This document shows positions 1 through 64,000 of a stretch of 64,000 bases of DNA, in pieces. Numbering within the stretch: the stretch's first letter is position 1; each line of letters starts with the position of its first letter. The translations under genes were made by a program, and so were the position numbers. The notes beneath the pieces are model-generated. The model saw only the letters and a list, made by a program, of their open reading frames with translations. It did not search any database and was not told the origin of the DNA. This DNA comes from Baekduia alba (lineage in GTDB: Bacteria; Actinomycetota; Thermoleophilia; Solirubrobacterales; Solirubrobacteraceae). The stretch lies in NCBI RefSeq assembly GCF_028416635.1, contig NZ_CP114013.1, forward strand, positions 2,356,001-2,420,000. The letters run 5' to 3'.

Positions 1-944
1 CGCCCGACGTCGCCGCGGTCATGGAGGTCTCCTCGCACGCGCTGGCGCTGCACCGCGCCGACGCGATCCACTGGGACGTCGCGGCGTTCACGAACCTCAC
101 GCAGGACCACCTCGACTTCCATGCCGACATGGAGGACTACTTCCAGGCCAAGCGCCTGCTGTTCGAGGTGGCCGCGGCGCAGGGCGCGACGCTCGTCACC
201 TGCGTGGACGACGCCTACGGCGCGCGCCTGGCGCGGGACTTCCCGGAGACGGTGACGATCGGGATCGACGCGCCGGACGCCGCGCTGCGGGCGGTCGACC
301 TGCGGCCCGGCGGCGCGTTCACCGACTTCACGGTCGACGGCCTGGCGCTGCGCGCGCCGCTGCCGGGGCGCTTCAACGTCCTCAACGCGCTGGTCGCGCT
401 GGCCGCCGCGCGGGCGCTGGGCGTCGACGACGCCACGATCGCCGCGGCGCTGCCGACCGCAGGCGGCGTCCCGGGGCGCTTCGAGCCCGTGGACGCCGGC
501 CAGGACTTCGCGGTCATCGTCGACTACTCGCACAAGCCCGACGCGCTGGACAACGTCCTGAGGACCGCCCGTGAGATGGCCACCAACAAGCTGATCGTGG
601 TCGTGGGCGCCGGCGGCGACCGCGACCGCGGCAAGCGCCCGCTGATGGGCGCCGCGGCCGCGCAGCACGCCGATCGCGTCGTCATCACCTCCGACAACCC
701 GCGCAGCGAGGATCCGGAGGCGATCATCGCGGCCGTCGCGGAGGGCGCCGGGCCCGACGCGCTGCGGGTCGCCGACCGGCGCGACGCGATCGTCGCCGCG
801 ATCGACGGCGCCGGGCCGGGCGACGTCGTCGTCATCGCCGGCAAGGGCCACGAGACCTACCAAGAGGTCGCCGGCGGCGTGAAGCTGCCGTTCGACGACC
901 GCGAAGTGGCTCGGGAGGCGCTGCGTGCGCGGCTGGAGCGCTGA
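1..944 (+). CDS. murE: UDP-N-acetylmuramoyl-tripeptide synthetase MurE, 3' part
   Basis: Cytoplasmic Mur ligase that adds the third residue of the peptidoglycan stem peptide. The gene enters from outside the window; the first whole codon is at base 3, and about 313 C-terminal residues are present. Visible motifs are AVMEVSSHAL in the central ATP-binding domain, DYSHKPDAL, and in the C-terminal domain DNPRSEDP and GKGHE. The DNPR box is the signature of enzymes that add meso-diaminopimelate rather than lysine, so a DAP-type wall is inferred. The N-terminal domain and P-loop lie outside. The 3' end overlaps murF by 20 bp, so the two are co-transcribed and probably translationally coupled. Confidence 0.96.
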   Translation, partial: PDVAAVMEVSSHALALHRADAIHWDVAAFTNLTQDHLDFHADMEDYFQAKRLLFEVAAAQGATLVTCVDDAYGARLARDFPETVTIGIDAPDAALRAVDLRPGGAFTDFTVDGLALRAPLPGRFNVLNALVALAAARALGVDDATIAAALPTAGGVPGRFEPVDAGQDFAVIVDYSHKPDALDNVLRTAREMATNKLIVVVGAGGDRDRGKRPLMGAAAAQHADRVVITSDNPRSEDPEAIIAAVAEGAGPDALRVADRRDAIVAAIDGAGPGDVVVIAGKGHETYQEVAGGVKLPFDDREVAREALRARLER

Positions 945-2238
945 CCGGGTCGCGGAGGCGGCGGGCGCGCGCCTGGTCACGCCGGCTGCGCGGACGGGCG
1001 CCGAGGGTCCGGCGCGCGCCGTGATCGACTCGCGCCACGCGGGGCCCGGCGACCTGTTCGTCGGCCTGCCGGGCGAGCGAGTGGACGGCGGGCGCTTCGC
1101 GACCGACGTCCTGGCGGCCGGCGCGTGGGGCGCGCTGGTCGGCGAGGACTGGATCCCGGCCGAGGCGCCGGCCGACGGGGTGATCCTGGTCGCCCCCGAC
1201 CCGCTGGCCGCGCTGCAGCGCCTCGCGACCGCCTGGCGGCGCGAGCTCGGCGCCGCCGGCTGCCGGGTGATCGGGATCACCGGCTCGACCGGCAAGACCT
1301 CCACCAAGGACCTGACGGCCGCGATGGTCGACCAGCAGCGCCGCGTCGTCGCCACGCCGTTGAACCTCAACACCGAGATCGGGCTCCCGCTCACGGTGCT
1401 CGGCGCGCCGTCGGGCACCGAGGTCCTGGTCCTGGAGATGGCGATGCGCGGGGCCGGGCAGATCGCCGAGCTGGCGCACATCGCCGAGCCCGACGTCGGC
1501 GTGATCGTCAACGTGGGGCCGGTCCACCTGGAGCTGCTCGGCACGATCGAGGCGATCGCGGCCACGAAGTCCGAGCTCCTGGAAGGGCTGCGCCCCGGCG
1601 GGACCGCCGTCGTCCCGGCCGACGAGCCGCTGCTGACCACGCACCTCGCGGCGCTGCCCGAGGGCGTCAGCACGGTGACCTTCGGCGCGCGCGGCGACGT
1701 GCGCGACCTGCCGGACGGCCTCGAGATCGGCTTCGAGAGCGCGCACATGTGCCAGAACGCGCTGGCCGCGCTGGCCGCGGCGCGGGCCGTCGGGGTCGAG
1801 CCGACAGGCCGCCTGGACGTCGCGCTGAGCGAGCTGCGCGGGCAGCGCCGGGAGCTGGCCGGGGACATCGTCGTCATCGACGACTGCTACAACGCCAACC
1901 CGATGTCGATGCGCGCCGCCCTCGACGACCTTGCCGCGTCCTCCTCAGGACGCCGCGTCGCCGTGCTTGGCGACATGCTGGAGCTGGGGCCCGACGAGGT
2001 GCGCTTCCACGAGGAGATCGGCGGCCACGCCCGCGCCGCCGGGGTCGACCTGCTGGTCACCGTCGGCCCGCTGGCCGCGGCGATGGGGCCGGCGTTCGGG
2101 GGCGAGGTGGTCGCGGTGGACGCGGCGGGGGAGGTCGTCGACGCCTTGGCGCCGCGTCTGAACGCCGGCGACACCGTGCTCGTGAAGGCCTCGCGCGGCG
2201 TCGGCCTGGAAGTCGTCGCTCAGGGATTGGCGGGCTAG
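925..2238 (+). CDS. murF: UDP-MurNAc-tripeptide:D-Ala-D-Ala ligase MurF
   Basis: Cytoplasmic ATP-dependent ligase that adds D-Ala-D-Ala to the UDP-MurNAc-tripeptide. The product is 437 aa, normal for the family. The ATP loop is ITGSTGKTSTKDL near residue 115, followed by LNLNTEIGLPL and, in the C-terminal domain, DDCYNANPMSMRAAL. The GTG start at 925 lies inside the end of murE; no other start restores the N-terminal domain. The stop codon abuts the ATG of mraY. Confidence 0.96.
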   Translation: MRGWSADRVAEAAGARLVTPAARTGAEGPARAVIDSRHAGPGDLFVGLPGERVDGGRFATDVLAAGAWGALVGEDWIPAEAPADGVILVAPDPLAALQRLATAWRRELGAAGCRVIGITGSTGKTSTKDLTAAMVDQQRRVVATPLNLNTEIGLPLTVLGAPSGTEVLVLEMAMRGAGQIAELAHIAEPDVGVIVNVGPVHLELLGTIEAIAATKSELLEGLRPGGTAVVPADEPLLTTHLAALPEGVSTVTFGARGDVRDLPDGLEIGFESAHMCQNALAALAAARAVGVEPTGRLDVALSELRGQRRELAGDIVVIDDCYNANPMSMRAALDDLAASSSGRRVAVLGDMLELGPDEVRFHEEIGGHARAAGVDLLVTVGPLAAAMGPAFGGEVVAVDAAGEVVDALAPRLNAGDTVLVKASRGVGLEVVAQGLAG

Positions 2239-3207
2239 ATGGGCGAGGTCCTCATCGCCGGGATGGCGTCCCTGCTCATCTGCATCTTCCTGAGCCCGAA
2301 GTTCATCTCCTACCTGCGGCGCCGCGAGTTCGGCCAGAACATCCGCGAGGAGGGGCCGGAGGGCCACCACGAGAAGGCCGGGACGCCCACGATGGGCGGC
2401 ATCATCATCTTCACGGCGATCTCGGTCCCGTTCCTGCTGCTCAGCGACTACGACTGGCGCTCGGTCGGCGTCTACCTCGCGGCGTTGTTGTCCGCGTTGC
2501 TCGGGTTCGCCGACGACTTCACGAAGATCATCCGGCGCCGCTCGCTCGGGCTGAGCGGCAAGGTGAAGCTCGGCGGCCAGGTCGCGATCGCGTTGTTGTT
2601 GTGGTACATCGCGACCCAGAAGGCCGACCTGCCGGCGACGCTGCGCCTGCGCACGATCGACGCGACCGTCGACCTCGGCGTGTTCTACCCGTTGTTCATC
2701 TACCTGGTCGTGGCCGGGACGACCAACGCGGTGAACCTGACCGACGGGCTGGACGGCCTCGCCGCCGGCTGCGCCGCGATCGTGTTGCTGGCCTACATCG
2801 GGATCACGTTCATCACCTCCGGTCAGACCGACCTGTCGCTGCTGGCCGGCTGCCTGGTCGGGGCGTGCGTCGGCTTCCTGTGGTTCAACGCGTTCCCGGC
2901 GACGATCTTCATGGGGGACACGGGCTCGCTCGGATTGGGCGGGGCGATCGCCGGGCTGGCGGTGATGACCAAGACCGAGGAGATCCTGATCCTCCTCGGC
3001 GGCATCTTCGTGGTCGAGGCCCTCAGCGTCCTGATCCAGGTCTTCAGCTTCCAGACCTTCCGCAAGCGCGTCTTCCTGATGGCGCCCATCCACCATCACT
3101 TCGAGATCCTGGGCTGGTCGGAGACCAAGATCATCCTGCGCTTCTGGATCATCGCCGCCGTCTGCGCCGCGTCGGGCTTCACGATCTACCAGCAGTCCAT
3201 CGCGTAG
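2239..3207 (+). CDS. mraY: Phospho-N-acetylmuramoyl-pentapeptide transferase MraY
   Basis: Integral membrane enzyme that moves phospho-MurNAc-pentapeptide from UDP to undecaprenyl phosphate, making lipid I. The product is 322 aa, with roughly ten hydrophobic segments. Family motifs are present: HHEKAGTPTMGG near residue 40, the acidic pair in FADDFTK, NLTDGLDGLAAG, FMGDTGSLGLGG and PIHHHFE. The ATG directly follows the murF stop with no spacer. It is the last gene before the co-directional cluster is interrupted by an antisense pseudogene. Confidence 0.97.
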   Translation: MGEVLIAGMASLLICIFLSPKFISYLRRREFGQNIREEGPEGHHEKAGTPTMGGIIIFTAISVPFLLLSDYDWRSVGVYLAALLSALLGFADDFTKIIRRRSLGLSGKVKLGGQVAIALLLWYIATQKADLPATLRLRTIDATVDLGVFYPLFIYLVVAGTTNAVNLTDGLDGLAAGCAAIVLLAYIGITFITSGQTDLSLLAGCLVGACVGFLWFNAFPATIFMGDTGSLGLGGAIAGLAVMTKTEEILILLGGIFVVEALSVLIQVFSFQTFRKRVFLMAPIHHHFEILGWSETKIILRFWIIAAVCAASGFTIYQQSIA

Positions 3208-3331
3208 GGGCGTTTCTCCGGGCCGCCTCGCCGCGCCTGAACGCACCCGCGGGAGCTTGATGGGCTGGCGCCCACCGGCGCTCCGCGGGCGCGCTCAGCC
3301 ACGACGATCCGGGCCGGAGAACCGCCCCTGC

Positions 3332-3906
3332 CTATCGTCTGCGCAGCTCCTCGTCGACCCGGACGCGGCGGGCGCTCGCCCCGCCGGAGCCGGGGTCGAT
3401 CGGACCTGGTCGACCGCGAGGGGCAGCGGGGTCGGCTGGAGGCGGTAGGTGACGATCGCGAGCGAGAGGTTGGAGCGCTCGTCGGCGAGGTTGCCGGTGC
3501 CGCCGGCGCCGATCGTGCCGCCGTTGACCTCCAGGCGGTGCGTGTGGGCGTCGAGAAGCATGATGGGGTGGTCGGGCGGCTGGCGGCGCAGCAGCTCAGG
3601 ACGCTGGCCCGCGCGGCGCAGGAACGGGTCGGTGAGTCCGCGCCATCCGCAGCCCGCCGACCCGGACGACCTGCGGCCCGTGCGAGCCGTCGGAGCGAGC
3701 CGGTCCAACTGCGTCAGCACGATCGCGCCGTCGGCGGCCAGGTCCTTCAACAACGTGTCGCCGTCGTGGCACGGCGAGATCCCGACGGCGATCTCACCCA
3801 CCGACAACCGGCGCTCCTGGGTGACGAGCGCGAGCGCGCCGACGGCTCCGGTGACGGCGGCGGCGGCGATGAGCAGGAGGGCGATGGCTCGGCGGAGTCG
3901 TGCCAC
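3332..3906 (-). pseudogene. Decayed metallophosphoesterase, antisense within the dcw cluster
   Basis: An open frame of 203 codons (3906 down to 3295, GTG start) has high GC at third positions but changes register internally. It begins with a signal/anchor helix (RRAIALLLIAAAAVTG), then reads GAIVLTQLDRLAP. The next coherent stretch, HGPQVVRVGGLRMA, is in another frame; the first frame resumes with GLTDPFLRRA and then AHTHRLEVNGGTIGAGGTGN. Near 3400 the best frame shifts again to IDPGSGGASARRVRVDEEL and stops at 3332. HTHR followed by NGGTIGAGGTGN resembles the C-terminal metal-binding segment of membrane-anchored metallophosphoesterases. The protein is too short to hold the usual catalytic domain, so a large internal deletion plus at least three frameshifts is inferred. 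Family assignment is from memory and was not searched. Confidence 0.6.
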
Positions 3907-3938
3907 TCCCCGGAGGACCGCCCAATACGCCGAACAAC

Positions 3939-3944
3939 TACCGT
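3939..3944 (+). promoter_or_regulatory. Candidate -10 box (TACCGT) upstream of murD
   Basis: TACCGT lies 12 nt before the murD ATG, close to the TANNNT-to-start spacing of many genes here. It would restart transcription of the downstream dcw genes after the antisense pseudogene. No -35 consensus is visible. Confidence 0.4.
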
Positions 3945-3956
3945 CAGCAGCGCAAT

Positions 3957-5303
3957 ATGCCGAACCGCCCGCCGCTGCCGCCCGGTCCCTTCCTCGTCGT
4001 CGGCCTCGCCCGTTCCGGGCAGGCCGCCGCCGCGCTCCTGCACGCGCGTGGGGAGGAGGTGATCGCGACCGATGGCGCCGCGGCCGAGCGGCTGCGCGCC
4101 AGCCTGCTGCCGCCGGAGGTCGAGGTCCACGCGGGCGTCGACGGCGTCGCGCTGCTGGAGCGGGTGCGCGCCGTCGTCAAGTCGCCGGGCGTCCCGCAGG
4201 AGGCGCCGGTCATCGCCGCGGCGCGGGCGCGCGGGATCCCGATCCTCGGCGAGCTGGAGCTTGCGTGGCGCTGCACGCCCAACGAGGTCATCGCGGTCAC
4301 CGGCACCAACGGCAAGACGACGACGACCGAGCTCCTCGGCCACCTGCACCGCGAGGCCGGCGTGCCGGTCGCGGTCGTCGGCAACGTCGGGACCGCCTAC
4401 TCGTCGCTCGCGCTGCCGGGGGGCTGGGCCGACGCCCACGACGCAAGTGCCGTCGTCGTCTGCGAGTGCTCGTCCTTCCAGCTCGAGGACACGAGCGCCT
4501 TCGCGCCCGAGGCCGCGGTCATACTCAACCTCGACAGCGACCACCTCGACCGCCACGGCTCGGTCGAGGCCTACCACCGGGCCAAGTTGAAGGTCTTCGC
4601 CAACCAGGGCAACGACGACATCGCGGTCGCGCCCGAGGACCTCGACGTCCCCGACCTCGGCGGCTGCGCGCGGCGCGTGCCGACCGGCGAGTCGCCCGAG
4701 GCCGAGCTGGCGCTGCGCGCCGGCACGCTGTGGTGGGACAGCGAGCCGCTCGTCCGCGTCGAGGAGCTGGCGCTGCGCGGCCCGCACAACGTCCGCAACG
4801 CGATGGCCGCCGCCGCCGTCGCGCTGGCCCGCGGGCTCGACGTCGACGCCGTCCGCGCCGGGCTGAAGACCTTCGCCGGCGTGCCCCACCGCCTCGAAGC
4901 GGTCGCCGAGCGCGACGGCGTCACCTACGTCAACGACTCCAAGGCCACCAACGTGGCCGCCGCACTTGTAGGCCTTGCCTCGTTCGAGGCGCCGGTCCAC
5001 GCGATCCTCGGCGGCCGCGGCAAGGGCGAGGACTACGCGCCGCTCAGGCCGGCCGTCGCGCAGCACTGCGGGCAGGGCGGCGCCGTGTACCTGATCGGGG
5101 AGGAGGCGGCCGCGCTGCACGACGCGCTCGAGGGCGCCGCGCCGCTCTACGACTGTGGCGATCTCACCACCGCGGTCCAGCGCGCGCGCGTCAACGCGCA
5201 GCCCGGCCACGCCGTCCTGCTCTCGCCCGCCTGCGCCTCCTACGACCAGTTCGAGAACTTCGAGGCGCGCGGGGAGGCTTTCCGGGAGGCGGCGCGAATG
5301 TAA
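3957..5303 (+). CDS. murD: UDP-N-acetylmuramoyl-L-alanine:D-glutamate ligase MurD
   Basis: Cytoplasmic Mur ligase that adds D-glutamate to UDP-MurNAc-L-Ala. The product is 448 aa. The N-terminal Rossmann motif FLVVGLARSGQAAA follows the start closely, then GTNGKTTTTELLG (ATP loop) and VTYVNDSKATNVAAA in the C-terminal domain. ATG 3957 is preferred to the upstream GTG at 3900, which would add 19 unconserved residues and read across the promoter region of the antisense pseudogene. The stop is 6 nt before the ATG of ftsW. Confidence 0.94.
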   Translation: MPNRPPLPPGPFLVVGLARSGQAAAALLHARGEEVIATDGAAAERLRASLLPPEVEVHAGVDGVALLERVRAVVKSPGVPQEAPVIAAARARGIPILGELELAWRCTPNEVIAVTGTNGKTTTTELLGHLHREAGVPVAVVGNVGTAYSSLALPGGWADAHDASAVVVCECSSFQLEDTSAFAPEAAVILNLDSDHLDRHGSVEAYHRAKLKVFANQGNDDIAVAPEDLDVPDLGGCARRVPTGESPEAELALRAGTLWWDSEPLVRVEELALRGPHNVRNAMAAAAVALARGLDVDAVRAGLKTFAGVPHRLEAVAERDGVTYVNDSKATNVAAALVGLASFEAPVHAILGGRGKGEDYAPLRPAVAQHCGQGGAVYLIGEEAAALHDALEGAAPLYDCGDLTTAVQRARVNAQPGHAVLLSPACASYDQFENFEARGEAFREAARM

Positions 5304-5309
5304 GGGCCG

Positions 5310-6554
5310 ATGGCCCGCCGCCGCCATCCCCACCCGATCGAGCACAGCATCTTGATCACCGCCACGCTCTGCCTCCTGGCAGTGGGTGCGGTGATGGTGT
5401 TCTCCGCCTCGTCGTCGCGCTCCCTGCTCTCCGGGCAGGGGGACGGCACGTCGTTCATGGTCAAGTACGTGGCCTACGGCGCGGTCGGGTTCGTCCTCAT
5501 GCAGCTGATCGCGCGGCGCGGCCTGGATCTCGTCCTGCGCGCCACGCAGCCGCTGCTGCTCGCGGCCTTCGTCTGCCTGGTGCTCGTCAAGACGCCGCTC
5601 GGCGTCTCGGTCAACGGCGCGACGCGCTGGCTCGGCGCCGGCCCGCTGGTCTTCCAGCCGTCGGAGCTGATGAAGCTCGCGCTCGTCCTCTACGCCGCCA
5701 AGCTCCTGGCCGAGCGGCCGAAGGTCCTGACGCGCCCGCAATACCTGATGCCCTTGGGCCTGGTCGCCGGCGGGGCGGTCCTGCTGATCGTCTCCCAGCC
5801 CGACCTCGGGACGGCGCTGGTCATCTGCTTCACGATGGCGGCGATGCTCGTCGCGGCGGGCATGCCGATCAAGTGGCTGGGCGTGGCGTCGGGCGGCGGC
5901 GCGATGCTCGTGTTCCTGTTCGCGATGGCCGAGCCGTACCGGCGCGACCGCCTGATGTCGTTCATGGACCCGTGGGCGCACGCCGGCGACGAGGGCTTCC
6001 AGGCGGTGCAGGGCCAGATCGCGCTCGGCTCCGGCGGCCTGTTCGGTCGCGGGCTCGGCCAGTCGCTGCAGAAGAACCTGTTCCTGCCCGAGGCCCACAC
6101 GGACTTCATCCTGGCCATCGTCGGCGAGGAGCTCGGCGTCGTCGGGATCTTCGGGATCCTGTTCCTGTACGGGTTGCTCGCCTACGCCGGCCTGCGGGTC
6201 GCCAAGAACGCGCGCGGCACCTACGCCAAGCTCGTCGCCGCCGGGATCACGTCGCTGTTCCTCTCCCAGGCGATGTTGAACGTCTTCACCGTGCTGGGCC
6301 TGGCGCCGCTGACCGGCGTGCCGCTGCCGTTCATCTCCTACGGGTCGACCAACCTCGTCGTGTTGCTCGTCGGGATGGGCATCCTGCTCAACGTCGCCAG
6401 CGGCGGCAACGTGAAGCTGCGCGCCGTCCCGGATGTGGCAGGGTCCAGGAGCAATGGCAGCACCCGGAGCAGCACCGACGATCCTGATCGCGGCCGGCGG
6501 GACGGCGGGGCACGTCGTTCCGGCGCTGGCGGTCGCCGACGCGCTGCGGGCTGA
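5310..6554 (+). CDS. ftsW: Peptidoglycan glycosyltransferase FtsW (SEDS family)
   Basis: Polytopic membrane glycosyltransferase of the divisome, polymerising lipid II with a partner class B PBP (not in the window). The product is 414 aa with about ten hydrophobic segments. Typical SEDS features are VMVFSASSSRSL near the N-terminus, VNGATRWLGAGPLVFQPSE, ISQPDLGTALVI-like text, EAHTDFILAIVGEELG, and near the end TGVPLPFISYGSTNLV. The conserved core ends near residue 370. The last ~35 residues are a polar Ser/Arg/Gly-rich tail encoded in sequence shared out of frame with the 5' end of murG (overlap 101 bp), which is unusually long. Confidence 0.94.
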   Translation: MARRRHPHPIEHSILITATLCLLAVGAVMVFSASSSRSLLSGQGDGTSFMVKYVAYGAVGFVLMQLIARRGLDLVLRATQPLLLAAFVCLVLVKTPLGVSVNGATRWLGAGPLVFQPSELMKLALVLYAAKLLAERPKVLTRPQYLMPLGLVAGGAVLLIVSQPDLGTALVICFTMAAMLVAAGMPIKWLGVASGGGAMLVFLFAMAEPYRRDRLMSFMDPWAHAGDEGFQAVQGQIALGSGGLFGRGLGQSLQKNLFLPEAHTDFILAIVGEELGVVGIFGILFLYGLLAYAGLRVAKNARGTYAKLVAAGITSLFLSQAMLNVFTVLGLAPLTGVPLPFISYGSTNLVVLLVGMGILLNVASGGNVKLRAVPDVAGSRSNGSTRSSTDDPDRGRRDGGARRSGAGGRRRAAG

Positions 6555-7536
6555 GGCCGGCGCGAACGTCGTCTTCGTCGGCGGGGAGCGGGCCGAGAAG
6601 ACCCTGGTTCCGGAGGCCGGCTACGAGCTGCGCCCGATCGCCGTGGAGGGGCTGAGCCGGACCAACCCGCTGAAGGCGGCGCGCGGTGCGCTGAAGGCCG
6701 CGACGGCCGTGCGGACCGCCCAGAAGATCCTGCGCGACGTGCGGCCCGACGCCGTGATGGGCGGCGGCGGCTACGTCGCCGGGCCCGTCGGCGCGGCGGC
6801 CGCGGCGGGGCGGATCCCGCTCGTGCTGACCGAGGCCGATTCGCACCTCGGCCTGACCAACCGGCTGCTGGCGCGGGCGGCGAGGCGCGTCTGCCTCGCG
6901 TTCCCGATCGCCGGCCGCGACGACCCGGACAAGTACCTGGTGACCGGCCGGCCGGTGCCGCCGCCGGTGACCGACCGCGACGGCGCGCGCGCCAGGTTCG
7001 GGCTCGGCGCCGGCGACACGTGCGTCCTGGTCTTCGGTGGCTCGCTCGGCGCGCGCTCGATCAACGAGGCATCGATCGACGCGTTCCGCGACGCCCCGTT
7101 CCGGGTCATCCACGCGTGCGGGACGCGCGACTACGCGGCGCTGCGCGAGCGCCTCGGGACGCCGCCGCCCGCCAACTACGACCTGCGCGAGTACATCACC
7201 CCGTTCGGGGACGCCCTGGCCGCGGCGGACCTCACGGTCGCCCGCGCCGGCGGCTCGATCTTCGAGGTCGCCGCGCACGGCCTGCCGGCGGTCCTGGTCC
7301 CGTACCCGCACGCCGCCGCCGACCACCAGACGGCCAACGCCCAGTGGATGGTCGACGCGGGCGCAGCGGTCCTGGTCCGCGACGGCGACGTGACGCCGCA
7401 GCGGCTGGACGAGGTCGTCGGCGGTCTGCTGCGCGACACCGCGAAGCTCGCGGCGATGGCCGCGGCGTCGCGGGGGCTGGCGCGGCCGGACGCGGCGCGC
7501 GACATCGCGCGCGAGATCCTGGCGGCTGCGGCATGA
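6454..7536 (+). CDS. murG: UDP-GlcNAc:lipid I N-acetylglucosaminyltransferase MurG
   Basis: Peripheral membrane glycosyltransferase (GT28) that converts lipid I to lipid II. The product is 360 aa. It shows ILIAAGGTAGHVVPALA at the N-terminus, GGGGYVAGPVG, the second-domain glycine loop VFGGSLGARSIN, RAGGSIFEVAAHGLP and VPYPHAAADHQTANA. ATG 6454 is chosen because it is preceded by AGGAG at a good distance and directly abuts the conserved glycine-rich start; an ATG at 6433 would add seven residues. The last codons and the stop lie within the first copy of an 89-bp tandem repeat. Confidence 0.95.
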   Translation: MAAPGAAPTILIAAGGTAGHVVPALAVADALRAEAGANVVFVGGERAEKTLVPEAGYELRPIAVEGLSRTNPLKAARGALKAATAVRTAQKILRDVRPDAVMGGGGYVAGPVGAAAAAGRIPLVLTEADSHLGLTNRLLARAARRVCLAFPIAGRDDPDKYLVTGRPVPPPVTDRDGARARFGLGAGDTCVLVFGGSLGARSINEASIDAFRDAPFRVIHACGTRDYAALRERLGTPPPANYDLREYITPFGDALAAADLTVARAGGSIFEVAAHGLPAVLVPYPHAAADHQTANAQWMVDAGAAVLVRDGDVTPQRLDEVVGGLLRDTAKLAAMAAASRGLARPDAARDIAREILAAAA

Positions 7537-7698
7537 CTCGGCCAGAGGCCTCGCAAGCCGGGCGGCAGCTCGCCCAGGGGCTCGCTCCCGCGGTATCGGG
7601 CGGCCATGGGGCGGCTGCGGCATGACTCGGCCAGAGGCCTCGCAAGCCGGGCGGCAGCTCGCCCAGGGGCTCGCTCCCGCGGTCTCGGGCGACCATGG
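7521..7698 (+). repeat. 89-bp tandem duplication joining murG and murC
   Basis: Two adjacent copies, 7521-7609 and 7610-7698, differ at only two positions (7595 versus 7684, and 7602 versus 7691). Each copy starts with GGCGGCTGCGGCATGA, which is the murG 3' end and stop in copy one. Each ends with the palindrome CCATGG, which in copy two supplies the ATG of murC. Read on the minus strand, each copy encodes a peptide containing GSEPLGELPPGLRGLWPSHA, running from the CCATGG. Bases 7561-7591 and 7650-7680 are the inverse of an identical 31-bp block inside fmt at 46762-46792. The near identity suggests a recent duplication of a dispersed element. Confidence 0.9.
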
Positions 7699-9005
7699 CT
7701 GACCGGTTGCCGTGGGAGGGCCGGAAGGTCCACCTCGTCGGCATCGGCGGCGCGGGCATGTCGGGTTGGGCGCGGGTCGCGGTGCAGCTCGGCGCCACCG
7801 TCAGCGGCAGCGACCGCGCCGAGTCGCCGGCGCTCGACAAGCTGCGGGCGCTCGGCGTCGACGTCCACGTCGGGCACGCCGCGGCCAACGTCCCCGACGG
7901 CGCCGACGTCTTCTTCTCGACCGCGATCCTGACCGACAACCCGGAGCGCGTCCCCGGCGCCCAGCCGCGTGCCGAGCTGCTGCGGGAGCTGACGTCGCTG
8001 AAGCGCGTCATCGCGATCGCCGGCGCGCACGGCAAGACCACGACGACCTCGATGACGGCCCACGCGCTGCTCGGCGCGGGCGCGAGCCCCGGCTACCTCA
8101 TCGGCGGCGCGCTGCGCACGACCGGCGAGAACGCGGACTGGGGTGCGGGGGAGTGGCTCGTGGTCGAGGCCGACGAGTCGGACCGCTCGATGCTGGCGCT
8201 CGACGTCGACGTCGCGGTCGTCCTCAACATCGAGCTCGACCACCACGCGACCTATGGCGGCTCGCTCGCCGGCCTGCACGCGGCGTTCGACGAGTTCCGC
8301 GCCCACGCCCACGCCGCGCGCGTCGTCGCACCGGAGCTCGCGCGTGCGGGCGACGAGGTCTTCTCCGTCACCGACCTCAGGCTCGAACCCGGCGGCTCCC
8401 GGTTCACCTGGCGCGGCCACGCGGTCGCCCTCCAGGTCCCCGGCGAGCACAACGCCCGCAACGCCGCCGCCGCGCTGGAGGCGATCCGCGCCGCCGGCGC
8501 CGCCGACGAGGCCGCGGCGGTCGCGGCGCTCGCGTCGTTCGCCGGCGCGGGCCGGCGGTTCGAGCGGCTGGGCGAGACCGCGTGCGGCGCGCTCGTCGTC
8601 GACGACTACGCCCACCACCCGACCGAGGTCGCCGCCACGATCGCCGCGGCGCGCTCCCTGCGGCCCCGTCGCCTCGTCGCCGTCTTCCAGCCCCACCTCT
8701 ACAGCCGCACCCAGGAGCTCCACCGCGAGTTCGGCGCCGCGCTGGCCCAGGCCGACGTCGCGGTCGCGCTCGACGTCTACCCGGCCCGCGAGCAGGCCGC
8801 GGACTTCCCGGGCGTCACCGGCCGCCTCATCGCCGAGGCGGCGGCCGACCACGCCGGTGGCCGGCCGGTCTTCTGGCTGCCGACGCTCGACACCGCCTAC
8901 TCCGTCCTGGCGCCCCGACTGCGCGCCGGCGACCTCGTGCTCGTGCTGGGCGCGGGCGACGTCGACCGCCTCGGCCGGCGGCTCGTCGCGGCGTCGCCGT
9001 CCTGA
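7695..9005 (+). CDS. murC: UDP-N-acetylmuramate:L-alanine ligase MurC
   Basis: Cytoplasmic ligase that adds L-alanine to UDP-MurNAc, the first stem-peptide step. The product is 436 aa. Seen: VHLVGIGGAGMSGWA near residue 12, GAHGKTTTTSMTAHALL (ATP loop), VVEADESDRSM, PGEHNARNAAAAL and DDYAHHPTEVAATI, all MurC hallmarks. The ATG sits in the CCATGG that ends the second copy of the 89-bp repeat, and no Shine-Dalgarno sequence is evident before it. Gene order murG-murC-ftsQ is typical of actinobacterial dcw clusters. Confidence 0.96.
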   Translation: MADRLPWEGRKVHLVGIGGAGMSGWARVAVQLGATVSGSDRAESPALDKLRALGVDVHVGHAAANVPDGADVFFSTAILTDNPERVPGAQPRAELLRELTSLKRVIAIAGAHGKTTTTSMTAHALLGAGASPGYLIGGALRTTGENADWGAGEWLVVEADESDRSMLALDVDVAVVLNIELDHHATYGGSLAGLHAAFDEFRAHAHAARVVAPELARAGDEVFSVTDLRLEPGGSRFTWRGHAVALQVPGEHNARNAAAALEAIRAAGAADEAAAVAALASFAGAGRRFERLGETACGALVVDDYAHHPTEVAATIAAARSLRPRRLVAVFQPHLYSRTQELHREFGAALAQADVAVALDVYPAREQAADFPGVTGRLIAEAAADHAGGRPVFWLPTLDTAYSVLAPRLRAGDLVLVLGAGDVDRLGRRLVAASPS

Positions 9006-9050
9006 CGAGCAAGGAGGTGACCGCGGCCCGGCGGCGAACCTCGCAACCGG

Positions 9051-9878
9051 ATGCACCGCGCCGCCGCCATGCCGCGGGTTCGCAGCGTCCCGCGCCTGCC
9101 GCGGGCCGCCGTCTGGGCCCTCGCCCTGCTCGCCCTCCTCGTGGCGGGCGCCCTCTGGCTGCGCGACTCCTCGCTCGTGTCGGTCCAGAAGGTGACCGTC
9201 GTGGGCCTCACGGGCCCCGAGGCGCCGCGCGTGACGCGGCAGCTCGAAGACGCCGCGCGCGACATGACCACGCTGCACGTCCGCGGCGACCAGCTGCGCT
9301 CGGTCGTCGAGCCCTACCCGGTCGTCAAGGACCTGCGCGTCAGCACCGACTTCCCGCACGGCCTGAAGATCACGGTGGTCGAGAACACGCCCGTCGCCGC
9401 GATCTCGGTTGGCGACGACCGGACGCCCGTCTCGGCCGACGGCAAGCTCCTGCGCGGCGCCGACCAGCGCCAGCTGCCGATCGTCCCGCTGCGCGTCGCG
9501 CCGGGCGGCAACACGATCGTGGACGCCACCGCGCGCCACGCGATCGCCGCGCTCGCCGCCGCGCCCACCGCGCTGCGCGCCCGCGTCGAGCGCGCCTCGA
9601 CGACGCGCGAGGGCGGCCTCACGCTGAAGCTGCGCAACGGCCCGGACCTGCGCTTCGGCGGCGCCGACCGCCTCGCCGCGAAGTGGGCCGCCGCTACCGC
9701 CGTGCTGGCCAGCAGCGCCTCCGCCGGCGCCACCTACCTCGACCTCCGCTACCCCGAGCGGCCTGCCGCCGGAGGGCTGGAGGACCCAGCGACGCAACGC
9801 GATCCGGAGGCCGTGAACTCCGCGGATCCGACGCAGCCGACGCCGACGCCTGGTGCGACGGCGCCGGTCACGCCTTAG
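9051..9878 (+). CDS. ftsQ: Cell division protein FtsQ (DivIB-like)
   Basis: Bitopic divisome membrane protein linking FtsB/FtsL to the late division machinery. The product is 275 aa: a short basic N-terminus, one transmembrane helix at about residues 19-38 (VWALALLALLVAGALWL), a POTRA domain beginning VQKVTVVGLTG, and the FtsQ domain with TDFPHGLKITVVENTPVAAI. The C-terminus is a Pro/Thr-rich tail. ATG 9051 or the in-frame ATG 9069 are both possible. A perfect AAGGAGGTGA (9011-9020) lies about 30 nt upstream of 9051, too far for normal use. ftsZ follows after 206 bp with no ftsA. Confidence 0.88.
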   Translation: MHRAAAMPRVRSVPRLPRAAVWALALLALLVAGALWLRDSSLVSVQKVTVVGLTGPEAPRVTRQLEDAARDMTTLHVRGDQLRSVVEPYPVVKDLRVSTDFPHGLKITVVENTPVAAISVGDDRTPVSADGKLLRGADQRQLPIVPLRVAPGGNTIVDATARHAIAALAAAPTALRARVERASTTREGGLTLKLRNGPDLRFGGADRLAAKWAAATAVLASSASAGATYLDLRYPERPAAGGLEDPATQRDPEAVNSADPTQPTPTPGATAPVTP

Positions 9879-9894
9879 CCAACCTCAACCTCAG

Positions 9895-9925
9895 CTTGAG
9901 CCTTCGGAACGCCATAAGGCTCAAG
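9895..9925 (+). promoter_or_regulatory. Perfect 10-bp inverted repeat between ftsQ and ftsZ
   Basis: CTTGAGCCTT (9895-9904) pairs exactly with AAGGCTCAAG (9916-9925) across an 11-nt loop. The surrounding 200 bp is noticeably less GC-rich than the genes. No T-run follows, so it could be a partial terminator or RNA stability element between ftsQ and ftsZ, or an operator. Confidence 0.55.
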
Positions 9926-9978
9926 GGCAACTACAGACTTCCGCAAACTGCAAGCAAGATTGCGCTCTAGACTTCGCG

Positions 9979-10008
9979 TTGACACCCAAGATCGCCGATG
10001 CGTACCGT
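9979..10008 (+). promoter_or_regulatory. Candidate ftsZ promoter
   Basis: TTGACA at 9979-9984 and TACCGT at 10003-10008 are separated by 18 bp, one of the few places here with a consensus -35. It would give ftsZ its own transcript with a leader of about 70 nt. Such a promoter is expected because FtsZ is needed in larger amounts than its neighbours. Confidence 0.5.
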
Positions 10009-10084
10009 GCATCGGCCGAGAGCGCGCACAACGCGCGAAAAACTCTCGACGCTACCTAGAGGGTCGGACAGGAACTTCAAGCAC

Positions 10085-11161
<1,077 letters not shown>

Positions 11162-11173
11162 GCCTCGCAGGCC

Positions 11174-11212
11174 CGGCTCTCAGCGGTCCGCAACCGGACC
11201 CGCTGAGGGCCG
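11174..11212 (+). terminator. Hairpin terminator after ftsZ
   Basis: A long stem forms from 11174-11190 and 11195-11212 (core CTCAGCGG-TCCG with CGGACCCGCTGAG) with a 4-nt CAAC loop and one bulged G. It starts 13 nt after the ftsZ stop. It lacks a strong T-run, as is common in high-GC genomes. Confidence 0.6.
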
Positions 11213-11362
11213 TCAAGGGGTCCGAACCCCCTGGAAGACCAGGGCGTAGTCCTCATGCGGACGGCAAAATCCCAAGAACCGGGGATGGCGCAGACCATCG
11301 GAAGTGACGACACTGAGGGGACACCCCCGTTCCGCCTCGTCACCCCCCGCAAGGACGCCGCA

Positions 11363-11497
11363 ATGCAAGACATGACCACGGATGAGCTCGCCGAGCTGCT
11401 CGCGCAGCTGGAGCTGAGCACGGAGGACTCGCGCGACGAGCTCCTCACGGACTTCCTCGTCCGTCCGTACCCGACGAAGGTCACTCAGGACAACTAG
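11363..11497 (+). CDS. Small acidic protein of unknown function
   Basis: A 44-aa protein rich in Glu, Asp and Leu (TTDELAELLAQLELSTEDSR), predicted largely helical, ending VRPYPTKVTQDN. It is not recognised. ATG 11363 is chosen because AAGGA lies 7 nt upstream and coding-like third positions begin there; ATG 11285 or 11255 would extend it to 70-80 aa with poorer codon character. It follows the ftsZ terminator. Its stop TAG shares a CTAG palindrome with the stop of the convergent Cys-rich gene. Confidence 0.5.
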   Translation: MQDMTTDELAELLAQLELSTEDSRDELLTDFLVRPYPTKVTQDN

Positions 11498-11733
11498 GAC
11501 GCCGGACCGGCGGCGACCAGGTCGCCGCGACGGGCCGCGTCCAGGGACTCCAGCGTGCGGGTCACGGAGTCCGGGAGCGTGCGGGTGATGCCAACGCCGG
11601 CGAAGACGTCCTCGACCAGCGAGGACACGGTGATCGCCTGCGGGTCGCGCCGCCGCGAGCGCGCCGCGGCCGCCACCAGAACGGGGCAGTCGTTGCAGCG
11701 GGGGCAGGAGCGGCAGCAGCTCTTCGACGGCAT
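11494..11733 (-). CDS. Small Cys-rich actinobacterial protein, function unknown
   Basis: A 79-aa protein opening with MPSKSCCRSCPRCNDCPVLV, a cluster of six cysteines in CC-x2-C-x2-C-x2-C spacing that suggests a metal site. It then has a basic segment and a helical C-terminus (VSSLVEDVFAGVG). Short actinobacterial proteins with a similar CC...CxxCP start are known but uncharacterised. ATG 11733 is preferred over 11775 because a TACGCT box lies 9 nt upstream of it and the conserved Cys cluster starts immediately. Confidence 0.65.
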   Translation of the reverse strand: MPSKSCCRSCPRCNDCPVLVAAAARSRRRDPQAITVSSLVEDVFAGVGITRTLPDSVTRTLESLDAARRGDLVAAGPAS

Positions 11734-11742
11734 GCAAGGGGC

Positions 11743-11748
11743 AGCGTA
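11743..11748 (-). promoter_or_regulatory. Candidate -10 box (TACGCT) for the Cys-rich gene
   Basis: On the minus strand TACGCT is followed after 9 nt by the ATG at 11733, matching the leaderless pattern of the window. Confidence 0.45.
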
Positions 11749-11794
11749 GCACGGTATGTAGGGCGCCCTAAGCACGACTTCGGCGGCCCTAACG

Positions 11795-11823
11795 TTGTTG
11801 ATGTTGTTGCTCGCGCGTTATAT
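11795..11823 (+). promoter_or_regulatory. Candidate ferritin promoter, probably leaderless
   Basis: TTGTTG (11795-11800) precedes a TTATAT/TATATG box (11818-11824), which ends about 10 nt before the ferritin ATG at 11834. No Shine-Dalgarno sequence lies in between, so the transcript probably starts at or next to the start codon. Confidence 0.5.
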
Positions 11824-11833
11824 GGTCGCCGCC

Positions 11834-12331
11834 ATGCCTTCCGAGCGCTTCGTCGACGCCCTCAACGCCCAGGTCACCAAGGAGTTCGCCGCTGCTCATC
11901 AGTACACGGCGATCGCCACGTACTACTCCGACAAGACGTGGCCGCGGCTCGCCGCGTTCTTCTACGAGCAGGCCGACGAGGAGCGCGAGCACGCGCTCAA
12001 GATGGTCAACTACCTGTTGGACACCAACTCGCCCGTGAACATGGAAGGCGTCCCGCAGCCGAAGACCCAGTTCCCGGATCACGTCGCCCCGATCCGGCTC
12101 GCGCTCGAGCAGGAGAAGTCGGTGACGGTGAGCATCTCAGAGCTCGTCGGGATCGCGCGCGAGACCAACGACTACCGGTCCGAGCAGTTCCTGGACTGGT
12201 TCCTGGAGGAGCAGACCGAGGAGGAGTCCTCGATGTCCGACCTCCTCGACGTCGCCGAGCGCACCGAGGCCGTCCCGATGCTGCTCGAGGAGTACCTGGC
12301 GCGCGAGACGCCGGGCGCCAAGGCCGACTGA
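11834..12331 (+). CDS. Ferritin (iron storage, non-heme)
   Basis: A 165-aa four-helix-bundle ferritin that oxidises Fe(II) and stores iron in a 24-subunit cytoplasmic shell. Ferroxidase ligands are visible: Glu in TKEFAAAHQY near residue 17, the E-x2-H pair in DEEREHALKM near residues 50-53, Glu in ALEQEKS near 94, and Gln/Glu in LEEQTEEE near 125-130. The A-B helix spacing matches FtnA. ATG 11834 is chosen from family length; an ATG/GTG further upstream would add hydrophobic residues overlapping the promoter. It stands alone between the small genes and the gcv operon. Confidence 0.9.
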   Translation: MPSERFVDALNAQVTKEFAAAHQYTAIATYYSDKTWPRLAAFFYEQADEEREHALKMVNYLLDTNSPVNMEGVPQPKTQFPDHVAPIRLALEQEKSVTVSISELVGIARETNDYRSEQFLDWFLEEQTEEESSMSDLLDVAERTEAVPMLLEEYLARETPGAKAD

Positions 12332-12360
12332 GCCACCCCGAGGAGGCAGGGGCCGACTGC

Positions 12361-12366
12361 TAGCCT
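12361..12366 (+). promoter_or_regulatory. Candidate -10 box (TAGCCT) of the gcv operon
   Basis: TAGCCT ends 7 nt before the GTG start of gcvT. No Shine-Dalgarno is present, so gcvT is probably leaderless; only 42 nt separate it from ferritin, leaving no room for a glycine riboswitch. Confidence 0.5.
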
Positions 12367-12373
12367 CGCCGGC

Positions 12374-13447
12374 GTGTCCGCTGCCTCCATCGACACCGCG
12401 CTGAAGCGCACGCCGCTGTACGACCGGCACGTCGCCGCCGGGGCCAAGTTGGTCCCCTTCGCCGGCTGGGAGATGCCCGTCCAGTACGAGGGCGTCAAGC
12501 AGGAGCACCTCGCGACGCGCGCGACCGCGGGCGTCTTCGACGTCTCGCACATGGGCGAGATCGCGACGTCCGGCCCGGACGCCGAGGCGTTCCTCCAGCG
12601 CATCCTCAGCAACGACCTCACCAAGCTCCAGACCGGGGGCGCGCAGTACTCGGTGCTGTGCCGCGAGGACGGCGGCGTGATCGACGACCTCTTCACCTAC
12701 CGCCTCGGCGCCGACGCGTTCCTGACCGTCACCAACGCGGCCAACCACGAGAAGGACTTCGCGTGGTTCGCCAAGCAGGCGGAGGGCTTCGACGTCACGG
12801 TCGAGGACGTCGCCGACCAGTACGCGATGCTCGCCGTCCAGGGCCCGCAGGCGCGCGAGATCGTCGGCGCGTTCTCCGACGGCCCGCTTCCGGACCGCTT
12901 CACCTGCCGGCACAAGATGCTGCGCGGCAAGAACGTCCTGGTCTGCGGCACCGGCTACACGGGCGAGGACGGCGTCGAGCTGCTGATCGACCCCGCCGAC
13001 GCGCCGATGGTCTGGGACGAGGTCGTGCGCCGCGGCGCCGTCCCCGCCGGCCTGGCCGCGCGCGACACGCTGCGCCTGGAGGTCGGCTACCACCTCTACG
13101 GCAACGACCTGATGGAGGAGCGCGGCCCGATCGAGGCCGGCCTCGGCTGGGCGGTCAAGGAGGACACGGGCTTCATCGGATCCGAGGCGGTGCGCGCGGT
13201 GCGCGAGGCCGGTCCGTCCGAGAAGCTGGTGGCGTTCACGATGGCCTCCGGGATCGCACGCCAAGGCAACGCGATCGTCGGCGGCGGTGAGGTGACGTCG
13301 GGCACGATGTCGCCTTCGCTGGAGATCGGGATCGGCATGGCCTACGTACCGTCGGAGAAGGCGACCGAGGGCACCGAGCTCGAGATCGACGTCCGCGGCA
13401 GGGTGCGCAGCGCTACCGTCGCGAAGAAGCCCCTCTACAAGAAGTAG
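12374..13447 (+). CDS. gcvT: Glycine cleavage T protein (aminomethyltransferase)
   Basis: Cytoplasmic tetrahydrofolate-dependent enzyme that releases ammonia from the aminomethyl-lipoyl H protein and forms methylene-THF. The product is 357 aa. Typical sequence: TPLYDRHVAAGAKLVPFAGWEMPVQY, FDVSHMGEI, then GYTGEDGVELL and RDTLRLEVGYHLYGNDL, whose residues form the folate site. The GTG start fits family length. First gene of gcvT-gcvH-gcvPA-gcvPB, all on one strand with short gaps. Confidence 0.96.
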   Translation: MSAASIDTALKRTPLYDRHVAAGAKLVPFAGWEMPVQYEGVKQEHLATRATAGVFDVSHMGEIATSGPDAEAFLQRILSNDLTKLQTGGAQYSVLCREDGGVIDDLFTYRLGADAFLTVTNAANHEKDFAWFAKQAEGFDVTVEDVADQYAMLAVQGPQAREIVGAFSDGPLPDRFTCRHKMLRGKNVLVCGTGYTGEDGVELLIDPADAPMVWDEVVRRGAVPAGLAARDTLRLEVGYHLYGNDLMEERGPIEAGLGWAVKEDTGFIGSEAVRAVREAGPSEKLVAFTMASGIARQGNAIVGGGEVTSGTMSPSLEIGIGMAYVPSEKATEGTELEIDVRGRVRSATVAKKPLYKK

Positions 13448-13458
13448 GCTGCCGCGCC

Positions 13459-13845
13459 ATGGCCGACGCGAGCTACCCCACCGAACTGCTCTACCACTCC
13501 GAGCACGACTGGGCCCGCATCGACGGCGACACCGCCGTCTTCGGGATCACTTGGTACGCCCAGGACGCCCTGGGCGAGGTCGTGTTCTTCGACCCGCCGG
13601 AGGTCGGCTCGTCCGTCTCCGCCGGCGAGTCCTACGCCGAGGTCGAGTCGGTCAAGGCCGTCTCCGACGTGGTCGCGCCGCTGAGCGGCGAGATCGTCGA
13701 GGTCAACCTCGGCCTGGGCGACACGCCCGAGAACATCAACAACGACCCCTATGGCGACGGCTGGATGGTGAAGGTCAAGCTCTCCGACGAGGGCGAGATC
13801 GCGAGCCTGCTCGACGCCGCCGCCTACGAGGCGACGCTCTCCTAA
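13459..13845 (+). CDS. gcvH: Glycine cleavage H protein
   Basis: A 128-aa lipoyl carrier that shuttles the aminomethyl intermediate between P, T and L proteins. The N-terminus LLYHSEHDWARIDGD and the lipoylation site AEVESVKAVSD (lysine near residue 64) are canonical, as is NNDPYGDGWMVKV near the end. It lies 11 nt after gcvT and 15 nt before gcvPA. Confidence 0.97.
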   Translation: MADASYPTELLYHSEHDWARIDGDTAVFGITWYAQDALGEVVFFDPPEVGSSVSAGESYAEVESVKAVSDVVAPLSGEIVEVNLGLGDTPENINNDPYGDGWMVKVKLSDEGEIASLLDAAAYEATLS

Positions 13846-13860
13846 CCCCGAAGGACCCTC

Positions 13861-15243
13861 TTGACGCAGTACACCGCCGTCACCGACGCCGATCTTGCGG
13901 AGATGCTCTCCGCGATCGGCGTCAGCTCCATCCAGGAGCTGTTCGATCGCCAGATCCCGGCCGACGTGCGGCTGGGGCGCTCGCTGGATCTTCCCGCGGG
14001 CCTGCCGGAGCAGGAGGTGTACGCGCATCTGCGTGCGCTGGCCGCCGGCAACGTCTCGGCCGAGGACGAGATCACGTTCCTCGGTGCGGGCATGTACGAC
14101 CACTACGTCCCGGCGGTCATCGACATGCTGTTGGGGCGGTCGGAGTTCTTGACGCCGTATACGCCGTATCAGCCGGAGGTCTCGCAGGGCAACCTGCAGG
14201 CGATGTTCGAGTACCAGACGGCGATCTCGGAGTTGACAGGGTTGCCGGTCTCGAACGCCTCGGTCTACGAGGGGCCTTCGGCCGTGGCCTCCGCGGGGTA
14301 TTTGGCGCGGCTGGCCAACGGCAAGCCGAAGTTCGTGGTCTCGCGCGGGCTGCACCCACATTCGCGTGAGACGCTGCAGACCTACGCGCACGGGTTCGGT
14401 GCGGAGATCGTCGAGGTGCCGCTTCGTGATGGTGTGACCGATCCTGAGGCGTGGGCGGCGGCGATCGACGGCGAGACCGGCGCGGTCTTCTTCCAGCAGC
14501 CGAACTTCCTGGGCGCGGTGGAGGATGCCACGGCCCTGGCGTCGGCGGCGAAGGACTCGCCGGCCGTGGTGGTCGGCCAGTACGACCCGATTCCGCTGGG
14601 CGTGCTCAAGCCGCCGGGTGAGTGTGGCGTGGACGTCTGTGTGGGCGAGGGCCAGACGCTGGGCAACCGCCTGGACTTCGGCGGGCCGTCGTTCGGCTTC
14701 TTCGCGGCGACCGAGGCCTACCTGCGGCGCATGCCGGGGCGGATCGCGGGTGAGACCGTGGACGCCGACGGTCGGCGCGGGTTCGTGCTGACCCTCCAGA
14801 CGCGCGAGCAGCACATCCGGCGTGAGAAGGCGACGTCGAACATCTGCACGGCGCAGGCGCTGAACGCGCTGGCGGGCGTGGTGTACCTGACGTGGCTCGG
14901 CAAGCAGGGGCTCGTCGACCTGGGCGAGCTGCTGCTGCAGCGCACGCACTACGCGCGTGAGCAGCTGGTCGCGCTGGACGGCGTCGAGGCGCTGCACTCC
15001 CAGCCGGTGGTCCGCGAGTTCGCGCTGTCGCTGCCGGGCTGCGACGTCGCGTCGGTGATCCGGCGCTGCCAGGACGAGGGCGTCAACCCGGGCTACGCGC
15101 TCGGGCGCGACTACGACGAGCTCCCCGACGGGTTGTTGGTGGCCTTGACCGAGCAGCGGTCGAAGGCCGACATCGATCGGCTGGTCGAGGTGCTGGGCGC
15201 CGCGGTCGCGGCCGAGCGCACGGCCGTGGGGGCGTCGGCATGA
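13861..15243 (+). CDS. gcvPA: Glycine dehydrogenase (decarboxylating) subunit 1
   Basis: N-terminal half of the P protein as a separate 460-aa subunit. With GcvPB it decarboxylates glycine using PLP and passes the aminomethyl group to GcvH. Family text is clear: FLGAGMYDHYVPAVID, TPYTPYQPEVSQGNLQ, FEYQTAISELTGLPVSNASVYEG and a C-terminal SNICTAQALNAL. The start is TTG at 13861 with GAAGGA about 9 nt upstream. The final codons overlap the ATG of gcvPB (ATGA). Codon use in 14.1-14.4 kb is slightly less GC3-biased than in neighbouring genes. Confidence 0.96.
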   Translation: MTQYTAVTDADLAEMLSAIGVSSIQELFDRQIPADVRLGRSLDLPAGLPEQEVYAHLRALAAGNVSAEDEITFLGAGMYDHYVPAVIDMLLGRSEFLTPYTPYQPEVSQGNLQAMFEYQTAISELTGLPVSNASVYEGPSAVASAGYLARLANGKPKFVVSRGLHPHSRETLQTYAHGFGAEIVEVPLRDGVTDPEAWAAAIDGETGAVFFQQPNFLGAVEDATALASAAKDSPAVVVGQYDPIPLGVLKPPGECGVDVCVGEGQTLGNRLDFGGPSFGFFAATEAYLRRMPGRIAGETVDADGRRGFVLTLQTREQHIRREKATSNICTAQALNALAGVVYLTWLGKQGLVDLGELLLQRTHYAREQLVALDGVEALHSQPVVREFALSLPGCDVASVIRRCQDEGVNPGYALGRDYDELPDGLLVALTEQRSKADIDRLVEVLGAAVAAERTAVGASA

Positions 15244-16829
15244 CGACGTTCAACGACAACAAGCTCCACGGCGACCCCGGCATCGAGGCCCATTCCTTGC
15301 ATCACGAGATCCCGGTGTCGTCGGAAGGCGCGACGCCGATGCAGCGCGATCGCGCGACGACGATCTTCGAGAAGGGCGCCCCGGGCCGGCGCGCGTTCGT
15401 CGCGCCGAAGCTCGACGTGCCGGAGGTCGATCGCGACTCGGTGCTGCCGCCGCGGTTCCGCCGCGACGCCGCCGCCCGCCTGCCCGAGGTCAGCGAGCCG
15501 GAGCTGGTGCGCCACTACGTCAAGCTGTCGCGCCGCAACTTCGACCTCGACACGGGCTTCTATCCGCTGGGGTCGTGCACGATGAAGCACAACCCGCGGC
15601 TGCACGAGCGGGTCGCTGCGTTGCCCGGGCATTCGCGGCTGCATCCGCTGCAGTCGCCGGAGCGCTCGCAGGGCGCTTTGGAGCTGATGTACAACCTGGA
15701 GCGGGCGCTGGGCGAGGTGAGCGGGTTGCCGCACGTCTCGCTGCAGCCGTCGGCCGGGTCGCACGGCGAGTTGGCGGGCGTGTTGCTGACGCGGGCGTTT
15801 CATGAGGATCGCGGGCAGACGCGGCACAAGGTGCTGACCCCGGACACCGCGCACGGGACGAACCCGGCGACGGTGACGATGGCCGGCTTCGAGGTCGTCA
15901 AGGTCGGGACCAACCCCGACGGCGGTGTGGACCTCGACGATCTGCGGGCCAAGGCCGACGAGGACGTCGCCTGCCTGATGTTGACCAACCCCAACACCTT
16001 GGGCGTCTTCGACCCCAACATCACGGAGATCGCGAAGATCGTCCACGACGTCGGGGCGACGCTGTACTACGACGGCGCGAATTTGAACGCGATCATGGGC
16101 AAGGCCCGCCCGGGCGACATGGGCTTCGACATCGTGCACTTCAACCTGCACAAGTCGTTTACCCAGCCCCACGGGGGCGGCGGTCCGGGCTCGGGACCGA
16201 TCGCGGTGAGCGAGCGGATGCGGCCGTACCTGATGAACCCGCGGATCGTCAAGCAGGACGACGGGGTCTTCGATCTCGACGACCACGGCTATGAGAAGTC
16301 GATCGGCCGGCTGCGTGGGTTCCAGGGCAACTACGGGTGCTTCGTGCGCTCCTACGCCTACATCTGCTCGCTCGGGGCCGACGGCCTGACCGACGCGTCG
16401 GAGACGGCGGTGCTCAACGCCAACTACCTGCTCGCGAAGCTCAAGGAGCACGGGGTGGCCGACAAGCTGCCGCTGGCCTTCGGCGACCTCTGCATGCACG
16501 AGTTCGTCCTGTCCGGTTCCCCGATGAAGAAGGACCTCGGGATCAAGACCCTGGACCTGGCCAAGCGCCTGCTGGACCACGGCTACCACCCGCCGACCGT
16601 CTACTTCCCGCTCCTGGTCGACGAGGCGCTGCTGGTCGAGCCCACGGAGACCGAGACCAAGGAGACGCTCGACGGCTTCGCCGAAGCGATCGCGCAGATC
16701 CTCGCCGAAGCCGGCGACGACCCCCTCATCGCCCAGAACGCTCCCTACACCACACCCGTCCGCCGCATGGACGAGGCGGCGGCGGCGAAGAGGCCGATCA
16801 TCCGCCAGCCGCTGGGCGACGCGGCTTAG
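15240..16829 (+). CDS. gcvPB: Glycine dehydrogenase (decarboxylating) subunit 2
   Basis: C-terminal half of the P protein, 529 aa, carrying the PLP-binding lysine in FNLHKSFTQPHGGGGPGSGP near residue 304. Other marks are FYPLGSCTMKHNPR, LQPSAGSHGELAG and DTAHGTNPATVTMAGF. It is coupled to gcvPA by an ATGA overlap. A split P protein differs from the single GcvP of Mycobacterium and Streptomyces but is usual in several deep-branching and Firmicute lineages. The operon ends here; a strong hairpin follows. Confidence 0.97.
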   Translation: MTTFNDNKLHGDPGIEAHSLHHEIPVSSEGATPMQRDRATTIFEKGAPGRRAFVAPKLDVPEVDRDSVLPPRFRRDAAARLPEVSEPELVRHYVKLSRRNFDLDTGFYPLGSCTMKHNPRLHERVAALPGHSRLHPLQSPERSQGALELMYNLERALGEVSGLPHVSLQPSAGSHGELAGVLLTRAFHEDRGQTRHKVLTPDTAHGTNPATVTMAGFEVVKVGTNPDGGVDLDDLRAKADEDVACLMLTNPNTLGVFDPNITEIAKIVHDVGATLYYDGANLNAIMGKARPGDMGFDIVHFNLHKSFTQPHGGGGPGSGPIAVSERMRPYLMNPRIVKQDDGVFDLDDHGYEKSIGRLRGFQGNYGCFVRSYAYICSLGADGLTDASETAVLNANYLLAKLKEHGVADKLPLAFGDLCMHEFVLSGSPMKKDLGIKTLDLAKRLLDHGYHPPTVYFPLLVDEALLVEPTETETKETLDGFAEAIAQILAEAGDDPLIAQNAPYTTPVRRMDEAAAAKRPIIRQPLGDAA

Positions 16830-16842
16830 CGCCACCGCGGTC

Positions 16843-16873
16843 GACGCGCCTCCACGCTCGGTGGAGGCGCGTC
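16843..16873 (+). terminator. Terminator hairpin after the gcv operon
   Basis: A perfect 13-bp stem, GACGCGCCTCCAC at 16843-16855 with GTGGAGGCGCGTC at 16861-16873, and a 5-nt loop, 13 nt after the gcvPB stop. It is followed by TCGCTGCTGG rather than a T-run. Confidence 0.7.
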
Positions 16874-16931
16874 TCGCTGCTGGCCGCGGTCGGCCGCCGT
16901 GGCGCCGCGAGCGCGAGCGCGGTCGCGCGTC

Positions 16932-17018
16932 GGTGGCGTCTCCGCCGCCACCGATCCTCCGCGGCGTCCGGTCGACGGCAGTTCGGGATTCCATACGAAC
17001 CCCAATCCGCCGTCGACC
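16932..17018 (-). terminator. Inverted repeats at the 3' side of the secreted-protein gene
   Basis: Two hairpins lie between the convergent genes. GGTGGCG/CGCCACC pairs 16932-16938 with 16946-16952. GGTCGACGGC/GCCGTCGACC pairs 16970-16979 with 17009-17018, with a further inner match GGATT/AATCC. The second lies 12 nt beyond the stop at 17031 and probably terminates the minus-strand operon. Confidence 0.5.
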
Positions 17019-17030
17019 TCCGGCGCGCGC

Positions 17031-18395
17031 CTACGACGCCTTCGTCAGCCGCGCCAGGCGCGGCTGGCCGGCCTTCGTCGAGGTCGCGTTGCACTGCCAT
17101 GCGCCGAGGCCGTCGCCGGAGGTCGACAGGATCAGGGTCGGCGTCGCGCAGCGGGCGTCGCCGGAGCGCTGAGGCAGTTGGTGGTAGGTGCCCGGCGGGT
17201 CGCTGGAGGAGCTCGAACGGGCCGCGAGGATGCGGCTCGGGGTCGACGAGGCGGAGCCGTCGTCCCACAGGATCACCGCGCGGCCGGAGGCGTCGACGCC
17301 GGCGCCCATGTTCCGGACCGACCGGCTGCCCGATGGGCCGACGGCATGGGCCGAGCCCCAGCCGCCGGAGGTCGAGCGCAGCGTGATGCGCAGCGAGACG
17401 CCGGTCTTGCCGCCGGAGCCGACGGCGTAGAAGACGGCGACGCGGCCGTTGAGCGCGCCGGCCACGCTGGGCAACCAGCCCGGCGCGGTGGTCGCCAGCG
17501 TGCGCGGAGCGCCGAGGGTCGCGCTCCCGGCCGCCAGGTCGGCGGTCCGGACCGTCAGCGGCCCGGCGGGCGCGGTGGCCCCGCCGTCGCTCCATACGAC
17601 CGTCAGCGCGCCGCTGGCCTGCACGACCGTCGTGACGTGCGGGTCCTGGGTCGTCGTCAGCGGCTGCTCGACCGGCGCCGCGAAGCCGCCGGCGCCGTCG
17701 CCGCGAGCGACGTCCAGCGTGGTCCCGGCGGGCGTGCTCCCGGTCCAGGTGACCACCGGCCGGGCGTTGGCGTCCACGGCGACGGCGAGGTTGAGCAGGA
17801 CGGTGCCGGCCGCCGGCGTGGCGAGCGTCACCACCTGCGGTGGCTGGCCCGCGCGCAGCGTCGCGGCCCGCACCGTGCTCGGGGTCGCCGTGGTCGCGAA
17901 GTCCTCGACCCACGTCACGATCCCCGTGCCATCCGGGGTGATCGCCGCGGCGACCGCGTCGGCGCTCCCGACGGTCGGCAGCACGGTCGCCGTCCTCGGC
18001 AACGCGGTCCGCGCCCCGAGCGCGGCCGCCAGCCCGAACGGCCCGGCCTGGAGCGTGTCGAGGTTCCACGCGGCCACGAGCCGGCCGCCGGCGTTGACGG
18101 CCACGGCGGGCTCGTCGAACCCCGGCCGGCCGCCGGCGTCGACCGGCACGACGCCGCCCTGCGTCGCGTCGGCCTTGATCGCGCGCATCTGCGCGATCCG
18201 CGCCTGTGACGCGCCGCTGCTGCCGAAGAGCTGCACGCCCTGCCCGTTGGGTCCCGCGGCGTAGACGCCGACCGGGACCACGGACGCCGTGTGCGGGGTC
18301 GACCACCCCGGCGCGCTCGCCGACGCCGCTCCCGGCAGGGCCGCTGCGGCGATCAGCGCGACGGCGACGACGAGACCTGCGCGCGGCATGTGCAT
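17031..18395 (-). CDS. Secreted repeat (beta-propeller-like) protein, unknown function
   Basis: A 454-aa protein with a signal peptide (LVVAVALIAAAALPGAASA, cleavage near residue 26). The exported part is rich in repeated strand-like segments such as AVAVNAGGRLVAAWNLD, AVAVDANARPVVTWTGS, ALTVVWSDGGAT and GVDASGRAVILWDDGS, each with a D/N-x-G-R turn and a W. This pattern suggests a beta-propeller of about six to eight blades. The ATG at 18395 has GGAGG about 8 nt upstream; an ATG two codons on is also possible. It is third in a minus-strand operon behind a protease and an MMPL transporter. No known family is recognised. Confidence 0.75.
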   Translation of the reverse strand: MHMPRAGLVVAVALIAAAALPGAASASAPGWSTPHTASVVPVGVYAAGPNGQGVQLFGSSGASQARIAQMRAIKADATQGGVVPVDAGGRPGFDEPAVAVNAGGRLVAAWNLDTLQAGPFGLAAALGARTALPRTATVLPTVGSADAVAAAITPDGTGIVTWVEDFATTATPSTVRAATLRAGQPPQVVTLATPAAGTVLLNLAVAVDANARPVVTWTGSTPAGTTLDVARGDGAGGFAAPVEQPLTTTQDPHVTTVVQASGALTVVWSDGGATAPAGPLTVRTADLAAGSATLGAPRTLATTAPGWLPSVAGALNGRVAVFYAVGSGGKTGVSLRITLRSTSGGWGSAHAVGPSGSRSVRNMGAGVDASGRAVILWDDGSASSTPSRILAARSSSSSDPPGTYHQLPQRSGDARCATPTLILSTSGDGLGAWQCNATSTKAGQPRLARLTKAS

Positions 18396-18419
18396 CGGAA
18401 CGGCCTCCGGTCTAGGAGC

Positions 18420-20696
18420 TCAGGGGGACTTGGGGACGGACTTCTCGGCCACGCCGACCGGCACCACCGGCGACGCCGTCTCGGCCACGGCGCCGGCGGC
18501 GGCTTCGCGATCCCGCTGCCGGAACCACTCCGCGCCCTCGATCGAGAAGTCCGGCACGACACGGTCCAGCCACGACGGGAACCACCAGTTCGCCTTCCCG
18601 AGCAGCGTCATGACCGACGGGACCAGCAGGCAGCGCACGACCGTCGCGTCGACCGCGACCGCGACGCCCATCCCGACCCCGAACTGCTTGACGGTCGGGT
18701 CCCCGTTCAAGATGAAGGCGAAGAAGACGCTGACCATGATCAGCGCGGCCGAGGTGATGACCCGGCCGGTGTGCGCGACGCCGTCGATCACCGCCTGGCG
18801 GTTGTCGTGCGTGCGCTCCCAGGCCTCCTTGATATGGGTCATCAGGAAGACCTCGTAGTCCATCGACAACCCGAACAGGATCGCGAACATCATCAACGGC
18901 ACGTAGCTGACGATCGCCACCGAGTCGTCGAGGCCGACGATCCCGACGCCCCAGCCCTTCTCGAAGACCGCGGTGACGACGCCGAACGCCGCGCCGATCG
19001 AGATGAGGTTCATGATCCCGGCGGTCAGCGGGATCACCAGCGAGCGGAACGCGAGCACGAGCAGCAGGAAGCTCAGGCCGACGACGACCGCGATCGTCAG
19101 GACCAGCCGGCCGGAGATCTCGTCGGCGAGGTCGACGTAGCCGGCGGTCGTGCCGCCGACGTCGGCGGTCATCTGCTGGTCCTTGGTCGCCGCCGGGATC
19201 GTCGTCTCGCGCAGGCGGCGCACGAGCTGCTCGGTGGCCTGGTCGGACGGCGCGGTCTTGGGCGTGACGGTCAGGACCGCCGCGGTCCCGTCGCCGTTGA
19301 CCGACGGCGGTGAGACCGACGCCACGTCCTTGGTCGACCCGATGTCCTTGCTCAGCGCCGCCAGCCGCGCGTCGTCCGCGCCGGTCGCCGGCTTGGCCGA
19401 CAGGTCGACCGCCACGAGCAGCGGCCCGTTGGAGCCGACGCCGAACGCCGCCGTCATCCCGTCGTAGGCGCGGCGCGCCTGCGTGTCGGTCGGCAGCGCG
19501 CCGTTGTCCTGCTGGCCGAGGTAGAGCGTGAGCGCCGGGATCGCGAGCGTGATCAGGAGGGCGAGCGCGGCCAGCGTCCCCACGGCCGGGCGGCGCGCGA
19601 CGCCCTCGGCCCAGCGCTCCCAGCCGTGCGGACGCGCCGCGCCGGCGGTCGCGTCGGCGCGCCGGCGGTGCGGGAGCGCGAGCGCGTCGATGCGGTCGCC
19701 GAGGATCGCCAGCAGGGCCGGCAGGAGCGTGGTCGCGGCGGCCATCGCGACGAGGACGACGATCGCCGCCGTGTAGCCGAGCGTCGTCACCAGCGGGATG
19801 CCGACGACGGCGAGCGACAGCAGCGCGACGATCACCGTCGTGCCGGCGAACACGACCGCGCCGCCGGACGTGGCGGTGGCGCGCGCGATCGACTCTCGCG
19901 TGGCGAGGCCCGAGCGCCGCTGCTCCTGATGGCGCGTGACGATGAACAGCGCGTAGTCGATCCCGACGCCGAGGCCGATCATCGTCGCCAGCGTCGGCGC
20001 GACGGTCGGGACGTCGGCGACGTGGCTGATCAGCGTGATGATCGACAGGCCGCTGACCAGGCCGAGCAGCGCCGTGACGATGGGGAGGCCCATCGCGACG
20101 ACGGTCCCGAAGGTGAGCAGCAGGACGAGCACCGCCATGCTCAGCCCGACCGCCTCGCTGGAGTGCGTCTCGGGCTTGGAGACCTTCTGCCCGACGTAGC
20201 CGCCGGCGGCGACCGCGAGGCCGGCCTTCGTGAGCGGCCCGGCCTCGTCGACGATGCGCTGCGCGTCGTCGGTCGTCAGGTCGCTGGGGGCGGCGCGCAG
20301 GTTGAGCGCGATGACGCCGATGCGCTGGTCCTGGGAGAGCAGCGACGCACCGGCCTGCGACAGGGGGCTCGTCGCGTCGCGCACGTCGGGGTCGGTCTTG
20401 AACGCGGCGACGGCGTCCGCGATGGGCTGCTGGTAGGCGTCGTCGGTGACCTTCTTGCCGGCGGGCGCGGTGAGGACGACGGGGTTGGTCCCGTTGGCCT
20501 GCTGGGGGAAGCGCGCGGTGAGCAGGTCGGTCGCCTGCTGGCTGTCGCTGCCCGGCAGCGTGAGGTTGTCGGTGGTGTTGGGGCCGGCGGCGCGCGCCCA
20601 GATCGCCAGGGTGGCGACGATCACGACCCACACGCCGACGACGATCCAGCGCCGCCGCACGCAGAACCCGCCGAGGCCGTAGAGGAGCGGGGTCAC
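18420..20696 (-). CDS. MMPL/RND-family transporter
   Basis: A 758-aa inner-membrane transporter of the MMPL group (RND fold), which exports lipids or hydrophobic molecules in actinobacteria. It has an initial helix (RRWIVVGVWVVIVATLAIW), an external domain, and two transmembrane blocks separated by a second external domain. Family motifs are GLGVGIDYALFIVTRHQE and, in the second half, FGLSMDYEVFLMTHIKEAW with the transport-essential Asp-Tyr pair in each. The GTG start overlaps the stop of the upstream protease gene (GTGA), so the two are coupled. The substrate is unknown. Confidence 0.93.
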   Translation of the reverse strand: MTPLLYGLGGFCVRRRWIVVGVWVVIVATLAIWARAAGPNTTDNLTLPGSDSQQATDLLTARFPQQANGTNPVVLTAPAGKKVTDDAYQQPIADAVAAFKTDPDVRDATSPLSQAGASLLSQDQRIGVIALNLRAAPSDLTTDDAQRIVDEAGPLTKAGLAVAAGGYVGQKVSKPETHSSEAVGLSMAVLVLLLTFGTVVAMGLPIVTALLGLVSGLSIITLISHVADVPTVAPTLATMIGLGVGIDYALFIVTRHQEQRRSGLATRESIARATATSGGAVVFAGTTVIVALLSLAVVGIPLVTTLGYTAAIVVLVAMAAATTLLPALLAILGDRIDALALPHRRRADATAGAARPHGWERWAEGVARRPAVGTLAALALLITLAIPALTLYLGQQDNGALPTDTQARRAYDGMTAAFGVGSNGPLLVAVDLSAKPATGADDARLAALSKDIGSTKDVASVSPPSVNGDGTAAVLTVTPKTAPSDQATEQLVRRLRETTIPAATKDQQMTADVGGTTAGYVDLADEISGRLVLTIAVVVGLSFLLLVLAFRSLVIPLTAGIMNLISIGAAFGVVTAVFEKGWGVGIVGLDDSVAIVSYVPLMMFAILFGLSMDYEVFLMTHIKEAWERTHDNRQAVIDGVAHTGRVITSAALIMVSVFFAFILNGDPTVKQFGVGMGVAVAVDATVVRCLLVPSVMTLLGKANWWFPSWLDRVVPDFSIEGAEWFRQRDREAAAGAVAETASPVVPVGVAEKSVPKSP

Positions 20697-21943
20697 GAGC
20701 CCTCGTCCAGCGCGCGGTGGAGGTCCAGCCGGCCGCCGCTGGAGACCTTGCCCTGCAAGGACTGGAGATGGTCGACGCTGCTCAGCAGTCGCTGGCGGAT
20801 CTCGCTGTAGGACGCCTTGGGGTCCTTGGCGCGCAGCATCGCCGCGGCGGCGGTGACGAACGGCGCGGCCATCGACGTGCCGCTCAGCACCTTGTAGCGG
20901 TCGGTCGGGTAGGTCGAGAGGATCGAGTCGCCGGGCGCCGCGAGGTCGACGCCCTTGGCGTCGAAGTTCGAGAAGCTCGCCAGCGTGTCGTCGGCCGTCG
21001 TGGCCGCGACCGAGATGATGTTGCCGTCGGCGTAGCTGGCGGGGTAGGAGGGGTCGGAGGCGAGGTCCTTGCCGTCGTTGCCGGCCGCGACGACGACCAG
21101 GACGCCCTTGCCCTTGACGTCCTCGATCTCGTCGTGCAGCGCCTTGGACGCGGTCGGCGCGCCGAACGAGCAGTTGATGACCTTGGCGCCGGCGTGGGCG
21201 GCGTACTGCATGCCGGCGATCGCGTCGGAGGTCGAGCCGCGCCCGCGCGAGTCCATGAAGCGGACCGGGACGATCGTCGTCGTCCAGCACGTCCCGGCGA
21301 TCCCGGTCGCGTTGTTGGTCCGCCCGCCGATGATCCCGGCGACATGGGTGCCGTGGCCGTCGTCGTCGGTGGCGGAGTCCCGGCCCTTGGGGATGTTCAC
21401 GCCGTAGTAGTCGTCGACGTAGCCGTTGTGGTCGTCGTCCTTGTCGTTGCCCGCGATCTCGTGCGGGTTGTGCCAGATGTTGGCCTTCAGGTCGGGGTGG
21501 GCGTACTCGACGCCGCTGTCGAGGGTGGCGACCTTCGCGCAGCTGGTGCGCTTGTCCCACGCCTCGCGCGCGGAGATCGAGCCGGTCCCGTCGCCGAGCG
21601 CGTACTGGCGCAGGAGGTCGGGGTCGTCGGGCGTGACGCTCTTGGTGAGGATCACGTCGGGCTCGACGTAGCGGACGTCGCGACGGCGCTCGAGGGCCCT
21701 GCGCAGCGCGGCGAGCGCGATCCCGTGGCGCGGCCGGACGACGACGGCGTCGATCGACCCCAGCCGCCGGGTGACCAGGCCGCCCGCACGGGCGGCGGCG
21801 GACGACGCATGGGACGCGGCGGTGGTGCTGGAGAAGCGTGCGATCAGCTGCCGGCTCACCGTGTCCGGTGCACCCGCACGTGCCGGAGTCGGGTGGACCT
21901 GCGACAGGACCACCACCGCGGCGACGAAGGCCGCGACATTCAC
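20693..21943 (-). CDS. Secreted subtilisin-like serine protease (S8)
   Basis: A 416-aa exported protease. A signal peptide (residues 1-24) and a short propeptide-like region (RQLIARFSS... to YVEPDVILTKS) precede the catalytic domain. The catalytic triad is Asp in ATLDSGVEYAHPDL, His in DDGHGTHVAGIIGG and Ser in LSGTSMAAPFV; the oxyanion Asn is in VVAAGND. There is no C-terminal membrane helix, unlike mycosins. It starts at GTG 21943, 6 nt after a TAGCCT box. It heads an operon with an overlapping MMPL transporter and a secreted repeat protein, suggesting that it processes an exported component of that system. Confidence 0.92.
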   Translation of the reverse strand: MNVAAFVAAVVVLSQVHPTPARAGAPDTVSRQLIARFSSTTAASHASSAAARAGGLVTRRLGSIDAVVVRPRHGIALAALRRALERRRDVRYVEPDVILTKSVTPDDPDLLRQYALGDGTGSISAREAWDKRTSCAKVATLDSGVEYAHPDLKANIWHNPHEIAGNDKDDDHNGYVDDYYGVNIPKGRDSATDDDGHGTHVAGIIGGRTNNATGIAGTCWTTTIVPVRFMDSRGRGSTSDAIAGMQYAAHAGAKVINCSFGAPTASKALHDEIEDVKGKGVLVVVAAGNDGKDLASDPSYPASYADGNIISVAATTADDTLASFSNFDAKGVDLAAPGDSILSTYPTDRYKVLSGTSMAAPFVTAAAAMLRAKDPKASYSEIRQRLLSSVDHLQSLQGKVSSGGRLDLHRALDEGS

Positions 21944-21949
21944 GCGGTC

Positions 21950-21955
21950 AGGCTA
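21950..21955 (-). promoter_or_regulatory. Candidate -10 box (TAGCCT) for the protease operon
   Basis: On the minus strand TAGCCT ends 6 nt before the GTG start at 21943, with no Shine-Dalgarno, fitting a leaderless transcript. Confidence 0.5.
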
Positions 21956-22025
21956 CAGACGCGAGTCGGGGCTGTGGGAAAGCTTCGTCGCGGCGACCGA
22001 TCAGGAATGCGGTGCGCCGGTGGGG

Positions 22026-22553
22026 TCAGCCGCGCGGGCGCTCGAAGCGGCGGACGTTGTCGGCCGCGCCCGCCTCGGCCGGCGTCGCCGCGCGCTGCTG
22101 GGCGACGTTGGCCTGCGCGCACAGCGTCGTGAAGCCCGTCTGCAGCCAGTCGTTGGCCGCGGCGAGCGCGAGCACGGGGAGGACGACCTGGGCTTCGCGC
22201 GGTCGCAGCATGCGCATCCCGACGAGTCCCAGAGCGCTCCAGGATCCGACGCAGCGCGTGCAGCTGAGCAGCTCGCCGACCGCGTAGCGCATCCGCCGGC
22301 CCTTCGGCCGCCGCTCGCCGTCCGGGCGCTCCTCCAGGAACGGCTCGCGGACCCACGAGTCGACCTTCTCCTTGGCCACCAACTTGGCCAGCGCGAACGT
22401 CGCGAGGCCCAGCACGGGCAGCTCGGCGGGCCGGATCGGCTCCGCCCCCTTCACGCGCGCGCCGACGAGCAGCGCGCCGGTCAGCGCGCCGTAGCCGGCG
22501 CTGAGCGCGGCGTAGTCGATGGGCTTGGTCGGCGTGCGGCTGACGGGATCCAC
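22026..22553 (-). CDS. DUF1360 family membrane protein
   Basis: A 175-aa protein with three or so hydrophobic segments (YAALSAGYGALTGALLVG, ELPVLGLATFALAKLVA, VVLPVLALAAANDWLQ) and the family hallmark GELLSCTRCVGSWSALGL. DUF1360 proteins are uncharacterised, and related proteins occur in spore-forming and actinobacterial genomes. The start is GTG 22553; a TAGCGC box lies 6 nt upstream on the minus strand. It is divergent from trpS. A Gly/Arg-rich end (NVRRFERPRG) lies in the cytoplasm or is disordered. Confidence 0.85.
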   Translation of the reverse strand: MDPVSRTPTKPIDYAALSAGYGALTGALLVGARVKGAEPIRPAELPVLGLATFALAKLVAKEKVDSWVREPFLEERPDGERRPKGRRMRYAVGELLSCTRCVGSWSALGLVGMRMLRPREAQVVLPVLALAAANDWLQTGFTTLCAQANVAQQRAATPAEAGAADNVRRFERPRG

Positions 22554-22611
22554 GCCGCAGCGCTACCCGGCCCGGGTTCGAACCAAGCCGCGAGGTGCGG
22601 CGCGCGCTTCA

Positions 22612-22617
22612 TAGACT
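22612..22617 (+). promoter_or_regulatory. Candidate -10 box (TAGACT) for trpS
   Basis: TAGACT ends 9 nt before the trpS ATG; there is no Shine-Dalgarno and no leader ORF or T-box-like structure in the 70-nt gap. Confidence 0.55.
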
Positions 22618-22626
22618 TCCCAACCG

Positions 22627-23643
22627 ATGCGCATCTTCAGTGGACTCCAGCCCACCGGCCGCAAGCACCTGGGCAACTACATCGGGGCGATCGTCCAGTA
22701 CGTCGAGGGCCAGCAGCGGGCCGCGGACGCCGGCGACGTCGCGATCTACTGCGTCGTGGACCTGCACGCGATGACCGTGCCGTGGGTCCCGGGCGAGATG
22801 CGCGAGCGGGTCTACGACACCGCGTCGATCCTCCTCGCGGCCGGCCTGGACCCCGACCGCTGCATCTTCATCCGCCAGTCCGACGTGCCCGAGCACACCG
22901 AGCTCGCGTGGCACCTCGGCGCGGTCACCGCGCACGGCGACCTCAACCGCATGCACCAGTTCAAGGAGAAGTCCGCGAAGCAGCGCGACCTCGTCTCCTC
23001 CGACCTCTTCACCTACCCGGTGCTGATGGCCGCCGACGTCCTGGCTTACCGCGCCGACGAGGTGCCGGTCGGCGACGACCAGCGCCAGCACGTCGAGCTG
23101 ATGCGCGACGTCGCCCAGCGCTTCAACGAGCGCTTCGGCGACGTGCTCGTCGTCCCGGAGCTGAAGATCCCGGAGGTCGGCGCGCGGATCATGGACCTCC
23201 AGGACCCGACCTCGAAGATGTCCACGTCGAGCGCGTCGCTGGAGGGCACGGTGCACGTCCTGGACGACGCGCAGGCCGTCGAGAAGAAGTTCAAGCGCGC
23301 GGTCACCGACTCCGAGGACCCGCCGCGGATCGTGCGCGACAAGTCCAAGCCGGGCGTCTCGAACCTCCTGGACATCCTCGCCGCCGCGCGGAGGACGACC
23401 GTGGAGGAGGCGACGGCGTCGCTGGCCGGCGCGCGCGGCTACGGCGACCTCAAGGTCGCGACGGCCGACGCGGTCAACGCGCTGCTCGCGCCCGTGCGCG
23501 AGCGCTACGTCGAGCTCCGGGCCGACGAGGACGCGCTGGAGGACATCTTCGCGGCCGGCGCCGAGAAGGCCCGGGCGATCACGCGCCCGGTCCTCGCCGA
23601 CGTGCGCGAGGCGATGGGCGTGGGGCCCCGCCCACGGGGCTAG
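22627..23643 (+). CDS. trpS: Tryptophanyl-tRNA synthetase
   Basis: Class I aminoacyl-tRNA synthetase charging tRNA-Trp. The product is 338 aa, normal length. It begins RIFSGLQPTGRKHLGNYIGA (the HIGH-equivalent is HLGN), has VLMAADVLAYRADEVPVGDDQ, and the second signature SKMSTSSA near residue 197. The ATG is 9 nt after a TANNNT box. It precedes scpA by 64 bp. Confidence 0.97.
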   Translation: MRIFSGLQPTGRKHLGNYIGAIVQYVEGQQRAADAGDVAIYCVVDLHAMTVPWVPGEMRERVYDTASILLAAGLDPDRCIFIRQSDVPEHTELAWHLGAVTAHGDLNRMHQFKEKSAKQRDLVSSDLFTYPVLMAADVLAYRADEVPVGDDQRQHVELMRDVAQRFNERFGDVLVVPELKIPEVGARIMDLQDPTSKMSTSSASLEGTVHVLDDAQAVEKKFKRAVTDSEDPPRIVRDKSKPGVSNLLDILAAARRTTVEEATASLAGARGYGDLKVATADAVNALLAPVRERYVELRADEDALEDIFAAGAEKARAITRPVLADVREAMGVGPRPRG

Positions 23644-23671
23644 ATCCTCGCTGTTTGCGGCCTTTCGGGCG

Positions 23672-23698
23672 TTGACCGTCGGGACCGGTCGCTACGGT
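23672..23698 (+). promoter_or_regulatory. Candidate scpA promoter
   Basis: TTGACC (23672-23677) and TACGGT (23693-23698), spacer 15 bp, with the scpA ATG 9 nt further on. This is one of the few candidates with a recognisable -35. Confidence 0.5.
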
Positions 23699-23707
23699 CC
23701 CCCGGGT

Positions 23708-24481
23708 ATGAGCACGCTGGTCGCCGAGCTCGAGCTCGACCTCGAGGTCTTCACGGGTCCGTTCGACCTCCTGCTGACGCTCGTCCTCCGCGAGGAGGTC
23801 GACCTGCTGGAGGTCGAGCTGGCCGACGTCGTGCTGTCCTACATCGACGTCCTCGAGTCCCGGGGCGAGCTCGACCTCGAGGTGGCGACCGAGTTCCTGG
23901 TGTTGATCGCGGCGCTGCTGGAGCTGAAGTCGCGGCTCATGCTCCCGCGCGAGGACGAGGAGCTGCTGGACGTCGAGCCCGACATCGCGGCCGAGGAGCT
24001 CCTGGCGCGCATGCTCGAGGCCAAGCGCTACCGCAGCGCGGCGCTGCACCTCATCGAGAAGCTGCACGGCGAGGACGGCGTCCGCTTCCGCAGCGCGCCG
24101 CTGCCGTCGCACCTGCGCTCGACCGACATCATGGACTTGGAGTCGGTCTACAAGCCGGCGCGGCTGGGCAAGGCCATCGGGTCGCTGCTGACGATGCCGC
24201 CGAAGGTCGACATCAGGCACCTCACGATCCCGCGCGTGTCGGTCGCCGACCGCCTCGCGCACCTGCGCCGCCTGCTGCGCACGCCGGGCCGGACGACGTT
24301 CGAGGCGGCCGTCGCCGGCGCCGATCGCGTCACCGTGTGCGTCACCCTGTTCGCGCTGCTGGAGCTCTACAAGCAGGGCGAGGCGACGTGGTCGCAGGAC
24401 GAGCCGTTCGGCGAGATCGAGATCCGCTCGGGTGCGGCCGACGCCTCGGTGCCCGCGGCCGCGCGCACTGCCGCCGCGTGA
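23708..24481 (+). CDS. scpA: Segregation and condensation protein A
   Basis: Kleisin subunit of the SMC-ScpAB condensin that organises and segregates the chromosome. The product is 257 aa. The N-terminal motif FTGPFDLLLTLVLREEVDLLEVEL is diagnostic, followed by FLVLIAALLELKSRLMLPRE and a C-terminal winged-helix with VTVCVTLFALLELYKQGE. ATG 23708 is preferred over 23672, which lies within the promoter. The gene ends in a GTGA overlap with scpB. Confidence 0.95.
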   Translation: MSTLVAELELDLEVFTGPFDLLLTLVLREEVDLLEVELADVVLSYIDVLESRGELDLEVATEFLVLIAALLELKSRLMLPREDEELLDVEPDIAAEELLARMLEAKRYRSAALHLIEKLHGEDGVRFRSAPLPSHLRSTDIMDLESVYKPARLGKAIGSLLTMPPKVDIRHLTIPRVSVADRLAHLRRLLRTPGRTTFEAAVAGADRVTVCVTLFALLELYKQGEATWSQDEPFGEIEIRSGAADASVPAAARTAAA

Positions 24482-25350
24482 GCGAGCTCGCGCGCACCGT
24501 CGAGGCGCTCCTCTTCCTCTCGGCCGAGCCGGTCACCGAGGTCGAGCTGATCGCCGCGTGCGAGTGCTCCGAGGAGGACTTCGTCGAGGCGCTGGCCGAG
24601 TTGCAGGAGGCGTTCGCGCCAGGCGCCCGCGGGCTGGAGCTGCGCGAGCTGGCCGGCGGCTGGACGCTTGCGACGGCGGCGGACACCGAGAACGCCGCGC
24701 GGCGGCTGCTGTCCAAGCCGCGGACGCCGCCGCTGTCGCCCGCCCAGGCCGAGACGCTGGCGATCATCGCCTACCTGCAGCCGGTGTCACGCCCGGAGAT
24801 CACCCGCATCCGCGGTGTCAGCGCCGACAGCGCCGCCGGGACGCTGCTGGAGCGCGGCCTGATCGAGGAGTCCGGCCGCTCGCCCTTCGGCGCCGTGCTG
24901 TACCGGACGACGCCGCTGTTCCTGAAGCTCTTCGGCATGGCCTCGCTCGACGATCTGCCCGACGTCGAGGAGTGGGATCCCTCACCGGAGGAGGAGGCCG
25001 ACCTCCGCGAGCGCCTGCTGCGCGCCGGCGAGGCCCGCGCCGGCTCGTCGCCGACGACCCAGCAGATGGGGGAGGACGGCGAGCCGATCGGCCTCGACGC
25101 CGCGGCCGAGGCCGCCAACGAGGCCGCGCTGGTGGCCGACGCCGAGGAGGGCGACGCCGCGGACCCGGCCGCCGAGGGCCTGACGCCCGCGGCGGACGCC
25201 GAGGCGGAGGCGGCGGAGCCGCTCGCGCCCGAGGCGGCGCCGGTGGTCGACGTCGCGCCGGCCGAGGCCGTCGCCGAGGCCGGTGACGCCGAGCCGGACG
25301 GCGACGACGAGCCGGACGGCGACGACGACGAGCCGCCCGCGGCGGCTTAG
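24478..25350 (+). CDS. scpB: Segregation and condensation protein B
   Basis: Winged-helix kleisin partner in the SMC complex. The product is 290 aa. The conserved core is residues 1-175: RTVEALLFLSAEPVTEVEL, ETLAIIAYLQPVSRPEITRIRGV and RTTPLFLKLFGM. The last ~110 residues are an acidic, Ala/Glu/Asp-rich low-complexity tail ending in two EPDGDDD-type repeats, not part of the family domain. The GTG start overlaps the scpA stop. The stop overlaps the convergent ankyrin gene by 4 bp. Confidence 0.94.
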   Translation: MSELARTVEALLFLSAEPVTEVELIAACECSEEDFVEALAELQEAFAPGARGLELRELAGGWTLATAADTENAARRLLSKPRTPPLSPAQAETLAIIAYLQPVSRPEITRIRGVSADSAAGTLLERGLIEESGRSPFGAVLYRTTPLFLKLFGMASLDDLPDVEEWDPSPEEEADLRERLLRAGEARAGSSPTTQQMGEDGEPIGLDAAAEAANEAALVADAEEGDAADPAAEGLTPAADAEAEAAEPLAPEAAPVVDVAPAEAVAEAGDAEPDGDDEPDGDDDEPPAAA

Positions 25351-26753
25351 CCCGCCGCGGCCTCGCGCTCGCGCAGCAGCGCGGCGAGGTCGGCGTTGCC
25401 GCCCTGCGCGGCCCAGCCGGACGCCGGGCCGTCGTAGAGCGCGTCGCGCAGGGTCGGGTCGGCGCCCAGCTCCAGCAGCGTCTCGACCACGTCGCGCCGG
25501 CCGGCCTGCGCGGCGATCTGCAGCGCGGTCACGCGCTGGCCGTGCGAGGGGCCGCCGAAGGTCGCCCGCTGGTCGACGTCGGCGCCCAGCGCGACGAGCG
25601 TGCGCACCGCGGCGACGCGCCCCTGCGCCGCGGCCCACGTGAGCGCCGTGCCGCGGTAGACGTCGGCCTCGACCCGCGCGCCGCGCGCCACCAGCAGCTC
25701 GACCGCCTCGACCCGGTCGGCCCGCGCCGCCCACGACAGCGCCTCGTCGACGATCTCCTGCGGGTCGTCGACGGGCGTCCACGCCGGGAACCCGCCGTGC
25801 GGCCGGTAGAAGCCGCGCAGCGCGCCCGCCGCGTCGCTGACGATCCCGTCCTCGCCGACCAGCTCGGCGATCCGGTCCAGGTCGCCCGTCCCCGCCCCGA
25901 CGCGCAGGTTGTCCGGCCAGCGCCCGGCCGCCAGCAGCACCTCGACGACCGCGCGGTGGCCCCAGAACAGCGCGACCACCAGCGGCGTCCCGCCGGCCCC
26001 GCGCGCGCTCACGTCCGCCGGCGCGCCGGCCGCCAGCAGCACCTCGGCCAGGTCCACGCGGTCGGAGTAGGCGGCCTGGTGCAGCGGCGTCCAGCCGTGC
26101 GCGTTGGGATGCGCGACGTCGGCGCCCGCGGCGATCAGCACCTTCAGCGAGCCGACGTCGGAGGCCATGTTGATCAACGCGTTGCCGTTGGTCCCGTTGG
26201 CCCGCGCCAGCTCCGGGAAGCGCTCCAGCAGCTGGCGCAGCGACCCGTCGGCGCCCGCCTCGATCGCCTCGTAGGCGCGCCGGAACGGGTCGCCGTCCTC
26301 GCGCAGCGCCACGACATGGCGCTTGAGCGCCGACCACGTCTCGAACCCGTGCCGGTGCGCGACGATCGCCCGCGCGCCCGCCGGCGTCAGCTCCGCGCGC
26401 TCGGCCTCGAAGCGCATGGTCGCCTCCGGCGTTCCGTCCTGCGCGCTGGCCAGCAGCCCGTCGGCGCGTCCCTCGTAGTAGTCGACGGACTCGTGGAACG
26501 CGTGCTCCAGCCCTTCGCCGTAGAGCGACGCACGCTCGACGTAGGCGCGCATCCGCGGCCAGGACGCGAAGCCGTACTCGCGCGCCAGGACGTGCTGAGC
26601 GCCCGCGAGCTTCAACGGCTTCTTCGGGTCGGCGCGGTGCGCGGCCGCGCGCTCCAGGGCGGCGGCGTCGCCGCGCGCATGGGCGCGGGCGAGCTCCTTG
26701 GCCTGGCGGCGCAGCTGCTCCAGGCTCGGCGCGGCGGGCAGGGACGGGGTCAT
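25347..26753 (-). CDS. Ankyrin-repeat protein
   Basis: A 468-aa cytoplasmic protein. The N-terminal ~75 residues contain LRRQAKELARAHARGD and VLAREYGFASWPRMRAYVER, a start seen in a family of bacterial ankyrin proteins. Repeats follow, for example HGWTPLHQAAYSDRVDLAEV, GTPLVVALFWGHRAVVEVLL, GTALTWAAAQGRVAAVRTLV and VTALQIAAQAGRRDVVETLL. It presumably binds other proteins; no target is evident. GAGGAGGAGG lies 5 nt before the ATG, one of the clearest ribosome binding sites in the window. Confidence 0.88.
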   Translation of the reverse strand: MTPSLPAAPSLEQLRRQAKELARAHARGDAAALERAAAHRADPKKPLKLAGAQHVLAREYGFASWPRMRAYVERASLYGEGLEHAFHESVDYYEGRADGLLASAQDGTPEATMRFEAERAELTPAGARAIVAHRHGFETWSALKRHVVALREDGDPFRRAYEAIEAGADGSLRQLLERFPELARANGTNGNALINMASDVGSLKVLIAAGADVAHPNAHGWTPLHQAAYSDRVDLAEVLLAAGAPADVSARGAGGTPLVVALFWGHRAVVEVLLAAGRWPDNLRVGAGTGDLDRIAELVGEDGIVSDAAGALRGFYRPHGGFPAWTPVDDPQEIVDEALSWAARADRVEAVELLVARGARVEADVYRGTALTWAAAQGRVAAVRTLVALGADVDQRATFGGPSHGQRVTALQIAAQAGRRDVVETLLELGADPTLRDALYDGPASGWAAQGGNADLAALLREREAAAG

Positions 26754-26864
26754 GGCAGCCTCCTCCTCGAAATCGCTCGTGGTCCGCCGGCGCGAGCAGA
26801 GGGAAGGTCGCGGTCCGTTGCAAGTCCTATGACAGGGTGGGCTCGGCCCTTTCCGCGGACGGGA

Positions 26865-26891
26865 CGCGGCCCCGGCCGCGCTCCCAGGGAG
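26865..26891. other. GC-rich hairpins in the rlmN-ankyrin spacer
   Basis: CGCGGCC/GGCCGCG (26865-26871 with 26874-26880) and CTCCC/GGGAG (26881-26885 with 26887-26891) lie in the 201-bp gap after the rlmN stop on the minus strand. They may terminate rlmN. Nothing coding is visible in the gap. Confidence 0.4.
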
Positions 26892-26954
26892 CCTAGCTCT
26901 CGACGCCGGCGGATGCCGCGCTGGCGGCCGGCACCGCGAAGGACGCCGTCGGCG

Positions 26955-27950
26955 TCAGGACGCCTGCGCCAGGGCCTTGGCGGCCAGCTGGCCGCACGCG
27001 GCGTCGATGTCCTGCCCGCGCGTCAGCCGCACGGTCGCGCCGATGCCGTGCTCTTCGAGCGCGGCCTTGAACGCCGCGATCGCCTCGCGCCCCGAGCCGT
27101 CGTAGGTCCCGGTCGGGTTGTAGGGGATCAGGTTGATCTTGTACTTCTTGGGATCGAGCACCTTGGCCAGCTGCACGGCCTGGGCGTAGGAGTCATTGAC
27201 GCCCTTGAGCATCACGTACTCGATGAAGACCATGCGCTTCTTGTTCTTATAGAACTTCTCGCACGCCGCGAGGACCTGCGAGAGCGGGTAGCGGTCGTTG
27301 ACCGGCATGATCTGGGACCGCAGCGCCTCGTCGGCCGCGTGCAGCGACAGCGCCAGCCGGATCGGCATGTCGCTCTCGGCGAGGCGCTCGATGCCCGGCG
27401 CCCAGCCGACCGTCGAGATCGCGGTGCGCCGGTGCGAGATGCCGACGTCGGGCAGCCTGCGGCAGGCGTCGAGCACGTTGTCGAGGTTCATCATCGGCTC
27501 GCCCATGCCCATGAAGACGACGTGGTCGACCGCCTCGATGCGCCGGAAGTGCAGCGCCTGGTCGAGGATCTCGCTCGCGGTCAGGTTGCGGCCGAACTTC
27601 ATCGCGCCGGTCGCGCAGAACGTGCACGTCAGCGGGCAGCCCGACTGCGACGACAGGCACAGCGAGCGCCGCCCGTCGCGGTAGCGCATCAGCACGGCCT
27701 CGACCGGCCGGCCGTCCTTGCGCGTGTTGAACAGCGCCTTGATCGTGCCGTCCTTGGAGTGCGCCTCGTTCGTGACGTCCAGCGTCGAGAACGGCACCCG
27801 CTCGGTCAGCGCGGCCCGGACGTCGGCCGGCACGTTGGTCATCGCGTCGTAGCCCGCGACGCCGCGCGCGGTCCACTCCCACACCTGCTTGGCGCGGAAG
27901 GCGGGCTGGCCGAGGTCGGCGAGGGTGCTGTCGAGGAGCTCGAGGTCCAT
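26955..27950 (-). CDS. rlmN: 23S rRNA (A2503-C2)/tRNA A37 methyltransferase RlmN
   Basis: Radical SAM enzyme that methylates C2 of A2503 in 23S rRNA and A37 of tRNAs. The product is 331 aa. The [4Fe-4S] motif is CPLTCTFCATG near residue 110, with FMGMGEPMMNLDNV, STVGWAPGIERL, ALSLHAADEALRSQIMP and YNPTG following. Helper cysteines are expected in the C-terminal region (ACGQLAAKA). ATG 27950 gives the usual length. It lies 20 nt after the small upstream gene on the same strand and is probably co-transcribed with it. Confidence 0.95.
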   Translation of the reverse strand: MDLELLDSTLADLGQPAFRAKQVWEWTARGVAGYDAMTNVPADVRAALTERVPFSTLDVTNEAHSKDGTIKALFNTRKDGRPVEAVLMRYRDGRRSLCLSSQSGCPLTCTFCATGAMKFGRNLTASEILDQALHFRRIEAVDHVVFMGMGEPMMNLDNVLDACRRLPDVGISHRRTAISTVGWAPGIERLAESDMPIRLALSLHAADEALRSQIMPVNDRYPLSQVLAACEKFYKNKKRMVFIEYVMLKGVNDSYAQAVQLAKVLDPKKYKINLIPYNPTGTYDGSGREAIAAFKAALEEHGIGATVRLTRGQDIDAACGQLAAKALAQAS

Positions 27951-27970
27951 GGGCGTTCGACCGCTACAGG

Positions 27971-28303
27971 CTAGCCCTGCGCGCGCGGCACCTCCGCGAC
28001 CGTCACGACCAGCCCGCCGAACTCCGCCTGGACGAGCACGGAGTCGCCGGTCCCGAGGTCGGTCGTCGCCGCGCCGACGAAGTCGCCTTCCAGCAGCACG
28101 AGCGTCGCGCTGCCGACCGCGAACGCCTCGACGCGGCCCGGCGGCGGGTCGATCAGGACGACCTCGCCGTCGTCGCGCACCAGCAGCGGCCCGGACACGC
28201 TCAGCCCGGTGTTGCCGACCGCCGCGCCCGCGCTCTGCGTCGCCGCCACGACCTGCCGGCCCAGCCGTCCGCGCAGCCACGCGACCAGGCCGTCGAAGTC
28301 CAT
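27971..28303 (-). CDS. Conserved small protein of unknown function
   Basis: A 110-aa protein: an N-terminal amphipathic region (DFDGLVAWLRGRLGRQVVAA), then strand-rich text LLVRDDGEVVLIDPPPGRVEAF, ATLVLLEGDFVGAATTDLGTGDSVLVQAEFGGLVVTVAEV. It may be a small beta-barrel. The family is not recognised. ATG 28303 is preferred because a TACCGG box ends 7 nt upstream; ATG 28309 is an alternative. It is divergent from rluB, with which it shares overlapping promoter boxes, and upstream of rlmN. Confidence 0.65.
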   Translation of the reverse strand: MDFDGLVAWLRGRLGRQVVAATQSAGAAVGNTGLSVSGPLLVRDDGEVVLIDPPPGRVEAFAVGSATLVLLEGDFVGAATTDLGTGDSVLVQAEFGGLVVTVAEVPRAQG

Positions 28304-28310
28304 CGTCATG

Positions 28311-28320
28311 CCGGTAGCCT
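28311..28320. promoter_or_regulatory. Divergent overlapping -10 boxes (rluB and small gene)
   Basis: CCGGTAGCCT holds TAGCCT on the plus strand (28315-28320, 11 nt before the rluB ATG) and TACCGG on the minus strand (28316-28311, 7 nt before ATG 28303). The two boxes share one TA dinucleotide. Confidence 0.5.
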
Positions 28321-28331
28321 CGCATCCCGAC

Positions 28332-29060
28332 ATGCGCCTCGCGAAGTACCTCGCTCACGCCGGCGTCGCCTCCCGCCGCGCCGCGGAGGCGATCATCGCC
28401 GACGGGCGCGTCAGGATCGGCGGCGACGTCGTCACCGACCCCGCCCGCGACGTCGACGGCACCGTGCCCGTCAGCGTCGACGGCAACGCCGTCGCGATCG
28501 GCGACGACAAGACGGTCTGGATCGTCCACAAGCCCCGCGGCGTCGTGTCGACGGCCAAGGACACGCACGACCGGCCCACGGTGGTGGACATGGTCGACGC
28601 GCCCGGCACGCGGCTCTATCCCGTCGGCCGCCTCGACGCCGACACGACCGGGTTGATCCTGCTGACCGACGACGGCGACCTCGCCAACCGCCTCACGCAC
28701 CCGCGCTACGAGGTCCCGAAGGTCTACGTCGCCAGCGTCGGCCGCGGCGGGATCGCGGTGCCCGACCAGGCGCTCCGGCGCCTGCGCGAAGGCGTACAAC
28801 TCGATGACGGGCGCACCGCGCCGGCCGGGGTGCGCCAGCTCAAGCCGGGCGTCCTGGAGATCACGCTGCGCGAGGGCCGCAAGCGGCAGATCAAGCGCAT
28901 GTGCACCGAGGTCGGCCATCCGGTCCACCGGCTCCAGCGCGTCGCGTTCGGGCCCCTGCGCCTCGGCGACCTGCGCGAGGGCAAGGTGCGGCGGCTCACC
29001 CCCGCGGAGGTCCAGCGCCTGCGCGACGCAGCGGCACCACCTGACCGCGCATCGGGCTGA
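28332..29060 (+). CDS. rluB: 23S rRNA pseudouridine synthase, RluB/RsuA family
   Basis: A 242-aa pseudouridine synthase. An N-terminal S4 RNA-binding domain (RLAKYLAHAGVASRRAAEAI, residues 1-45) is followed by the catalytic domain with the nucleophilic Asp in PVGRLDADTTGLILLTDDGD, then RYEVPKVYVA and EGRKRQIKRMCTEVGHPV. Whether the target is 23S or 16S rRNA cannot be told from sequence. Next to scpB-like genes, this is the usual scpA-scpB-rluB neighbourhood broken up by insertions. Its 3' end overlaps the convergent GGDEF gene by 65 bp. Confidence 0.92.
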   Translation: MRLAKYLAHAGVASRRAAEAIIADGRVRIGGDVVTDPARDVDGTVPVSVDGNAVAIGDDKTVWIVHKPRGVVSTAKDTHDRPTVVDMVDAPGTRLYPVGRLDADTTGLILLTDDGDLANRLTHPRYEVPKVYVASVGRGGIAVPDQALRRLREGVQLDDGRTAPAGVRQLKPGVLEITLREGRKRQIKRMCTEVGHPVHRLQRVAFGPLRLGDLREGKVRRLTPAEVQRLRDAAAPPDRASG

Positions 29061-30363
29061 CCACCTGGTCGCGCCCGTGCGCCTTGGCCTGGTTGAGCGC
29101 GAGGTCGGCGGCGACGAGCGCCTCGGCGATCGCCTCGTCGCCGCGGCCGACCATCGCGATCCCGGCCGACGCCGTCGTCCGGACGTCGTGGGCCCAGGTG
29201 CCGACTCGCTGCTCGCGGATCGCCGCGATCGCGCGGTCGATCGCCAGCGTGACGCCGTCGACGTCGGTGTCGGGCAGGACGATCAGGAAGCCCTCGTCGC
29301 CGGCACGGCCGAGGACGTCGGCGTCGCGCACCAGCCCGCGCAGCCGTCCGGCCACCGACATCAGGACCGCGTCGGCCGCCAGCGGCCCGTGCCGGTCGCC
29401 GATCGCCTTGAGGCCGTCGACGTCGATGAGCGCGACGCCCAGCGGCGCGCCGTCCGCGCGGGAGCGGTGCAGCTGCTCGGCGGCGACGAGCGTCGCCGCG
29501 CGCGTCTTGACGCCGGTCAGCGCGTCGGCGGCGCCGGCGCGGTGGTCGGCGACCGTGCCGAGCGCGCCGAGCCGGCTCACGCCGCCGATCAGCAGCGCGA
29601 GCAGCAGAGCGGACGCGACGAGGTCCAGCAGCGACGACGCGTACCAGCCGACGGTCGAGCGCTCGAGCGTCGCCAGCGTCAGCGCGGTCGCCGCCAACAG
29701 GCAGGCCACGACGATCAGCAGGCGGCGCTCGACCGCGCTGCGCCGGCCGCGACGCGCGACGACGACGAGCGCGAGGAGGTCCAGGCCGACGACCAGCGGG
29801 CCGGCGAGCACGCCGAGGTCCGAGAGCCTGCCGTCCTCGACGATCGTCGGCAGGTCCGAGCCCAGGGACACGATCACCCAGGTCAGCAGCGCGGCGGCGC
29901 AAGCCACGGTCGCGAAGGCGAGCGTGAGCGCGCGGGCGCGCCGGGCGGTCGGCCCGGCCAGCCGGCGCCGGACCGTCGCGGGGCCGCCCCACAGCGCCGC
30001 GGCGAGCCCGATCGGCAGCGCGCCGTGCGCGATCGCCCACAGCCACGCCGGCGCCTGGCCGCCGGCGCTCAGGACGCCGGCGTCGGTCAGCGCGCCAGGC
30101 GCGATCAGCAGGTGGACGACCGCCAGCAGCCCCGCGGCGAGGTAGGCGCACGCCAGCCCGAGCAGCTGGGCTGAGCCGCGGCTCAGGAAGTGCGCGGCCA
30201 GGAGCGCGGCGGTCACGAGGTCGCAGACGACGGCCGCCGACAGGCACAGCGGCAGGAACGCGCGGCTCGCGCCGAGGTCGTCGCGCAGGAACGGAAGCAG
30301 CGCGAGGCAGCCGGCGAGCAGGCCGAGCACGAGCACGCGACGAGCGGCGGGGGGCGCCATCAC
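28996..30363 (-). CDS. Membrane protein with degenerate GGDEF domain
   Basis: A 455-aa protein. Residues 1-270 contain about eight hydrophobic segments, resembling a MASE-type sensor region. Residues 275-440 resemble a diguanylate cyclase: DALTGVKTRAATL, GVALIDVDGLKAIGDRHG and the active-site loop. The loop reads GRAGDEGFLIVLPDTD, so the GGDEF signature is changed to AGDEG. Loss of the first Gly and the final Phe (Glu kept) suggests it may not make c-di-GMP and could act as a sensor or GTP-binding domain. GTG 30363 or ATG 30360 may be the start. Confidence 0.85.
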   Translation of the reverse strand: MMAPPAARRVLVLGLLAGCLALLPFLRDDLGASRAFLPLCLSAAVVCDLVTAALLAAHFLSRGSAQLLGLACAYLAAGLLAVVHLLIAPGALTDAGVLSAGGQAPAWLWAIAHGALPIGLAAALWGGPATVRRRLAGPTARRARALTLAFATVACAAALLTWVIVSLGSDLPTIVEDGRLSDLGVLAGPLVVGLDLLALVVVARRGRRSAVERRLLIVVACLLAATALTLATLERSTVGWYASSLLDLVASALLLALLIGGVSRLGALGTVADHRAGAADALTGVKTRAATLVAAEQLHRSRADGAPLGVALIDVDGLKAIGDRHGPLAADAVLMSVAGRLRGLVRDADVLGRAGDEGFLIVLPDTDVDGVTLAIDRAIAAIREQRVGTWAHDVRTTASAGIAMVGRGDEAIAEALVAADLALNQAKAHGRDQVVSPMRGQVVPLRRAGAGPPRG

Positions 30364-30426
30364 CTCGGCAATCGACCGCGGACGGCGCAGGGCGCAGAGC
30401 GCCTGGACGAACGAGCGACCAAAACG

Positions 30427-30450
30427 GGCCGATTGTGTTCCAAATCGGCC
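30427..30450. promoter_or_regulatory. Palindrome upstream of aroH
   Basis: GGCCGATT (30427-30434) and AATCGGCC (30443-30450) form a perfect 8-bp inverted repeat with an 8-nt centre, 34 nt before the aroH start in an AT-richer spacer. The flanks hold a weaker outer match, CCAAA and TTTGG. It is a candidate operator or mRNA hairpin. Confidence 0.5.
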
Positions 30451-30483
30451 TCGCGGTCCAGGTTTGGCATGATCCCGCGCCGA

Positions 30484-30849
30484 ATGCGGCTGTTTGCTCT
30501 ACGCGGCGCCATCACCGTCGATCGGAACACGTCCGAGGCCATCCTCGGCGCGACTGAGTGGCTGATGCGCGAGATCATGAAGCGCAACGACCTCGTGCCG
30601 GAGGACGTCGTCAGCTGCCTGTTCACGCTGACCGAGGACCTCGACGCCGAGTTCCCGGCCGTCGCGGCGCGCCAGCTGGGCTTCGGCCACGTGCCGCTGA
30701 TGTGCGCCCGCGAGGTCCCGGTCCCGGGCTCGCTGCCGCGCGTGATCCGCGTGATGATGCACTACTACGCGGCCGACGAGCACGAGGCCAAGCACGTGTA
30801 CCTGGGCGACGCCCGCAAGCTGCGCCTCGACCTCGAGTCCGCGCAGTAG
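30484..30849 (+). CDS. aroH: Chorismate mutase, AroH type
   Basis: Cytoplasmic monofunctional enzyme converting chorismate to prephenate. The product is 121 aa, typical of trimeric Bacillus-like AroH. It opens RLFALRGAITVDRNTSEAIL with the active-site Arg, then FTLTEDLDAEFPAVAAR, and CAREVPVPGSLPRVIRVMMHYY carrying the Glu, Arg and Tyr that contact substrate. ATG 30484 matches the family start; ATG 30469 would add five residues. It stands 60 nt before the aminotransferase gene and begins the aromatic amino-acid block. Confidence 0.93.
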   Translation: MRLFALRGAITVDRNTSEAILGATEWLMREIMKRNDLVPEDVVSCLFTLTEDLDAEFPAVAARQLGFGHVPLMCAREVPVPGSLPRVIRVMMHYYAADEHEAKHVYLGDARKLRLDLESAQ

Positions 30850-30894
30850 CGACCGCGATCGGGCGCCGGCGCGCCGCGCGAGCGGGGCGGGCCT

Positions 30895-30900
30895 TAACAT
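30895..30900 (+). promoter_or_regulatory. Candidate -10 box (TAACAT) before the aminotransferase gene
   Basis: TAACAT ends 8 nt before ATG 30909 and no Shine-Dalgarno is visible, implying a separate leaderless transcript. Confidence 0.5.
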
Positions 30901-30908
30901 GGGGCGCA

Positions 30909-32009
30909 ATGGCGATCGAGTTCTCCGCGGCCGTCAGCCGCATCCCCGTCTATCCCGCTGCCGAGGCCTACGCGCTGCCCGAGGACGTCGCGCTGCTGGC
31001 GTCCAACGAGTCGCCCGAGCCGCCGCTCGAGCCCGTGATCGCCGCCGTCGCGGCGATCCTGACCGGGGTCAACCGCTATCCGGACCCGACGAACGCCAAG
31101 CTGCGCGGCGCGCTGTCGGACCGCTACGGCGTCCCGGCCTCGCGGATCGCGATCGGCAACGGCTCGTGCGACATCCTGCTCGCCGCCGGCGAGGCGCTGC
31201 TCGAGCCGGGCGCCGAGCTCGTCTACGCGTGGCCGGCGTTCAGCGTCTACCCGCACCTCGCCGCCGCCACGGGCGCGACCGACATCCAGGTGCCGCTCAA
31301 CGACGCCCAGGAGCACGACCTCGACGCGATGGCCGCCGAGATCACCGCCGCCACGCGCCTGGTGATCGTGTGCAACCCCAACAACCCGACGTCGACCGCG
31401 ATCCCGCTGGACGACATCGCGGCGTTCCTGCGGAAGGTCCCCAAGCACGTCTGCGTGATCCTCGACGAGGCCTACTGCGAGTACAACACGCTCGACGACC
31501 CGGACGCCTCGATCGACCTGCTGGCCAAGCACCCCAACCTGGTCCTGCTGCGCACGTTCTCCAAGGTGTACGGGTTGTGCGGGCTGCGCGTGGGCTACGC
31601 GCTCTGCGGCTCCGACGTGTTCGTCACCGCGGTCAACCAGGTCCGCCAGCCGTTCTTCTGCAACGCCGCCGCGCAGGCCGCCGCGGTCGAGTCGCTCAAG
31701 CACGGCGACGCGGTCGCCCAGCGCGTCGAGCGCTCGATCGTCGCGCGCATCGAGATCGAGGACGGCCTCGGCGAGCTCGGCATCCGGGCCGCCGCCTCCC
31801 AGGCGAACTTCGCCTGGTTCGACCTGCCGACGCCCGAGGGTCGCGAGCCCGCGGAGTTTGAGGCCGAGATCGTCGCGGGGTTGAGCGCGCGCGGGATCCT
31901 CGTGCGCGCCGGGACCGCCCTGGGCCGCGTGGGCGCGCTGCGTGTGACGTACGGCACACCGCAGCAGAACCAGCGCTTCCTGGCAGGGCTCGGCGAGCTC
32001 CTGGGCTAG
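30909..32009 (+). CDS. Histidinol-phosphate/aromatic aminotransferase
   Basis: Fold-type I PLP aminotransferase, 366 aa. It has LASNESPEPPLEPV, GNGSCDILL, VCNPNNPTSTAIP, LDEAYCEY and the PLP lysine motif RTFSKVYGLCGLRVGY (Lys near 222). HisC and aromatic aminotransferases share this fold. Its position between chorismate mutase and DAHP synthase/prephenate dehydrogenase argues for transamination of phenylpyruvate, 4-hydroxyphenylpyruvate or prephenate, but histidinol phosphate cannot be excluded. The aromatic leader ORF begins 39 nt after its stop. Confidence 0.88.
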   Translation: MAIEFSAAVSRIPVYPAAEAYALPEDVALLASNESPEPPLEPVIAAVAAILTGVNRYPDPTNAKLRGALSDRYGVPASRIAIGNGSCDILLAAGEALLEPGAELVYAWPAFSVYPHLAAATGATDIQVPLNDAQEHDLDAMAAEITAATRLVIVCNPNNPTSTAIPLDDIAAFLRKVPKHVCVILDEAYCEYNTLDDPDASIDLLAKHPNLVLLRTFSKVYGLCGLRVGYALCGSDVFVTAVNQVRQPFFCNAAAQAAAVESLKHGDAVAQRVERSIVARIEIEDGLGELGIRAAASQANFAWFDLPTPEGREPAEFEAEIVAGLSARGILVRAGTALGRVGALRVTYGTPQQNQRFLAGLGELLG

Positions 32010-32034
32010 CCGGGCGCGCGATCGTCTGCTTCAA

Positions 32035-32040
32035 TACATC
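32035..32040 (+). promoter_or_regulatory. Candidate -10 box (TACATC) before the aromatic leader ORF
   Basis: TACATC ends 7 nt before the leader ATG at 32048, the same spacing as at several leaderless genes in the window. The sixth base is C rather than T and no -35 is visible. Confidence 0.4.
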
Positions 32041-32047
32041 GCGCTTC

Positions 32048-32158
32048 ATGTCCCGCTCGCCCTTCACCACGCGCGCTCCGCACGCCGGCCACACGGCCGT
32101 CGCGGATCTCGCTGCGGGCAGCGGCACGTACACCGCTTGGTATTGGCGATTTAGCTAG
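32048..32158 (+). CDS. Putative leader peptide of the aromatic operon (attenuator)
   Basis: A 36-codon ORF, ATG 32048 to TAG 32156-32158. The first 27 residues are unremarkable; the last nine are YTAWYWRFS, giving five aromatic residues (Tyr, Trp, Tyr, Trp, Phe) in nine codons just before the stop. Several of these use AT-rich codons (TAT, TTT, CGA) that are rare in this window. Leader peptides of amino-acid operons carry clusters of the regulated amino acid in this position, as TrpL does. It lies in the 305-bp gap before DAHP synthase, tyrA and aroA, and is followed by alternative hairpins. Ribosome stalling on Tyr, Trp or Phe codons would couple pathway output to expression. Function is inferred. 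Confidence 0.7.
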   Translation: MSRSPFTTRAPHAGHTAVADLAAGSGTYTAWYWRFS

Positions 32159-32213
32159 GCGCTCGGCCGGCCGTGTTGGCCGTGTCCGCATCGGACCCTC
32201 CGGGTCGAGCGCC
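32158..32213 (+). promoter_or_regulatory. Candidate attenuator: mutually exclusive hairpins after the aromatic leader
   Basis: Four stems can form just after the leader stop. Stem D pairs 32158-32168 with 32203-32213 (11 bp, one G-U). Stem A pairs 32168-32172 with 32178-32182. Stem B pairs GTCCG 32184-32188 with CGGAC 32192-32196. Stem C pairs GACCC 32194-32198 with GGGTC 32202-32206. B and C share 32194-32196, and C and D share 32203-32206, so they exclude one another, as expected of an attenuator. No T-run follows, so termination could be Rho-dependent, or the switch could act on translation. aroF starts 101 nt further on. Confidence 0.55.
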
Positions 32214-32278
32214 GATAGAGCCTCCCTCCGTGCGCGCACTGCTGCGCCACGCCGCAGCTGTCGCCGCAGTCGCCTCCC

Positions 32279-32307
32279 TAGACTTCCACCCCAAGCCCCA
32301 GAAGGAA
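32279..32307 (+). promoter_or_regulatory. Possible second promoter box and ribosome binding site of the DAHP synthase gene
   Basis: TAGACT (32279-32284) lies 30 nt before the ATG, and GAAGGA lies about 9 nt before it. If TAGACT is active, part of the transcription would bypass the leader. Confidence 0.35.
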
Positions 32308-32314
32308 CACCAAG

Positions 32315-33364
32315 ATGATGATCGTGATGAAGCCGACCGCCACGGACGAGCAGGTCCAGGCGGTGATCGAGCGGATCGAGTCCGTTGGTGCCCACGCGCA
32401 CCCCAGCCGCGGCGAGGAGGTGACGATCATCGGCGCGATCGGCGACCGCGAGCATGTCGCGCGCCTCGGCCTCGAAGGCCACGAGGGCGTCGAGAAGGTC
32501 GTCCCGATCCTCAAGCCCTACAAGTTGGCTTCGCGGCAGATCAAGGGCGACCAGCGCACGGTCCTGACGATCGGCGGCAAGCTGATCGGCGGCGACCACT
32601 TCGGCCTGATCGCCGGCCCGTGCACGGTCGAGACGCGCGACCAGACGCTCGACACCGCCGACGCGATGCTCGCCGCCGGCGCCACGATGTTCCGCGGCGG
32701 CGCCTACAAGCCGCGCACGTCGCCCTACGCCTTCCAGGGCCTCGGTCAAGAGGGGCTGCGCCTGCTCGCGGAGGCCAAGCGGCGAACCGGCCTGCCGATC
32801 GTCACCGAGCTGATGGACGCGCGCGACATCGAGGCCGTCGCCGAGGTCGCCGACGTCATCCAGATCGGCGCGCGCAACATGCAGAACTACCCGCTGCTCT
32901 CCGAGATCGGCCGCAGCGGCCTGCCGGTGCTGATCAAGCGCGGGCTGTCGGCGACGCTGGAGGAGCTGATCATGGCCTCCGAGTACGTCCTCAAGGAGGG
33001 CAACGAGTCGGTGATGCTCTGCGAGCGCGGCATCCGGACCTTCGAGACCGCGTACCGCTTCACCTTGGACCTGACCGCGATCCCGGTGCTCAAGGAGATG
33101 ACGCACCTCCCGATCGTCGTCGACCCGTCGCACGCCGCGGGGCGCCGCTCGCTGGTCGAGCCGCTGTCGCTGGCCGCCGCCGCCGCGGGCGCCGACGGCA
33201 TCATCGTCGAGACGCACCCGGAGCCCGACGAGGCGATCTGCGACGGCCCGCAGCAGCTGCGCGTCGACGAGTTCAACGCCTACGCCCGCAAGGTCGAGCA
33301 GGCCGCGGAGCTGGCCGGCAAGCTGCCCTTCGGCGCCGCCGCCGCCCAGGGCGCGGCTGCGTGA
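32315..33364 (+). CDS. aroF: 3-deoxy-7-phosphoheptulonate (DAHP) synthase, type I-beta
   Basis: First enzyme of the shikimate pathway, joining phosphoenolpyruvate and erythrose-4-phosphate. The product is 349 aa: an N-terminal ferredoxin-like regulatory domain (residues 1-75, MIVMKPTATDEQVQAVIERI) and a KDPG-aldolase-like barrel with IAGPCTVETRDQ, GGAYKPRTSPYAFQG, QIGARNMQNYPLL, LIKRGLSATLEE, CERGIRTFE and VVDPSHAAGRRSLV. This two-domain form is usually feedback-regulated through the N-terminal domain. ATG 32315 has GAAGGA upstream; the in-frame ATG at 32318 is equally possible. Overlaps tyrA by GTGA. Confidence 0.94.
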   Translation: MMIVMKPTATDEQVQAVIERIESVGAHAHPSRGEEVTIIGAIGDREHVARLGLEGHEGVEKVVPILKPYKLASRQIKGDQRTVLTIGGKLIGGDHFGLIAGPCTVETRDQTLDTADAMLAAGATMFRGGAYKPRTSPYAFQGLGQEGLRLLAEAKRRTGLPIVTELMDARDIEAVAEVADVIQIGARNMQNYPLLSEIGRSGLPVLIKRGLSATLEELIMASEYVLKEGNESVMLCERGIRTFETAYRFTLDLTAIPVLKEMTHLPIVVDPSHAAGRRSLVEPLSLAAAAAGADGIIVETHPEPDEAICDGPQQLRVDEFNAYARKVEQAAELAGKLPFGAAAAQGAAA

Positions 33365-34443
33365 GCGACGCCGGCGCCGAGCCGCCGTCGTTCCGGGTCG
33401 CGGTCCTCGGGCTCGGCCTCATCGGCGGCTCCGTCGGCCTCGCCGCGCGTGAGCGCCTCGGCGCCCACGTCGTCGGCTTCGACCCCGACCCGGCGGTGCG
33501 CGAGCGCGCCGTCGAGCTCGGCGCGGTCGACCGGGCGGTCGACCAGGTCGCGGCCCTCGGCGACGCCGACGTCGCGGTCGTCGCCGCGCCGGTGCACGCG
33601 CTGCGCGAGCGGATCGCCGAAGCGTGCGCGCACGTCGCCGGCGCGGTGGTCACCGACGTCGGCTCGACTAAGCACGCGCTCGTCGAGGCGTCGCCCGGCG
33701 ATCCGTACATCGGCGGCCATCCGCTGGCCGGCGCCGAGGTCGCCGGCGTCGAGCACGCGCGCGCCAACCTCTTCGCCGGCGCCACCTGGTACCTGACGCC
33801 GCGCGCCGACAGCGAAGGCATCCTGCTCGAGCGGCTGCATCGCTTCGTCGTCGGGCTCGGCGCGGTCCCGACCGTCATCGGCCACGGCGACCACGACCGC
33901 CTGATGGCCGCCTTCTCGCACGTCCCGCACGTGGTCGCCAACGCGCTCGTCGCGCAGGCCACCCGGGCGCTGGGGGAGGAGGCGATCCCGGTCGTCGGCC
34001 CGTCGTTCCGCGACGCCACCCGCGTCGCCGGCGCCAACCCGCCGCTGTGGGCCGGGATCTACGACGCCAACCGCGAGGCCGTCCTCGACGGGCTGGACGC
34101 GACGATCGCCGAGCTGCAGGCGGCGCGCGCGCTGCTGGCGGCCGACACCGACGACGCGCGCGGGCAGGTCGCGGCCTGGCAGGCCGCGATCGGCGACCAG
34201 CGCCGCGCGCTCCTGGACATCGGCATGACCGGCGGCTCGCTGCACGAGATCCGCCTCGTCGTGCCCAACCGCCCCGGCGTGATCGCCGATCTCGCCCTCA
34301 CCCTCTCCCGCGCAGGGATCAACATCCACGACATGAGCCTCTCTCCCCAGCCCGACTTCCGCAGCGGCGAGGTCGCGCTGTGGGTCGCCGAAGACCACGC
34401 CGACCGCGCCCGCGCGCTGGTCGAGGAGGTGCTCGCGCCGTGA
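33361..34443 (+). CDS. tyrA: Prephenate dehydrogenase with C-terminal ACT domain
   Basis: Oxidises prephenate (or arogenate) with NAD(P), the tyrosine branch. The product is 360 aa. The N-terminal Rossmann loop is VAVLGLGLIGGSVGLAARE, followed by VTDVGSTKHALVE, GGHPLAGAEVAGVEHA and FSHVPHVVANAL. Residues ~280-360 form an ACT domain (EIRLVVPNRPGVIADLALTL), which commonly binds tyrosine as feedback inhibitor. The GTG start overlaps the aroF stop, and the 3' end overlaps aroA by GTGA, so aroF-tyrA-aroA are translationally coupled. Confidence 0.93.
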   Translation: MSDAGAEPPSFRVAVLGLGLIGGSVGLAARERLGAHVVGFDPDPAVRERAVELGAVDRAVDQVAALGDADVAVVAAPVHALRERIAEACAHVAGAVVTDVGSTKHALVEASPGDPYIGGHPLAGAEVAGVEHARANLFAGATWYLTPRADSEGILLERLHRFVVGLGAVPTVIGHGDHDRLMAAFSHVPHVVANALVAQATRALGEEAIPVVGPSFRDATRVAGANPPLWAGIYDANREAVLDGLDATIAELQAARALLAADTDDARGQVAAWQAAIGDQRRALLDIGMTGGSLHEIRLVVPNRPGVIADLALTLSRAGINIHDMSLSPQPDFRSGEVALWVAEDHADRARALVEEVLAP

Positions 34444-35750
34444 CGAGGACCGTGCGCTTCGCGCCCGCCCGCAAGCTGCGCGGCACGGTCACGCCGCCGG
34501 CCGACAAGTCGATATCGCACCGTGCCGCGATCTTCGGCGCGATGGCGGCCGAGCCGGTCCGGGTGCGCAACTACCTGCACGCCGAGGACACGATCTCGAC
34601 CCTCGACGCGGTGCGCCAGCTCGGCGCGCTGGTCACCGTCGACGACGACGGCCTGGTCACGATCCGCGGCACCGGCCTGCGCAACACCACCGAGCTCGAC
34701 GCGCCGATCGACGTCGGCAACGCGGGCACGCTGATGCGCCTGCTGCCCGGCTGGCTCGCGGGGCAGGAGGGCAGGTCCTACACCTTGGACGGCGACGCCT
34801 CGATCCGGCGCCGCCCGGTCGACCGGATCGCCGACCCGCTGCGCCGGATGGGCGCGACGATCGACGCGACCGACGACCGCCTGCCGCCGTTCACCGTGCA
34901 TGGCGCGCACCTGCGGTCGATCGCCTACGACATGCCCGTGGCGAGCGCGCAGGTCAAGTCCTGCGTCCTGCTCGCCGGCCTCGTCGCCGACGGCGCGACG
35001 ACGGTCATGGAGCCTGCGCCCTCGCGCGACCACACCGAGCGGATGCTCGCGGCCTCCGGCGTCACGGTCCACCGCAACGGCCGCCATGTGACGGTGACCA
35101 ACGTCGACGAGCTGGTGCTCGACGACCTCGTCGTCCCGGGCGACCCGTCGTCCGCCGCCTTCCTGATCGCCGCCGGCGTCCTGGTCTCCGGATCGCGGAT
35201 CTCGATCCTGGGCAGCGGCACGAACTGGACGCGCACGGGCTTTCATCGGATCGTCCAGCGCATGGGCGGGATCGTCGTCGGCGAGCTGGAGGAGGAGCTC
35301 GGCGACGGCGTCGTCGGGACCGAGCCCGTCGCCGACCTCGAGGTCGCGCACGGCCCGCTGACCGGCACCGAGGTCGAGGCCGAGGAGGTCCCGCTGGCGA
35401 TCGACGAGCTGCCGCTGGTGGCGCTGCTCGGCTGCTTCGCCGAGGGCGAGACGGTGGTCCGGGGCGCGGGCGAGCTGCGGCTGAAGGAGTCCGACCGGAT
35501 CGCGACCGTCGTGGACGGCCTCAACGGCCTGGGCGGCGACCTGGAGGCCACCGACGACGGCTTCGTCGTGCGCGGCACCGGCGGGCTGAAGGGCGGGACG
35601 ATCGCCTCGCACGGCGACCACCGCCTGGCGATGCTCGGCGCGATCGCCGGCCTGGCCTCCGACGAGGGCGTCGAGGTCGTCGGGATGGAGGCGGCCGACG
35701 TCTCCTACCCGACCTTCGCGAACGACCTGGCGTCGCTGCTCGGCGGCTGA
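34440..35750 (+). CDS. aroA: 5-enolpyruvylshikimate-3-phosphate synthase
   Basis: Sixth shikimate enzyme; adds enolpyruvyl from PEP to shikimate-3-phosphate. The product is 436 aa. It has TPPADKSISHRAAIFGAMA (PEP site Lys), VGNAGTLMRLLPG, GDASIRRRPVDR, AQVKSCVLLAGL, DPSSAAFLIAAG, and ELRLKESDRIATVVDGL near the C-terminus. NAGTLMR differs from the NAGTAMR of E. coli AroA; LMR-type loops are found in class II-like enzymes. Its end overlaps the convergent MFS gene by 46 bp. Confidence 0.95.
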   Translation: MTRTVRFAPARKLRGTVTPPADKSISHRAAIFGAMAAEPVRVRNYLHAEDTISTLDAVRQLGALVTVDDDGLVTIRGTGLRNTTELDAPIDVGNAGTLMRLLPGWLAGQEGRSYTLDGDASIRRRPVDRIADPLRRMGATIDATDDRLPPFTVHGAHLRSIAYDMPVASAQVKSCVLLAGLVADGATTVMEPAPSRDHTERMLAASGVTVHRNGRHVTVTNVDELVLDDLVVPGDPSSAAFLIAAGVLVSGSRISILGSGTNWTRTGFHRIVQRMGGIVVGELEEELGDGVVGTEPVADLEVAHGPLTGTEVEAEEVPLAIDELPLVALLGCFAEGETVVRGAGELRLKESDRIATVVDGLNGLGGDLEATDDGFVVRGTGGLKGGTIASHGDHRLAMLGAIAGLASDEGVEVVGMEAADVSYPTFANDLASLLGG

Positions 35751-37006
35751 CCCACCGCCGCGGCTCGCGCGGCGGCCTCGGCGCGCGCGACCCCGCCGTC
35801 CTGCGCCCGCAGGCCGGGCACGGCGTACAGCGTCACGAGCGTCACGCCGCCGGCCAGCACGCCGGCGACGAGCAGGACCGCCGACGCGCCGAAGGCCGCG
35901 GCGGCCGGGCCGGTCAGCGCGAACGACAGCGGCGTCAGCGCGGTAGATACCAGCCAGTCCAGCGACGCCACGCGGCCGCGCAGCCCAACCGGCACGCGCA
36001 CCTGCATCATCGTCGCCCAGATCGGGTTGCCGAGGCCGCTGAAGAGCCCGAAGCAGAAGCTGCAGAGCACGAGCTGCCAGACGGCGACGGCCAGCGCGTA
36101 GCCGCACAGCGCGAAGCCGGCGATGCCCCAGACCCAGTACAGGACCGTGACCTCGCGGCGTGGCATCCCGAGCACGCCGATCGCCGCGGTCCCGATGACC
36201 GACGCGATGCCCTCAGCTGCCAGCACCAGGCCGAACTGGCCCGCGGTGCCGCCGAGGTCGTGGTCGATGCGGATCGGGAGCAGGACCTCGGTCGGCCCGT
36301 AGAAGACCAGCAGCGCCAGCGCGGCCATGACGAGCGTCGCCCACAGCCACACCTGGCCGCGCACGAACACGGCCGCCTCGCGCACCTGGCGGCGCAGCGG
36401 CTCGTGCTCGCCCTCGTGGACCGGGATCCGGGCGCGCATCGCCAGCAGGCAGGCCATCGAGACGGCGAAGGTCCCGGCGTCGACGAGCAGCGCGCCGCCG
36501 ACGCCGATCAGCGCGACGGTCGCGCCGCCCAGCGCCGGGCCGACGAACCGCAGCGCGATCGGCCTCAGCGACTGCTGCAGCGCGTTGGCCTGGACCAGCA
36601 CCTCGGCCGGGACGAGCTCCGGGACGATCGCGCTCATCGCCGGGCCCGACAGGCCCTCGCCGGCGCCGAAGACGAAGCTCAGCGCCACGAGGTGCCAGAT
36701 CTCCAGCGTGCCGGCGAGCGACAGCCCGCCCGCCGTGCCGACCGCGACGAGCCGCACGGCGTCGGCGACGAGCAGCTGGCGGCGCTTGTCGTAGCGGTCG
36801 GCCAGCAGCCCGCCCGCGACCAGGAAGCCGACGATCCCGAGCGACCAGCCGAGGCCCACGACGGCCAGCGCGCCGGCCCCGCCGCCGAGCCCGAGCACGG
36901 CGAACGGGAGGGCGACGAGGTAGATCCCGTCCCCCAGCAACGACACCAGCGTGCCGCCGACGAACAGCGCGAAGTCTCTCTCCCGAAGAGGCCCGATCAG
37001 CCGCAA
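35705..37006 (-). CDS. MFS transporter (exporter-like)
   Basis: A 433-aa membrane protein with about twelve hydrophobic segments. It starts RLIGPLRERDFALFVGGTLVSLLGDGIYLVALPFAV, the typical opening of the MFS_3 (enterobactin-exporter-like) group, and contains the cytoplasmic loop GGLLADRYDKRRQLLVADA (motif A). The substrate is unknown. The start is TTG 37006; no in-frame ATG or GTG lies upstream. It is divergent from cmk and convergent with aroA (46-bp overlap). Confidence 0.85.
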   Translation of the reverse strand: MRLIGPLRERDFALFVGGTLVSLLGDGIYLVALPFAVLGLGGGAGALAVVGLGWSLGIVGFLVAGGLLADRYDKRRQLLVADAVRLVAVGTAGGLSLAGTLEIWHLVALSFVFGAGEGLSGPAMSAIVPELVPAEVLVQANALQQSLRPIALRFVGPALGGATVALIGVGGALLVDAGTFAVSMACLLAMRARIPVHEGEHEPLRRQVREAAVFVRGQVWLWATLVMAALALLVFYGPTEVLLPIRIDHDLGGTAGQFGLVLAAEGIASVIGTAAIGVLGMPRREVTVLYWVWGIAGFALCGYALAVAVWQLVLCSFCFGLFSGLGNPIWATMMQVRVPVGLRGRVASLDWLVSTALTPLSFALTGPAAAAFGASAVLLVAGVLAGGVTLVTLYAVPGLRAQDGGVARAEAAARAAAVGQPPSSDARSFAKVG

Positions 37007-37039
37007 GAAGTTGCGCAGGATGCCACACCGGCGCTCGGA

Positions 37040-37049
37040 CGCCTACCCT
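37040..37049. promoter_or_regulatory. -10 box of cmk (TACCCT), with weaker opposed box
   Basis: TACCCT (37044-37049) ends 7 nt before the cmk GTG. On the minus strand TAGGCG (37045-37040) shares the same TA, but the MFS start is 33 nt further, so that side is less certain. Confidence 0.45.
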
Positions 37050-37056
37050 CCCGCGC

Positions 37057-37665
37057 GTGCTTGTGGCCATTGATGGACCTGCCGGAGCCGGCAAGTCGAC
37101 CGTGGCGCGCGCTGCCGCGCGCGCCCTCGGCTTCACCTACCTCGACACCGGAGCGATGTACCGGAGCGTCGCGCTGGCCGCTGCGCGCGGTCGCGAGGAC
37201 GCCGGATCGCTCGACATCGCCTTCGACGGCGACCGCGTCCTGCTCGACGGCGAGGACGTCACGACGGCGATCCGGACGCCCGAGATCAGCGAGCGCGCCT
37301 CGGTCGTCGCCAACGACGCCGCGGTGCGCGAGGCGCTCGTCGGCCGCCAGCGCGCGCTGATCGCCGACGGCGACTACGTGGCCGAGGGCCGCGACATCGC
37401 CACGGTCGTCGCGCCCGGCGCCGAGGTCAAGGTGTACCTGACCGCCCACCCGGCCGAGCGCGCCCGCCGCCGGGCCGCGGAGCTGGGCATCGACGACCAC
37501 GAGTCGGTCGCCGCCGACCTGCTCTCGCGCGACGAGCGCGACTCCGGCCACGGGCGCACGACGCTCGAGCCGGCGCCCGGCGCCGTCGAGCTGGACACCA
37601 CCGGCATGTCGATCGACGACGTCGTCGCCGAGATCGTCGCCCGCGTCGAGGCGGTGCGGGCATGA
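37057..37665 (+). CDS. cmk: Cytidylate kinase
   Basis: Phosphorylates (d)CMP with ATP in nucleotide recycling. The product is 202 aa, on the short side for Cmk. P-loop [20 protein letters not shown], substrate loop [31 protein letters not shown] and [21 protein letters not shown] are visible, as is the lid [20 protein letters not shown]. The GTG start directly precedes the P-loop strand. der follows after 31 nt; cmk-der linkage is common across bacteria. Confidence 0.95.
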
Positions 37666-37696
37666 GGTCGAACGCTGCAGTCGTTGCTGGTTCGTC

Positions 37697-39043
37697 ATGG
37701 CGGAGGCACGTTCGATGAGCGGTCCGGGCCCGAAGGTCGCCGTCCTCGGCTACCCCAACGTCGGCAAGTCCTCGCTGGTCAACCGGCTGAGCGAGTCGCG
37801 CGTCGCGGTCGTCCACGAGGCGCCTGGGATCACGCGCGACCGCAACGAGGTCGCGTGCGAGTGGAACGGCCGGGCCTTCACGCTGATCGACACCGGCGGC
37901 ATGGACATGTTCGACGAGGACCCGATGGCCGGGTCGATCCGCGAGCAGGCGCAGGCCGCGATGAACGACGCCGACATCGCGCTGCTGGTCGTCGACGGGC
38001 AGGCGGGCACGCGGCCCGGCGACGAGGAGCTCGCCGACCTGCTGCGCCGCTGGAGCAAGCCGGTCGTCGTGGTCGCCAACAAGATCGACTCGGTCAAGGA
38101 CGTGCCGTCGGCGACCGAGTTCTACAGCTTGGGCCTGGGCGATCCGGTCGCGGTCTCCGCGACGCAGGGCCTGGGCACCGGCGACCTCCTGGACCGCGTC
38201 GTCTCGGTGCTGCCCGAGGGCGACTTCGAGCCCGAGGACGACGAGACGATCCGCCTCGCGCTGATCGGCCGGCCGAACGTCGGCAAGTCGTCGCTGGTCA
38301 ACAAGTTCGTCAAGTCCGACCGCGTGATCGTCAGCGACGTCGCGGGCACGACGCGCGACGCGATCGACCTGCCGATGGAGGTCGACGGGCGGCGCGTGAT
38401 CGTCGTCGACACCGCGGGCATGCGCCGCCAGTCCAAGGTCACGGAGTCGGTCGAGTACTACACCACCTTGCGTTCGCAGCGGGCGGTGGAGCGCGCCGAC
38501 GTGGTGCTGGTGATCTGCGACGCGCACGACGGCGTGACCGCGCAGGACCTGCGGATCGCCGAGCTGGCGATGAAGGCCGGGTGCGCGACCGCGCTGGTGC
38601 TCAACAAGTGGGACATCGCGCCGATGGAGGAGGGCGCGCTGGACCACGAGCGGGCCAAGGTGAACAACAAGCTGCGGCTGCGGCCCAAGGTGCTCACGGT
38701 GTCCGCCGTCTCCGGGCGCAACGTGGAGCGCCTGCTCAAGGAGGCGATCATCCTCGGCGACCGCGTCCGGACGCGCATCCCGACGCCCCAGCTCAATCGC
38801 TTCCTCGGCGAGGTCGTGCAGGAGCGCCAGCCGCCCGCCAAGCAGGGCTCGCGCCTGCGCCTGCTGTACATGACGCAGTTCGAGACGCGCCCGCCGCGCT
38901 TCGCGATCCAGGTCAACTCGCGCAATCGAGTGACGCGCGACTACGCCTACTTCGTCGAGAATCGTCTCCGGCAGCGCTTCGGGATGGACGGCATCCCGTT
39001 GATCATCGACTTCAAGGAGCGCGCGAATCGCCGCGATGAGTAG
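37697..39043 (+). CDS. der: Ribosome biogenesis GTPase Der (EngA)
   Basis: Tandem GTPase needed for maturation of the 50S subunit. The product is 448 aa. G domain 1 has [18 protein letters not shown] and NKID; G domain 2 has [25 protein letters not shown] and NKWD. A C-terminal KH-like domain ends [24 protein letters not shown] 37697 is used; ATG 37715, six codons in, is an alternative nearer to the conserved start. Confidence 0.97.
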
Positions 39044-39088
39044 CCCGCGAGACACGACACGCCGCTGGGCGGCGATCCGGGCAGCGCG

Positions 39089-40591
39089 ATGACCGCTGAT
39101 GCCCCGGAGCGGGAACGGGACGAGGAGCGCGGTGCGGAGACGAGGAAGGGCGACGGCGGCGGCAGGTCGCCGCGCGTCGCGCTGACCGCGCGGGGGCGGC
39201 GCTTCGCGCTCGCCGGCGCGGTCGCGGTCCTCGTCCTCGCCGTCGTGGCGGTCGTGGCGCTCGCGGGTGGAGGAGACGGTGGTGGCTCCTCGGCGCCGGC
39301 GTCGAGCGCGGCGCAGCTCGTCCCGGCCAACGCCCTGGTCTACGTCCACCTCTCGACCGACCGCGGGCGCGGCGCGACGACGGAGGCCGCCAAGGTCGCC
39401 GACGCGTTCCCGAGCTGGCCGGCGCTGCGCGACGGCATCGTCACGCGGCTGCAGGCGCCGGGCTGCGACGTCGCCGCCAAGGCGCTGAAGACCGCCGACG
39501 AGGCCGCGCTGGCGATCTTCGACACCGGCAGCGGCTCGCGGGCGAACTCGCTCGTCCTCGTCGACACCGGCAAGGACCACCCGAACCCCAAGCAGCAGGC
39601 CTGCGGCTCGCTGACGTCGAGCTACGTCGGGAAGTTCCTGGCGATCGGCCAGCCCGAGTCGCTGCTGCTCGCCGACAAGCTCGCGCACGGCAAGGGCGGC
39701 ACGTCGCTGGCCGACGCGTCCGGGCCCAAGGCGGAGTTCGCGAAGCTGCCGGAGGACCGCGTGGCCGACGGCTGGCTGAGCGCGGACGGCATCCGGCGCC
39801 TGCTCGCGCCGCAGGGCGGGGTGCTGGGCGCCGCGGGCGTCCTGTTCGACCAGGCGGCGCTGAAGGGCGCGGCGTTCGGCGTCAGCGCGCATGACGACGA
39901 GGTCAAGCTCGACGTGCGGTCGCAGCTGGATCCGAAGCTGAAGTCCCGCGCGAACGCCGGGTCGGGGTTCAAGACGTTCAAGCCGACGCTGGCCGACGAC
40001 GTGCCGGCGACCGCGATGGCCTATCTGGGCGTGAGCAACCTGGCGCCCGCCCTGCAGCGCCTGCTGGCCGCCGCAGGGACGTCGTCGGCGACGCTCAAGC
40101 CGCTGGTCGGGCAGCTCAGCAAGCCGCTGTTGAAGGTCTTCCCGGGCGAGGCGGCGATCATCCTGACGTCCAAGACGCCGGCGCCGGTGCTGACGATCCT
40201 GGCCGAGGCCAAGAACCAGGACGCGGCGCGCCAGGCGCTCGCCGGGCTGCCCGCCGCGGTGCGCAAGAGCTTCGCGACGGCCGTCTGGGACGGCAAGGTG
40301 GCGGTGTCGACCGACCCGTCCGGGATCGACGCCGTGAAGGCCGACGGACAGCACCTGTCGGACACCGAGAATTGGCAAAAGGCAGTCGGGAATCACCCTG
40401 AATCGGTGTCCTCGCTACTCTTCCTGGACTTCAGCAGGCTGTTGACGCTGGGGGAGGCCACCGGCCTGAGCGACTCGAGCGCCTACCGGGCTGCCAAGGC
40501 CGACCTCCAGAGGGTTCGCGCCATCGGCGCGGCGACCTCCGGCAACGACAGCGAATCGACCGCGGAGATCTCCCTCCTTCTCACTTCATGA
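39089..40591 (+). CDS. DUF3352-type membrane-anchored protein
   Basis: A 500-aa protein: a charged cytoplasmic N-terminus (residues 1-48), one transmembrane helix ([21 protein letters not shown]), a Gly/Ser linker, then a large extracellular domain starting [18 protein letters not shown]. That opening and [12 protein letters not shown] are typical of DUF3352 proteins in actinobacteria, whose role is unknown. A lower-GC patch at 40370-40450 (residues ~428-455) encodes [21 protein letters not shown]. The stop overlaps the metK start (ATGA), which is unusual for such a protein. Confidence 0.8.
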
Positions 40592-41823
40592 GCAGCTACG
40601 CCGACAACGAGTACCTCTTCACTTCAGAGTCCGTGACCGAGGGTCACCCGGACAAGGTCGCCGACCAGATCTCGGACGGTGTCCTGGACGCGGTCCTCAA
40701 GGACGACCCGAACGGCCGTGTGGCCTGCGAGACGCTGGTCAACACCGGCCTCGTCGTGGTCTCGGGCGAGATCTCGACCAACACCTACGTCGACATCCAG
40801 GAGATCGCGCGCGAGACGATCCGCAAGATCGGCTACGTGGACGCCGACCTGGGCTTCAGCGCCGACAGCGCCGCGGTCCTCAACGCGATCGACAAGCAGT
40901 CGCCCGACATCGCCCAGGGCGTCGACCAGGCCTACGAGTCCCGGACCGATCCGTCCGACGACGACGCGCTTGACGTCGCCGGCGCCGGCGACCAGGGCAT
41001 GATGTTCGGCTACGCGTCCAACGAGACGCCCGAGCTGATGCCGCTGCCGATCTCGCTGGCCCACAAGCTGGCCAAGCGCCTCGCGGACGTCCGCAAGGCC
41101 GAGGTCGTCCCGTACCTCCGTCCCGACGGCAAGACCCAGGTGTCGGTCCGCTACCGCGACGGCCGCCCGGTGGAGATCGAGAAGCTCCTGATCTCCACGC
41201 AGCACAAGGAGGGCGCCGAGTCGTTGATCCCGGACGACCTCTGGGAGCACGTCGTCGAGCCGGTCCTGCCCAAGGACCTCTACGACGCCGGCAAGCTGCG
41301 CAAGTCGTTCCTGGTCAACCCGACCGGTCGCTTCGTCATCGGCGGTCCCGTGGGTGACGCGGGCCTGACCGGCCGCAAGATCATCGTCGACACCTACGGC
41401 GGCTTCGCCCGCCACGGCGGCGGCGCCTTCTCGGGCAAGGACCCGTCGAAGGTCGACCGCTCCGCGGCGTACGCGGCCCGCTGGGTCGCCAAGAACGTCG
41501 TGGCCGCCGGCCTGGCCGACCGCGCCGAGGTGCAGGTCGCCTACGCGATCGGCGTCGCGCACCCGGTCTCCGTGCTGGTCGAGACCTTCGGCACCGAGAA
41601 GATCGGCCGCGGCAAGATCGCCGAGCTCGTCGACCAGTTCTTCGACCTGCGCCCGGGCGCCTTCCGCCACACCCTGGACCTGCACCGGCCGATCTACCAG
41701 AAGACCGCCGCCTACGGCCACTTCGGCCGCGACGACCACGACTTCACGTGGGAGCGCACCGACAAGGCCGCCGAGCTGGCGGACGCCGCCGGCCTCAGCG
41801 CGCCGGCGACGCCGACGGCGTAG
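40588..41823 (+). CDS. metK: S-adenosylmethionine synthetase
   Basis: Makes SAM from methionine and ATP in the cytoplasm. The product is 411 aa. The ATP-binding motif is [20 protein letters not shown]. The conserved [51 protein letters not shown] and [16 protein letters not shown] follow. Translation is coupled to the DUF3352 gene (ATGA), so there is no room for a SAM riboswitch directly before it. Confidence 0.98.
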
Positions 41824-41856
41824 CCGCGGAGCGACCAAGGCATAGGAGCTCGAGGG

Positions 41857-41879
41857 AGGGCGGCCGGCTGGGCCGCCCT
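41857..41879 (+). terminator. Terminator hairpin after metK
   Basis: AGGGCGGCC (41857-41865) pairs with GGCCGCCCT (41871-41879) around a GGCTG loop. The following TCGTCGTTCTC is moderately T-rich. Confidence 0.75.
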
Positions 41880-42047
41880 TCGTCGTTCTCGGGTGACGGC
41901 GCCCTGCTCGCCGTCGGCGGTGCTCGCCGGGCCGGCCGCGGTCGTCGCGGCTGGTGCTGCCACCGCCTCCGCACCGGTGCGTGGTCGTTCCTGGCGTGCC
42001 GCCGTCGGGCGGTCTCCGTCGGCGCTGGTCGCGACGGGAGCGGATCG

Positions 42048-43232
42048 TCAGATCCGCTCCCGCCACGTGATGGCGGCCGACGCCACGGCGATGAGCGCCG
42101 ACTGCAGCTCGGTCGGCGAGCCGTCGCGGGCTCGGGCCCGGGCCAAGGACTTCAGCGCCGTCGCCAGCACCGCCGGGCCGCTCGGCCCGTCGGCCCGCAG
42201 CCGCGCGAGCTCTTCGGCGGTCAGGCGGCGCGCCTCGCCGTTGATCGCCGCGACCGTCTCGCGCAACTCGCGCTCGGCGGCCGACGCGCGGGCCTCCGCG
42301 GTCCGGGCGGCATGGCGTGACGCGGCCGCCTCCGCCTCGGCGGCACGGACCGCCGCGGCCGCCGGCGTCGCCGGAACCGCCGCCAACGCCCGCAGCGCGT
42401 GCGTCGCGTCGGCTTCCGCCCGCGCGGCGCGGGCCTCGGCGCGCTCGGCGTCGAGCTCGCGCTCGGTCACGCGGACGCGTTCGGCGGTCGCCCGGACGTC
42501 GGCCTTCAGCTCGCGGCGCTCGTCGCGCAGCGTGCCGATGGTCGCCTCGGCGCGCTCCAGCTTCGCCGCCAGCCGCTTGGCCGACGCGCGCGCCTCGGCG
42601 GCGTCCATCCGGGCGCCGCCCACGGCCTCCTTGGCCTGTGCCGCCGCGGTCGTCGCGCGGACCTCGGCGGCGGCCGCCCGCCGCTCGGCGCGCGCCACCG
42701 CCGCGTCGTCGACGACGCGTTCACGGACCACCCGGGACTTGACCTTGTGCTTGCTCTTCGATTCCTTCTTGTCGTTCTTGGACTTGCGGGCGAGTCGTGC
42801 CTCGAGCACCGCGACGCGCTTCTCGGCCTCACGCGCCTGGGCGAGGGCGGCCTCGAGCATCGCGCGGCCCTCCGGGCTGATCATGGCGCGGTCGGCCTGC
42901 GCGGGATCGACGGACGTCCGTCGCGTCGGCCCCGGCCGTGCCGGCGCGAAGCCCGCCGCGCGGATCGCGGCGTTCAGCGAGCCGCCGAAGGGCCGCTTGG
43001 CGGAGTTGAGCGCCGGCCACGCCGAGCCGTCGCCCCGCCCGGCGCGGTACCGCTCCACACGCCACTGCTGCCCGGACCACTTGGCCGAGGACGGGTTCCA
43101 GTCAGCCGCGCGCGGCGGCTCGCCGTAGGTGGCCACCCATTCCTGGATGGCGATGATGACGGTGTCGCGGTCCCACCCGCCCCGGCGCATGGCCCGGGCC
43201 TGGGAGGCTCCCGCGATGGACGCGGGAGCCAT
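42048..43232 (-). CDS. Coiled-coil protein with HNH-associated-type repeat domain
   Basis: A 394-aa protein. Residues 15-95 (GGWDRDTVIIAIQEWVATYG, EPPRAADWNPSSAKW, WPALNSAKRPFGGSLNAAIRAAGF) resemble the repeat found beside homing HNH endonucleases, a small DNA-binding unit. Residues ~115-370 are a long Ala/Glu/Arg coiled coil interrupted by a basic stretch, KSKNDKKESKSKHKVKS. No nuclease motif (HNH) is present. It may be a DNA-binding structural or regulatory protein. The ATG is preceded by GGGAG at 7 nt. Confidence 0.75.
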   Translation of the reverse strand: MAPASIAGASQARAMRRGGWDRDTVIIAIQEWVATYGEPPRAADWNPSSAKWSGQQWRVERYRAGRGDGSAWPALNSAKRPFGGSLNAAIRAAGFAPARPGPTRRTSVDPAQADRAMISPEGRAMLEAALAQAREAEKRVAVLEARLARKSKNDKKESKSKHKVKSRVVRERVVDDAAVARAERRAAAAEVRATTAAAQAKEAVGGARMDAAEARASAKRLAAKLERAEATIGTLRDERRELKADVRATAERVRVTERELDAERAEARAARAEADATHALRALAAVPATPAAAAVRAAEAEAAASRHAARTAEARASAAERELRETVAAINGEARRLTAEELARLRADGPSGPAVLATALKSLARARARDGSPTELQSALIAVASAAITWRERI

Positions 43233-43244
43233 ATGCGACTCCCG

Positions 43245-43412
43245 TCAGCCGTCGAGGGGCTGGTTGCGCTTAGCGCGACGCGGCTGCGTCGGCGCCGTCG
43301 TCGTCCATGTCGGCGAGCTCGACCAAGCACCGGTCGCCGGGGTGGCGCCGTTGTTGATGTGCTTGCTCATGCCGAACAGGAAGCTCATGACGGATCCGAG
43401 ACGGTAGAACAT
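43245..43412 (-). CDS. Possible small ORF, unknown
   Basis: A 55-codon reading frame between the bPH2 and coiled-coil genes, starting MFYRLGSVMSFLFGMSKHIN and ending RRAKRNQPLDG. Third positions are G/C-rich in the first half. In another frame the second half reads CLVELADMDDDGADAA before a stop, so a frameshift or no gene at all is possible. Nothing else is seen in this 255-bp gap. Confidence 0.25.
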   Translation of the reverse strand: MFYRLGSVMSFLFGMSKHINNGATPATGAWSSSPTWTTTAPTQPRRAKRNQPLDG

Positions 43413-43487
43413 CACGCGCTGTCCCGCAACCCCTGTTTGCTGGAGACGCCAGACCGGTCCGGCGGCGACGCCCAGCAGGCCCTACAA

Positions 43488-43994
43488 CTACAGCCCCGTG
43501 CCGCCGATGGTCCCGCCCGGCTGCTCGGCCTGGACCTCGCGGCGGTGCATTCGCTGGGCGCGGTCGACGGCGGCCACGATGGCCGCCGGGTTCGACACGC
43601 CGCGGAAGGTGAACTCCGAGTCGTCGGTCCCGGCGGTGTCGAAGTCGACGGCGCCGACGCGCAGCAGCCGGTCCAGGAACGTCTGCTCGGTGTTGACGTT
43701 CTGGACGCGGTCGATGCTGGTCTGCTGGACGTGCTTGGACAGGATCCCCGTCCGGATGTTCAGCCGCTCGGTGCTGATCACGTAGCGCGTGGCCATGCGC
43801 TTGACCAACCCCGCCAGGATCACGACGACCATGATCGCGGCGAACGCCCCGACGCCGGCGCCGGTGGAGATCGCGAAGAACAGGATGAGGCCCACGGCGA
43901 GCGCGATCCCCAGGCCCTTCACGTAGAAGCTGAGCACGCCACGCCACGACGGGTGGCCCTCGAAGACGATCTCCTCGCCCGGATGCAGGTCCAT
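43488..43994 (-). CDS. bPH2-domain membrane protein
   Basis: A 168-aa protein with two adjacent transmembrane helices (GLGIALAVGLILFFAIS, AFAAIMVVVILAGLV, residues 27-65) followed by a bacterial PH domain: TRYVISTERLNIRTGILSKH, DRVQNVNTEQTFLDRLLRVG and DSEFTFRGVSNPAAIVAAVD. Such proteins (YdbT/YdbS-like) are membrane proteins of mostly unknown role. ATG 43994 is 9 nt after a TAGGCT box on the minus strand that shares its TA with the priA box. Confidence 0.88.
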   Translation of the reverse strand: MDLHPGEEIVFEGHPSWRGVLSFYVKGLGIALAVGLILFFAISTGAGVGAFAAIMVVVILAGLVKRMATRYVISTERLNIRTGILSKHVQQTSIDRVQNVNTEQTFLDRLLRVGAVDFDTAGTDDSEFTFRGVSNPAAIVAAVDRAQRMHRREVQAEQPGGTIGGTGL

Positions 43995-44003
43995 GGTCTG
44001 CTC

Positions 44004-44013
44004 AGCCTATCCT
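44004..44013. promoter_or_regulatory. Divergent overlapping -10 boxes (priA and bPH2)
   Basis: AGCCTATCCT contains TATCCT on the plus strand (44008-44013, 10 nt before priA GTG) and TAGGCT on the minus strand (44009-44004, 9 nt before bPH2 ATG). The shared TA is 44008-44009. The same 10-mer occurs inverted at 60392-60401. Confidence 0.6.
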
Positions 44014-44023
44014 CGGACGGTCC

Positions 44024-46102
44024 GTGTCACACCCCGTTGTCCAGGTCGAGCCGTTGACGACGGCCCGCGCGCTGCGTGGGCCGTTCGACTACGTGCGGCC
44101 GAACGACGGCGTGGACGTGGGCTCGCTGCTCGAGGTCCCCTTCGGCCGGCAGCGGCTGACCGCGGTCGTCACCGGCCTCGCCGACGACTCCGAGCACCGG
44201 CTCGTCGCGCCCTACAAGGTGCTCCCCGACGCGCTCCCGCCCGACCTCGTCGACCTCGGGCTCTGGCTCGGCCGCGAGTACGCGTCCACGCCGGCGCGCG
44301 CGCTCAGCCTCATGCTCCCGCCGCGCGGCGCGCGCGAGAAGGTGCAACTGTGGGCCGAGCGGACCGCGGACGGGGACGTCGCGCTGGCGGCGATGGACGC
44401 GGCCCCCGGCGGGCGCGAGCTGCGCCTGACGCCCAAGCAGCAGGGCCTGCTCCAGCACCTGCCGCGCTTCGCGGGCAACGACCTGTCGTCGCTGCGGCGC
44501 CTGGAGACCCGCGGCTTCGTCGCCATCGGCCCGCGCGGCCGGCGCCGCGCGCCCCAGCACCACGCGGTCGGCGCGCGCAAGCCGCCGCCCCGGCTCAACG
44601 CCGACCAGGAGGCGGCGGTCGCGGCGATCCTCCAGGCGCCCGACGGCGACCGCCTGCTGCTGCACGGCGTCACCGGCTCGGGCAAGACCGAGGTCTACCT
44701 CCGCGCCGCCGCCGACACGCTCGCGCGCGGCCGCGGCGTCCTGATCCTCGTGCCCGAGATCGGCCTGACGCCGCAGATGATCGACCGCTTCGTGACGCGC
44801 TTCGGCGACACGGTCGCGGTCCTGCACTCCAAGCTCGGCGCCGGGGAGCGCTACGACGAGTGGCGCCGGCTGAGGTCTGGGGAGGCGCAGGTGTGCGTCG
44901 GGCCGCGCAGCGCGGTCTTCGCGCCGATCGCGCACCTCGGGCTCGTCGTGGTCGACGAGGAGCACGACGGGTCCTACAAGAACGAGGGCGACCCGCGCTA
45001 CGACGCGCGCCTGGTCGCCGAGCAGCGCGCCGCCCAGCACGGTGCGGTGTTGGTCTGCGGCAGCGCGACGCCGCGCCCGGAGTCCGTCCACGCTCTGCGC
45101 CGGATCCGCCTGCCCAGCCGCGTCGACGGCGCGCCGCTGCCGCCGGTCGAGATCGTCGACCTCAAGACCGCGGCCGGCGCCGTCGCGCCCCGGACCCACG
45201 AGGCGCTCGTCGACGCCCGCAAGGCCATCGTGCTGCTCAACCGCCGCGGCTGGTCGAACTTCCTGACCTGCCGGACCTGCGGGCGCGTGTGGGAGTGCCC
45301 GCAGTGCGACGTCGCGCTGATCCTGCACCGCGACCAGAACGCCGTCGCCTGCCACCACTGCGGCCACCGCGAGCAGATCCCGCGCACGTGCCCGGACTGC
45401 GGCAGCGTGTCGATCGCCCGCCACGGCTCCGGGACCGAGCGCCTCGAGCACGACCTCGCCGGGCTGGGCAAGCCCGTGCTGCGCCTGGACGCCGACGTCA
45501 AGGACGCCGGCGCGGTGCTGAGCGCGTTCGAGCGCGCCGACCGCGCGATCCTCGTCGGGACGCAGGTCGTCGCCAAGGGCCACGACTTCCCCGACGTCGA
45601 CCTCGGCGTCGTCCTGGACGCCGACAGCACCCTGCGCTTCCCGGACTTCCGCGCCGAGGAGCGGACGTTCGCGCTCGTCACCCAGCTCGCCGGCCGGGCG
45701 GGACGCGGCGGCGCCGGCCGCGTGATCGTCCAGACGATCGACCCGCACGCCTCCGCGATCGCCTTCGCCGCCCGCCACGACAGCGACGGTTTCCTGGCCG
45801 AGGAGCTCGAGCGCCGCGAGCTGTTGCGCTACCCGCCGTTCTCGACGCTGATCCGGGTCGTCTGCGCGTCCGAGCAGCCCAACGCCGCGCACCTCGCCGC
45901 GACCGCGGTCCAGGCGCGGTTGCCGTCCTCGCTCGGCCCGGCGCCGCTGTTCAGGCTGCGCGGCAAGGAGCGCTCGCAGGTCGTCGTCAAGGCCGGCGAG
46001 CGGCGCAGCGCGATCGACCAGGTCGACGCCGCCGTCCGCGAGGTCAGCGCGGCCAAGGCCCACAAGAACGTGGCGTTCTCGGTCGACGTCGACCCGCAGT
46101 GA
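44024..46102 (+). CDS. priA: Primosomal replication protein N' (PriA helicase)
   Basis: Superfamily 2 helicase that restarts stalled replication forks. The product is 692 aa. The N-terminal domain is EPLTTARALRGPFDYVRP. Walker A is LHGVTGSGKTEVYLRAA, DEEHD is Walker B, and the zinc sites are the paired Cys motifs CRTCGRVWECPQCD, CHHCGHREQIPRTCPDCG. Later motifs ILVGTQVVAKGHDFPDV and QLAGRAGRGGAG are canonical. Actinobacterial PriA proteins are often degenerate in Walker motifs; this one appears to keep them intact. The start is GTG 44024. Confidence 0.95.
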   Translation: MSHPVVQVEPLTTARALRGPFDYVRPNDGVDVGSLLEVPFGRQRLTAVVTGLADDSEHRLVAPYKVLPDALPPDLVDLGLWLGREYASTPARALSLMLPPRGAREKVQLWAERTADGDVALAAMDAAPGGRELRLTPKQQGLLQHLPRFAGNDLSSLRRLETRGFVAIGPRGRRRAPQHHAVGARKPPPRLNADQEAAVAAILQAPDGDRLLLHGVTGSGKTEVYLRAAADTLARGRGVLILVPEIGLTPQMIDRFVTRFGDTVAVLHSKLGAGERYDEWRRLRSGEAQVCVGPRSAVFAPIAHLGLVVVDEEHDGSYKNEGDPRYDARLVAEQRAAQHGAVLVCGSATPRPESVHALRRIRLPSRVDGAPLPPVEIVDLKTAAGAVAPRTHEALVDARKAIVLLNRRGWSNFLTCRTCGRVWECPQCDVALILHRDQNAVACHHCGHREQIPRTCPDCGSVSIARHGSGTERLEHDLAGLGKPVLRLDADVKDAGAVLSAFERADRAILVGTQVVAKGHDFPDVDLGVVLDADSTLRFPDFRAEERTFALVTQLAGRAGRGGAGRVIVQTIDPHASAIAFAARHDSDGFLAEELERRELLRYPPFSTLIRVVCASEQPNAAHLAATAVQARLPSSLGPAPLFRLRGKERSQVVVKAGERRSAIDQVDAAVREVSAAKAHKNVAFSVDVDPQ

Positions 46103-46122
46103 GCGCTCTGCGCGCGGTTGAC

Positions 46123-46128
46123 TAGCAT
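46123..46128 (+). promoter_or_regulatory. Candidate -10 box (TAGCAT) for def-fmt
   Basis: TAGCAT ends 7 nt before the def GTG at 46136, in the 33-nt gap after priA. Confidence 0.5.
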
Positions 46129-46135
46129 CTGGCCC

Positions 46136-46732
46136 GTGGCACAGCACCACGAAGAGCTCGACGAGGCTCCGGAGCCCGTCACCACCATCGATCCGGAGAC
46201 CGCGGCCCGCCGTCGCGCCGCGCTCAAGCACGTGCGCAAGTTCGGCGATCCCGTGCTGCGCTCCAAGGCGCGCGTCGTCGATCGCTTCGACGACGAGCTG
46301 CGCGACGAGATCGCGCGCATGGGCGTCCTGATGCACGACGCCTACGGGATCGGGCTCGCGGCGACGCAGGTCGGGATCCTGCACCGCGTGCTCGTCTACC
46401 GCGTCGAGCCCGACAGCCCGGTCAACGCGCTCGTCAACCCCGAGATCGAGTGGACGTCCAAGGACAAGGAGTGGGCTGAGGAGGGCTGCCTGAGCCTGCC
46501 CGCCGTCCACGTCGACGTCGAGCGCCCGACGTACGTCCGCGTCAGCGCCCAGGACGAGCAGGGCGAGAAGATCCTCGTCGAGGCCTCCGGGCTCGAGGCG
46601 CGCGTGATCCAGCACGAGATCGACCACCTCGACGGCGTCCTGATCCTCGACCGCACCTCGCGCGACCAGCGCAAGGAGGGCATGCGCGCGCTGCGCGCCG
46701 CCCTCGAGGCCGAAGAGGACGACGCGGCCTAG
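46136..46732 (+). CDS. def: Peptide deformylase
   Basis: Metalloenzyme that removes the formyl group from nascent proteins. The product is 198 aa. The three family motifs are present: GIGLAATQVGI, EEGCLSLPAV (metal Cys) and HEIDHLDGVL (metal His pair and catalytic Glu). An N-terminal extension of about 35 residues (EELDEAPEPVTTIDPETAAR) is not part of the domain. GTG 46136 is chosen by its TANNNT box. fmt follows after 4 nt, so deformylase and formyltransferase are co-expressed. Confidence 0.95.
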   Translation: MAQHHEELDEAPEPVTTIDPETAARRRAALKHVRKFGDPVLRSKARVVDRFDDELRDEIARMGVLMHDAYGIGLAATQVGILHRVLVYRVEPDSPVNALVNPEIEWTSKDKEWAEEGCLSLPAVHVDVERPTYVRVSAQDEQGEKILVEASGLEARVIQHEIDHLDGVLILDRTSRDQRKEGMRALRAALEAEEDDAA

Positions 46733-46736
46733 CGCC

Positions 46737-47648
46737 ATGGCGGCCGACGCTGCCGACGGCAGCGGGAGCGAGCCCCTGGGCGAGCTGCCGCCGCGGAACG
46801 AGCCCGCACGGCGAGGCTCCGCCATCGTCTACCTCGGGACCAGCGACTTCGCGGCGTCCGTGCTGCGGGCGCTCGCCGACGGCCCGAACCGGCCCGCGCT
46901 CGTAGTCACGCGGCCCGACGCCAAGCAGGGGCGGGGGCGCAAGGTCGGGCCGCCACCGGTCGCGGTCGCCGCGCGCGAGCTCGGCATCGACGTCGACCAG
47001 CCCGCGTCGGTCAACGACGAGGCGGCGCGGGCGCGCATCGCCGCGGTCCAGCCGACGGGCGTGATCCTGTGCGCGTTCGGCGCGCTGGTCAAGGAGCCGC
47101 TGCTCAGCGACTACGACATCCTCAACGTGCACCCGTCGCTGCTGCCGCGCTGGCGCGGGGCGGCGCCGGTCGAGCGCGCGATGATGGCCGGCGACGCGCA
47201 GACCGGCGTCTCGATCATGCGCCTGGTCGCCGAGCTGGACGCCGGCCCGGTCTACGCGCAGCGGCCGGAGCCGATCCTGCCGACCGACGACTACGCGACG
47301 CTCGCGGCGCGCCTGCAGGACATCTCGGTGGACCTGCTGCGCCAGGTCCTCGAAGAGCTCCCGACGCCGGAGCCCCAGCCCGATCTCGGCATCACCTACG
47401 CCGACAAGCTCACCGCGGAGGACCGCACGCTGGACCTCACGCGCCCGCCGGAGGAGAACGTCCGGGTCGTCCGCGCGCTGCACCCGCACATCGGCGCCCG
47501 GATCGCGCTGCCCAGCGGCGACTTCCTCGGCGTCCAGGAGGCGTCGATCGCCCTCGACGGCAGCCTCGAGCTCGTCACCGTGCAGCCCGCCGGCGGGCGC
47601 TCGATGGCCTACTCCGAGTACCTGCGCGGCCACGCGCCCGCGGTCTAG
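46737..47648 (+). CDS. fmt: Methionyl-tRNA formyltransferase
   Basis: Formylates initiator Met-tRNA with 10-formyl-THF. The product is 303 aa. The domain begins IVYLGTSDFAASVLRAL; the catalytic region is NVHPSLLPRWRGAAPVERA, with DAGPVYAQ and GITYADKLTAEDR later. The usual protein starts at this IVYLG strand, but here about 28 residues precede it, including GSGSEPLGELPPRNEPARRG. This extension is encoded by a copy of the dispersed repeat also found at 7521-7698. No later in-frame start exists, so the repeat supplies the ATG. Its TAG overlaps the stop of the convergent ABC-F gene. Confidence 0.94.
   Translation: MAADAADGSGSEPLGELPPRNEPARRGSAIVYLGTSDFAASVLRALADGPNRPALVVTRPDAKQGRGRKVGPPPVAVAARELGIDVDQPASVNDEAARARIAAVQPTGVILCAFGALVKEPLLSDYDILNVHPSLLPRWRGAAPVERAMMAGDAQTGVSIMRLVAELDAGPVYAQRPEPILPTDDYATLAARLQDISVDLLRQVLEELPTPEPQPDLGITYADKLTAEDRTLDLTRPPEENVRVVRALHPHIGARIALPSGDFLGVQEASIALDGSLELVTVQPAGGRSMAYSEYLRGHAPAV
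46762..46792 (+). repeat. Dispersed repeat copy inside the 5' end of fmt
   Basis: These 31 bp are identical to the inverse of 7561-7591 and 7650-7680. Similarity also extends upstream to the CCATGGC at 46735 with a few-base insertion. The stretch encodes SGSEPLGELPP in the fmt frame, the same frame and peptide as in the minus-strand reading of the other copies. Confidence 0.85.
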
Positions 47649-49279
47649 GCCGCCGCGCGCGTCGCCCGCTGCCAGTCGCTGAAGCCGCCCTCGTAGGCCT
47701 TCACCTCGAGGTCGGCGACCTCCACGATCCGATCCGCGATGCGGTCCAGGAAGTAGCGGTCGTGCGACACCGCGACCACGGTCCCGTCGAAGCGCTCGAG
47801 CGCCTTCTCCAGGGTCTCGGCCGCGTCGATGTCCAGGTGGTTGGTCGGCTCGTCGAGCAGCAGGCAGTTCGCGCCGCCGAGCATCATCGTCAGGCACCGC
47901 AGGCGCGTGCGCTCTCCGCCGCTCATCGCCGACACCGGCCGGCGGACCTGCTCGTAGTCGAAGAGGAACCCCATCAACTTGCGCACCGCGGTGTCCTCGG
48001 TCATCGGCCCGGTCGCGCGGACGACCTCGATCGCGCTCAGCTCGCCGGGCAGCTCGTCGACGGCCTGCGTGAGGTGGTCGAAGACGATCGAGGGCCCGGC
48101 CCAGCGCTCGCCGTCGCTCAGCGCGAGCGACCCCTCCAACAACCGCAGCAGCACCGATTTGCCTGCGCCGTTGGGCCCGAGGATCCCGACGCGCTCGCCG
48201 CGCATGATCGTCAGGTCGACGCCGGTCAGGACGGGGTCGAATTCGCCGTCGCGCAGCTCGACGACGCGCTCGCCGCCGCGCGCGCCCGCGCGCAGCTCCA
48301 GCGCCATCTTGCGCCGCTCGAACACCGGCCGGTCGACCTGGTCGACGCGGTCGATCCGCCGCTGCATGTTGCGCGCCCGCGTCGCGAAGCGCTCGTCCAG
48401 CGTCTGGCGCGCCCAGGCCTTGAACTGCGCCATCGCCGCCTCCATGCGCGCGATCTCCTTCTGCTGGGTCGTGTAGACCTGCTGCTGGCGGACCAGCTCG
48501 ATCTCGCGCGCGACGGTGTAGGCGCTGTGGCCGCCCTGCCACATCCGGACGCGGCCGCGGTCGAGCTCGGCGATCTGGGTGACGACCTCGTCGAGCAGGT
48601 AGCGGTCGTGGGACACGACGACGACCGCGCCCTCGGCGCGCGCGACCAGGTCCTCCAACAACGAGCGGCGCGCCATGTCCAGGTGCGCCTCGGGCTCGTC
48701 GAGCAGCAGCAGGTCCGGCTTGCGGACCAGGCAGGCGGCCAAGGCCACCAGCTTGCGCTCGCCGCCCGACATGGCGCGGGTGGGGCGCGCGAGCATCGTG
48801 TCGTCGAGCCCGAGGTCGCGCAGGAGCCGGATCGCGTCGCCGTCGACGGTCTGCTCGCCGAGCTGCTCGACGAGCCGCATCTGGCGCTCGAGCAGCCGCG
48901 TCATGCGCGGCAGGTCGGCGGCCAGCGCCGGGTCGGTCAGCGCGCGCTCGACGTCGCCCAGCTCGGCGTGCAGCGCCGCGGCGCCCGGGACGGCGGCGCG
49001 CACCGTGTCCAGCGCCGTGCGGTCGTCGCCCTGCACGAGCTGGGGCAGGAACGCGACGGTCGCGCCCTTGCGGATCGCCAGGACGCCGGCGTCGGGCGCC
49101 TCGGCCCCGGCGAGCAGGCGCAGGATGGTGGACTTGCCCGCGCCGTTGGCGCCGATCAGCCCGACCCGCGCGCGGGCGCCGACCTCGAGGTCCAGCCCGT
49201 CCAGGACGCGCCGGCCGCCGTACTCCTTGACGACGCCACGCAGCGTGAACGCCGGTGCGGTGGGGACCGAGACGGCCAT
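47645..49279 (-). CDS. ABC-F family ATPase
   Basis: A soluble 544-aa protein with two ABC domains and no membrane segments. Domain 1 has GLIGANGAGKSTILRLLAG and MSGGERKLVALA; domain 2 has GILGPNGAGKSVLLRLLEG and MSGGERTRLRCL, with LLLDEPTNHLDIDAAE. The linker between them contains the long helix of translation-factor ABC-F proteins (residues ~225-300). It probably acts on the ribosome, in stalling relief or antibiotic protection; the exact subgroup cannot be told. ATG 49279 follows a TACCGT box by 7 nt; an upstream in-frame start would add 31 residues without conservation. Confidence 0.92.
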   Translation of the reverse strand: MAVSVPTAPAFTLRGVVKEYGGRRVLDGLDLEVGARARVGLIGANGAGKSTILRLLAGAEAPDAGVLAIRKGATVAFLPQLVQGDDRTALDTVRAAVPGAAALHAELGDVERALTDPALAADLPRMTRLLERQMRLVEQLGEQTVDGDAIRLLRDLGLDDTMLARPTRAMSGGERKLVALAACLVRKPDLLLLDEPEAHLDMARRSLLEDLVARAEGAVVVVSHDRYLLDEVVTQIAELDRGRVRMWQGGHSAYTVAREIELVRQQQVYTTQQKEIARMEAAMAQFKAWARQTLDERFATRARNMQRRIDRVDQVDRPVFERRKMALELRAGARGGERVVELRDGEFDPVLTGVDLTIMRGERVGILGPNGAGKSVLLRLLEGSLALSDGERWAGPSIVFDHLTQAVDELPGELSAIEVVRATGPMTEDTAVRKLMGFLFDYEQVRRPVSAMSGGERTRLRCLTMMLGGANCLLLDEPTNHLDIDAAETLEKALERFDGTVVAVSHDRYFLDRIADRIVEVADLEVKAYEGGFSDWQRATRAAA

Positions 49280-49286
49280 GCGGGAC

Positions 49287-49292
49287 ACGGTA
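49287..49292 (-). promoter_or_regulatory. Candidate -10 box (TACCGT) for the ABC-F gene
   Basis: On the minus strand TACCGT ends 7 nt before ATG 49279, without a Shine-Dalgarno. Confidence 0.5.
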
Positions 49293-49333
49293 TTCGCGAT
49301 CGGACACGGACGGTCTGGTTCCGACGGGTCTCC

Positions 49334-49339
49334 TACTGT
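49334..49339 (+). promoter_or_regulatory. Candidate -10 box (TACTGT) for rsmB
   Basis: TACTGT ends 7 nt before the rsmB GTG at 49347. It is divergent from, but not overlapping, the ABC-F box 42 bp away. Confidence 0.5.
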
Positions 49340-49346
49340 GTCAGTC

Positions 49347-50567
49347 GTGCCTGCCAGTCCTGCCCGACGCACAGCGCTGACGGTCCTGCGCCGTGTCGAA
49401 GAGCAGGGCGCCTACGCCGATCGCGCCCTGCACGGCGATGCGCGCGACCTGGATCCGCGCGACCGCGCGCTGGCCAAGCGCCTCGTCTTCGGGACCGTGC
49501 AGCGCCGCGGCACGCTGGACTGGATCATCGCCCAGCACGTCGACCGCAAGCTCGACCCGCAGGTGCGCGCGGCGCTGCTGCTCGGGCTCTACCAGCTGCT
49601 CTACACCGACGTGCCCGCGCACGCCGCGGTCGCCGAGTCGGTCGAGCTGGCCAAGCCGTCGCCGGGCGCCAAGCTCGTCAACGCCGTCCTGCGCAAGGTG
49701 CAGCGCCAGGGCGTCGACCTGCCGTCCGACGACAACCCCAAGGGCGCCGCGATCGCGCACTCGCACCCCGAGTGGCTGACGCTCATGTGGTGGGACTGGC
49801 TCGGCGCCGACGAGACGCGCGCGCTGCTCGCCGCCGACAACGAGCCCGCCGAGCTGGCGCTGCGCATCAACCCGCTGGCCGGCGTCGAGGTCGACCTGCC
49901 GGGCCGCCGCGAGGACGACGCTCTCGTCGTCGAGGGCCCGATGGACGTCCTGACCCATCCGCTCTACCTCGCCGGCGCGATCACGCCGATGTCCCGCGCC
50001 TCGCAGCGGGTCGCGCGGACGGTCGACCCGCAGCCGGGCGAGCGGATCCTGGACCTGTGCGCCGCGCCGGGCGGCAAGACCACGCACCTGGCCGCGCTCA
50101 TGGGCGACGAGGGCGAGGTCGTCGCCGTCGAGCGCCATCCGCAGCGCGCCAAGGCGCTCCAGACGCAGGTCGAGCGGCTGCACGCGACCAGCGTCCGGGT
50201 GCACGTCGCCGACGCCAAGGCGGTGACCGCCGACGCCCTCGGCGGCCGCTTCGACCGCATCCTCGTCGACCCGCCGTGCAGCGGCCTGGGCACGCTGCGT
50301 ACGCATCCGGACCTGCGCTGGCGCGCGACCCCGCAGGCCATCGAGGCGCTGCGGGTCGAGCAGGAGGCGATCGTCGCCGCGGCCCTCGGCATGCTGGCTC
50401 CCGGCGGTCGCCTGGTCTACTCCACCTGCACGCTCTCGCCGCGCGAGGAGGTCGTCGCCGGAGACGCCGTACGTACGCTGCCGCACCGCGACGGCACCGA
50501 CGGCTTCTATATTGCGACATCAGATGGCGACCAAGGAGCTCGGTCTGAAGTGCCCCGGCTGCGGTGA
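49347..50567 (+). CDS. rsmB: 16S rRNA (cytosine-967-C5)-methyltransferase RsmB
   Basis: SAM-dependent rRNA methyltransferase, 406 aa. The N-terminal NusB-like domain (ALTVLRRVEEQGAYADRAL, RDRALAKRLVFGTVQRRGTL) precedes the catalytic domain with LDLCAAPGGKTTHLAALMG (SAM site), DPPCSGLGTLRTHPDLRW and YSTCTLSPREE, whose two cysteines are the catalytic pair. It starts at GTG 49347. Its last 44 bases overlap the next small gene in another frame. Confidence 0.94.
   Translation: MPASPARRTALTVLRRVEEQGAYADRALHGDARDLDPRDRALAKRLVFGTVQRRGTLDWIIAQHVDRKLDPQVRAALLLGLYQLLYTDVPAHAAVAESVELAKPSPGAKLVNAVLRKVQRQGVDLPSDDNPKGAAIAHSHPEWLTLMWWDWLGADETRALLAADNEPAELALRINPLAGVEVDLPGRREDDALVVEGPMDVLTHPLYLAGAITPMSRASQRVARTVDPQPGERILDLCAAPGGKTTHLAALMGDEGEVVAVERHPQRAKALQTQVERLHATSVRVHVADAKAVTADALGGRFDRILVDPPCSGLGTLRTHPDLRWRATPQAIEALRVEQEAIVAAALGMLAPGGRLVYSTCTLSPREEVVAGDAVRTLPHRDGTDGFYIATSDGDQGARSEVPRLR
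50508..50513 (+). promoter_or_regulatory. Candidate -10 box (TATATT) inside the rsmB 3' end
   Basis: TATATT lies within the rsmB coding sequence and ends 10 nt before the ATG of the zinc-ribbon gene. Such an AT-rich hexamer is conspicuous in this GC-rich window. Confidence 0.5.
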
Positions 50568-50745
50568 GCCCTGGCTGCGTCCGACGACGCTCGCCGGGCG
50601 CTACCGGTGCGTCTACTGCCTGCACCGCTTCGAGCTGCGGTCGGTCTGCCCGGACTGCGGCGAGCACGGCACCATCGTGCGCATGTCCTCCACGGCGACC
50701 ACGATCTGCAACCACTGTGGCGGCTCGATGCTGATCGAGATCTAG
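50524..50745 (+). CDS. Small double zinc-ribbon protein
   Basis: A 73-aa protein with four Cys-x2-Cys pairs: CPGC, CVYC, CPDC and CNHC, i.e. two zinc ribbons (residues 10-34 and 47-68). Between them lies RYRCVYCLHRFELRSVCPD. No other domain is present. It could bind RNA or the ribosome given the neighbouring rsmB, but the role is unknown. ATG 50524 overlaps rsmB by 44 bp. Confidence 0.75.
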   Translation: MATKELGLKCPGCGEPWLRPTTLAGRYRCVYCLHRFELRSVCPDCGEHGTIVRMSSTATTICNHCGGSMLIEI

Positions 50746-50799
50746 GTGGGCGAAGTGGGCTCACGCGGCCGTGCTCGCGTCCCCATCGACCACCTCGTG

Positions 50800-50805
50800 T
50801 AGGTT
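50800..50805 (+). promoter_or_regulatory. Candidate -10 box (TAGGTT) for rpe
   Basis: TAGGTT ends 15 nt before the rpe ATG, giving a very short leader if used. The spacing is longer than at the leaderless candidates. Confidence 0.35.
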
Positions 50806-50820
50806 CCCCGCCGTCCCGTC

Positions 50821-51477
50821 ATGCCCAAGCCTCGCCGCATCGCCCCGAGCATCCTCGCGGCCGACTTCGCCCGCCTCGGATCGCAGGTCTCCGAGGTCGT
50901 CGATGCCGGCGCCCGCGTCATCCACGTCGACATCATGGACGGGCACTTCGTGCCGCCGCTCTCGATGGGGCCGCAGGTGCTCAGCGCGCTCGTCGAGCTG
51001 GGTCTGCCCGGCGTCGAGTACGACGTCCACCTGATGGTCGAGCGTCCTGAACGCATCGTCGCGGACTTCGCAAACGCCGGCGCGAGCAACATCACCGTGC
51101 ACGCCGAGGCGACGCCGCACGTCAACTACGCCGTCCAGCAGATCCGCGAGCACGGCTGCACGGCCGGCGTCGCGGTCTGCCCGTCGACGCCGCTGGACGT
51201 CTACCGCGAGCTCGAAGTCGACCTCGCGCTCTGCATGACCGTCAACCCGGGCTGGGGCGGACAGCGGTTCATCGCCGCGTCGCCGAGCAAGATCGAGCGG
51301 TTGCGCGCGCTGCTTCCCGACGGCGCCGAGCTGGAGGTCGACGGCGGGATCGACACGTCGACCGCGGGTCTCGCGGCCGACGCCGGAGCGACCTTGCTCG
51401 TCGCCGGAAGCGCCCTGTTCGGCGCGCCGGATCCCGGCCAGGCCTACCGCGACATCGCCGCCGCGGCCGGGGTGTAG
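50821..51477 (+). CDS. rpe: Ribulose-phosphate 3-epimerase
   Basis: Pentose-phosphate enzyme interconverting ribulose-5-P and xylulose-5-P. The product is 218 aa. Family motifs: IAPSILAADFARLGSQV, VIHVDIMDGHFVPPLSMGP (metal and catalytic Asp), DVHLMVERPE, CMTVNPGWGGQRFI and EVDGGIDTST. The catalytic second Asp is in VDGGID. A small GC hairpin (51491-51502) follows the stop. Confidence 0.97.
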   Translation: MPKPRRIAPSILAADFARLGSQVSEVVDAGARVIHVDIMDGHFVPPLSMGPQVLSALVELGLPGVEYDVHLMVERPERIVADFANAGASNITVHAEATPHVNYAVQQIREHGCTAGVAVCPSTPLDVYRELEVDLALCMTVNPGWGGQRFIAASPSKIERLRALLPDGAELEVDGGIDTSTAGLAADAGATLLVAGSALFGAPDPGQAYRDIAAAAGV

Positions 51478-51526
51478 CCACCCGTAGATACGCGGCCCCG
51501 CGAAGGGCCGATGATTGGTAGAACCT

Positions 51527-51880
51527 GTGAGCACGAAGGTCCTCATCGTCGACGACCATCCGACCTTCCGGTCGACCGCCCGCCTCCTGCTGGAGAGCGA
51601 GGGCTTCGACGTGATCGGCGAGGCGCCCGACGGCCTCACCGCGATCGCCGCCGCCGGCGAGTTGCATCCCGACCTCGTGCTGCTGGACGTCAACCTCCCG
51701 GACCTCGACGGCTTCGACGTCGCCGCGCGCATCACGAGCGTGCTCGGCGCACCGGCGGTCGTGCTCACGTCGAGCCGCGACAGCTCCGACTTCGGCCCGC
51801 TCGTGCACCGCTCCGGGGCGCGCGGCTTCATCCCGAAGGGTGAGCTCTCCGGCGCGGCGCTGACCGAGCTCATCCGCTGA
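51527..51880 (+). CDS. Stand-alone response-regulator receiver protein
   Basis: A 117-aa protein consisting only of a receiver domain. It shows VLIVDDHPTFRSTARLLLES (acidic pocket), LVLLDVNLPDLDGFDVA (phospho-accepting Asp near residue 53), VVLTSSRDSSD (conserved Thr/Ser) and ARGFIPKGEL (conserved Lys). There is no output domain. GTG 51527 is chosen by the normal spacing to the first strand; a TTG at 51515 would add four residues. It lies 57 nt before a sensor kinase and may compete for its phosphoryl group or act as a shuttle. Confidence 0.85.
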   Translation: MSTKVLIVDDHPTFRSTARLLLESEGFDVIGEAPDGLTAIAAAGELHPDLVLLDVNLPDLDGFDVAARITSVLGAPAVVLTSSRDSSDFGPLVHRSGARGFIPKGELSGAALTELIR

Positions 51881-51937
51881 CGCACCGCTTTCGGCGATCA
51901 TTGGCGCCTGGATGACGGTGTCCGACGGACGACAAGC

Positions 51938-53692
51938 ATGACCTCGCTGCGGTACGCGCTCATCGCGCTGTTCGCCGCTTCCGTGGCGATGGCCGCGGTC
52001 GTGATCGCGCTGGTCGTCTCCTCCGACCACGAGACGGCCAAGCCGCTGATGGCGACCGTCGCCCCGTTCATCGGGCTGTCGTTCTGCGGCACCGGCGTCT
52101 TCGCGTGGCTGCGCCGGCCCCACAACCGCTTCGGCGCGCTGATGACGGCGGTCGGCTTCGCGTGGTTCCTGTCGGGCCTGGCCGAGGCCAACGACCCGTG
52201 GGTCTACACGCTCGGCGTCTACGTCGGGCCGCTCTACCTCGTCCTGGTCGGGCACATGCTCCTGGCGTTCCCGTCCGGACGGCTGGAGACGACGAGCGCC
52301 CGGACGCTGGTCGTCATCGGCTACCTCACGGCGCTCGCCGTCCAGATCCCGTTCTTCCTCCTCGGCGGCGACATCGGCGGCGACGACAACGCGCCGCGCA
52401 ACGCGTGGGCGCTGACCGACAACCCGGACGGCGCGCAGGTCTTCGCGGTGGTCGCGCAGCTCGTGGCCGGGTGCCTGATCGTGTGGCTGGGCCTCCAGCT
52501 GTGGGAGAAGCGCAAAGTCGCCTCGCCGCCGCAGCGCCGGGCGATGGCGCCGGTCCTGTGGACCGGCGTCGTGCTGATGGTGACGCTGGCCGTGGCGGTC
52601 GTCGGGGAGCTGTTCGGTGCGTCGTCGCCCGTGGTCTCCGGGCCGTCGGTCGCCTCGCTGATCGCGTTCGCCGCGCTGCCGTGGGCGTTCGTCATCGGGC
52701 TGCTGCGGACGCGGTACTCGCGGGCCGGCGCGGTCGGCGACCTGGTGGAGCGGCTCAACGCGCAGGGCGCGGAGGGCGAGTCGCTGCGCGACGCCCTGTC
52801 CGACGCGCTGGGCGACCGCTCGCTGGCGCTGGCGTTCTGGTCGCGCGGCTCGGAGCGCTACGTCGACTCGCACGGCCAGCCGGTCGACCTGCCGCCGGCG
52901 ACGTCGCGCTCGCGCGCGGTGACCGAGATCGAGCGCGAGTCGGTGCCGGTCGCGGCGATCGTCCACGACGCGGCGCTGCTGGACGAGCCGGGGCTGGTGC
53001 GCGCCGCGGGCGCCGCCGCCGCGCTGGCGCTGGAGAACGAGCGTCTGGAGGCCGAGCTGAAGGCGCGCGTCGCCGAGCTGCAGGTCTCGCGCGCCAAGGT
53101 CATCGAGGTCGGGATGGCCGAGCGCCGCGCGCTGGAGCGCAACCTCCACGACGGCGCGCAGCAGCGGCTGGTCGCGCTGTCGCTGCAGCTGGGGCTGGCC
53201 AAGACCAAGCTGCGCAGCGATCCCGACGTGGCGGAGAGGATCCTGGACGGCGCGCGCGCCGAGCTGGCCAGCGCGTTGGAGGAGCTGCGCGAGCTGGCGC
53301 GCGGCATCCACCCGGCGATCCTGACCGACCGCGGCCTGGCGCCCGCGCTCGAGGCGCTGGCCTCCCGCGCCCCCGTTCCGGTCGAGGTCGACGAGGTCCC
53401 CGAGGGCCGGATGCCGATGCCGGTGGAGGCCGTCGCGTACTTCGTCGTGGCCGAGTCCCTGACGAACATGGCCAAGTACGCCGACGCCGAGTATGCGAGC
53501 GTCCGGGTTCTCAGGGAGAATGGCTACGCAGTGGTGGAGATCGAGGACAACGGCATCGGCGGGGCGGACCCGTCGGCGGGGTCGGGGCTGCGAGGACTCG
53601 CAGACCGGCTCGCCGCACTCGATGGCAGGCTGGAAGTCGATTCCCCGCCGGGCGTCGGCACGACCGTAAGAGCGAGGATCCCGTGCGCGTAG
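51938..53692 (+). CDS. Sensor histidine kinase, NarL/DegS (HisKA_3) type
   Basis: A 584-aa membrane kinase. The N-terminal ~270 residues contain about eight hydrophobic segments (LIALFAASVAMAAVVIALVV and others). A GAF-like region follows, with the coiled coil ALENERLEAELKARVAELQV, then the HisKA_3 helix with the phospho-acceptor His in ERNLHDGAQQRLVALSLQLG, and the ATPase domain with ESLTNMAKYADA and EDNGIGGADPSAGSGLRGL. The usual N-box is mostly kept. Its stop overlaps the NarL-type regulator start by 10 bp, so these form a two-component pair. Confidence 0.92.
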   Translation: MTSLRYALIALFAASVAMAAVVIALVVSSDHETAKPLMATVAPFIGLSFCGTGVFAWLRRPHNRFGALMTAVGFAWFLSGLAEANDPWVYTLGVYVGPLYLVLVGHMLLAFPSGRLETTSARTLVVIGYLTALAVQIPFFLLGGDIGGDDNAPRNAWALTDNPDGAQVFAVVAQLVAGCLIVWLGLQLWEKRKVASPPQRRAMAPVLWTGVVLMVTLAVAVVGELFGASSPVVSGPSVASLIAFAALPWAFVIGLLRTRYSRAGAVGDLVERLNAQGAEGESLRDALSDALGDRSLALAFWSRGSERYVDSHGQPVDLPPATSRSRAVTEIERESVPVAAIVHDAALLDEPGLVRAAGAAAALALENERLEAELKARVAELQVSRAKVIEVGMAERRALERNLHDGAQQRLVALSLQLGLAKTKLRSDPDVAERILDGARAELASALEELRELARGIHPAILTDRGLAPALEALASRAPVPVEVDEVPEGRMPMPVEAVAYFVVAESLTNMAKYADAEYASVRVLRENGYAVVEIEDNGIGGADPSAGSGLRGLADRLAALDGRLEVDSPPGVGTTVRARIPCA

Positions 53693-54327
53693 CGCTCGCT
53701 GATGATTCCGTGCTGCTCCGCGAAGGACTCGCGGCGCTGCTCGAAGGCAAGGAGTTCGAGGTCGTCGCCCAGTCGGGCGACGCCGAGGACCTGTTGCGCA
53801 AGGTCGGCGCCCACAAGCCCGACGTGGCCATCGTCGACGTCCGCATGCCGCCGACGCACACCGACGAGGGGCTGAAGGCGGCGCTGGAGATCCGGGAGAG
53901 GTTCCCGGACACCGGCGTGCTGGTGCTCTCGGCCTACGTGGAGGAGACGTCCGCGCTGGAGCTGCTGAGCGACGACGCGGCCGGGATCGGCTACCTGCTC
54001 AAGGATCGGGTCAGCGACGTCGAGCGCTTCACCGAGGCCGTGCGGCGCGTCGGGGAGGGCGGCAGCGCCCTGGACCCCGAGGTCGTGTCGCGGCTCCTGG
54101 GGCGCCGCCGCCGCGAGGATCCCCTGGAGGCGCTGTCGCCCCGCGAGCGCGAGGTGCTGGGGCTGATGGCCGAGGGCCGCTCCAACCACGCGATCGCCGA
54201 GGCGCTGGTCGTCACCGAACGCGCGGTCGAGAAGCACGTGACGTCGATCTTCACCAAGCTGTCGCTGCCGCCGACGGTCGAGGACCACCGGCGGGTGCTG
54301 GCGGTCCTGGCCTACCTGCAGGCGTAG
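53683..54327 (+). CDS. NarL/FixJ-family response regulator
   Basis: A 214-aa DNA-binding regulator. The receiver domain has VALADDSVLLREGLAALL, IVDVRMPP with the phospho-accepting Asp near residue 54, and YLLKDRV. The C-terminal LuxR-type helix-turn-helix has LSPREREVLGLMAEGRSNHAIAEALVVTERAVEKHVTSIF. GTG 53683 overlaps the kinase gene. It may control the ABC exporter that starts 138 bp downstream. Confidence 0.94.
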   Translation: MRVALADDSVLLREGLAALLEGKEFEVVAQSGDAEDLLRKVGAHKPDVAIVDVRMPPTHTDEGLKAALEIRERFPDTGVLVLSAYVEETSALELLSDDAAGIGYLLKDRVSDVERFTEAVRRVGEGGSALDPEVVSRLLGRRRREDPLEALSPREREVLGLMAEGRSNHAIAEALVVTERAVEKHVTSIFTKLSLPPTVEDHRRVLAVLAYLQA

Positions 54328-54365
54328 CGGGGGCGGGCGCCGAACGGCGTCCGGCAACATGTACG

Positions 54366-54464
54366 CCTAGGGTGCTTGTCAGGGTTGTCCGTATGACATC
54401 CCCTAGGGGGCCAACGGGAGGTAGCCGTACCCCTGCGAAATAGCCCTCCTGGGAGGCTCCTAGG
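54366..54464. promoter_or_regulatory. Repeated CCTAGG palindromes before the ABC exporter
   Basis: CCTAGG occurs at 54366-54371, inside the perfect palindrome CCCCTAGGGG at 54400-54409, and at 54459-54464 just before the ATG. A dyad TGTCA-N12-TGACA (54377-54398) lies between the first two. GGGAGG (54451-54456) is the ribosome binding site and pairs imperfectly with AGCCCTCC just before it. These are candidate sites for the adjacent response regulator. Confidence 0.45.
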
Positions 54465-54465
54465 C

Positions 54466-55176
54466 ATGACCTCCATCGTCTCTGCGCACGAGCTCCGCCG
54501 GGTCTACGGCGAAGGCGGCGCCGCCGTCACGGCGTTGGACGGCGTGACCGTCGACTTCCCCGCCGGAGCCTTCACGGCCATCATGGGCCCCTCCGGCTCC
54601 GGCAAGTCCACGCTCATGCACCTCCTCGCCGGCCTCGACCGTCCGACGTCGGGCACCGCGGTGCTCGACGGGGTGGACCTCACGACGCTCAACGACGACG
54701 CGCTCACCCAGCTGCGCCGCGACCGCGTCGGGTTCATCTTCCAGGCCTTCAACCTGCTGCCCGTCCTCAACGCCGAGGAGAACATCGTCCTGCCGCTGTC
54801 GATCGCCGGCCGCGATCCCGACCAGGCGTGGGTCGACCAGCTGATCGACCTCGTCGGCCTGCGCGACCGCATCACCCACCGTCCGAGCGAGCTCTCCGGT
54901 GGCCAGCAGCAGCGCGTCGCCGTCGTGCGCGCGCTCGCCTCGCGGCCGGCCGTCGTCTTCGCCGACGAGCCGACCGGCAACCTCGACTCCCACGCCTCGA
55001 CCGAGATCCTGCAGCTGCTGCGGCGCTCGGTCGACGAGTTCGGTCAGACGATCATCATGGTCACGCACGACGAGGAGGCCGCCGCCTACGCGGATCGCCT
55101 GCTCGTCCTCCGCGACGGCCAGCTCGTCGAGGACCGGGCACCGGCCCGCAACGCCGCGCAACCCGCCTCGGTCTAG
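54466..55176 (+). CDS. ABC transporter ATP-binding protein (MacB/LolD-like)
   Basis: A 236-aa ATPase. Walker A is MGPSGSGKSTLMHLLAGLD, the Q-loop is FIFQAFNLLPVLNAEENI, the signature is LSGGQQQRVAVVRALASRP, Walker B is VVFADEPTGNLDSHA, and the switch His is in MVTHDEEAAAYA. LolD/MacB-type features fit its FtsX-like permease partner 4 nt downstream. Substrate unknown; lipoprotein, lipid or peptide export are possible. Confidence 0.95.
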   Translation: MTSIVSAHELRRVYGEGGAAVTALDGVTVDFPAGAFTAIMGPSGSGKSTLMHLLAGLDRPTSGTAVLDGVDLTTLNDDALTQLRRDRVGFIFQAFNLLPVLNAEENIVLPLSIAGRDPDQAWVDQLIDLVGLRDRITHRPSELSGGQQQRVAVVRALASRPAVVFADEPTGNLDSHASTEILQLLRRSVDEFGQTIIMVTHDEEAAAYADRLLVLRDGQLVEDRAPARNAAQPASV

Positions 55177-55180
55177 AGCC

Positions 55181-57721
55181 ATGCGCAAGATCGCCATCCG
55201 CGGGCTCCTGGCTCGCAAGCTCCGCCTTGCCCTCACCGCCCTGGCCGTCGCGCTGGGCGTGACGCTCATCGCGGGCACCTACATCTTCACCGACACCATC
55301 ACCAAGTCGTTCGACAACATCTTCGTCGAGTCCAACAAGGGCACCGACGTCGCCTTGTCCCCCAACAACGACCTGGCCGGTGACGACGATCCTCCGCCGA
55401 TCCCGGCCGAGGTCCTCGACAAGGTCAAGCGGGTCGACGGCGTCGCGACGGCCGAGGGCTCGGTCTTCAGCCAGGGCGGCTCGTTCCGCAAGGCCGACGG
55501 CTCCAAGCTCAAGGGCCAGGGCTTCAACGCCATCGCCGGCGCGCACGACGTGCAACGCTTCGAGTCCTTCGCGCCGACCGACGGCCACCTGCCCGAGACG
55601 GCGGACGAGGTCGCGATCCCGAAGGCCACCGCCGACAACAACGGCTTCAAGGTCGGTGACAAGCTCCAGATCCAGGACGAGGCCCCGAAGAAGACCTACA
55701 CCATCTCGGGCATCGTGACGATCGCGGGCGTCGACTCGTTCGGTGGCGGCGTGATCGCCGTGATGACGCTGCCCGAGGCGCAGCGGATGACCGGGCACAA
55801 GGGCTCCTTCGACGAGATCGAGGTCGCGGCCAAGCCCGGCGTCTCGGCCGAGCAGCTGAAGACCCGCATCGCGCCGGTCGTCCCCAAGAACGTCGAGGTC
55901 CGCACCGGCCAGGAGCAGGCCGACAAGCAGACCAAGGACATCAAGACGGGCTTCCTGGACGTGCTGCGCACCGCGCTGCTCGCGTTCGCCGGGATCTCGC
56001 TCTTCGTCGGCGCGTTCCTGATCTTCAACACGTTCTCGATCACCGTCGCCCAGCGGACGCGCGAGTTCGCGCTGCTGCGCGTGCTCGGTGCCAAGCGCCG
56101 GCAGATCCTGCGCTCGGTGCTGGCCGAGGGGCTGATCCTCGGCGTGGTCGGCTCGGCCGCCGGCCTGGTGCTCGGCATCGCGGTCGCGGCCGGCTTGAAG
56201 GCGCTGTTCAAGGCCTTCGGCGCCGACCTGCCGTCCACCTCGACCGTCATCGAGACGCGCACGATCGTGGTCTCCCTGCTCGTCGGGACGGTCGTGACGC
56301 TGATCTCGACGCTGGCGCCGGCCTTCCGGGCCACACGCGTCCCGCCGCTGGCGGCGCTGCGCGAGGGCCTGAGCGCCACCCAGAAGCGCTCACGCCTGGC
56401 GACGCCGTTGTCGATCATCTTGACGATCGGCGGCCTCGCGGTCATGGCGCTCGGCCTGTTCGGCACGGCCAAGGCGAGCGCGGCGCTGTCGCTGATGGGC
56501 GTCGGCGCGGTCGCGACCTTCCTCGGCGTGGCGTTCCTGAGCCCGCGCCTGGTCGGCCCGCTCGCCGGCTTCGTCGGCCGGCCGTTCGAGCGCTTCCGCG
56601 GCGTCACGGGCCGCATCGCGCGGGAGAACACCGTGCGCTTCCCGGGCCGCACCGCGGTCACCGCGGGCGCGCTGATGGTCGGCGTCGCGCTGGTGACGTT
56701 CGCCAGCATGTTCGCCGCGGGCGCCAAGTCGACGTTCCGCGAGGCGGTCAACAACGGCTCGCGCGCCCAGGCCGTGGTCGAGTCCACCAACTTCGGCTCG
56801 TTCTCGCACCAGGCCACCCAGGCGGTGGCGAAGGTGCCCGGGGTCAAGGAGGTCGGCGCGCTGCGCAACGCGCAGTCCAAGGTCGACGGCAAGAAGGAGG
56901 GCGTCAGCGGGATCGACCCCAAGACGTTCCCCGACCTCTACCACGCCGACTGGAAGCAGGGCGACGACAACACCCTGCGCGCGCTCGGCGACGGCAGCGT
57001 GGTGATCACCAAGAAGTACGGCGAGGACCACGACATCAAGGTCGGCGACACGATCGACGTCCAGACGGCCAAGCTGGACAAGCTGCCGCTGAAGGTCACC
57101 GGGATCATCGACGACAAGGGCGGCCTGTACAGCGGCCTGACCGTCGCCAACAGCGTGCTGGAGCGCGACTTCGGCACGACCAAGGACTCGTTCGTCTTCG
57201 TCGGCTACCAGGCCGGGGCCGACGACGCCCAGGTCAAGGCGTCGCTCGACAAGCTGCTCGACGACCGCTTCCCAGAGGCCGAGGCCAAGACCAACGCCGA
57301 GTTCATCAAGCAGCAGGAGGGCCAGATCGACCAGCTGCTGGCGTTGATCTACGCCCTGCTGGCGATGGCGATCATCGTGTCGCTGTTCGGGATCGTCAAC
57401 ACGCTGGTGCTCTCGATCTCCGAGCGCACCCGCGAGCTGGGGCTGCTGCGGGCGATCGGGATGTCGCGCCGCCAGGTCCGGCGCGTGATCCGCTACGAGG
57501 CGATCATCACGGCCGAGATCGGCGCGGTGATCGGCATGGCGCTCGGGATCGTGCTGTCGATCCTGGTGACGCGCGCGATCGACGGCTTCAAGCTGTCGAT
57601 CCCGGTCCCGTCGCTGATCCTGCTGCTCGTCCTCGCCGCGGTGGCGGGCGTCCTGGCGGCGATCCTCCCGGCCCGCCGGGCCTCGCGCCTGAACGTCCTC
57701 GAGTCCTTGGCCTACGAGTAG
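55181..57721 (+). CDS. FtsX-like ABC transporter permease
   Basis: An 846-aa MacB-type permease. An N-terminal helix (LRLALTALAVALGVTLIAGTYIF) precedes a large periplasmic/extracellular domain, then a three-helix FtsX domain (residues ~260-420, with FNTFSITVAQRTREFALLRVLGAKR), two more helices, a second extracellular domain, and a second FtsX domain near the C-terminus (FGIVNTLVLSISERTRELGLLRAIGMSRRQV). The two FtsX domains are a duplicated fusion of the usual 400-aa permease. It starts at ATG 55181, 4 nt after the ATPase stop. Confidence 0.93.
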   Translation: MRKIAIRGLLARKLRLALTALAVALGVTLIAGTYIFTDTITKSFDNIFVESNKGTDVALSPNNDLAGDDDPPPIPAEVLDKVKRVDGVATAEGSVFSQGGSFRKADGSKLKGQGFNAIAGAHDVQRFESFAPTDGHLPETADEVAIPKATADNNGFKVGDKLQIQDEAPKKTYTISGIVTIAGVDSFGGGVIAVMTLPEAQRMTGHKGSFDEIEVAAKPGVSAEQLKTRIAPVVPKNVEVRTGQEQADKQTKDIKTGFLDVLRTALLAFAGISLFVGAFLIFNTFSITVAQRTREFALLRVLGAKRRQILRSVLAEGLILGVVGSAAGLVLGIAVAAGLKALFKAFGADLPSTSTVIETRTIVVSLLVGTVVTLISTLAPAFRATRVPPLAALREGLSATQKRSRLATPLSIILTIGGLAVMALGLFGTAKASAALSLMGVGAVATFLGVAFLSPRLVGPLAGFVGRPFERFRGVTGRIARENTVRFPGRTAVTAGALMVGVALVTFASMFAAGAKSTFREAVNNGSRAQAVVESTNFGSFSHQATQAVAKVPGVKEVGALRNAQSKVDGKKEGVSGIDPKTFPDLYHADWKQGDDNTLRALGDGSVVITKKYGEDHDIKVGDTIDVQTAKLDKLPLKVTGIIDDKGGLYSGLTVANSVLERDFGTTKDSFVFVGYQAGADDAQVKASLDKLLDDRFPEAEAKTNAEFIKQQEGQIDQLLALIYALLAMAIIVSLFGIVNTLVLSISERTRELGLLRAIGMSRRQVRRVIRYEAIITAEIGAVIGMALGIVLSILVTRAIDGFKLSIPVPSLILLLVLAAVAGVLAAILPARRASRLNVLESLAYE

Positions 57722-57753
57722 GCCACCCACAGCTCCCCAGCACACCCCAAGCT

Positions 57754-57784
57754 CCGGGGCGGCGGTCTGATGCCGCCGCCCCGG
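57754..57784. terminator. Bidirectional terminator hairpin
   Basis: CCGGGGCGGCGG (57754-57765) pairs perfectly with CCGCCGCCCCGG (57773-57784), with a 7-nt loop. It sits between the convergent permease (stop 57721) and monooxygenase (stop 57801). Confidence 0.7.
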
Positions 57785-57800
57785 CCGTGGGGCAGCCGAG

Positions 57801-58130
57801 CTAGATGGTGGACTTGTCCTCGTCGCCGACGGGCAGCGGCTGCGTGAAGACGATCGTGGGCGGCTCGGTGAGCAGCGGCCCGACGACCGCGAACATGGCC
57901 TTGAGGTGGTCGGCCTGGCCGTGGGCCTCCAGCGCCGCCTGCGTCGCCCACTTCTCGACGATCACGAAGCGCGCCGGCTGGTTGGTGTCCTCGTGCAGCG
58001 CGTAGGCGATGCAGCCCTCCTCGCCGTGCGTGCCCTCGATGCCAGTGGTGAGCGCCGCGAGCGCCTCGTCGCGGGCCTCCGGCTTGACGTTGACGATGGC
58101 GGTGACGACGACCTGCGCGCTGGGGGTCAT
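57801..58130 (-). CDS. Antibiotic biosynthesis monooxygenase (ABM) domain protein
   Basis: A 109-aa dimeric alpha/beta barrel (ferredoxin-like) protein: VVVTAIVNVKPEARDEALAALT, EEGCIAYALHEDTNQPARFVIVEKWAT and AHGQADHLKAMFA are typical of the YgiN/ABM group, which handle quinones or small aromatic compounds. ATG 58130 is preferred to GTG 58139 because a TAGGGT box ends 7 nt upstream. Confidence 0.88.
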   Translation of the reverse strand: MTPSAQVVVTAIVNVKPEARDEALAALTTGIEGTHGEEGCIAYALHEDTNQPARFVIVEKWATQAALEAHGQADHLKAMFAVVGPLLTEPPTIVFTQPLPVGDEDKSTI

Positions 58131-58137
58131 GGTGCGC

Positions 58138-58143
58138 ACCCTA
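58138..58143 (-). promoter_or_regulatory. Candidate -10 box (TAGGGT) for the ABM gene
   Basis: On the minus strand TAGGGT ends 7 nt before ATG 58130 and overlaps the stop codon of the upstream STAS gene. Confidence 0.5.
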
Positions 58144-58446
58144 CGGCCAGCCGACGAACGGCAGGCGTCCGGCCAGCGCGGCGGCCTCGACGACCGCCAT
58201 CACCTCGAGCCGGCCGGGCAGGATCCTCAGCTCCACGCCGCGGCGGTCCGCGGCGTCGGCTGCGCCGACGAGCACGCGCAGCCCGCACGAGTCGATGAAC
58301 TCGACCTCGTCGAGGTGCAGCACGATCGACGACACCTCCCGATCGCGCAGCGCCGCGACGATGGCGCGCTCGGCGTCGGGCGCGCCGACGACGTCGAGCT
58401 CGCCGCTCAGCGCCACGTGCTCGACCCGCTGGGCCTCCACCGTCAC
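58141..58446 (-). CDS. STAS-domain anti-sigma factor antagonist-like protein
   Basis: A 101-aa STAS protein: EHVALSGELDVVGAPDAERA, VLHLDEVEFIDSCGLRVLVGA holds the usual phospho-acceptor Ser (IDSCG), and LRILPGRLEVMAVVE follows. STAS proteins of this size act in partner-switching with anti-sigma kinases; none is seen nearby. GTG 58446 overlaps the stop of the small membrane-protein gene (GTGA), so translation is coupled. Confidence 0.88.
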   Translation of the reverse strand: MTVEAQRVEHVALSGELDVVGAPDAERAIVAALRDREVSSIVLHLDEVEFIDSCGLRVLVGAADAADRRGVELRILPGRLEVMAVVEAAALAGRLPFVGWP

Positions 58447-58586
58447 AGGCGCGCGCCGCGGCCGCGGCTGCCGGTCAGGAAGACGATCAGCGCGAGGATC
58501 GCCAGGACGAACAGGATCGGGTGGATGACGACGCCGCCGGCGATGGCGACGACGAGCAGGACGATGCCGAGGATCAGCCAGAGCAT
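58443..58586 (-). CDS. Small hydrophobic membrane protein
   Basis: A 47-aa protein with two hydrophobic helices: LWLILGIVLLVVAIAGGVVI and HPILFVLAILALIVFL, then a basic end, GSRGRGARL. It has a perfect AGGAGG 8 nt before the ATG and an overlapping stop (GTGA) with the STAS gene. Small two-helix proteins of this kind are widespread in actinobacteria but uncharacterised. Its linkage to a STAS protein suggests a stress or membrane-signal link (inference). Confidence 0.8.
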   Translation of the reverse strand: MLWLILGIVLLVVAIAGGVVIHPILFVLAILALIVFLTGSRGRGARL

Positions 58587-58708
58587 TCGTGGTGCCTCCT
58601 AGGTCGATGGGACGAGGCGGCGACGCTAGGGGTGTTCGGGGCGGGCGCCGAGCGGCTCCGTCGGAGCTTCGACGTCAGCACTCCGACGTCCGATCGCCGC
58701 GTTCGGGG

Positions 58709-58714
58709 TACACC
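58709..58714 (+). promoter_or_regulatory. Candidate -10 box (TACACC) for the Crp-like gene
   Basis: TACACC ends 7 nt before GTG 58722. It fits the spacing rule although the last base is C. Confidence 0.4.
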
Positions 58715-58721
58715 GCCTCTT

Positions 58722-59450
58722 GTGCCCTCCGACGTCATCAGCCTGCTCGACGCCGACCCCGACTTCGCCGACGGCCTCGATCCCGCCACGCGCGAGCGCG
58801 CCCGCGCCGACGGCCGCACGCGCGTGCAGCGCCTCAGCCAGGGAGCGTGGGATGCCGCCGCGGCGATGGAGCCCGAGGTCCACCACCGCGGCTTCCTGAT
58901 CTTCGAGGGCCTGCTGACGCGCGAGGTCGAGGTCCTGGGCCGGCGCTGCTGCGAGCTGCTCGGCCCGGGCGACGTGATCCGGCCATGGCAGTGGGATCCC
59001 GAGGGCTCGCACGTGCAGGCCGAGATCGGGTGGGAGGTGCTGGAGCCGACGCGGTTGGCGGTGCTCGACGCGTCGCTCATCCAGCGCGTCGCGCCCTATC
59101 CGCAGGTCGGCGTCGAGCTGTTCAGCCGCGGGATCCGGCGCGCGCACGCGCTGGCCGTGGCACTGGCGATCTCCCACCACCAGCGCGTCGACGAGCGGCT
59201 GCACTTGACGCTCTGGCACCTGGCGGAGCGCTGGGGCCGCGTCACGACCGACGGCGTCGTGGTCCCGCTGCCGCTGACGCACGAGCGCCTGGCCATGCTC
59301 GTCGGCGCCCACCGCCCGTCGGTGACGACGGCGATGGGCGAGCTCGTCCGCGACGGCGCGATCAGCCGGCGCGACGGCGGCGAGTGGGTGCTGCACGGCA
59401 TGCCGCCGGAGCGGCTGCGCCATCACCGCCTCGCGGCGGCCTTGACCTAG
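58722..59450 (+). CDS. Crp/Fnr-family transcriptional regulator
   Basis: A 242-aa regulator. The N-terminal cyclic-nucleotide-binding-like barrel (residues ~30-130) contains FEGLLTREVEVLGRRCCELLGPGDVI, and the C-terminal winged helix contains PLTHERLAMLVGAHRPSVTTAMGELVRDGAI. It lacks a PRSTA-like cyclic AMP signature or an iron-sulfur Cys set, so the ligand is unknown. GTG 58722 is chosen over further upstream starts because of its TANNNT box. It lies beside and convergent with the YeeE/YedE genes (4-bp overlap). Confidence 0.85.
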   Translation: MPSDVISLLDADPDFADGLDPATRERARADGRTRVQRLSQGAWDAAAAMEPEVHHRGFLIFEGLLTREVEVLGRRCCELLGPGDVIRPWQWDPEGSHVQAEIGWEVLEPTRLAVLDASLIQRVAPYPQVGVELFSRGIRRAHALAVALAISHHQRVDERLHLTLWHLAERWGRVTTDGVVVPLPLTHERLAMLVGAHRPSVTTAMGELVRDGAISRRDGGEWVLHGMPPERLRHHRLAAALT

Positions 59451-59920
59451 CTCGTGGGGGACACCGCGGGCTCGGCGCTCCGGGCGCGCGCGGCGTCGCT
59501 CGCCGGCTCGGTCTCGACCGCGCGGAGCCGCAGGTACGCCCAGATCCCGAACGCCGCGCCGGCGGCCGTGAAGACCGCCCAGCCGACGCCCTGGCCGAGC
59601 TGGGTCGCGATCGGCGCCGGGCACGCGTCGGCGACGCCCCAGCCGATCCCGAACAGCAGCGCGCCGACGACGTGGCGGCGCTCCACCGCGTCGCGGGCGT
59701 AGGTCAGCGGCTCGCCGCCGAAGACCGCCCGCCGCTCGCGCCGGCGCAGCAGCGCCAGCCCGACCCACGCGGTCGCGACCGCCGAGGCGAACATCAGGAA
59801 CAGGTAGGACTGCTCGAACAGGAGCGCCTGCCGGATGACGTCGGGCGACGCCATCCCGCTCCAGCTGATCACGACGCCGAAGGCGACGCCCACGGCCGCG
59901 CCGGCGAGCACCTTGCGCAC
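59447..59920 (-). CDS. YeeE/YedE-type membrane protein, second subunit
   Basis: A 157-aa protein with four hydrophobic segments, a half-size member of the YeeE/YedE sulfur-transport group. Motifs: AGAAVGVAFGVVISWSGMAS, HVVGALLFGIGWGVADACPAP and GQGVGWAVFTAAGAAFGIWAY. The Cys in ADACPAP corresponds to a thiosulfate-relay position in the family. GTG 59920 is 1 nt after the stop of the first subunit, so the pair is coupled. Its end overlaps the Crp-like gene by 4 bp. Confidence 0.88.
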   Translation of the reverse strand: MRKVLAGAAVGVAFGVVISWSGMASPDVIRQALLFEQSYLFLMFASAVATAWVGLALLRRRERRAVFGGEPLTYARDAVERRHVVGALLFGIGWGVADACPAPIATQLGQGVGWAVFTAAGAAFGIWAYLRLRAVETEPASDAARARSAEPAVSPTS

Positions 59921-59921
59921 G

Positions 59922-60383
59922 TCAGATCACCGCCTCGATCAGGAAGCTGACCGCGATCGCGGTCCCGAAGAACGTCGCGGTCGCGGCGAGGCTGGCGGGG
60001 GAGACGAGCGCGTTGCCCGAGAGCCCGTTGCCCGACGTGCAGCCGCCCGACAGCTTGGCGCCGTAGCCGATCAGCGCGCCGGCGCCGACCAGCAGGACCG
60101 GGATCGCCCAGCGCTGGCCGCCGGTGAACGTGTCGGTCATCCAGCCGTAGCCGTGGAAGTCGGGACCGCCCGCCAGGACGGCGAACACCGTCCCGCCGAG
60201 CAGGACGCCGATCGCGAACCAGCCGCGCCAGTCGAAGCGCACGCTGCCGCGCGACAGCTTGCCGATCAGCTCCGAGAAGCCGCCGGTCACGCCGAGCCGG
60301 GCGTTGAAGAGGAGGCGGACCGCGACGACGCACAGCCCGAGGACCGGTCCGGCGACGTACCACGCGAGCTGATGGTGCTCCAT
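59922..60383 (-). CDS. YeeE/YedE-type membrane protein, first subunit
   Basis: A 153-aa protein with about four hydrophobic segments and the family signature LSGGCTSGNGLSGNALVSPASLAAT, in which the GGCTSG Cys carries sulfur in thiosulfate import. Two half proteins in tandem form the equivalent of the full-length YeeE. ATG 60383 (MEHHQLAW) is 8 nt after TATCCT; ATG 60389 is 2 nt after the box, so the former is preferred. Confidence 0.88.
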   Translation of the reverse strand: MEHHQLAWYVAGPVLGLCVVAVRLLFNARLGVTGGFSELIGKLSRGSVRFDWRGWFAIGVLLGGTVFAVLAGGPDFHGYGWMTDTFTGGQRWAIPVLLVGAGALIGYGAKLSGGCTSGNGLSGNALVSPASLAATATFFGTAIAVSFLIEAVI

Positions 60384-60391
60384 GGGCATGG

Positions 60392-60401
60392 AGGATAGGC
60401 T
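60392..60401. promoter_or_regulatory. Divergent overlapping -10 boxes (YedE and GST-like genes)
   Basis: AGGATAGGCT holds TAGGCT on the plus strand (60396-60401, 7 nt before ATG 60409) and TATCCT on the minus strand (60397-60392, 8 nt before ATG 60383). The two share the TA at 60396-60397. This is the exact reverse complement of the box pair at 44004-44013. Confidence 0.6.
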
Positions 60402-60408
60402 CGCCGCC

Positions 60409-60675
60409 ATGGCCAAGGTCAAGCTGCATCGCTGCTCATGGACCTTCGTGAAGCTCGACGGGCATCCGTGCCACAAGGTCCAGAAGGCGCTCGACGAGCA
60501 GGGCGTCGACTACGAGGTCGTCAAGCACGGCTTCGGGCACAAGCGGCCGCGCGTCCGCGACCTCAGCGGCCAGGAGAAGCTACCGGTGCTCGAGCTCCAG
60601 AACGGTGAGGTCTACCGCGAGGAGTCGGCGCAGATGGCGGCGCGCGTGCGCGCCGGCGGCCTCGGCTCGCCGTAG
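60409..60675 (+). CDS. GST N-terminal/glutaredoxin-like domain protein
   Basis: An 88-aa thioredoxin-fold protein: KLHRCSWTFVKLDGHPCHKVQKALDEQGVDYEVV, then KLPVLELQNGEVYREESAQM, the usual GST N-terminal order (beta-alpha-beta, cis-Pro, then the ESxxI helix). The C-terminal helical GST domain is absent. The usual active-site CPYC is not present; Cys near residue 8 and Cys near residue 21 remain. It sits beside sulfur-transport genes, so thiol redox or sulfur handling is plausible. Confidence 0.8.
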   Translation: MAKVKLHRCSWTFVKLDGHPCHKVQKALDEQGVDYEVVKHGFGHKRPRVRDLSGQEKLPVLELQNGEVYREESAQMAARVRAGGLGSP

Positions 60676-60682
60676 CCGCGAC

Positions 60683-61399
60683 CTAGCCGCAGAACGGGCG
60701 CGACCAGCCGCCCGGCCAGGTGACGCCGACCCGCGTGGTCGGCGCCGTCGGATCGGGCGCGAGCGTGAGGCGGTAGTCGGCGGCGCCGCCGCACTCGTCG
60801 CCGTCCTCGTCGGTCGAGTCGATCTGGACCGTGCGGCCCAGATCGGTCGGGGTCTGCGCCGTCCACGCCCCGACGACCGTCAGGTGGCTGCGGGCGACGG
60901 GCGGGGTCGGCAGCGTCCCGATCGCGGTCGGCGCGTCCTCCGGGTCCTGCAGCGCGAAGACCACGGCGCCGTCCTTGGTGACCCAGGCGGCGGTCGCGTC
61001 CCACGCGAAGATCCGCTGGATCCGCGCCTCGGCCGCGCCGAGCGCGCGCGTCCCGAGCAGCCAGCGCCTGCCGTCCTCGGTCGAGCCGGCGTAGATCCGG
61101 TCGCCGACGACGTGCCCGTCGCGGGTCAACGGCACCGACCAGGCCGCGTGCGTCGCCGTCCAGGCGAGCTTGCCGCCGGTCTTCCACGGCCCGAGCCGCA
61201 CGACGCGCTTGTGCGCGTAGACCGTCGTGCACGAGTACAGCGAGCCGTTGGTGTGCCAGGCGCGCCCGTAGGAGTCGTGGTAGAGCGTCAGCGGCTTGGC
61301 CGGGCACTTGGGCGCCGCCTTGGCCTGCGCGACACCGCCGGAGAGGGCCAGCAGCGCGACGACGGTGGCGAAGGCGAGGGCGAGACGGCGGGGGTCCAT
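60683..61399 (-). CDS. Secreted protein of unknown function
   Basis: A 238-aa protein with a signal peptide (RRLALAFATVVALLALSGGVAQA, cleavage near residue 27). The mature part has four or so cysteines (CPAKPL, SLYSCTT, DECGGAAD, RPFCG) that could form disulfides, and several WT/WD segments such as AWTATHAAWSVPL. It is not recognised as any known family. It is convergent with the GST-like gene, 7 bp apart. Confidence 0.75.
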   Translation of the reverse strand: MDPRRLALAFATVVALLALSGGVAQAKAAPKCPAKPLTLYHDSYGRAWHTNGSLYSCTTVYAHKRVVRLGPWKTGGKLAWTATHAAWSVPLTRDGHVVGDRIYAGSTEDGRRWLLGTRALGAAEARIQRIFAWDATAAWVTKDGAVVFALQDPEDAPTAIGTLPTPPVARSHLTVVGAWTAQTPTDLGRTVQIDSTDEDGDECGGAADYRLTLAPDPTAPTTRVGVTWPGGWSRPFCG

Positions 61400-61429
61400 G
61401 CCGTCGAGAACGGCCCAGGGCCCCGGACG

Positions 61430-62758
61430 TTACGCGCGCGCCTGCGCCGGCCCGCGGCGGTACAGCACGTACAACAACGCGCAGAGCAGCGCCGCCGCGC
61501 CCGCGTAGCCGACCTCGGCCCGCGACAGCTCGTTGCTGACGACCGGCACGAGCATCCACACCACGAACAGCACCGCGGCGACCAGCCAGGCCGCGGCGGC
61601 CTGGTGGGCGCGGCCGCGCGCCAGCGCCGCCTGGTTGAAGGTCCCGGCGGTCAGGTGCAGGCCCATGCCGACCGCGATCACGGCAAGGCCGACGCGCGTG
61701 TAGCCCTCCTTGTCGAAGGCGATGTGCATCGCCCACGGCCCGATCAGCAGCAGCCCCACGGCGCACAGGCCCGCGAAGGCCGCGATCGCCAGGATCGTCT
61801 GCCGGATCGCGCGAGCGAAGGCCTCGCGGCCCTCGGTCGCCTCCAGCCCGGCGAGGTGCGGCAGCAGCGACGTCTGGACGGCCTGGAAGAGCTGCAGCGG
61901 CGCGCGCGCGACCATCAGCGCGCTGAACACGATGCCCGCCGTGACCGAGTCGGTGACGAGCAGCACCGCGGCGTTCAGCAGCGTCTGCTCGGCCAGCTGG
62001 ATCAGCGCGACGGATCCGGCGAAGCCGGCGCTCTCGCGCAGCTCGCCGCGATCGCGCTCGACGCCGGTGGCCGCGGCCGACGCCGCCTCGTGGCGGCCTA
62101 GCGCCCACGGGATCACCAGCAGCGACGCCAGCGGCGCCGCGACGATGCCCAGCGCGACCGCGGTCTCGCCCGACGCGAGCCCCACGGCCACCGCGACCGG
62201 GAAGCAGAAGCGCGAGAGCGACTCGAACAGCACGAGCCCGCCGTACAGGCCGAACCACTGATGCCCCGCGAAGTAGCCGCGCGCGAAGTACGACGCCGCG
62301 TAGGCCATGGCCGCGCCGATCAGGATCCAGTACAGCGACGCGTGGCCGTCGAACAGCCCGTCCTGGATCGGCCCGCGCAGCGCCAGGGCCACGACCAGGA
62401 AGCCGAGCGCGAACGACGCCTGGATCGTCGCCGGCACCCGCAGCGGGTGGCCGGCGTTGATCCCGCGCGCGCGGCGGTCGGCGATCGTCCGGGAGAGCAG
62501 CTGCTCGACCGGCCGGTAGATCACCGACATGATCACGAACAGCAACGACCACAACAACGACACGCGGCCGTAGTCGGCGCCGTCCAGCACATGCCCGGCG
62601 ACGCCGAAGTACGCGAACGTGAACAGCCCGGTCGCGGCGATCCCGATCGACAGGATCCGCGCGCCCGAGCCGTAGGACCGCTCGCCGCCCGTCGCACCCG
62701 CGTCGCCGTCGGCCGACGCGGGGATCAGGTCTTCCGATGCCCAGTCGCTAGTGGTCAA
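61430..62758 (-). CDS. Polysaccharide flippase (Wzx/MviN-like)
   Basis: A 442-aa membrane protein with about twelve to fourteen hydrophobic segments, resembling the PST/Wzx oligosaccharide transporter group: GARILSIGIAATGLFTFAYFGVAG at the start of the first bundle, then ADYGRVSLLWSLLFVIMSV and FARGYFAGHQWFGLYG. Such proteins move lipid-linked sugars across the membrane. TTG 62758 lies 11 bp inside the upstream methyltransferase gene, so they are coupled. Last gene of the visible minus-strand operon. Confidence 0.85.
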   Translation of the reverse strand: MTTSDWASEDLIPASADGDAGATGGERSYGSGARILSIGIAATGLFTFAYFGVAGHVLDGADYGRVSLLWSLLFVIMSVIYRPVEQLLSRTIADRRARGINAGHPLRVPATIQASFALGFLVVALALRGPIQDGLFDGHASLYWILIGAAMAYAASYFARGYFAGHQWFGLYGGLVLFESLSRFCFPVAVAVGLASGETAVALGIVAAPLASLLVIPWALGRHEAASAAATGVERDRGELRESAGFAGSVALIQLAEQTLLNAAVLLVTDSVTAGIVFSALMVARAPLQLFQAVQTSLLPHLAGLEATEGREAFARAIRQTILAIAAFAGLCAVGLLLIGPWAMHIAFDKEGYTRVGLAVIAVGMGLHLTAGTFNQAALARGRAHQAAAAWLVAAVLFVVWMLVPVVSNELSRAEVGYAGAAALLCALLYVLYRRGPAQARA

Positions 62759-63383
62759 CGCGGACGAGGAGCATCGTCCACGGGAACGGGGAGCGCGCCT
62801 CGACGACGGTCCCGTAGCGGCCGAGCAGTTGGGTGAAGCTGCGCTTGGACCAGTGGTTCAGGTGGCCCGGCGTGTTGCCCAGGTCCTTCAGGTACGCGCC
62901 ACGGGCCATGTTCAGCCCGCGCCACAGCGGCTCGCGCGGCACGGAGACCAGCAGGTACTTGGACGCGATCCGCGCCATCTCGGAGACCGTGTGCTCCGGG
63001 TCCGGCACGTGCTCGAGGACCTCGATCGCCGTGGCGACCTCGAACTCGCCGTCGGCGAACGGCAGGTTCTCGGCCTTCATCACGACGTATTGGAGGCACG
63101 GGTGCTGCCGGCCCTTCCAGGCCTCGTGCAGCTGCGGGTCGTCGAGGTCGAGGCCGACGATGCGCTGCATGCCGGGCGTCTGGGCCCACTGGTGCGTCAG
63201 CACGCCCTCGCCGCAGCCGACGTCCAGCAGCGTCGTCGGCGTGGCCTTGGTGAACAGCTCCTCGAGCGTGCGCTCGAAGCCCGCCTGCAGGCGCCGCGCC
63301 ACCGGGTTGGTGGTGCCGTACTTGTCGTAGGTGTTGCCGGTGACCGTGCCTTCTTGGTCCACGGTGACGGTCGGAGGGGTCAT
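62748..63383 (-). CDS. SAM-dependent methyltransferase, class I
   Basis: A 211-aa methyltransferase: YDKYGTTNPVARRLQAGFER, SAM motif TTLLDVGCGEGVLTHQWA, second motif IVGLDLDDPQL, and FADGEFEVATAIEVLEHVPDPE. The substrate is unknown; location between a glycosyltransferase and a flippase suggests a sugar or lipid-linked sugar. Start ATG 63383 overlaps the upstream stop (ATGA). Confidence 0.9.
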   Translation of the reverse strand: MTPPTVTVDQEGTVTGNTYDKYGTTNPVARRLQAGFERTLEELFTKATPTTLLDVGCGEGVLTHQWAQTPGMQRIVGLDLDDPQLHEAWKGRQHPCLQYVVMKAENLPFADGEFEVATAIEVLEHVPDPEHTVSEMARIASKYLLVSVPREPLWRGLNMARGAYLKDLGNTPGHLNHWSKRSFTQLLGRYGTVVEARSPFPWTMLLVRVDH

Positions 63384-64000
63384 AGCTTGAGGGCCTCTCG
63401 TTCCTCGGTGCGGCCGGCCTGGGCGCCGGTGGTGGCCTGCTGGCCGGTAGGCCGCGCGCCGGGCTCGTAATGGGACGGGGGGACGCCGAGCTGGAGCTCG
63501 ATGCGCCGGACGCGCTCGAAGATCCGCTGGGACATGATGCGCTGGCCGTACAGGAGGTCGCCGATGATGCCCAGCACGCCGACCACGACGGACGCGTTGA
63601 AGAGCACGGCGCCGAAGATCAGCGACTGCACGTGGCCGGCGCCCTCGCCGTCGGCGTAGGCGATGACGAACCGGATGAACGGGATCAGCGCGAGGATGAA
63701 CAGCGCGAACGAGAGCGTGGAGAAGACCTTCAGCGGCTCGTACTGCGTGTAGATGCGCGTGATCGCCACGGCGTTGCGCCGGACGTAGGAGCTCATCGAC
63801 GGGAACAGCCGCGACTCGCGCGTCTTCGGGTTGGTCCCGATCGCCACGTGGTCGGTCGCGACCAGCAGCTTGCCCGCCTGGATGATCGTCTCGAGCGTGT
63901 AGGTGTACTTCGAGACGACCGCCATCTGGATCGCGGCCTCGCGGTTGTAGGCGCGGAAGCCGGACGTCGTGTCGGGCACGTCGGTGTTCGACGCCTGACG
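63380..64000 (-). CDS. Glycosyltransferase family 2 (DPM1/DPMDS-like), 3' part
   Basis: C-terminal part of a membrane-associated GT2 enzyme; the gene continues beyond base 64000. Seen: TDVPDTTSGFRAYNREAA, which is the typical end of the catalytic domain (after the unseen DxD), VVSKYTYTLETIIQAG, then two transmembrane helices (FSTLSFALFILALIPFIRFV, FNASVVVGVLGIIGDLLYG) and a cytoplasmic tail. It probably transfers a sugar to polyprenyl phosphate. It is the first visible gene of the operon GT2-methyltransferase-flippase. Confidence 0.9.
   Translation of the reverse strand, partial: RQASNTDVPDTTSGFRAYNREAAIQMAVVSKYTYTLETIIQAGKLLVATDHVAIGTNPKTRESRLFPSMSSYVRRNAVAITRIYTQYEPLKVFSTLSFALFILALIPFIRFVIAYADGEGAGHVQSLIFGAVLFNASVVVGVLGIIGDLLYGQRIMSQRIFERVRRIELQLGVPPSHYEPGARPTGQQATTGAQAGRTEEREALKL

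What the first reader, a model, noticed from the sequence alone, without database searches (positions are those of the whole stretch)
46737..46792. A dispersed repeat supplies the start codon and N-terminus of fmt, and the start codon of murC
An identical 31-bp block is found at 46762-46792 and inverted at 7561-7591 and 7650-7680. In all cases the element ends at CCATGG. At fmt its ATG opens the gene and the repeat is read as GSEPLGELPP before the normal formyltransferase start. At murC the palindromic CCATGG gives the ATG on the opposite reading. So one mobile or duplicating short element seems to have captured translation initiation for two essential genes. It resembles in effect the palindromic elements that insert in-frame in Rickettsia genes, though no relation is claimed.
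Basis: partly seen in the sequence, partly recalled or inferred. Interest (0 to 1): 0.8.

Follow-up and report, generated by a model that had tools for sequence, protein, structure and literature searches.

The report
Mobile repeat lodged between coupled genes
The repeated block is one copy of a small mobile DNA element, spread through this actinobacterium and some of its relatives, that tends to insert where one gene's stop codon meets the next gene's start codon, often leaving both genes readable but in a few essential genes (including fmt) becoming the first 28-31 amino acids of the protein.

Summary
The 31-bp block is real (46762-46792 +; 7561-7591, 7650-7680 -). It is the core of a ~70-nt two-hairpin dispersed element: 45 model hits at E<0.01 in the 5.86-Mb genome, with changes on both sides at 22 of 26 pairs over 91 distinct copies. 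Four of six same-genus genomes have it. Relatives' empty sites show insertion at gene junctions, mostly stop/start overlaps, in several cases with 6-11-bp duplications. With RTGA at both ends, 15 of 18 copies keep an in-frame relay ORF, usually 27-32 codons. This resembles mycobacterial MIRUs. At def-fmt the ORF is fused to fmt (29 residues); I saw no such sequence at 29 relatives' fmt loci. tsaD and gmk carry similar fusions. Translation is inferred; the mobilising enzyme is unknown.

The parts
46737..46823 (+). 87-nt in-frame insert (29 codons, MAADAADGSGSEPLGELPPRNEPARRGSA) ahead of the fmt domain; its first 22 nt lie outside the conserved unit
   Evidence: not seen at 29 relatives' fmt loci; no element model hit in 6 same-genus fmt loci
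46759..46827 (+). conserved two-hairpin unit (model R1 match, 67.4 bits)
46793..46822 (+). hairpin 2 (GCGGA..TCCGC outer stem)
   Evidence: sequence
46733..46738 (+). left CGCCAT, possible target-site duplication; holds the AT of the fmt ATG
   Evidence: a 6-bp match is not significant alone
46820..46825 (+). right CGCCAT, possible target-site duplication, at the point where the conserved fmt sequence begins
46136..46732 (+). def (peptide deformylase), stop TAG 46730-46732
46737..47648 (+). fmt (methionyl-tRNA formyltransferase), residues 1-29 not part of the conserved protein
   Evidence: best NCBIfam hit TIGR00460, below its cut-off
7525..7594 (-). two-hairpin unit, copy 1 between murG and murC
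7614..7683 (-). two-hairpin unit, copy 2 between murG and murC
7521..7698 (.). 89-bp unit in two tandem copies, 98% alike, including 16 bp of the murG 3' end
7533..7625 (+). mini-ORF 1: ATG within murG's ATGA stop, 30 codons, TGA within the ATGA of copy 2
   Evidence: sequence; peptide
7622..7702 (+). mini-ORF 2: 26 codons, its TGA overlaps murC's first codons by 8 nt (read from the sequence)
6433..7536 (+). murG
7695..9005 (+). murC; its ATG starts 12 nt beyond the repeat unit

Best explanation
The block is the core of a short (~80-95 bp with flanks) non-autonomous mobile element made of two hairpins. It inserts at junctions between co-oriented genes, typically where a stop and a start codon overlap (RTGA or TGATG), and duplicates that overlap, so the upstream gene keeps its stop and the downstream gene keeps its start. 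In many copies the inserted stretch is an open frame of about 27-32 codons running from the left RTG to the right TGA. A ribosome finishing the upstream gene could therefore re-start on the mini-ORF and again on the downstream gene, keeping translational coupling across the insert. At def-fmt (and rimI-tsaD, and upstream of gmk) the frame has no stop before the downstream domain and is fused to it, giving a 28-31-residue N-terminal extension that starts at the ATG before the element. Shown: dispersal, paired hairpins, insertion against empty sites, duplications at several sites, the frame bias, and the lack of another ATG/GTG/TTG before the fmt, tsaD and gmk domains. Inferred: that the mini-ORFs are translated, that coupling is the reason for the site choice, and that fmt uses ATG 46737. 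Unknown: the mobilising enzyme.
For: Dispersal: 45 hits at E<0.01 in the genome (only 150 of 18,729 candidates were scored, so a lower bound). Same-genus counts at E<=0.001: G001 14, G003 32, G004 9, G006 4, G002 0, G005 0. Structure: 22 of 26 pairs with changes on both sides, covariation score 0.291 against 0.104 (sd 0.006) shuffled, and at most 0.053 when slid. Empty sites: of 78 relative loci upstream of the matching downstream genes of 19 insertions, 5 hold the element at E<0.001, one more (L237) a degenerate copy, 72 none by model and eye. Duplications: 7 of 44 non-array copies have a flank match of 8 bp or more, against 0.86 (max 5) in 300 shuffled pairings. By eye, at the stop/start codons: CGGCATGA, CGCCTGATGC, CGTGGTGAACG, CGTGAGC, TGAGCA and GTGAGT on each side; a relative holds CGGCATGA once exactly (L291) and CGCCTGATGC once with one mismatch (L299). 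Frame: 15 of 18 RTGA-flanked copies in frame (p 1.9e-5), with spacings 80, 86, 89, 92, 107/116 and 116. RTGA stops: 36 of 84 tandem copies against 12 of 61 window genes. Fusions: fmt, tsaD in two species, gmk, each with a single in-frame canonical start.
Against: 31 of 74 tandem copies have no start codon at the upstream stop and 5 have short frames, so coupling is not universal; 12 of 107 copies sit between convergent genes. At about 3 of the 19 compared insertions (L055, L056, L067) the relatives' genes do not overlap, and L066 was unclear (by eye). Openness itself is weak evidence: 16 of 18 are also stop-free in the +2 frame. Of the seven flank matches of 8 bp or more, three (L055, L061's GGCGCCGC, L071) do not sit at the expected codons and look coincidental. 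In the three-way test with relatives, matches of 7 or more occur at 6 of 18 sites against 1.98 (max 7) shuffled, which is within the shuffled range; 6 or more at 11 of 18 against 3.8 (max 9). RTGA starts are only mildly enriched: 37 of 84 against 18 of 61. The fmt CGCCAT pair alone is not significant. Some copies are shared by descent between species, so counts are not all independent. Gene calls come from my own codon-usage script. The A2 alignment is fitted to the model.
Confidence: 0.77

Rival explanations
1. A classical REP/REPIN family moved by a REP-associated Y1 tyrosine transposase (RAYT).
For: Imperfect palindromes in pairs, tandem arrays, preference for tandem and convergent junctions as described for REPs; one Y1_Tnp gene in the genome.
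Against: No clear GTAG or CGTC tag: near a hairpin foot GTAG 3 (8.4 expected), CTAC 12 (4.8 expected), CGTC 18 (36.3 expected), GACG 23 (36.1 expected) of 107 copies (CTAC, the complement of GTAG, is in excess and unexplained). The Y1 gene's 3.3-kb locus has no element hit up to E 10. Y1 genes occur in G002 and G005, where no element was found, and none was found in the single-contig G001, which has 14 copies. Duplicated target sites are not expected of Y1 transposases (recalled).
Confidence: 0.1
2. A resident functional RNA or DNA hairpin (mRNA stabiliser, attenuator or terminator at gene junctions), not primarily a mobile element.
For: Strong pair covariation, almost only tandem or convergent junctions (84 and 12 of 107 against 3 divergent), several insertions shared between species.
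Against: 72 of 78 matching loci in relatives lack it; duplicated flanks; either orientation relative to the genes (60 antisense, 24 sense), though the antisense bias (p 1.1e-4) could speak for a role; no Rfam family at gathering score in the window. A secondary role is not excluded.
Confidence: 0.12
3. The element at fmt is an untranslated leader: fmt starts at a non-canonical codon (ATC 46824 or a CTG) and the N-terminal peptide is not made.
For: A published survey warns that many REPs at predicted N-termini may not be coding.
Against: 87 nt is exactly 29 codons without a stop; the only in-frame ATG/GTG/TTG in 120 nt is 46737; the same arrangement recurs at tsaD and gmk, again with a single start.
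Confidence: 0.12

Closest known systems
Mycobacterial interspersed repetitive units (MIRU)
   Same: [quoted passage not shown] insertion with little effect on that gene (one passage of PMC12548453). Duplication of DTGA stop/start overlaps is recalled from Supply et al. 1997, not held here.
   Different: Here: paired covarying hairpins with tandem G.A cores, use in both orientations, in-frame fusions to fmt, tsaD and gmk. Whether MIRUs share these traits, or the sequence, was not tested.
YPAL / RU-2 (Yersinia palindromic sequences)
   Same: Not A+T-rich, internal inverted repeats, no TA ends, target-site duplications of variable size (3-26 bp), filled/empty site comparisons, some in-frame fusions (PMC2229807 section 11).
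   Different: ~168 bp, targets at or next to dyad symmetries; no preference for stop/start overlaps in the text read.
Rickettsia palindromic elements (RPE)
   Same: Short palindromic repeat read in frame in conserved proteins, gmk among them (passages).
   Different: RPEs occur within coding regions and end in CGTC in R. conorii; here insertion is at gene junctions and the fusions are terminal.
REP / BIME / REPIN
   Same: Imperfect palindromes in doublets, tandem clusters, tandem and convergent junctions, stop codons supplied to neighbours, some REPs within ORFs.
   Different: No clear GTAG/CGTC tag, target duplications, no fit with Y1 transposase distribution.

Membership tests
MIRU | insertion at overlapping stop/start codons with duplication of the overlap | tested here: met
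   met at a subset, clearest at 6-7 of 18 insertions by eye
MIRU | internal ORF coupled to the downstream gene at -4 nt | tested here: met
   15 of 18 RTGA-flanked copies in frame; 12 of 32 copies with an RTGA stop end exactly at -4 from the called start; not met by many other copies
MIRU | sequence homology to mycobacterial MIRU | not tested
   no MIRU sequence was fetched or typed
MIRU | short unit, present in many genomic copies | tested here: met
   unit of 69 model positions; 45 hits at E<0.01
REP/REPIN (RAYT-mobilised) | GTAG or CGTC tetranucleotide at one end | tested here: not met
   (CTAC 12 of 107 against 4.8 expected is the only excess)
REP/REPIN (RAYT-mobilised) | association with a Y1 (RAYT) gene | tested here: not met
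REP/REPIN (RAYT-mobilised) | paired imperfect palindromes, high copy | tested here: met
MITE with terminal inverted repeats and TA duplication | TIRs at the ends and a TA or fixed-length duplication | tested here: inconclusive
   duplications of 6-11 bp, variable; TIRs looked for by eye only
RPE | in-frame insertion inside coding regions | tested here: not met
   1 of 107 copies (weak, L089) called inside a gene, 7 unclear, 99 at junctions
YPAL | variable-length target duplication and internal inverted repeats | tested here: met
YPAL | sequence homology, ~168 bp | not tested
   length differs (69-position unit)

The most novel reading that the evidence does not exclude
A 'translationally transparent' mobile element: its length and frame are kept so that, dropped into a stop/start overlap in either orientation, it bridges two coupled genes with a relay mini-ORF, and it is moved by an as yet unidentified mechanism that seeks such junctions and leaves duplications of variable length. 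In essential genes it has become part of the protein (Fmt, TsaD, Gmk).
Probability: 0.35. Interest if true: 0.78.

Novelty: new variant of a known kind. Interest (0 to 1): 0.62.

Why it matters
It would extend the MIRU way of life (mobile DNA lodged in the short overlap of coupled genes) beyond mycobacteria. The hairpins, mini-ORF, duplications and empty sites can be read together in one genus. It gives a concrete route by which mobile DNA creates new protein N-termini in essential genes, and a system in which re-initiation across an inserted relay ORF can be tested. It also warns annotators: the fmt, tsaD and gmk N-termini here hold element sequence, and a number of 27-32-codon ORFs between genes are element copies.

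Tried and rejected
CCATGG as the element's end: rejected (near 7 of 107 copies, at different distances). RAYT as mover: distribution does not fit. A reverse transcriptase as mover (variable-length duplications suggested it): RVT_1 was found in G000, G005, G006, G017 and G024 but not in G001, G002, G003 or G004, so no fit (G002-G004 are incomplete). Carriage by plasmids or phages: no match (murG-murC region against plasmids only, fmt region against phages only). Rfam: no family at gathering score in the window. RNA folding of single copies was not decisive: z -1.31 at fmt, +0.70 for L026, -2.22 for L025; DNA folding of both strands of two copies gave near-equal energies, so folding does not say which strand matters.

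L055 first looked like a start codon made by the repeat (ATG in hairpin 1), but relatives begin at the codon just after the element, so I dropped it. A Shine-Dalgarno sequence carried by the element: 19 of 40 antisense copies against 14 of 61 window genes have an SD-like 4-mer (p 0.016), but by a stricter test 14 of 60 antisense and 1 of 24 sense copies carry the complement (p 0.056); unresolved, it could be selection on the leader.

Rows dropped: the 107-copy table takes 50 of 73 hits of G000, 13 of 14 of G001, 31 of 32 of G003, 9 of 9 of G004 and 4 of 4 of G006; five G016/G017 copies were left out of it but are in the 93-row alignment A2. 6 array copies of 50 were dropped in the duplication test; 1 array of 19; 10 of 84 tandem copies with a gap over 220 nt; L053 gave no usable downstream gene; L308 and L309 of the 80 fetched junction loci were not used (one a repeat of L294, one not a junction of interest). 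In some of the 78 loci the upstream gene may differ, so they are matched by the downstream gene only. The 24 'coupled' include two long frames (L077, L327) that are not mini-ORFs; murG-murC copies are scored 'through' and 'short' there, and their relay is read by eye; gmk (L065) is scored 'no start at stop' because its ATG comes a few nt after the stop.

Not in print, as far as searched: and 87 of the open-licence library listed no description of this repeat in Conexibacter or Solirubrobacterales; most subscription papers are not held.

Full report
What is in the window. The 31-bp block is present and identical at the three stated places. In the whole genome (one contig, 5,863,246 bases) seven places match it with up to three mismatches, against none for the reversed pattern; the 22-base core gives 17 against 0. 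The window is from a Conexibacter-like member of the Solirubrobacterales: the nearest named fmt relatives are MAGs labelled Conexibacter (87 and 83%) and Solirubrobacterales (72%) (records very near the window's own genome may be left out there).

The whole element. Aligning 14 copies showed two hairpins side by side, each with an outer stem that varies and an inner CGAGCC-loop-GGCGAG core in which two GA steps face each other as tandem G.A mismatches. A covariance model found 73 places at E<=10 and 45 at E<0.01 in this genome; only 150 of 18,729 candidates were scored. On 93 matches from G000 and six other genomes (91 distinct) 22 of 26 pairs have changes on both sides, score 0.291 against 0.104 shuffled and at most 0.053 with slid partners; this alignment is fitted to the model, so it leans towards the structure. 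On the first 14 copies, aligned without the model, 8 of 26 pairs have changes on both sides (6.7 shuffled; score 0.184 against 0.123). GA faces GA in hairpin 1 in 82 of 91 and in hairpin 2 in 49 of 91. A second subfamily has Watson-Crick cores in one or both hairpins (L082, L086-L088, L090, L091).

Where it sits. Of 107 copies from five genomes of the genus, 84 lie between co-oriented genes (60 antisense, 24 sense to them; p 1.1e-4), 12 between convergent genes, 3 between divergent genes by my gene calls (one of these, L047, is tandem on inspection), 1 weak hit inside a gene, 7 unclear. Gene junctions in the window are 45 tandem, 9 convergent, 8 divergent. Four of six same-genus genomes have it; G002 and G005 gave none; two other members of the family gave 1 and 4 hits and the remaining 32 relatives none (stricter filters, 124 candidates scored per genome).

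Empty sites and duplications. For 19 insertions I fetched the region upstream of the matching downstream gene in up to six same-genus genomes. Of 78 loci, 5 contain the element at E<0.001, one (L237) a degenerate copy (E 0.23), and 72 do not (one of these, L233, has a hit of E 0.49 that I do not see as an element). In about 14 of the 19 the relatives' two genes overlap by RTGA or TGATG; L055, L056 and L067 are exceptions and L066 was unclear (by eye). In filled sites that overlap often appears on both sides: CGGCATGA (L073), CGCCTGATGC (L075), CGTGGTGAACG (L058), CGTGAGC (L051), TGAGCA (L046), GTGAGT (L061). Flank matches of 8 bp or more: 7 of 44 copies, against 0.86 (max 5) in 300 shuffled pairings; three of the seven (L055, L061's GGCGCCGC, L071) look coincidental. 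Requiring agreement with a relative: 6 or more bases at 11 of 18 sites against 3.8 (max 9) shuffled; 7 or more at 6 of 18 against 1.98 (max 7), which alone is within the shuffled range. Some insertions are shared between species (L051 with L254 in G004, L056 with L269 in G003, L058 with L274 in G001).

The mini-ORF. A review passage (PMC12548453) says that MIRUs insert at start codons so that an ORF within them is coupled to the gene at -4 nt. I tested that here. Of 74 tandem copies with a gap of at most 220 nt, a permissive script scored 24 as coupled (a frame that starts at the upstream stop, crosses the element and ends at the downstream start; two of these, L077 and L327, are long frames instead), 8 as fused, 6 as running through, 5 as short, and 31 without a start codon at the stop. 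With RTGA at both ends, 15 of 18 are in frame (1/3 expected, p 1.9e-5), at spacings 80, 86, 89, 92, 107/116 and 116, so frame is kept across different lengths and in both orientations; L051 and L179 among them are one shared insertion. Freedom from stops alone says little: the +2 frame is as open (16 of 18).

fmt. Residues 1-29 come from the insert; the Pfam domain starts at 30. CGCCAT stands at 46733-46738 and 46820-46825, 87 nt apart. In 29 relatives' loci that I read (of 40 genomes with a match) I saw no element-like sequence before the conserved start; one distant relative (L158, G024) could start about 22 codons upstream and G003 (L142) about 10, both with unrelated sequence, and search alignments in G001 and G006 ran back to query residue 19. 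The model finds nothing in the six same-genus loci. My reading: the old start codon stayed on the left, the right-hand copy no longer reads ATG, and the mini-ORF is fused to fmt. A G004 copy (L340) has the same frame, NEPLGGLPPRNERSTRGCA, still ending in TGA by the next ATG, which looks like the unfused state.

Other fusions. TsaD (rimI-tsaD junction) begins MSDRALPPRVAEASPPGEQPPRDEPAGRGSV before its domain at residue 32 here, and a different element sequence does the same in G003; the tsaD loci of G001, G005 and G006 lack it, and none was found for G002 and G004. Gmk has 28 residues before its domain, mostly element; the gmk loci of all six same-genus relatives lack it there (a hit of E 0.08 in L356 lies inside the gmk coding sequence). 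Each of these has one in-frame ATG/GTG/TTG in the first 120 nt. Other 'fused' rows are weaker: L085, L086 and L321 could start further down. Two upstream genes are extended at the C-terminus through the element (L057, L064); for L064 relatives end before it.

murG-murC. In the four same-genus relatives with a murC hit (G001, G002, G005, G006) murG and murC appear to overlap by RTGA (by eye). Here two tandem units lie between them. The frame from murG's ATGA runs 30 codons to the ATGA of the second unit, and the second runs to a TGA that overlaps murC by 8 nt (sequence; peptide). murC's ATG is not in the conserved unit.

Known kinds. REPs: same layout, but they are tagged GTAG or CGTC (PMC3733652, passages and section 15), which is not met, and Y1 genes do not follow the element. 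YPAL: variable-length duplications and internal repeats (PMC2229807 section 11). RPE: in-frame peptides, even in gmk (PMC2229807 passages). MIRU: best match in target and mini-ORF. I therefore say it works like a MIRU; descent from MIRU was not tested. PMC3116915, PMC2267715, PMC12306157 and PMC10969869 were seen as passages only; other papers as search listings.

Noticed in passing
L072 (G000:C1:3388084-3388153) and L325 (G003): Element fused in frame to the N-terminus of TsaD in two species, with different element sequences at the tsaD junction.
   Followed up: yes
L065 (G000:C1:2954891-2954961): Element in frame at the N-terminus of guanylate kinase (28 residues before the domain), the same protein that carries an RPE in Rickettsia.
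   Followed up: yes
L043 (G000:C1:4499013-4499253), L189 (G001:C1:4204665-4204920): Arrays of three tandem element copies with units of 86 and 92 bp.
   Followed up: partly
L082, L086, L087, L088, L090, L091: A second subfamily with TCGCC..GGCGA or TGGCC..GGCCA cores (Watson-Crick), some copies between convergent genes.
   Followed up: no
L057, L064: Upstream proteins extended at the C-terminus through the element, ending at the TGA that overlaps the next start.
   Followed up: partly
antisense copies, e.g. L046, L051, L058, L172, L333: GGGGAG or GAGGAGG just upstream of a downstream start codon, at the edge of the element; an element-borne or selected ribosome-binding site.
   Followed up: partly
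L042 and L352 (G000): One Y1 transposase-like gene and one reverse-transcriptase gene found in the genome; neither follows the element across relatives.
   Followed up: partly
107-copy set, hairpin feet: CTAC near a foot in 12 copies against 4.8 expected; not explained (may reflect TAG stop codons read on the other strand).
   Followed up: no
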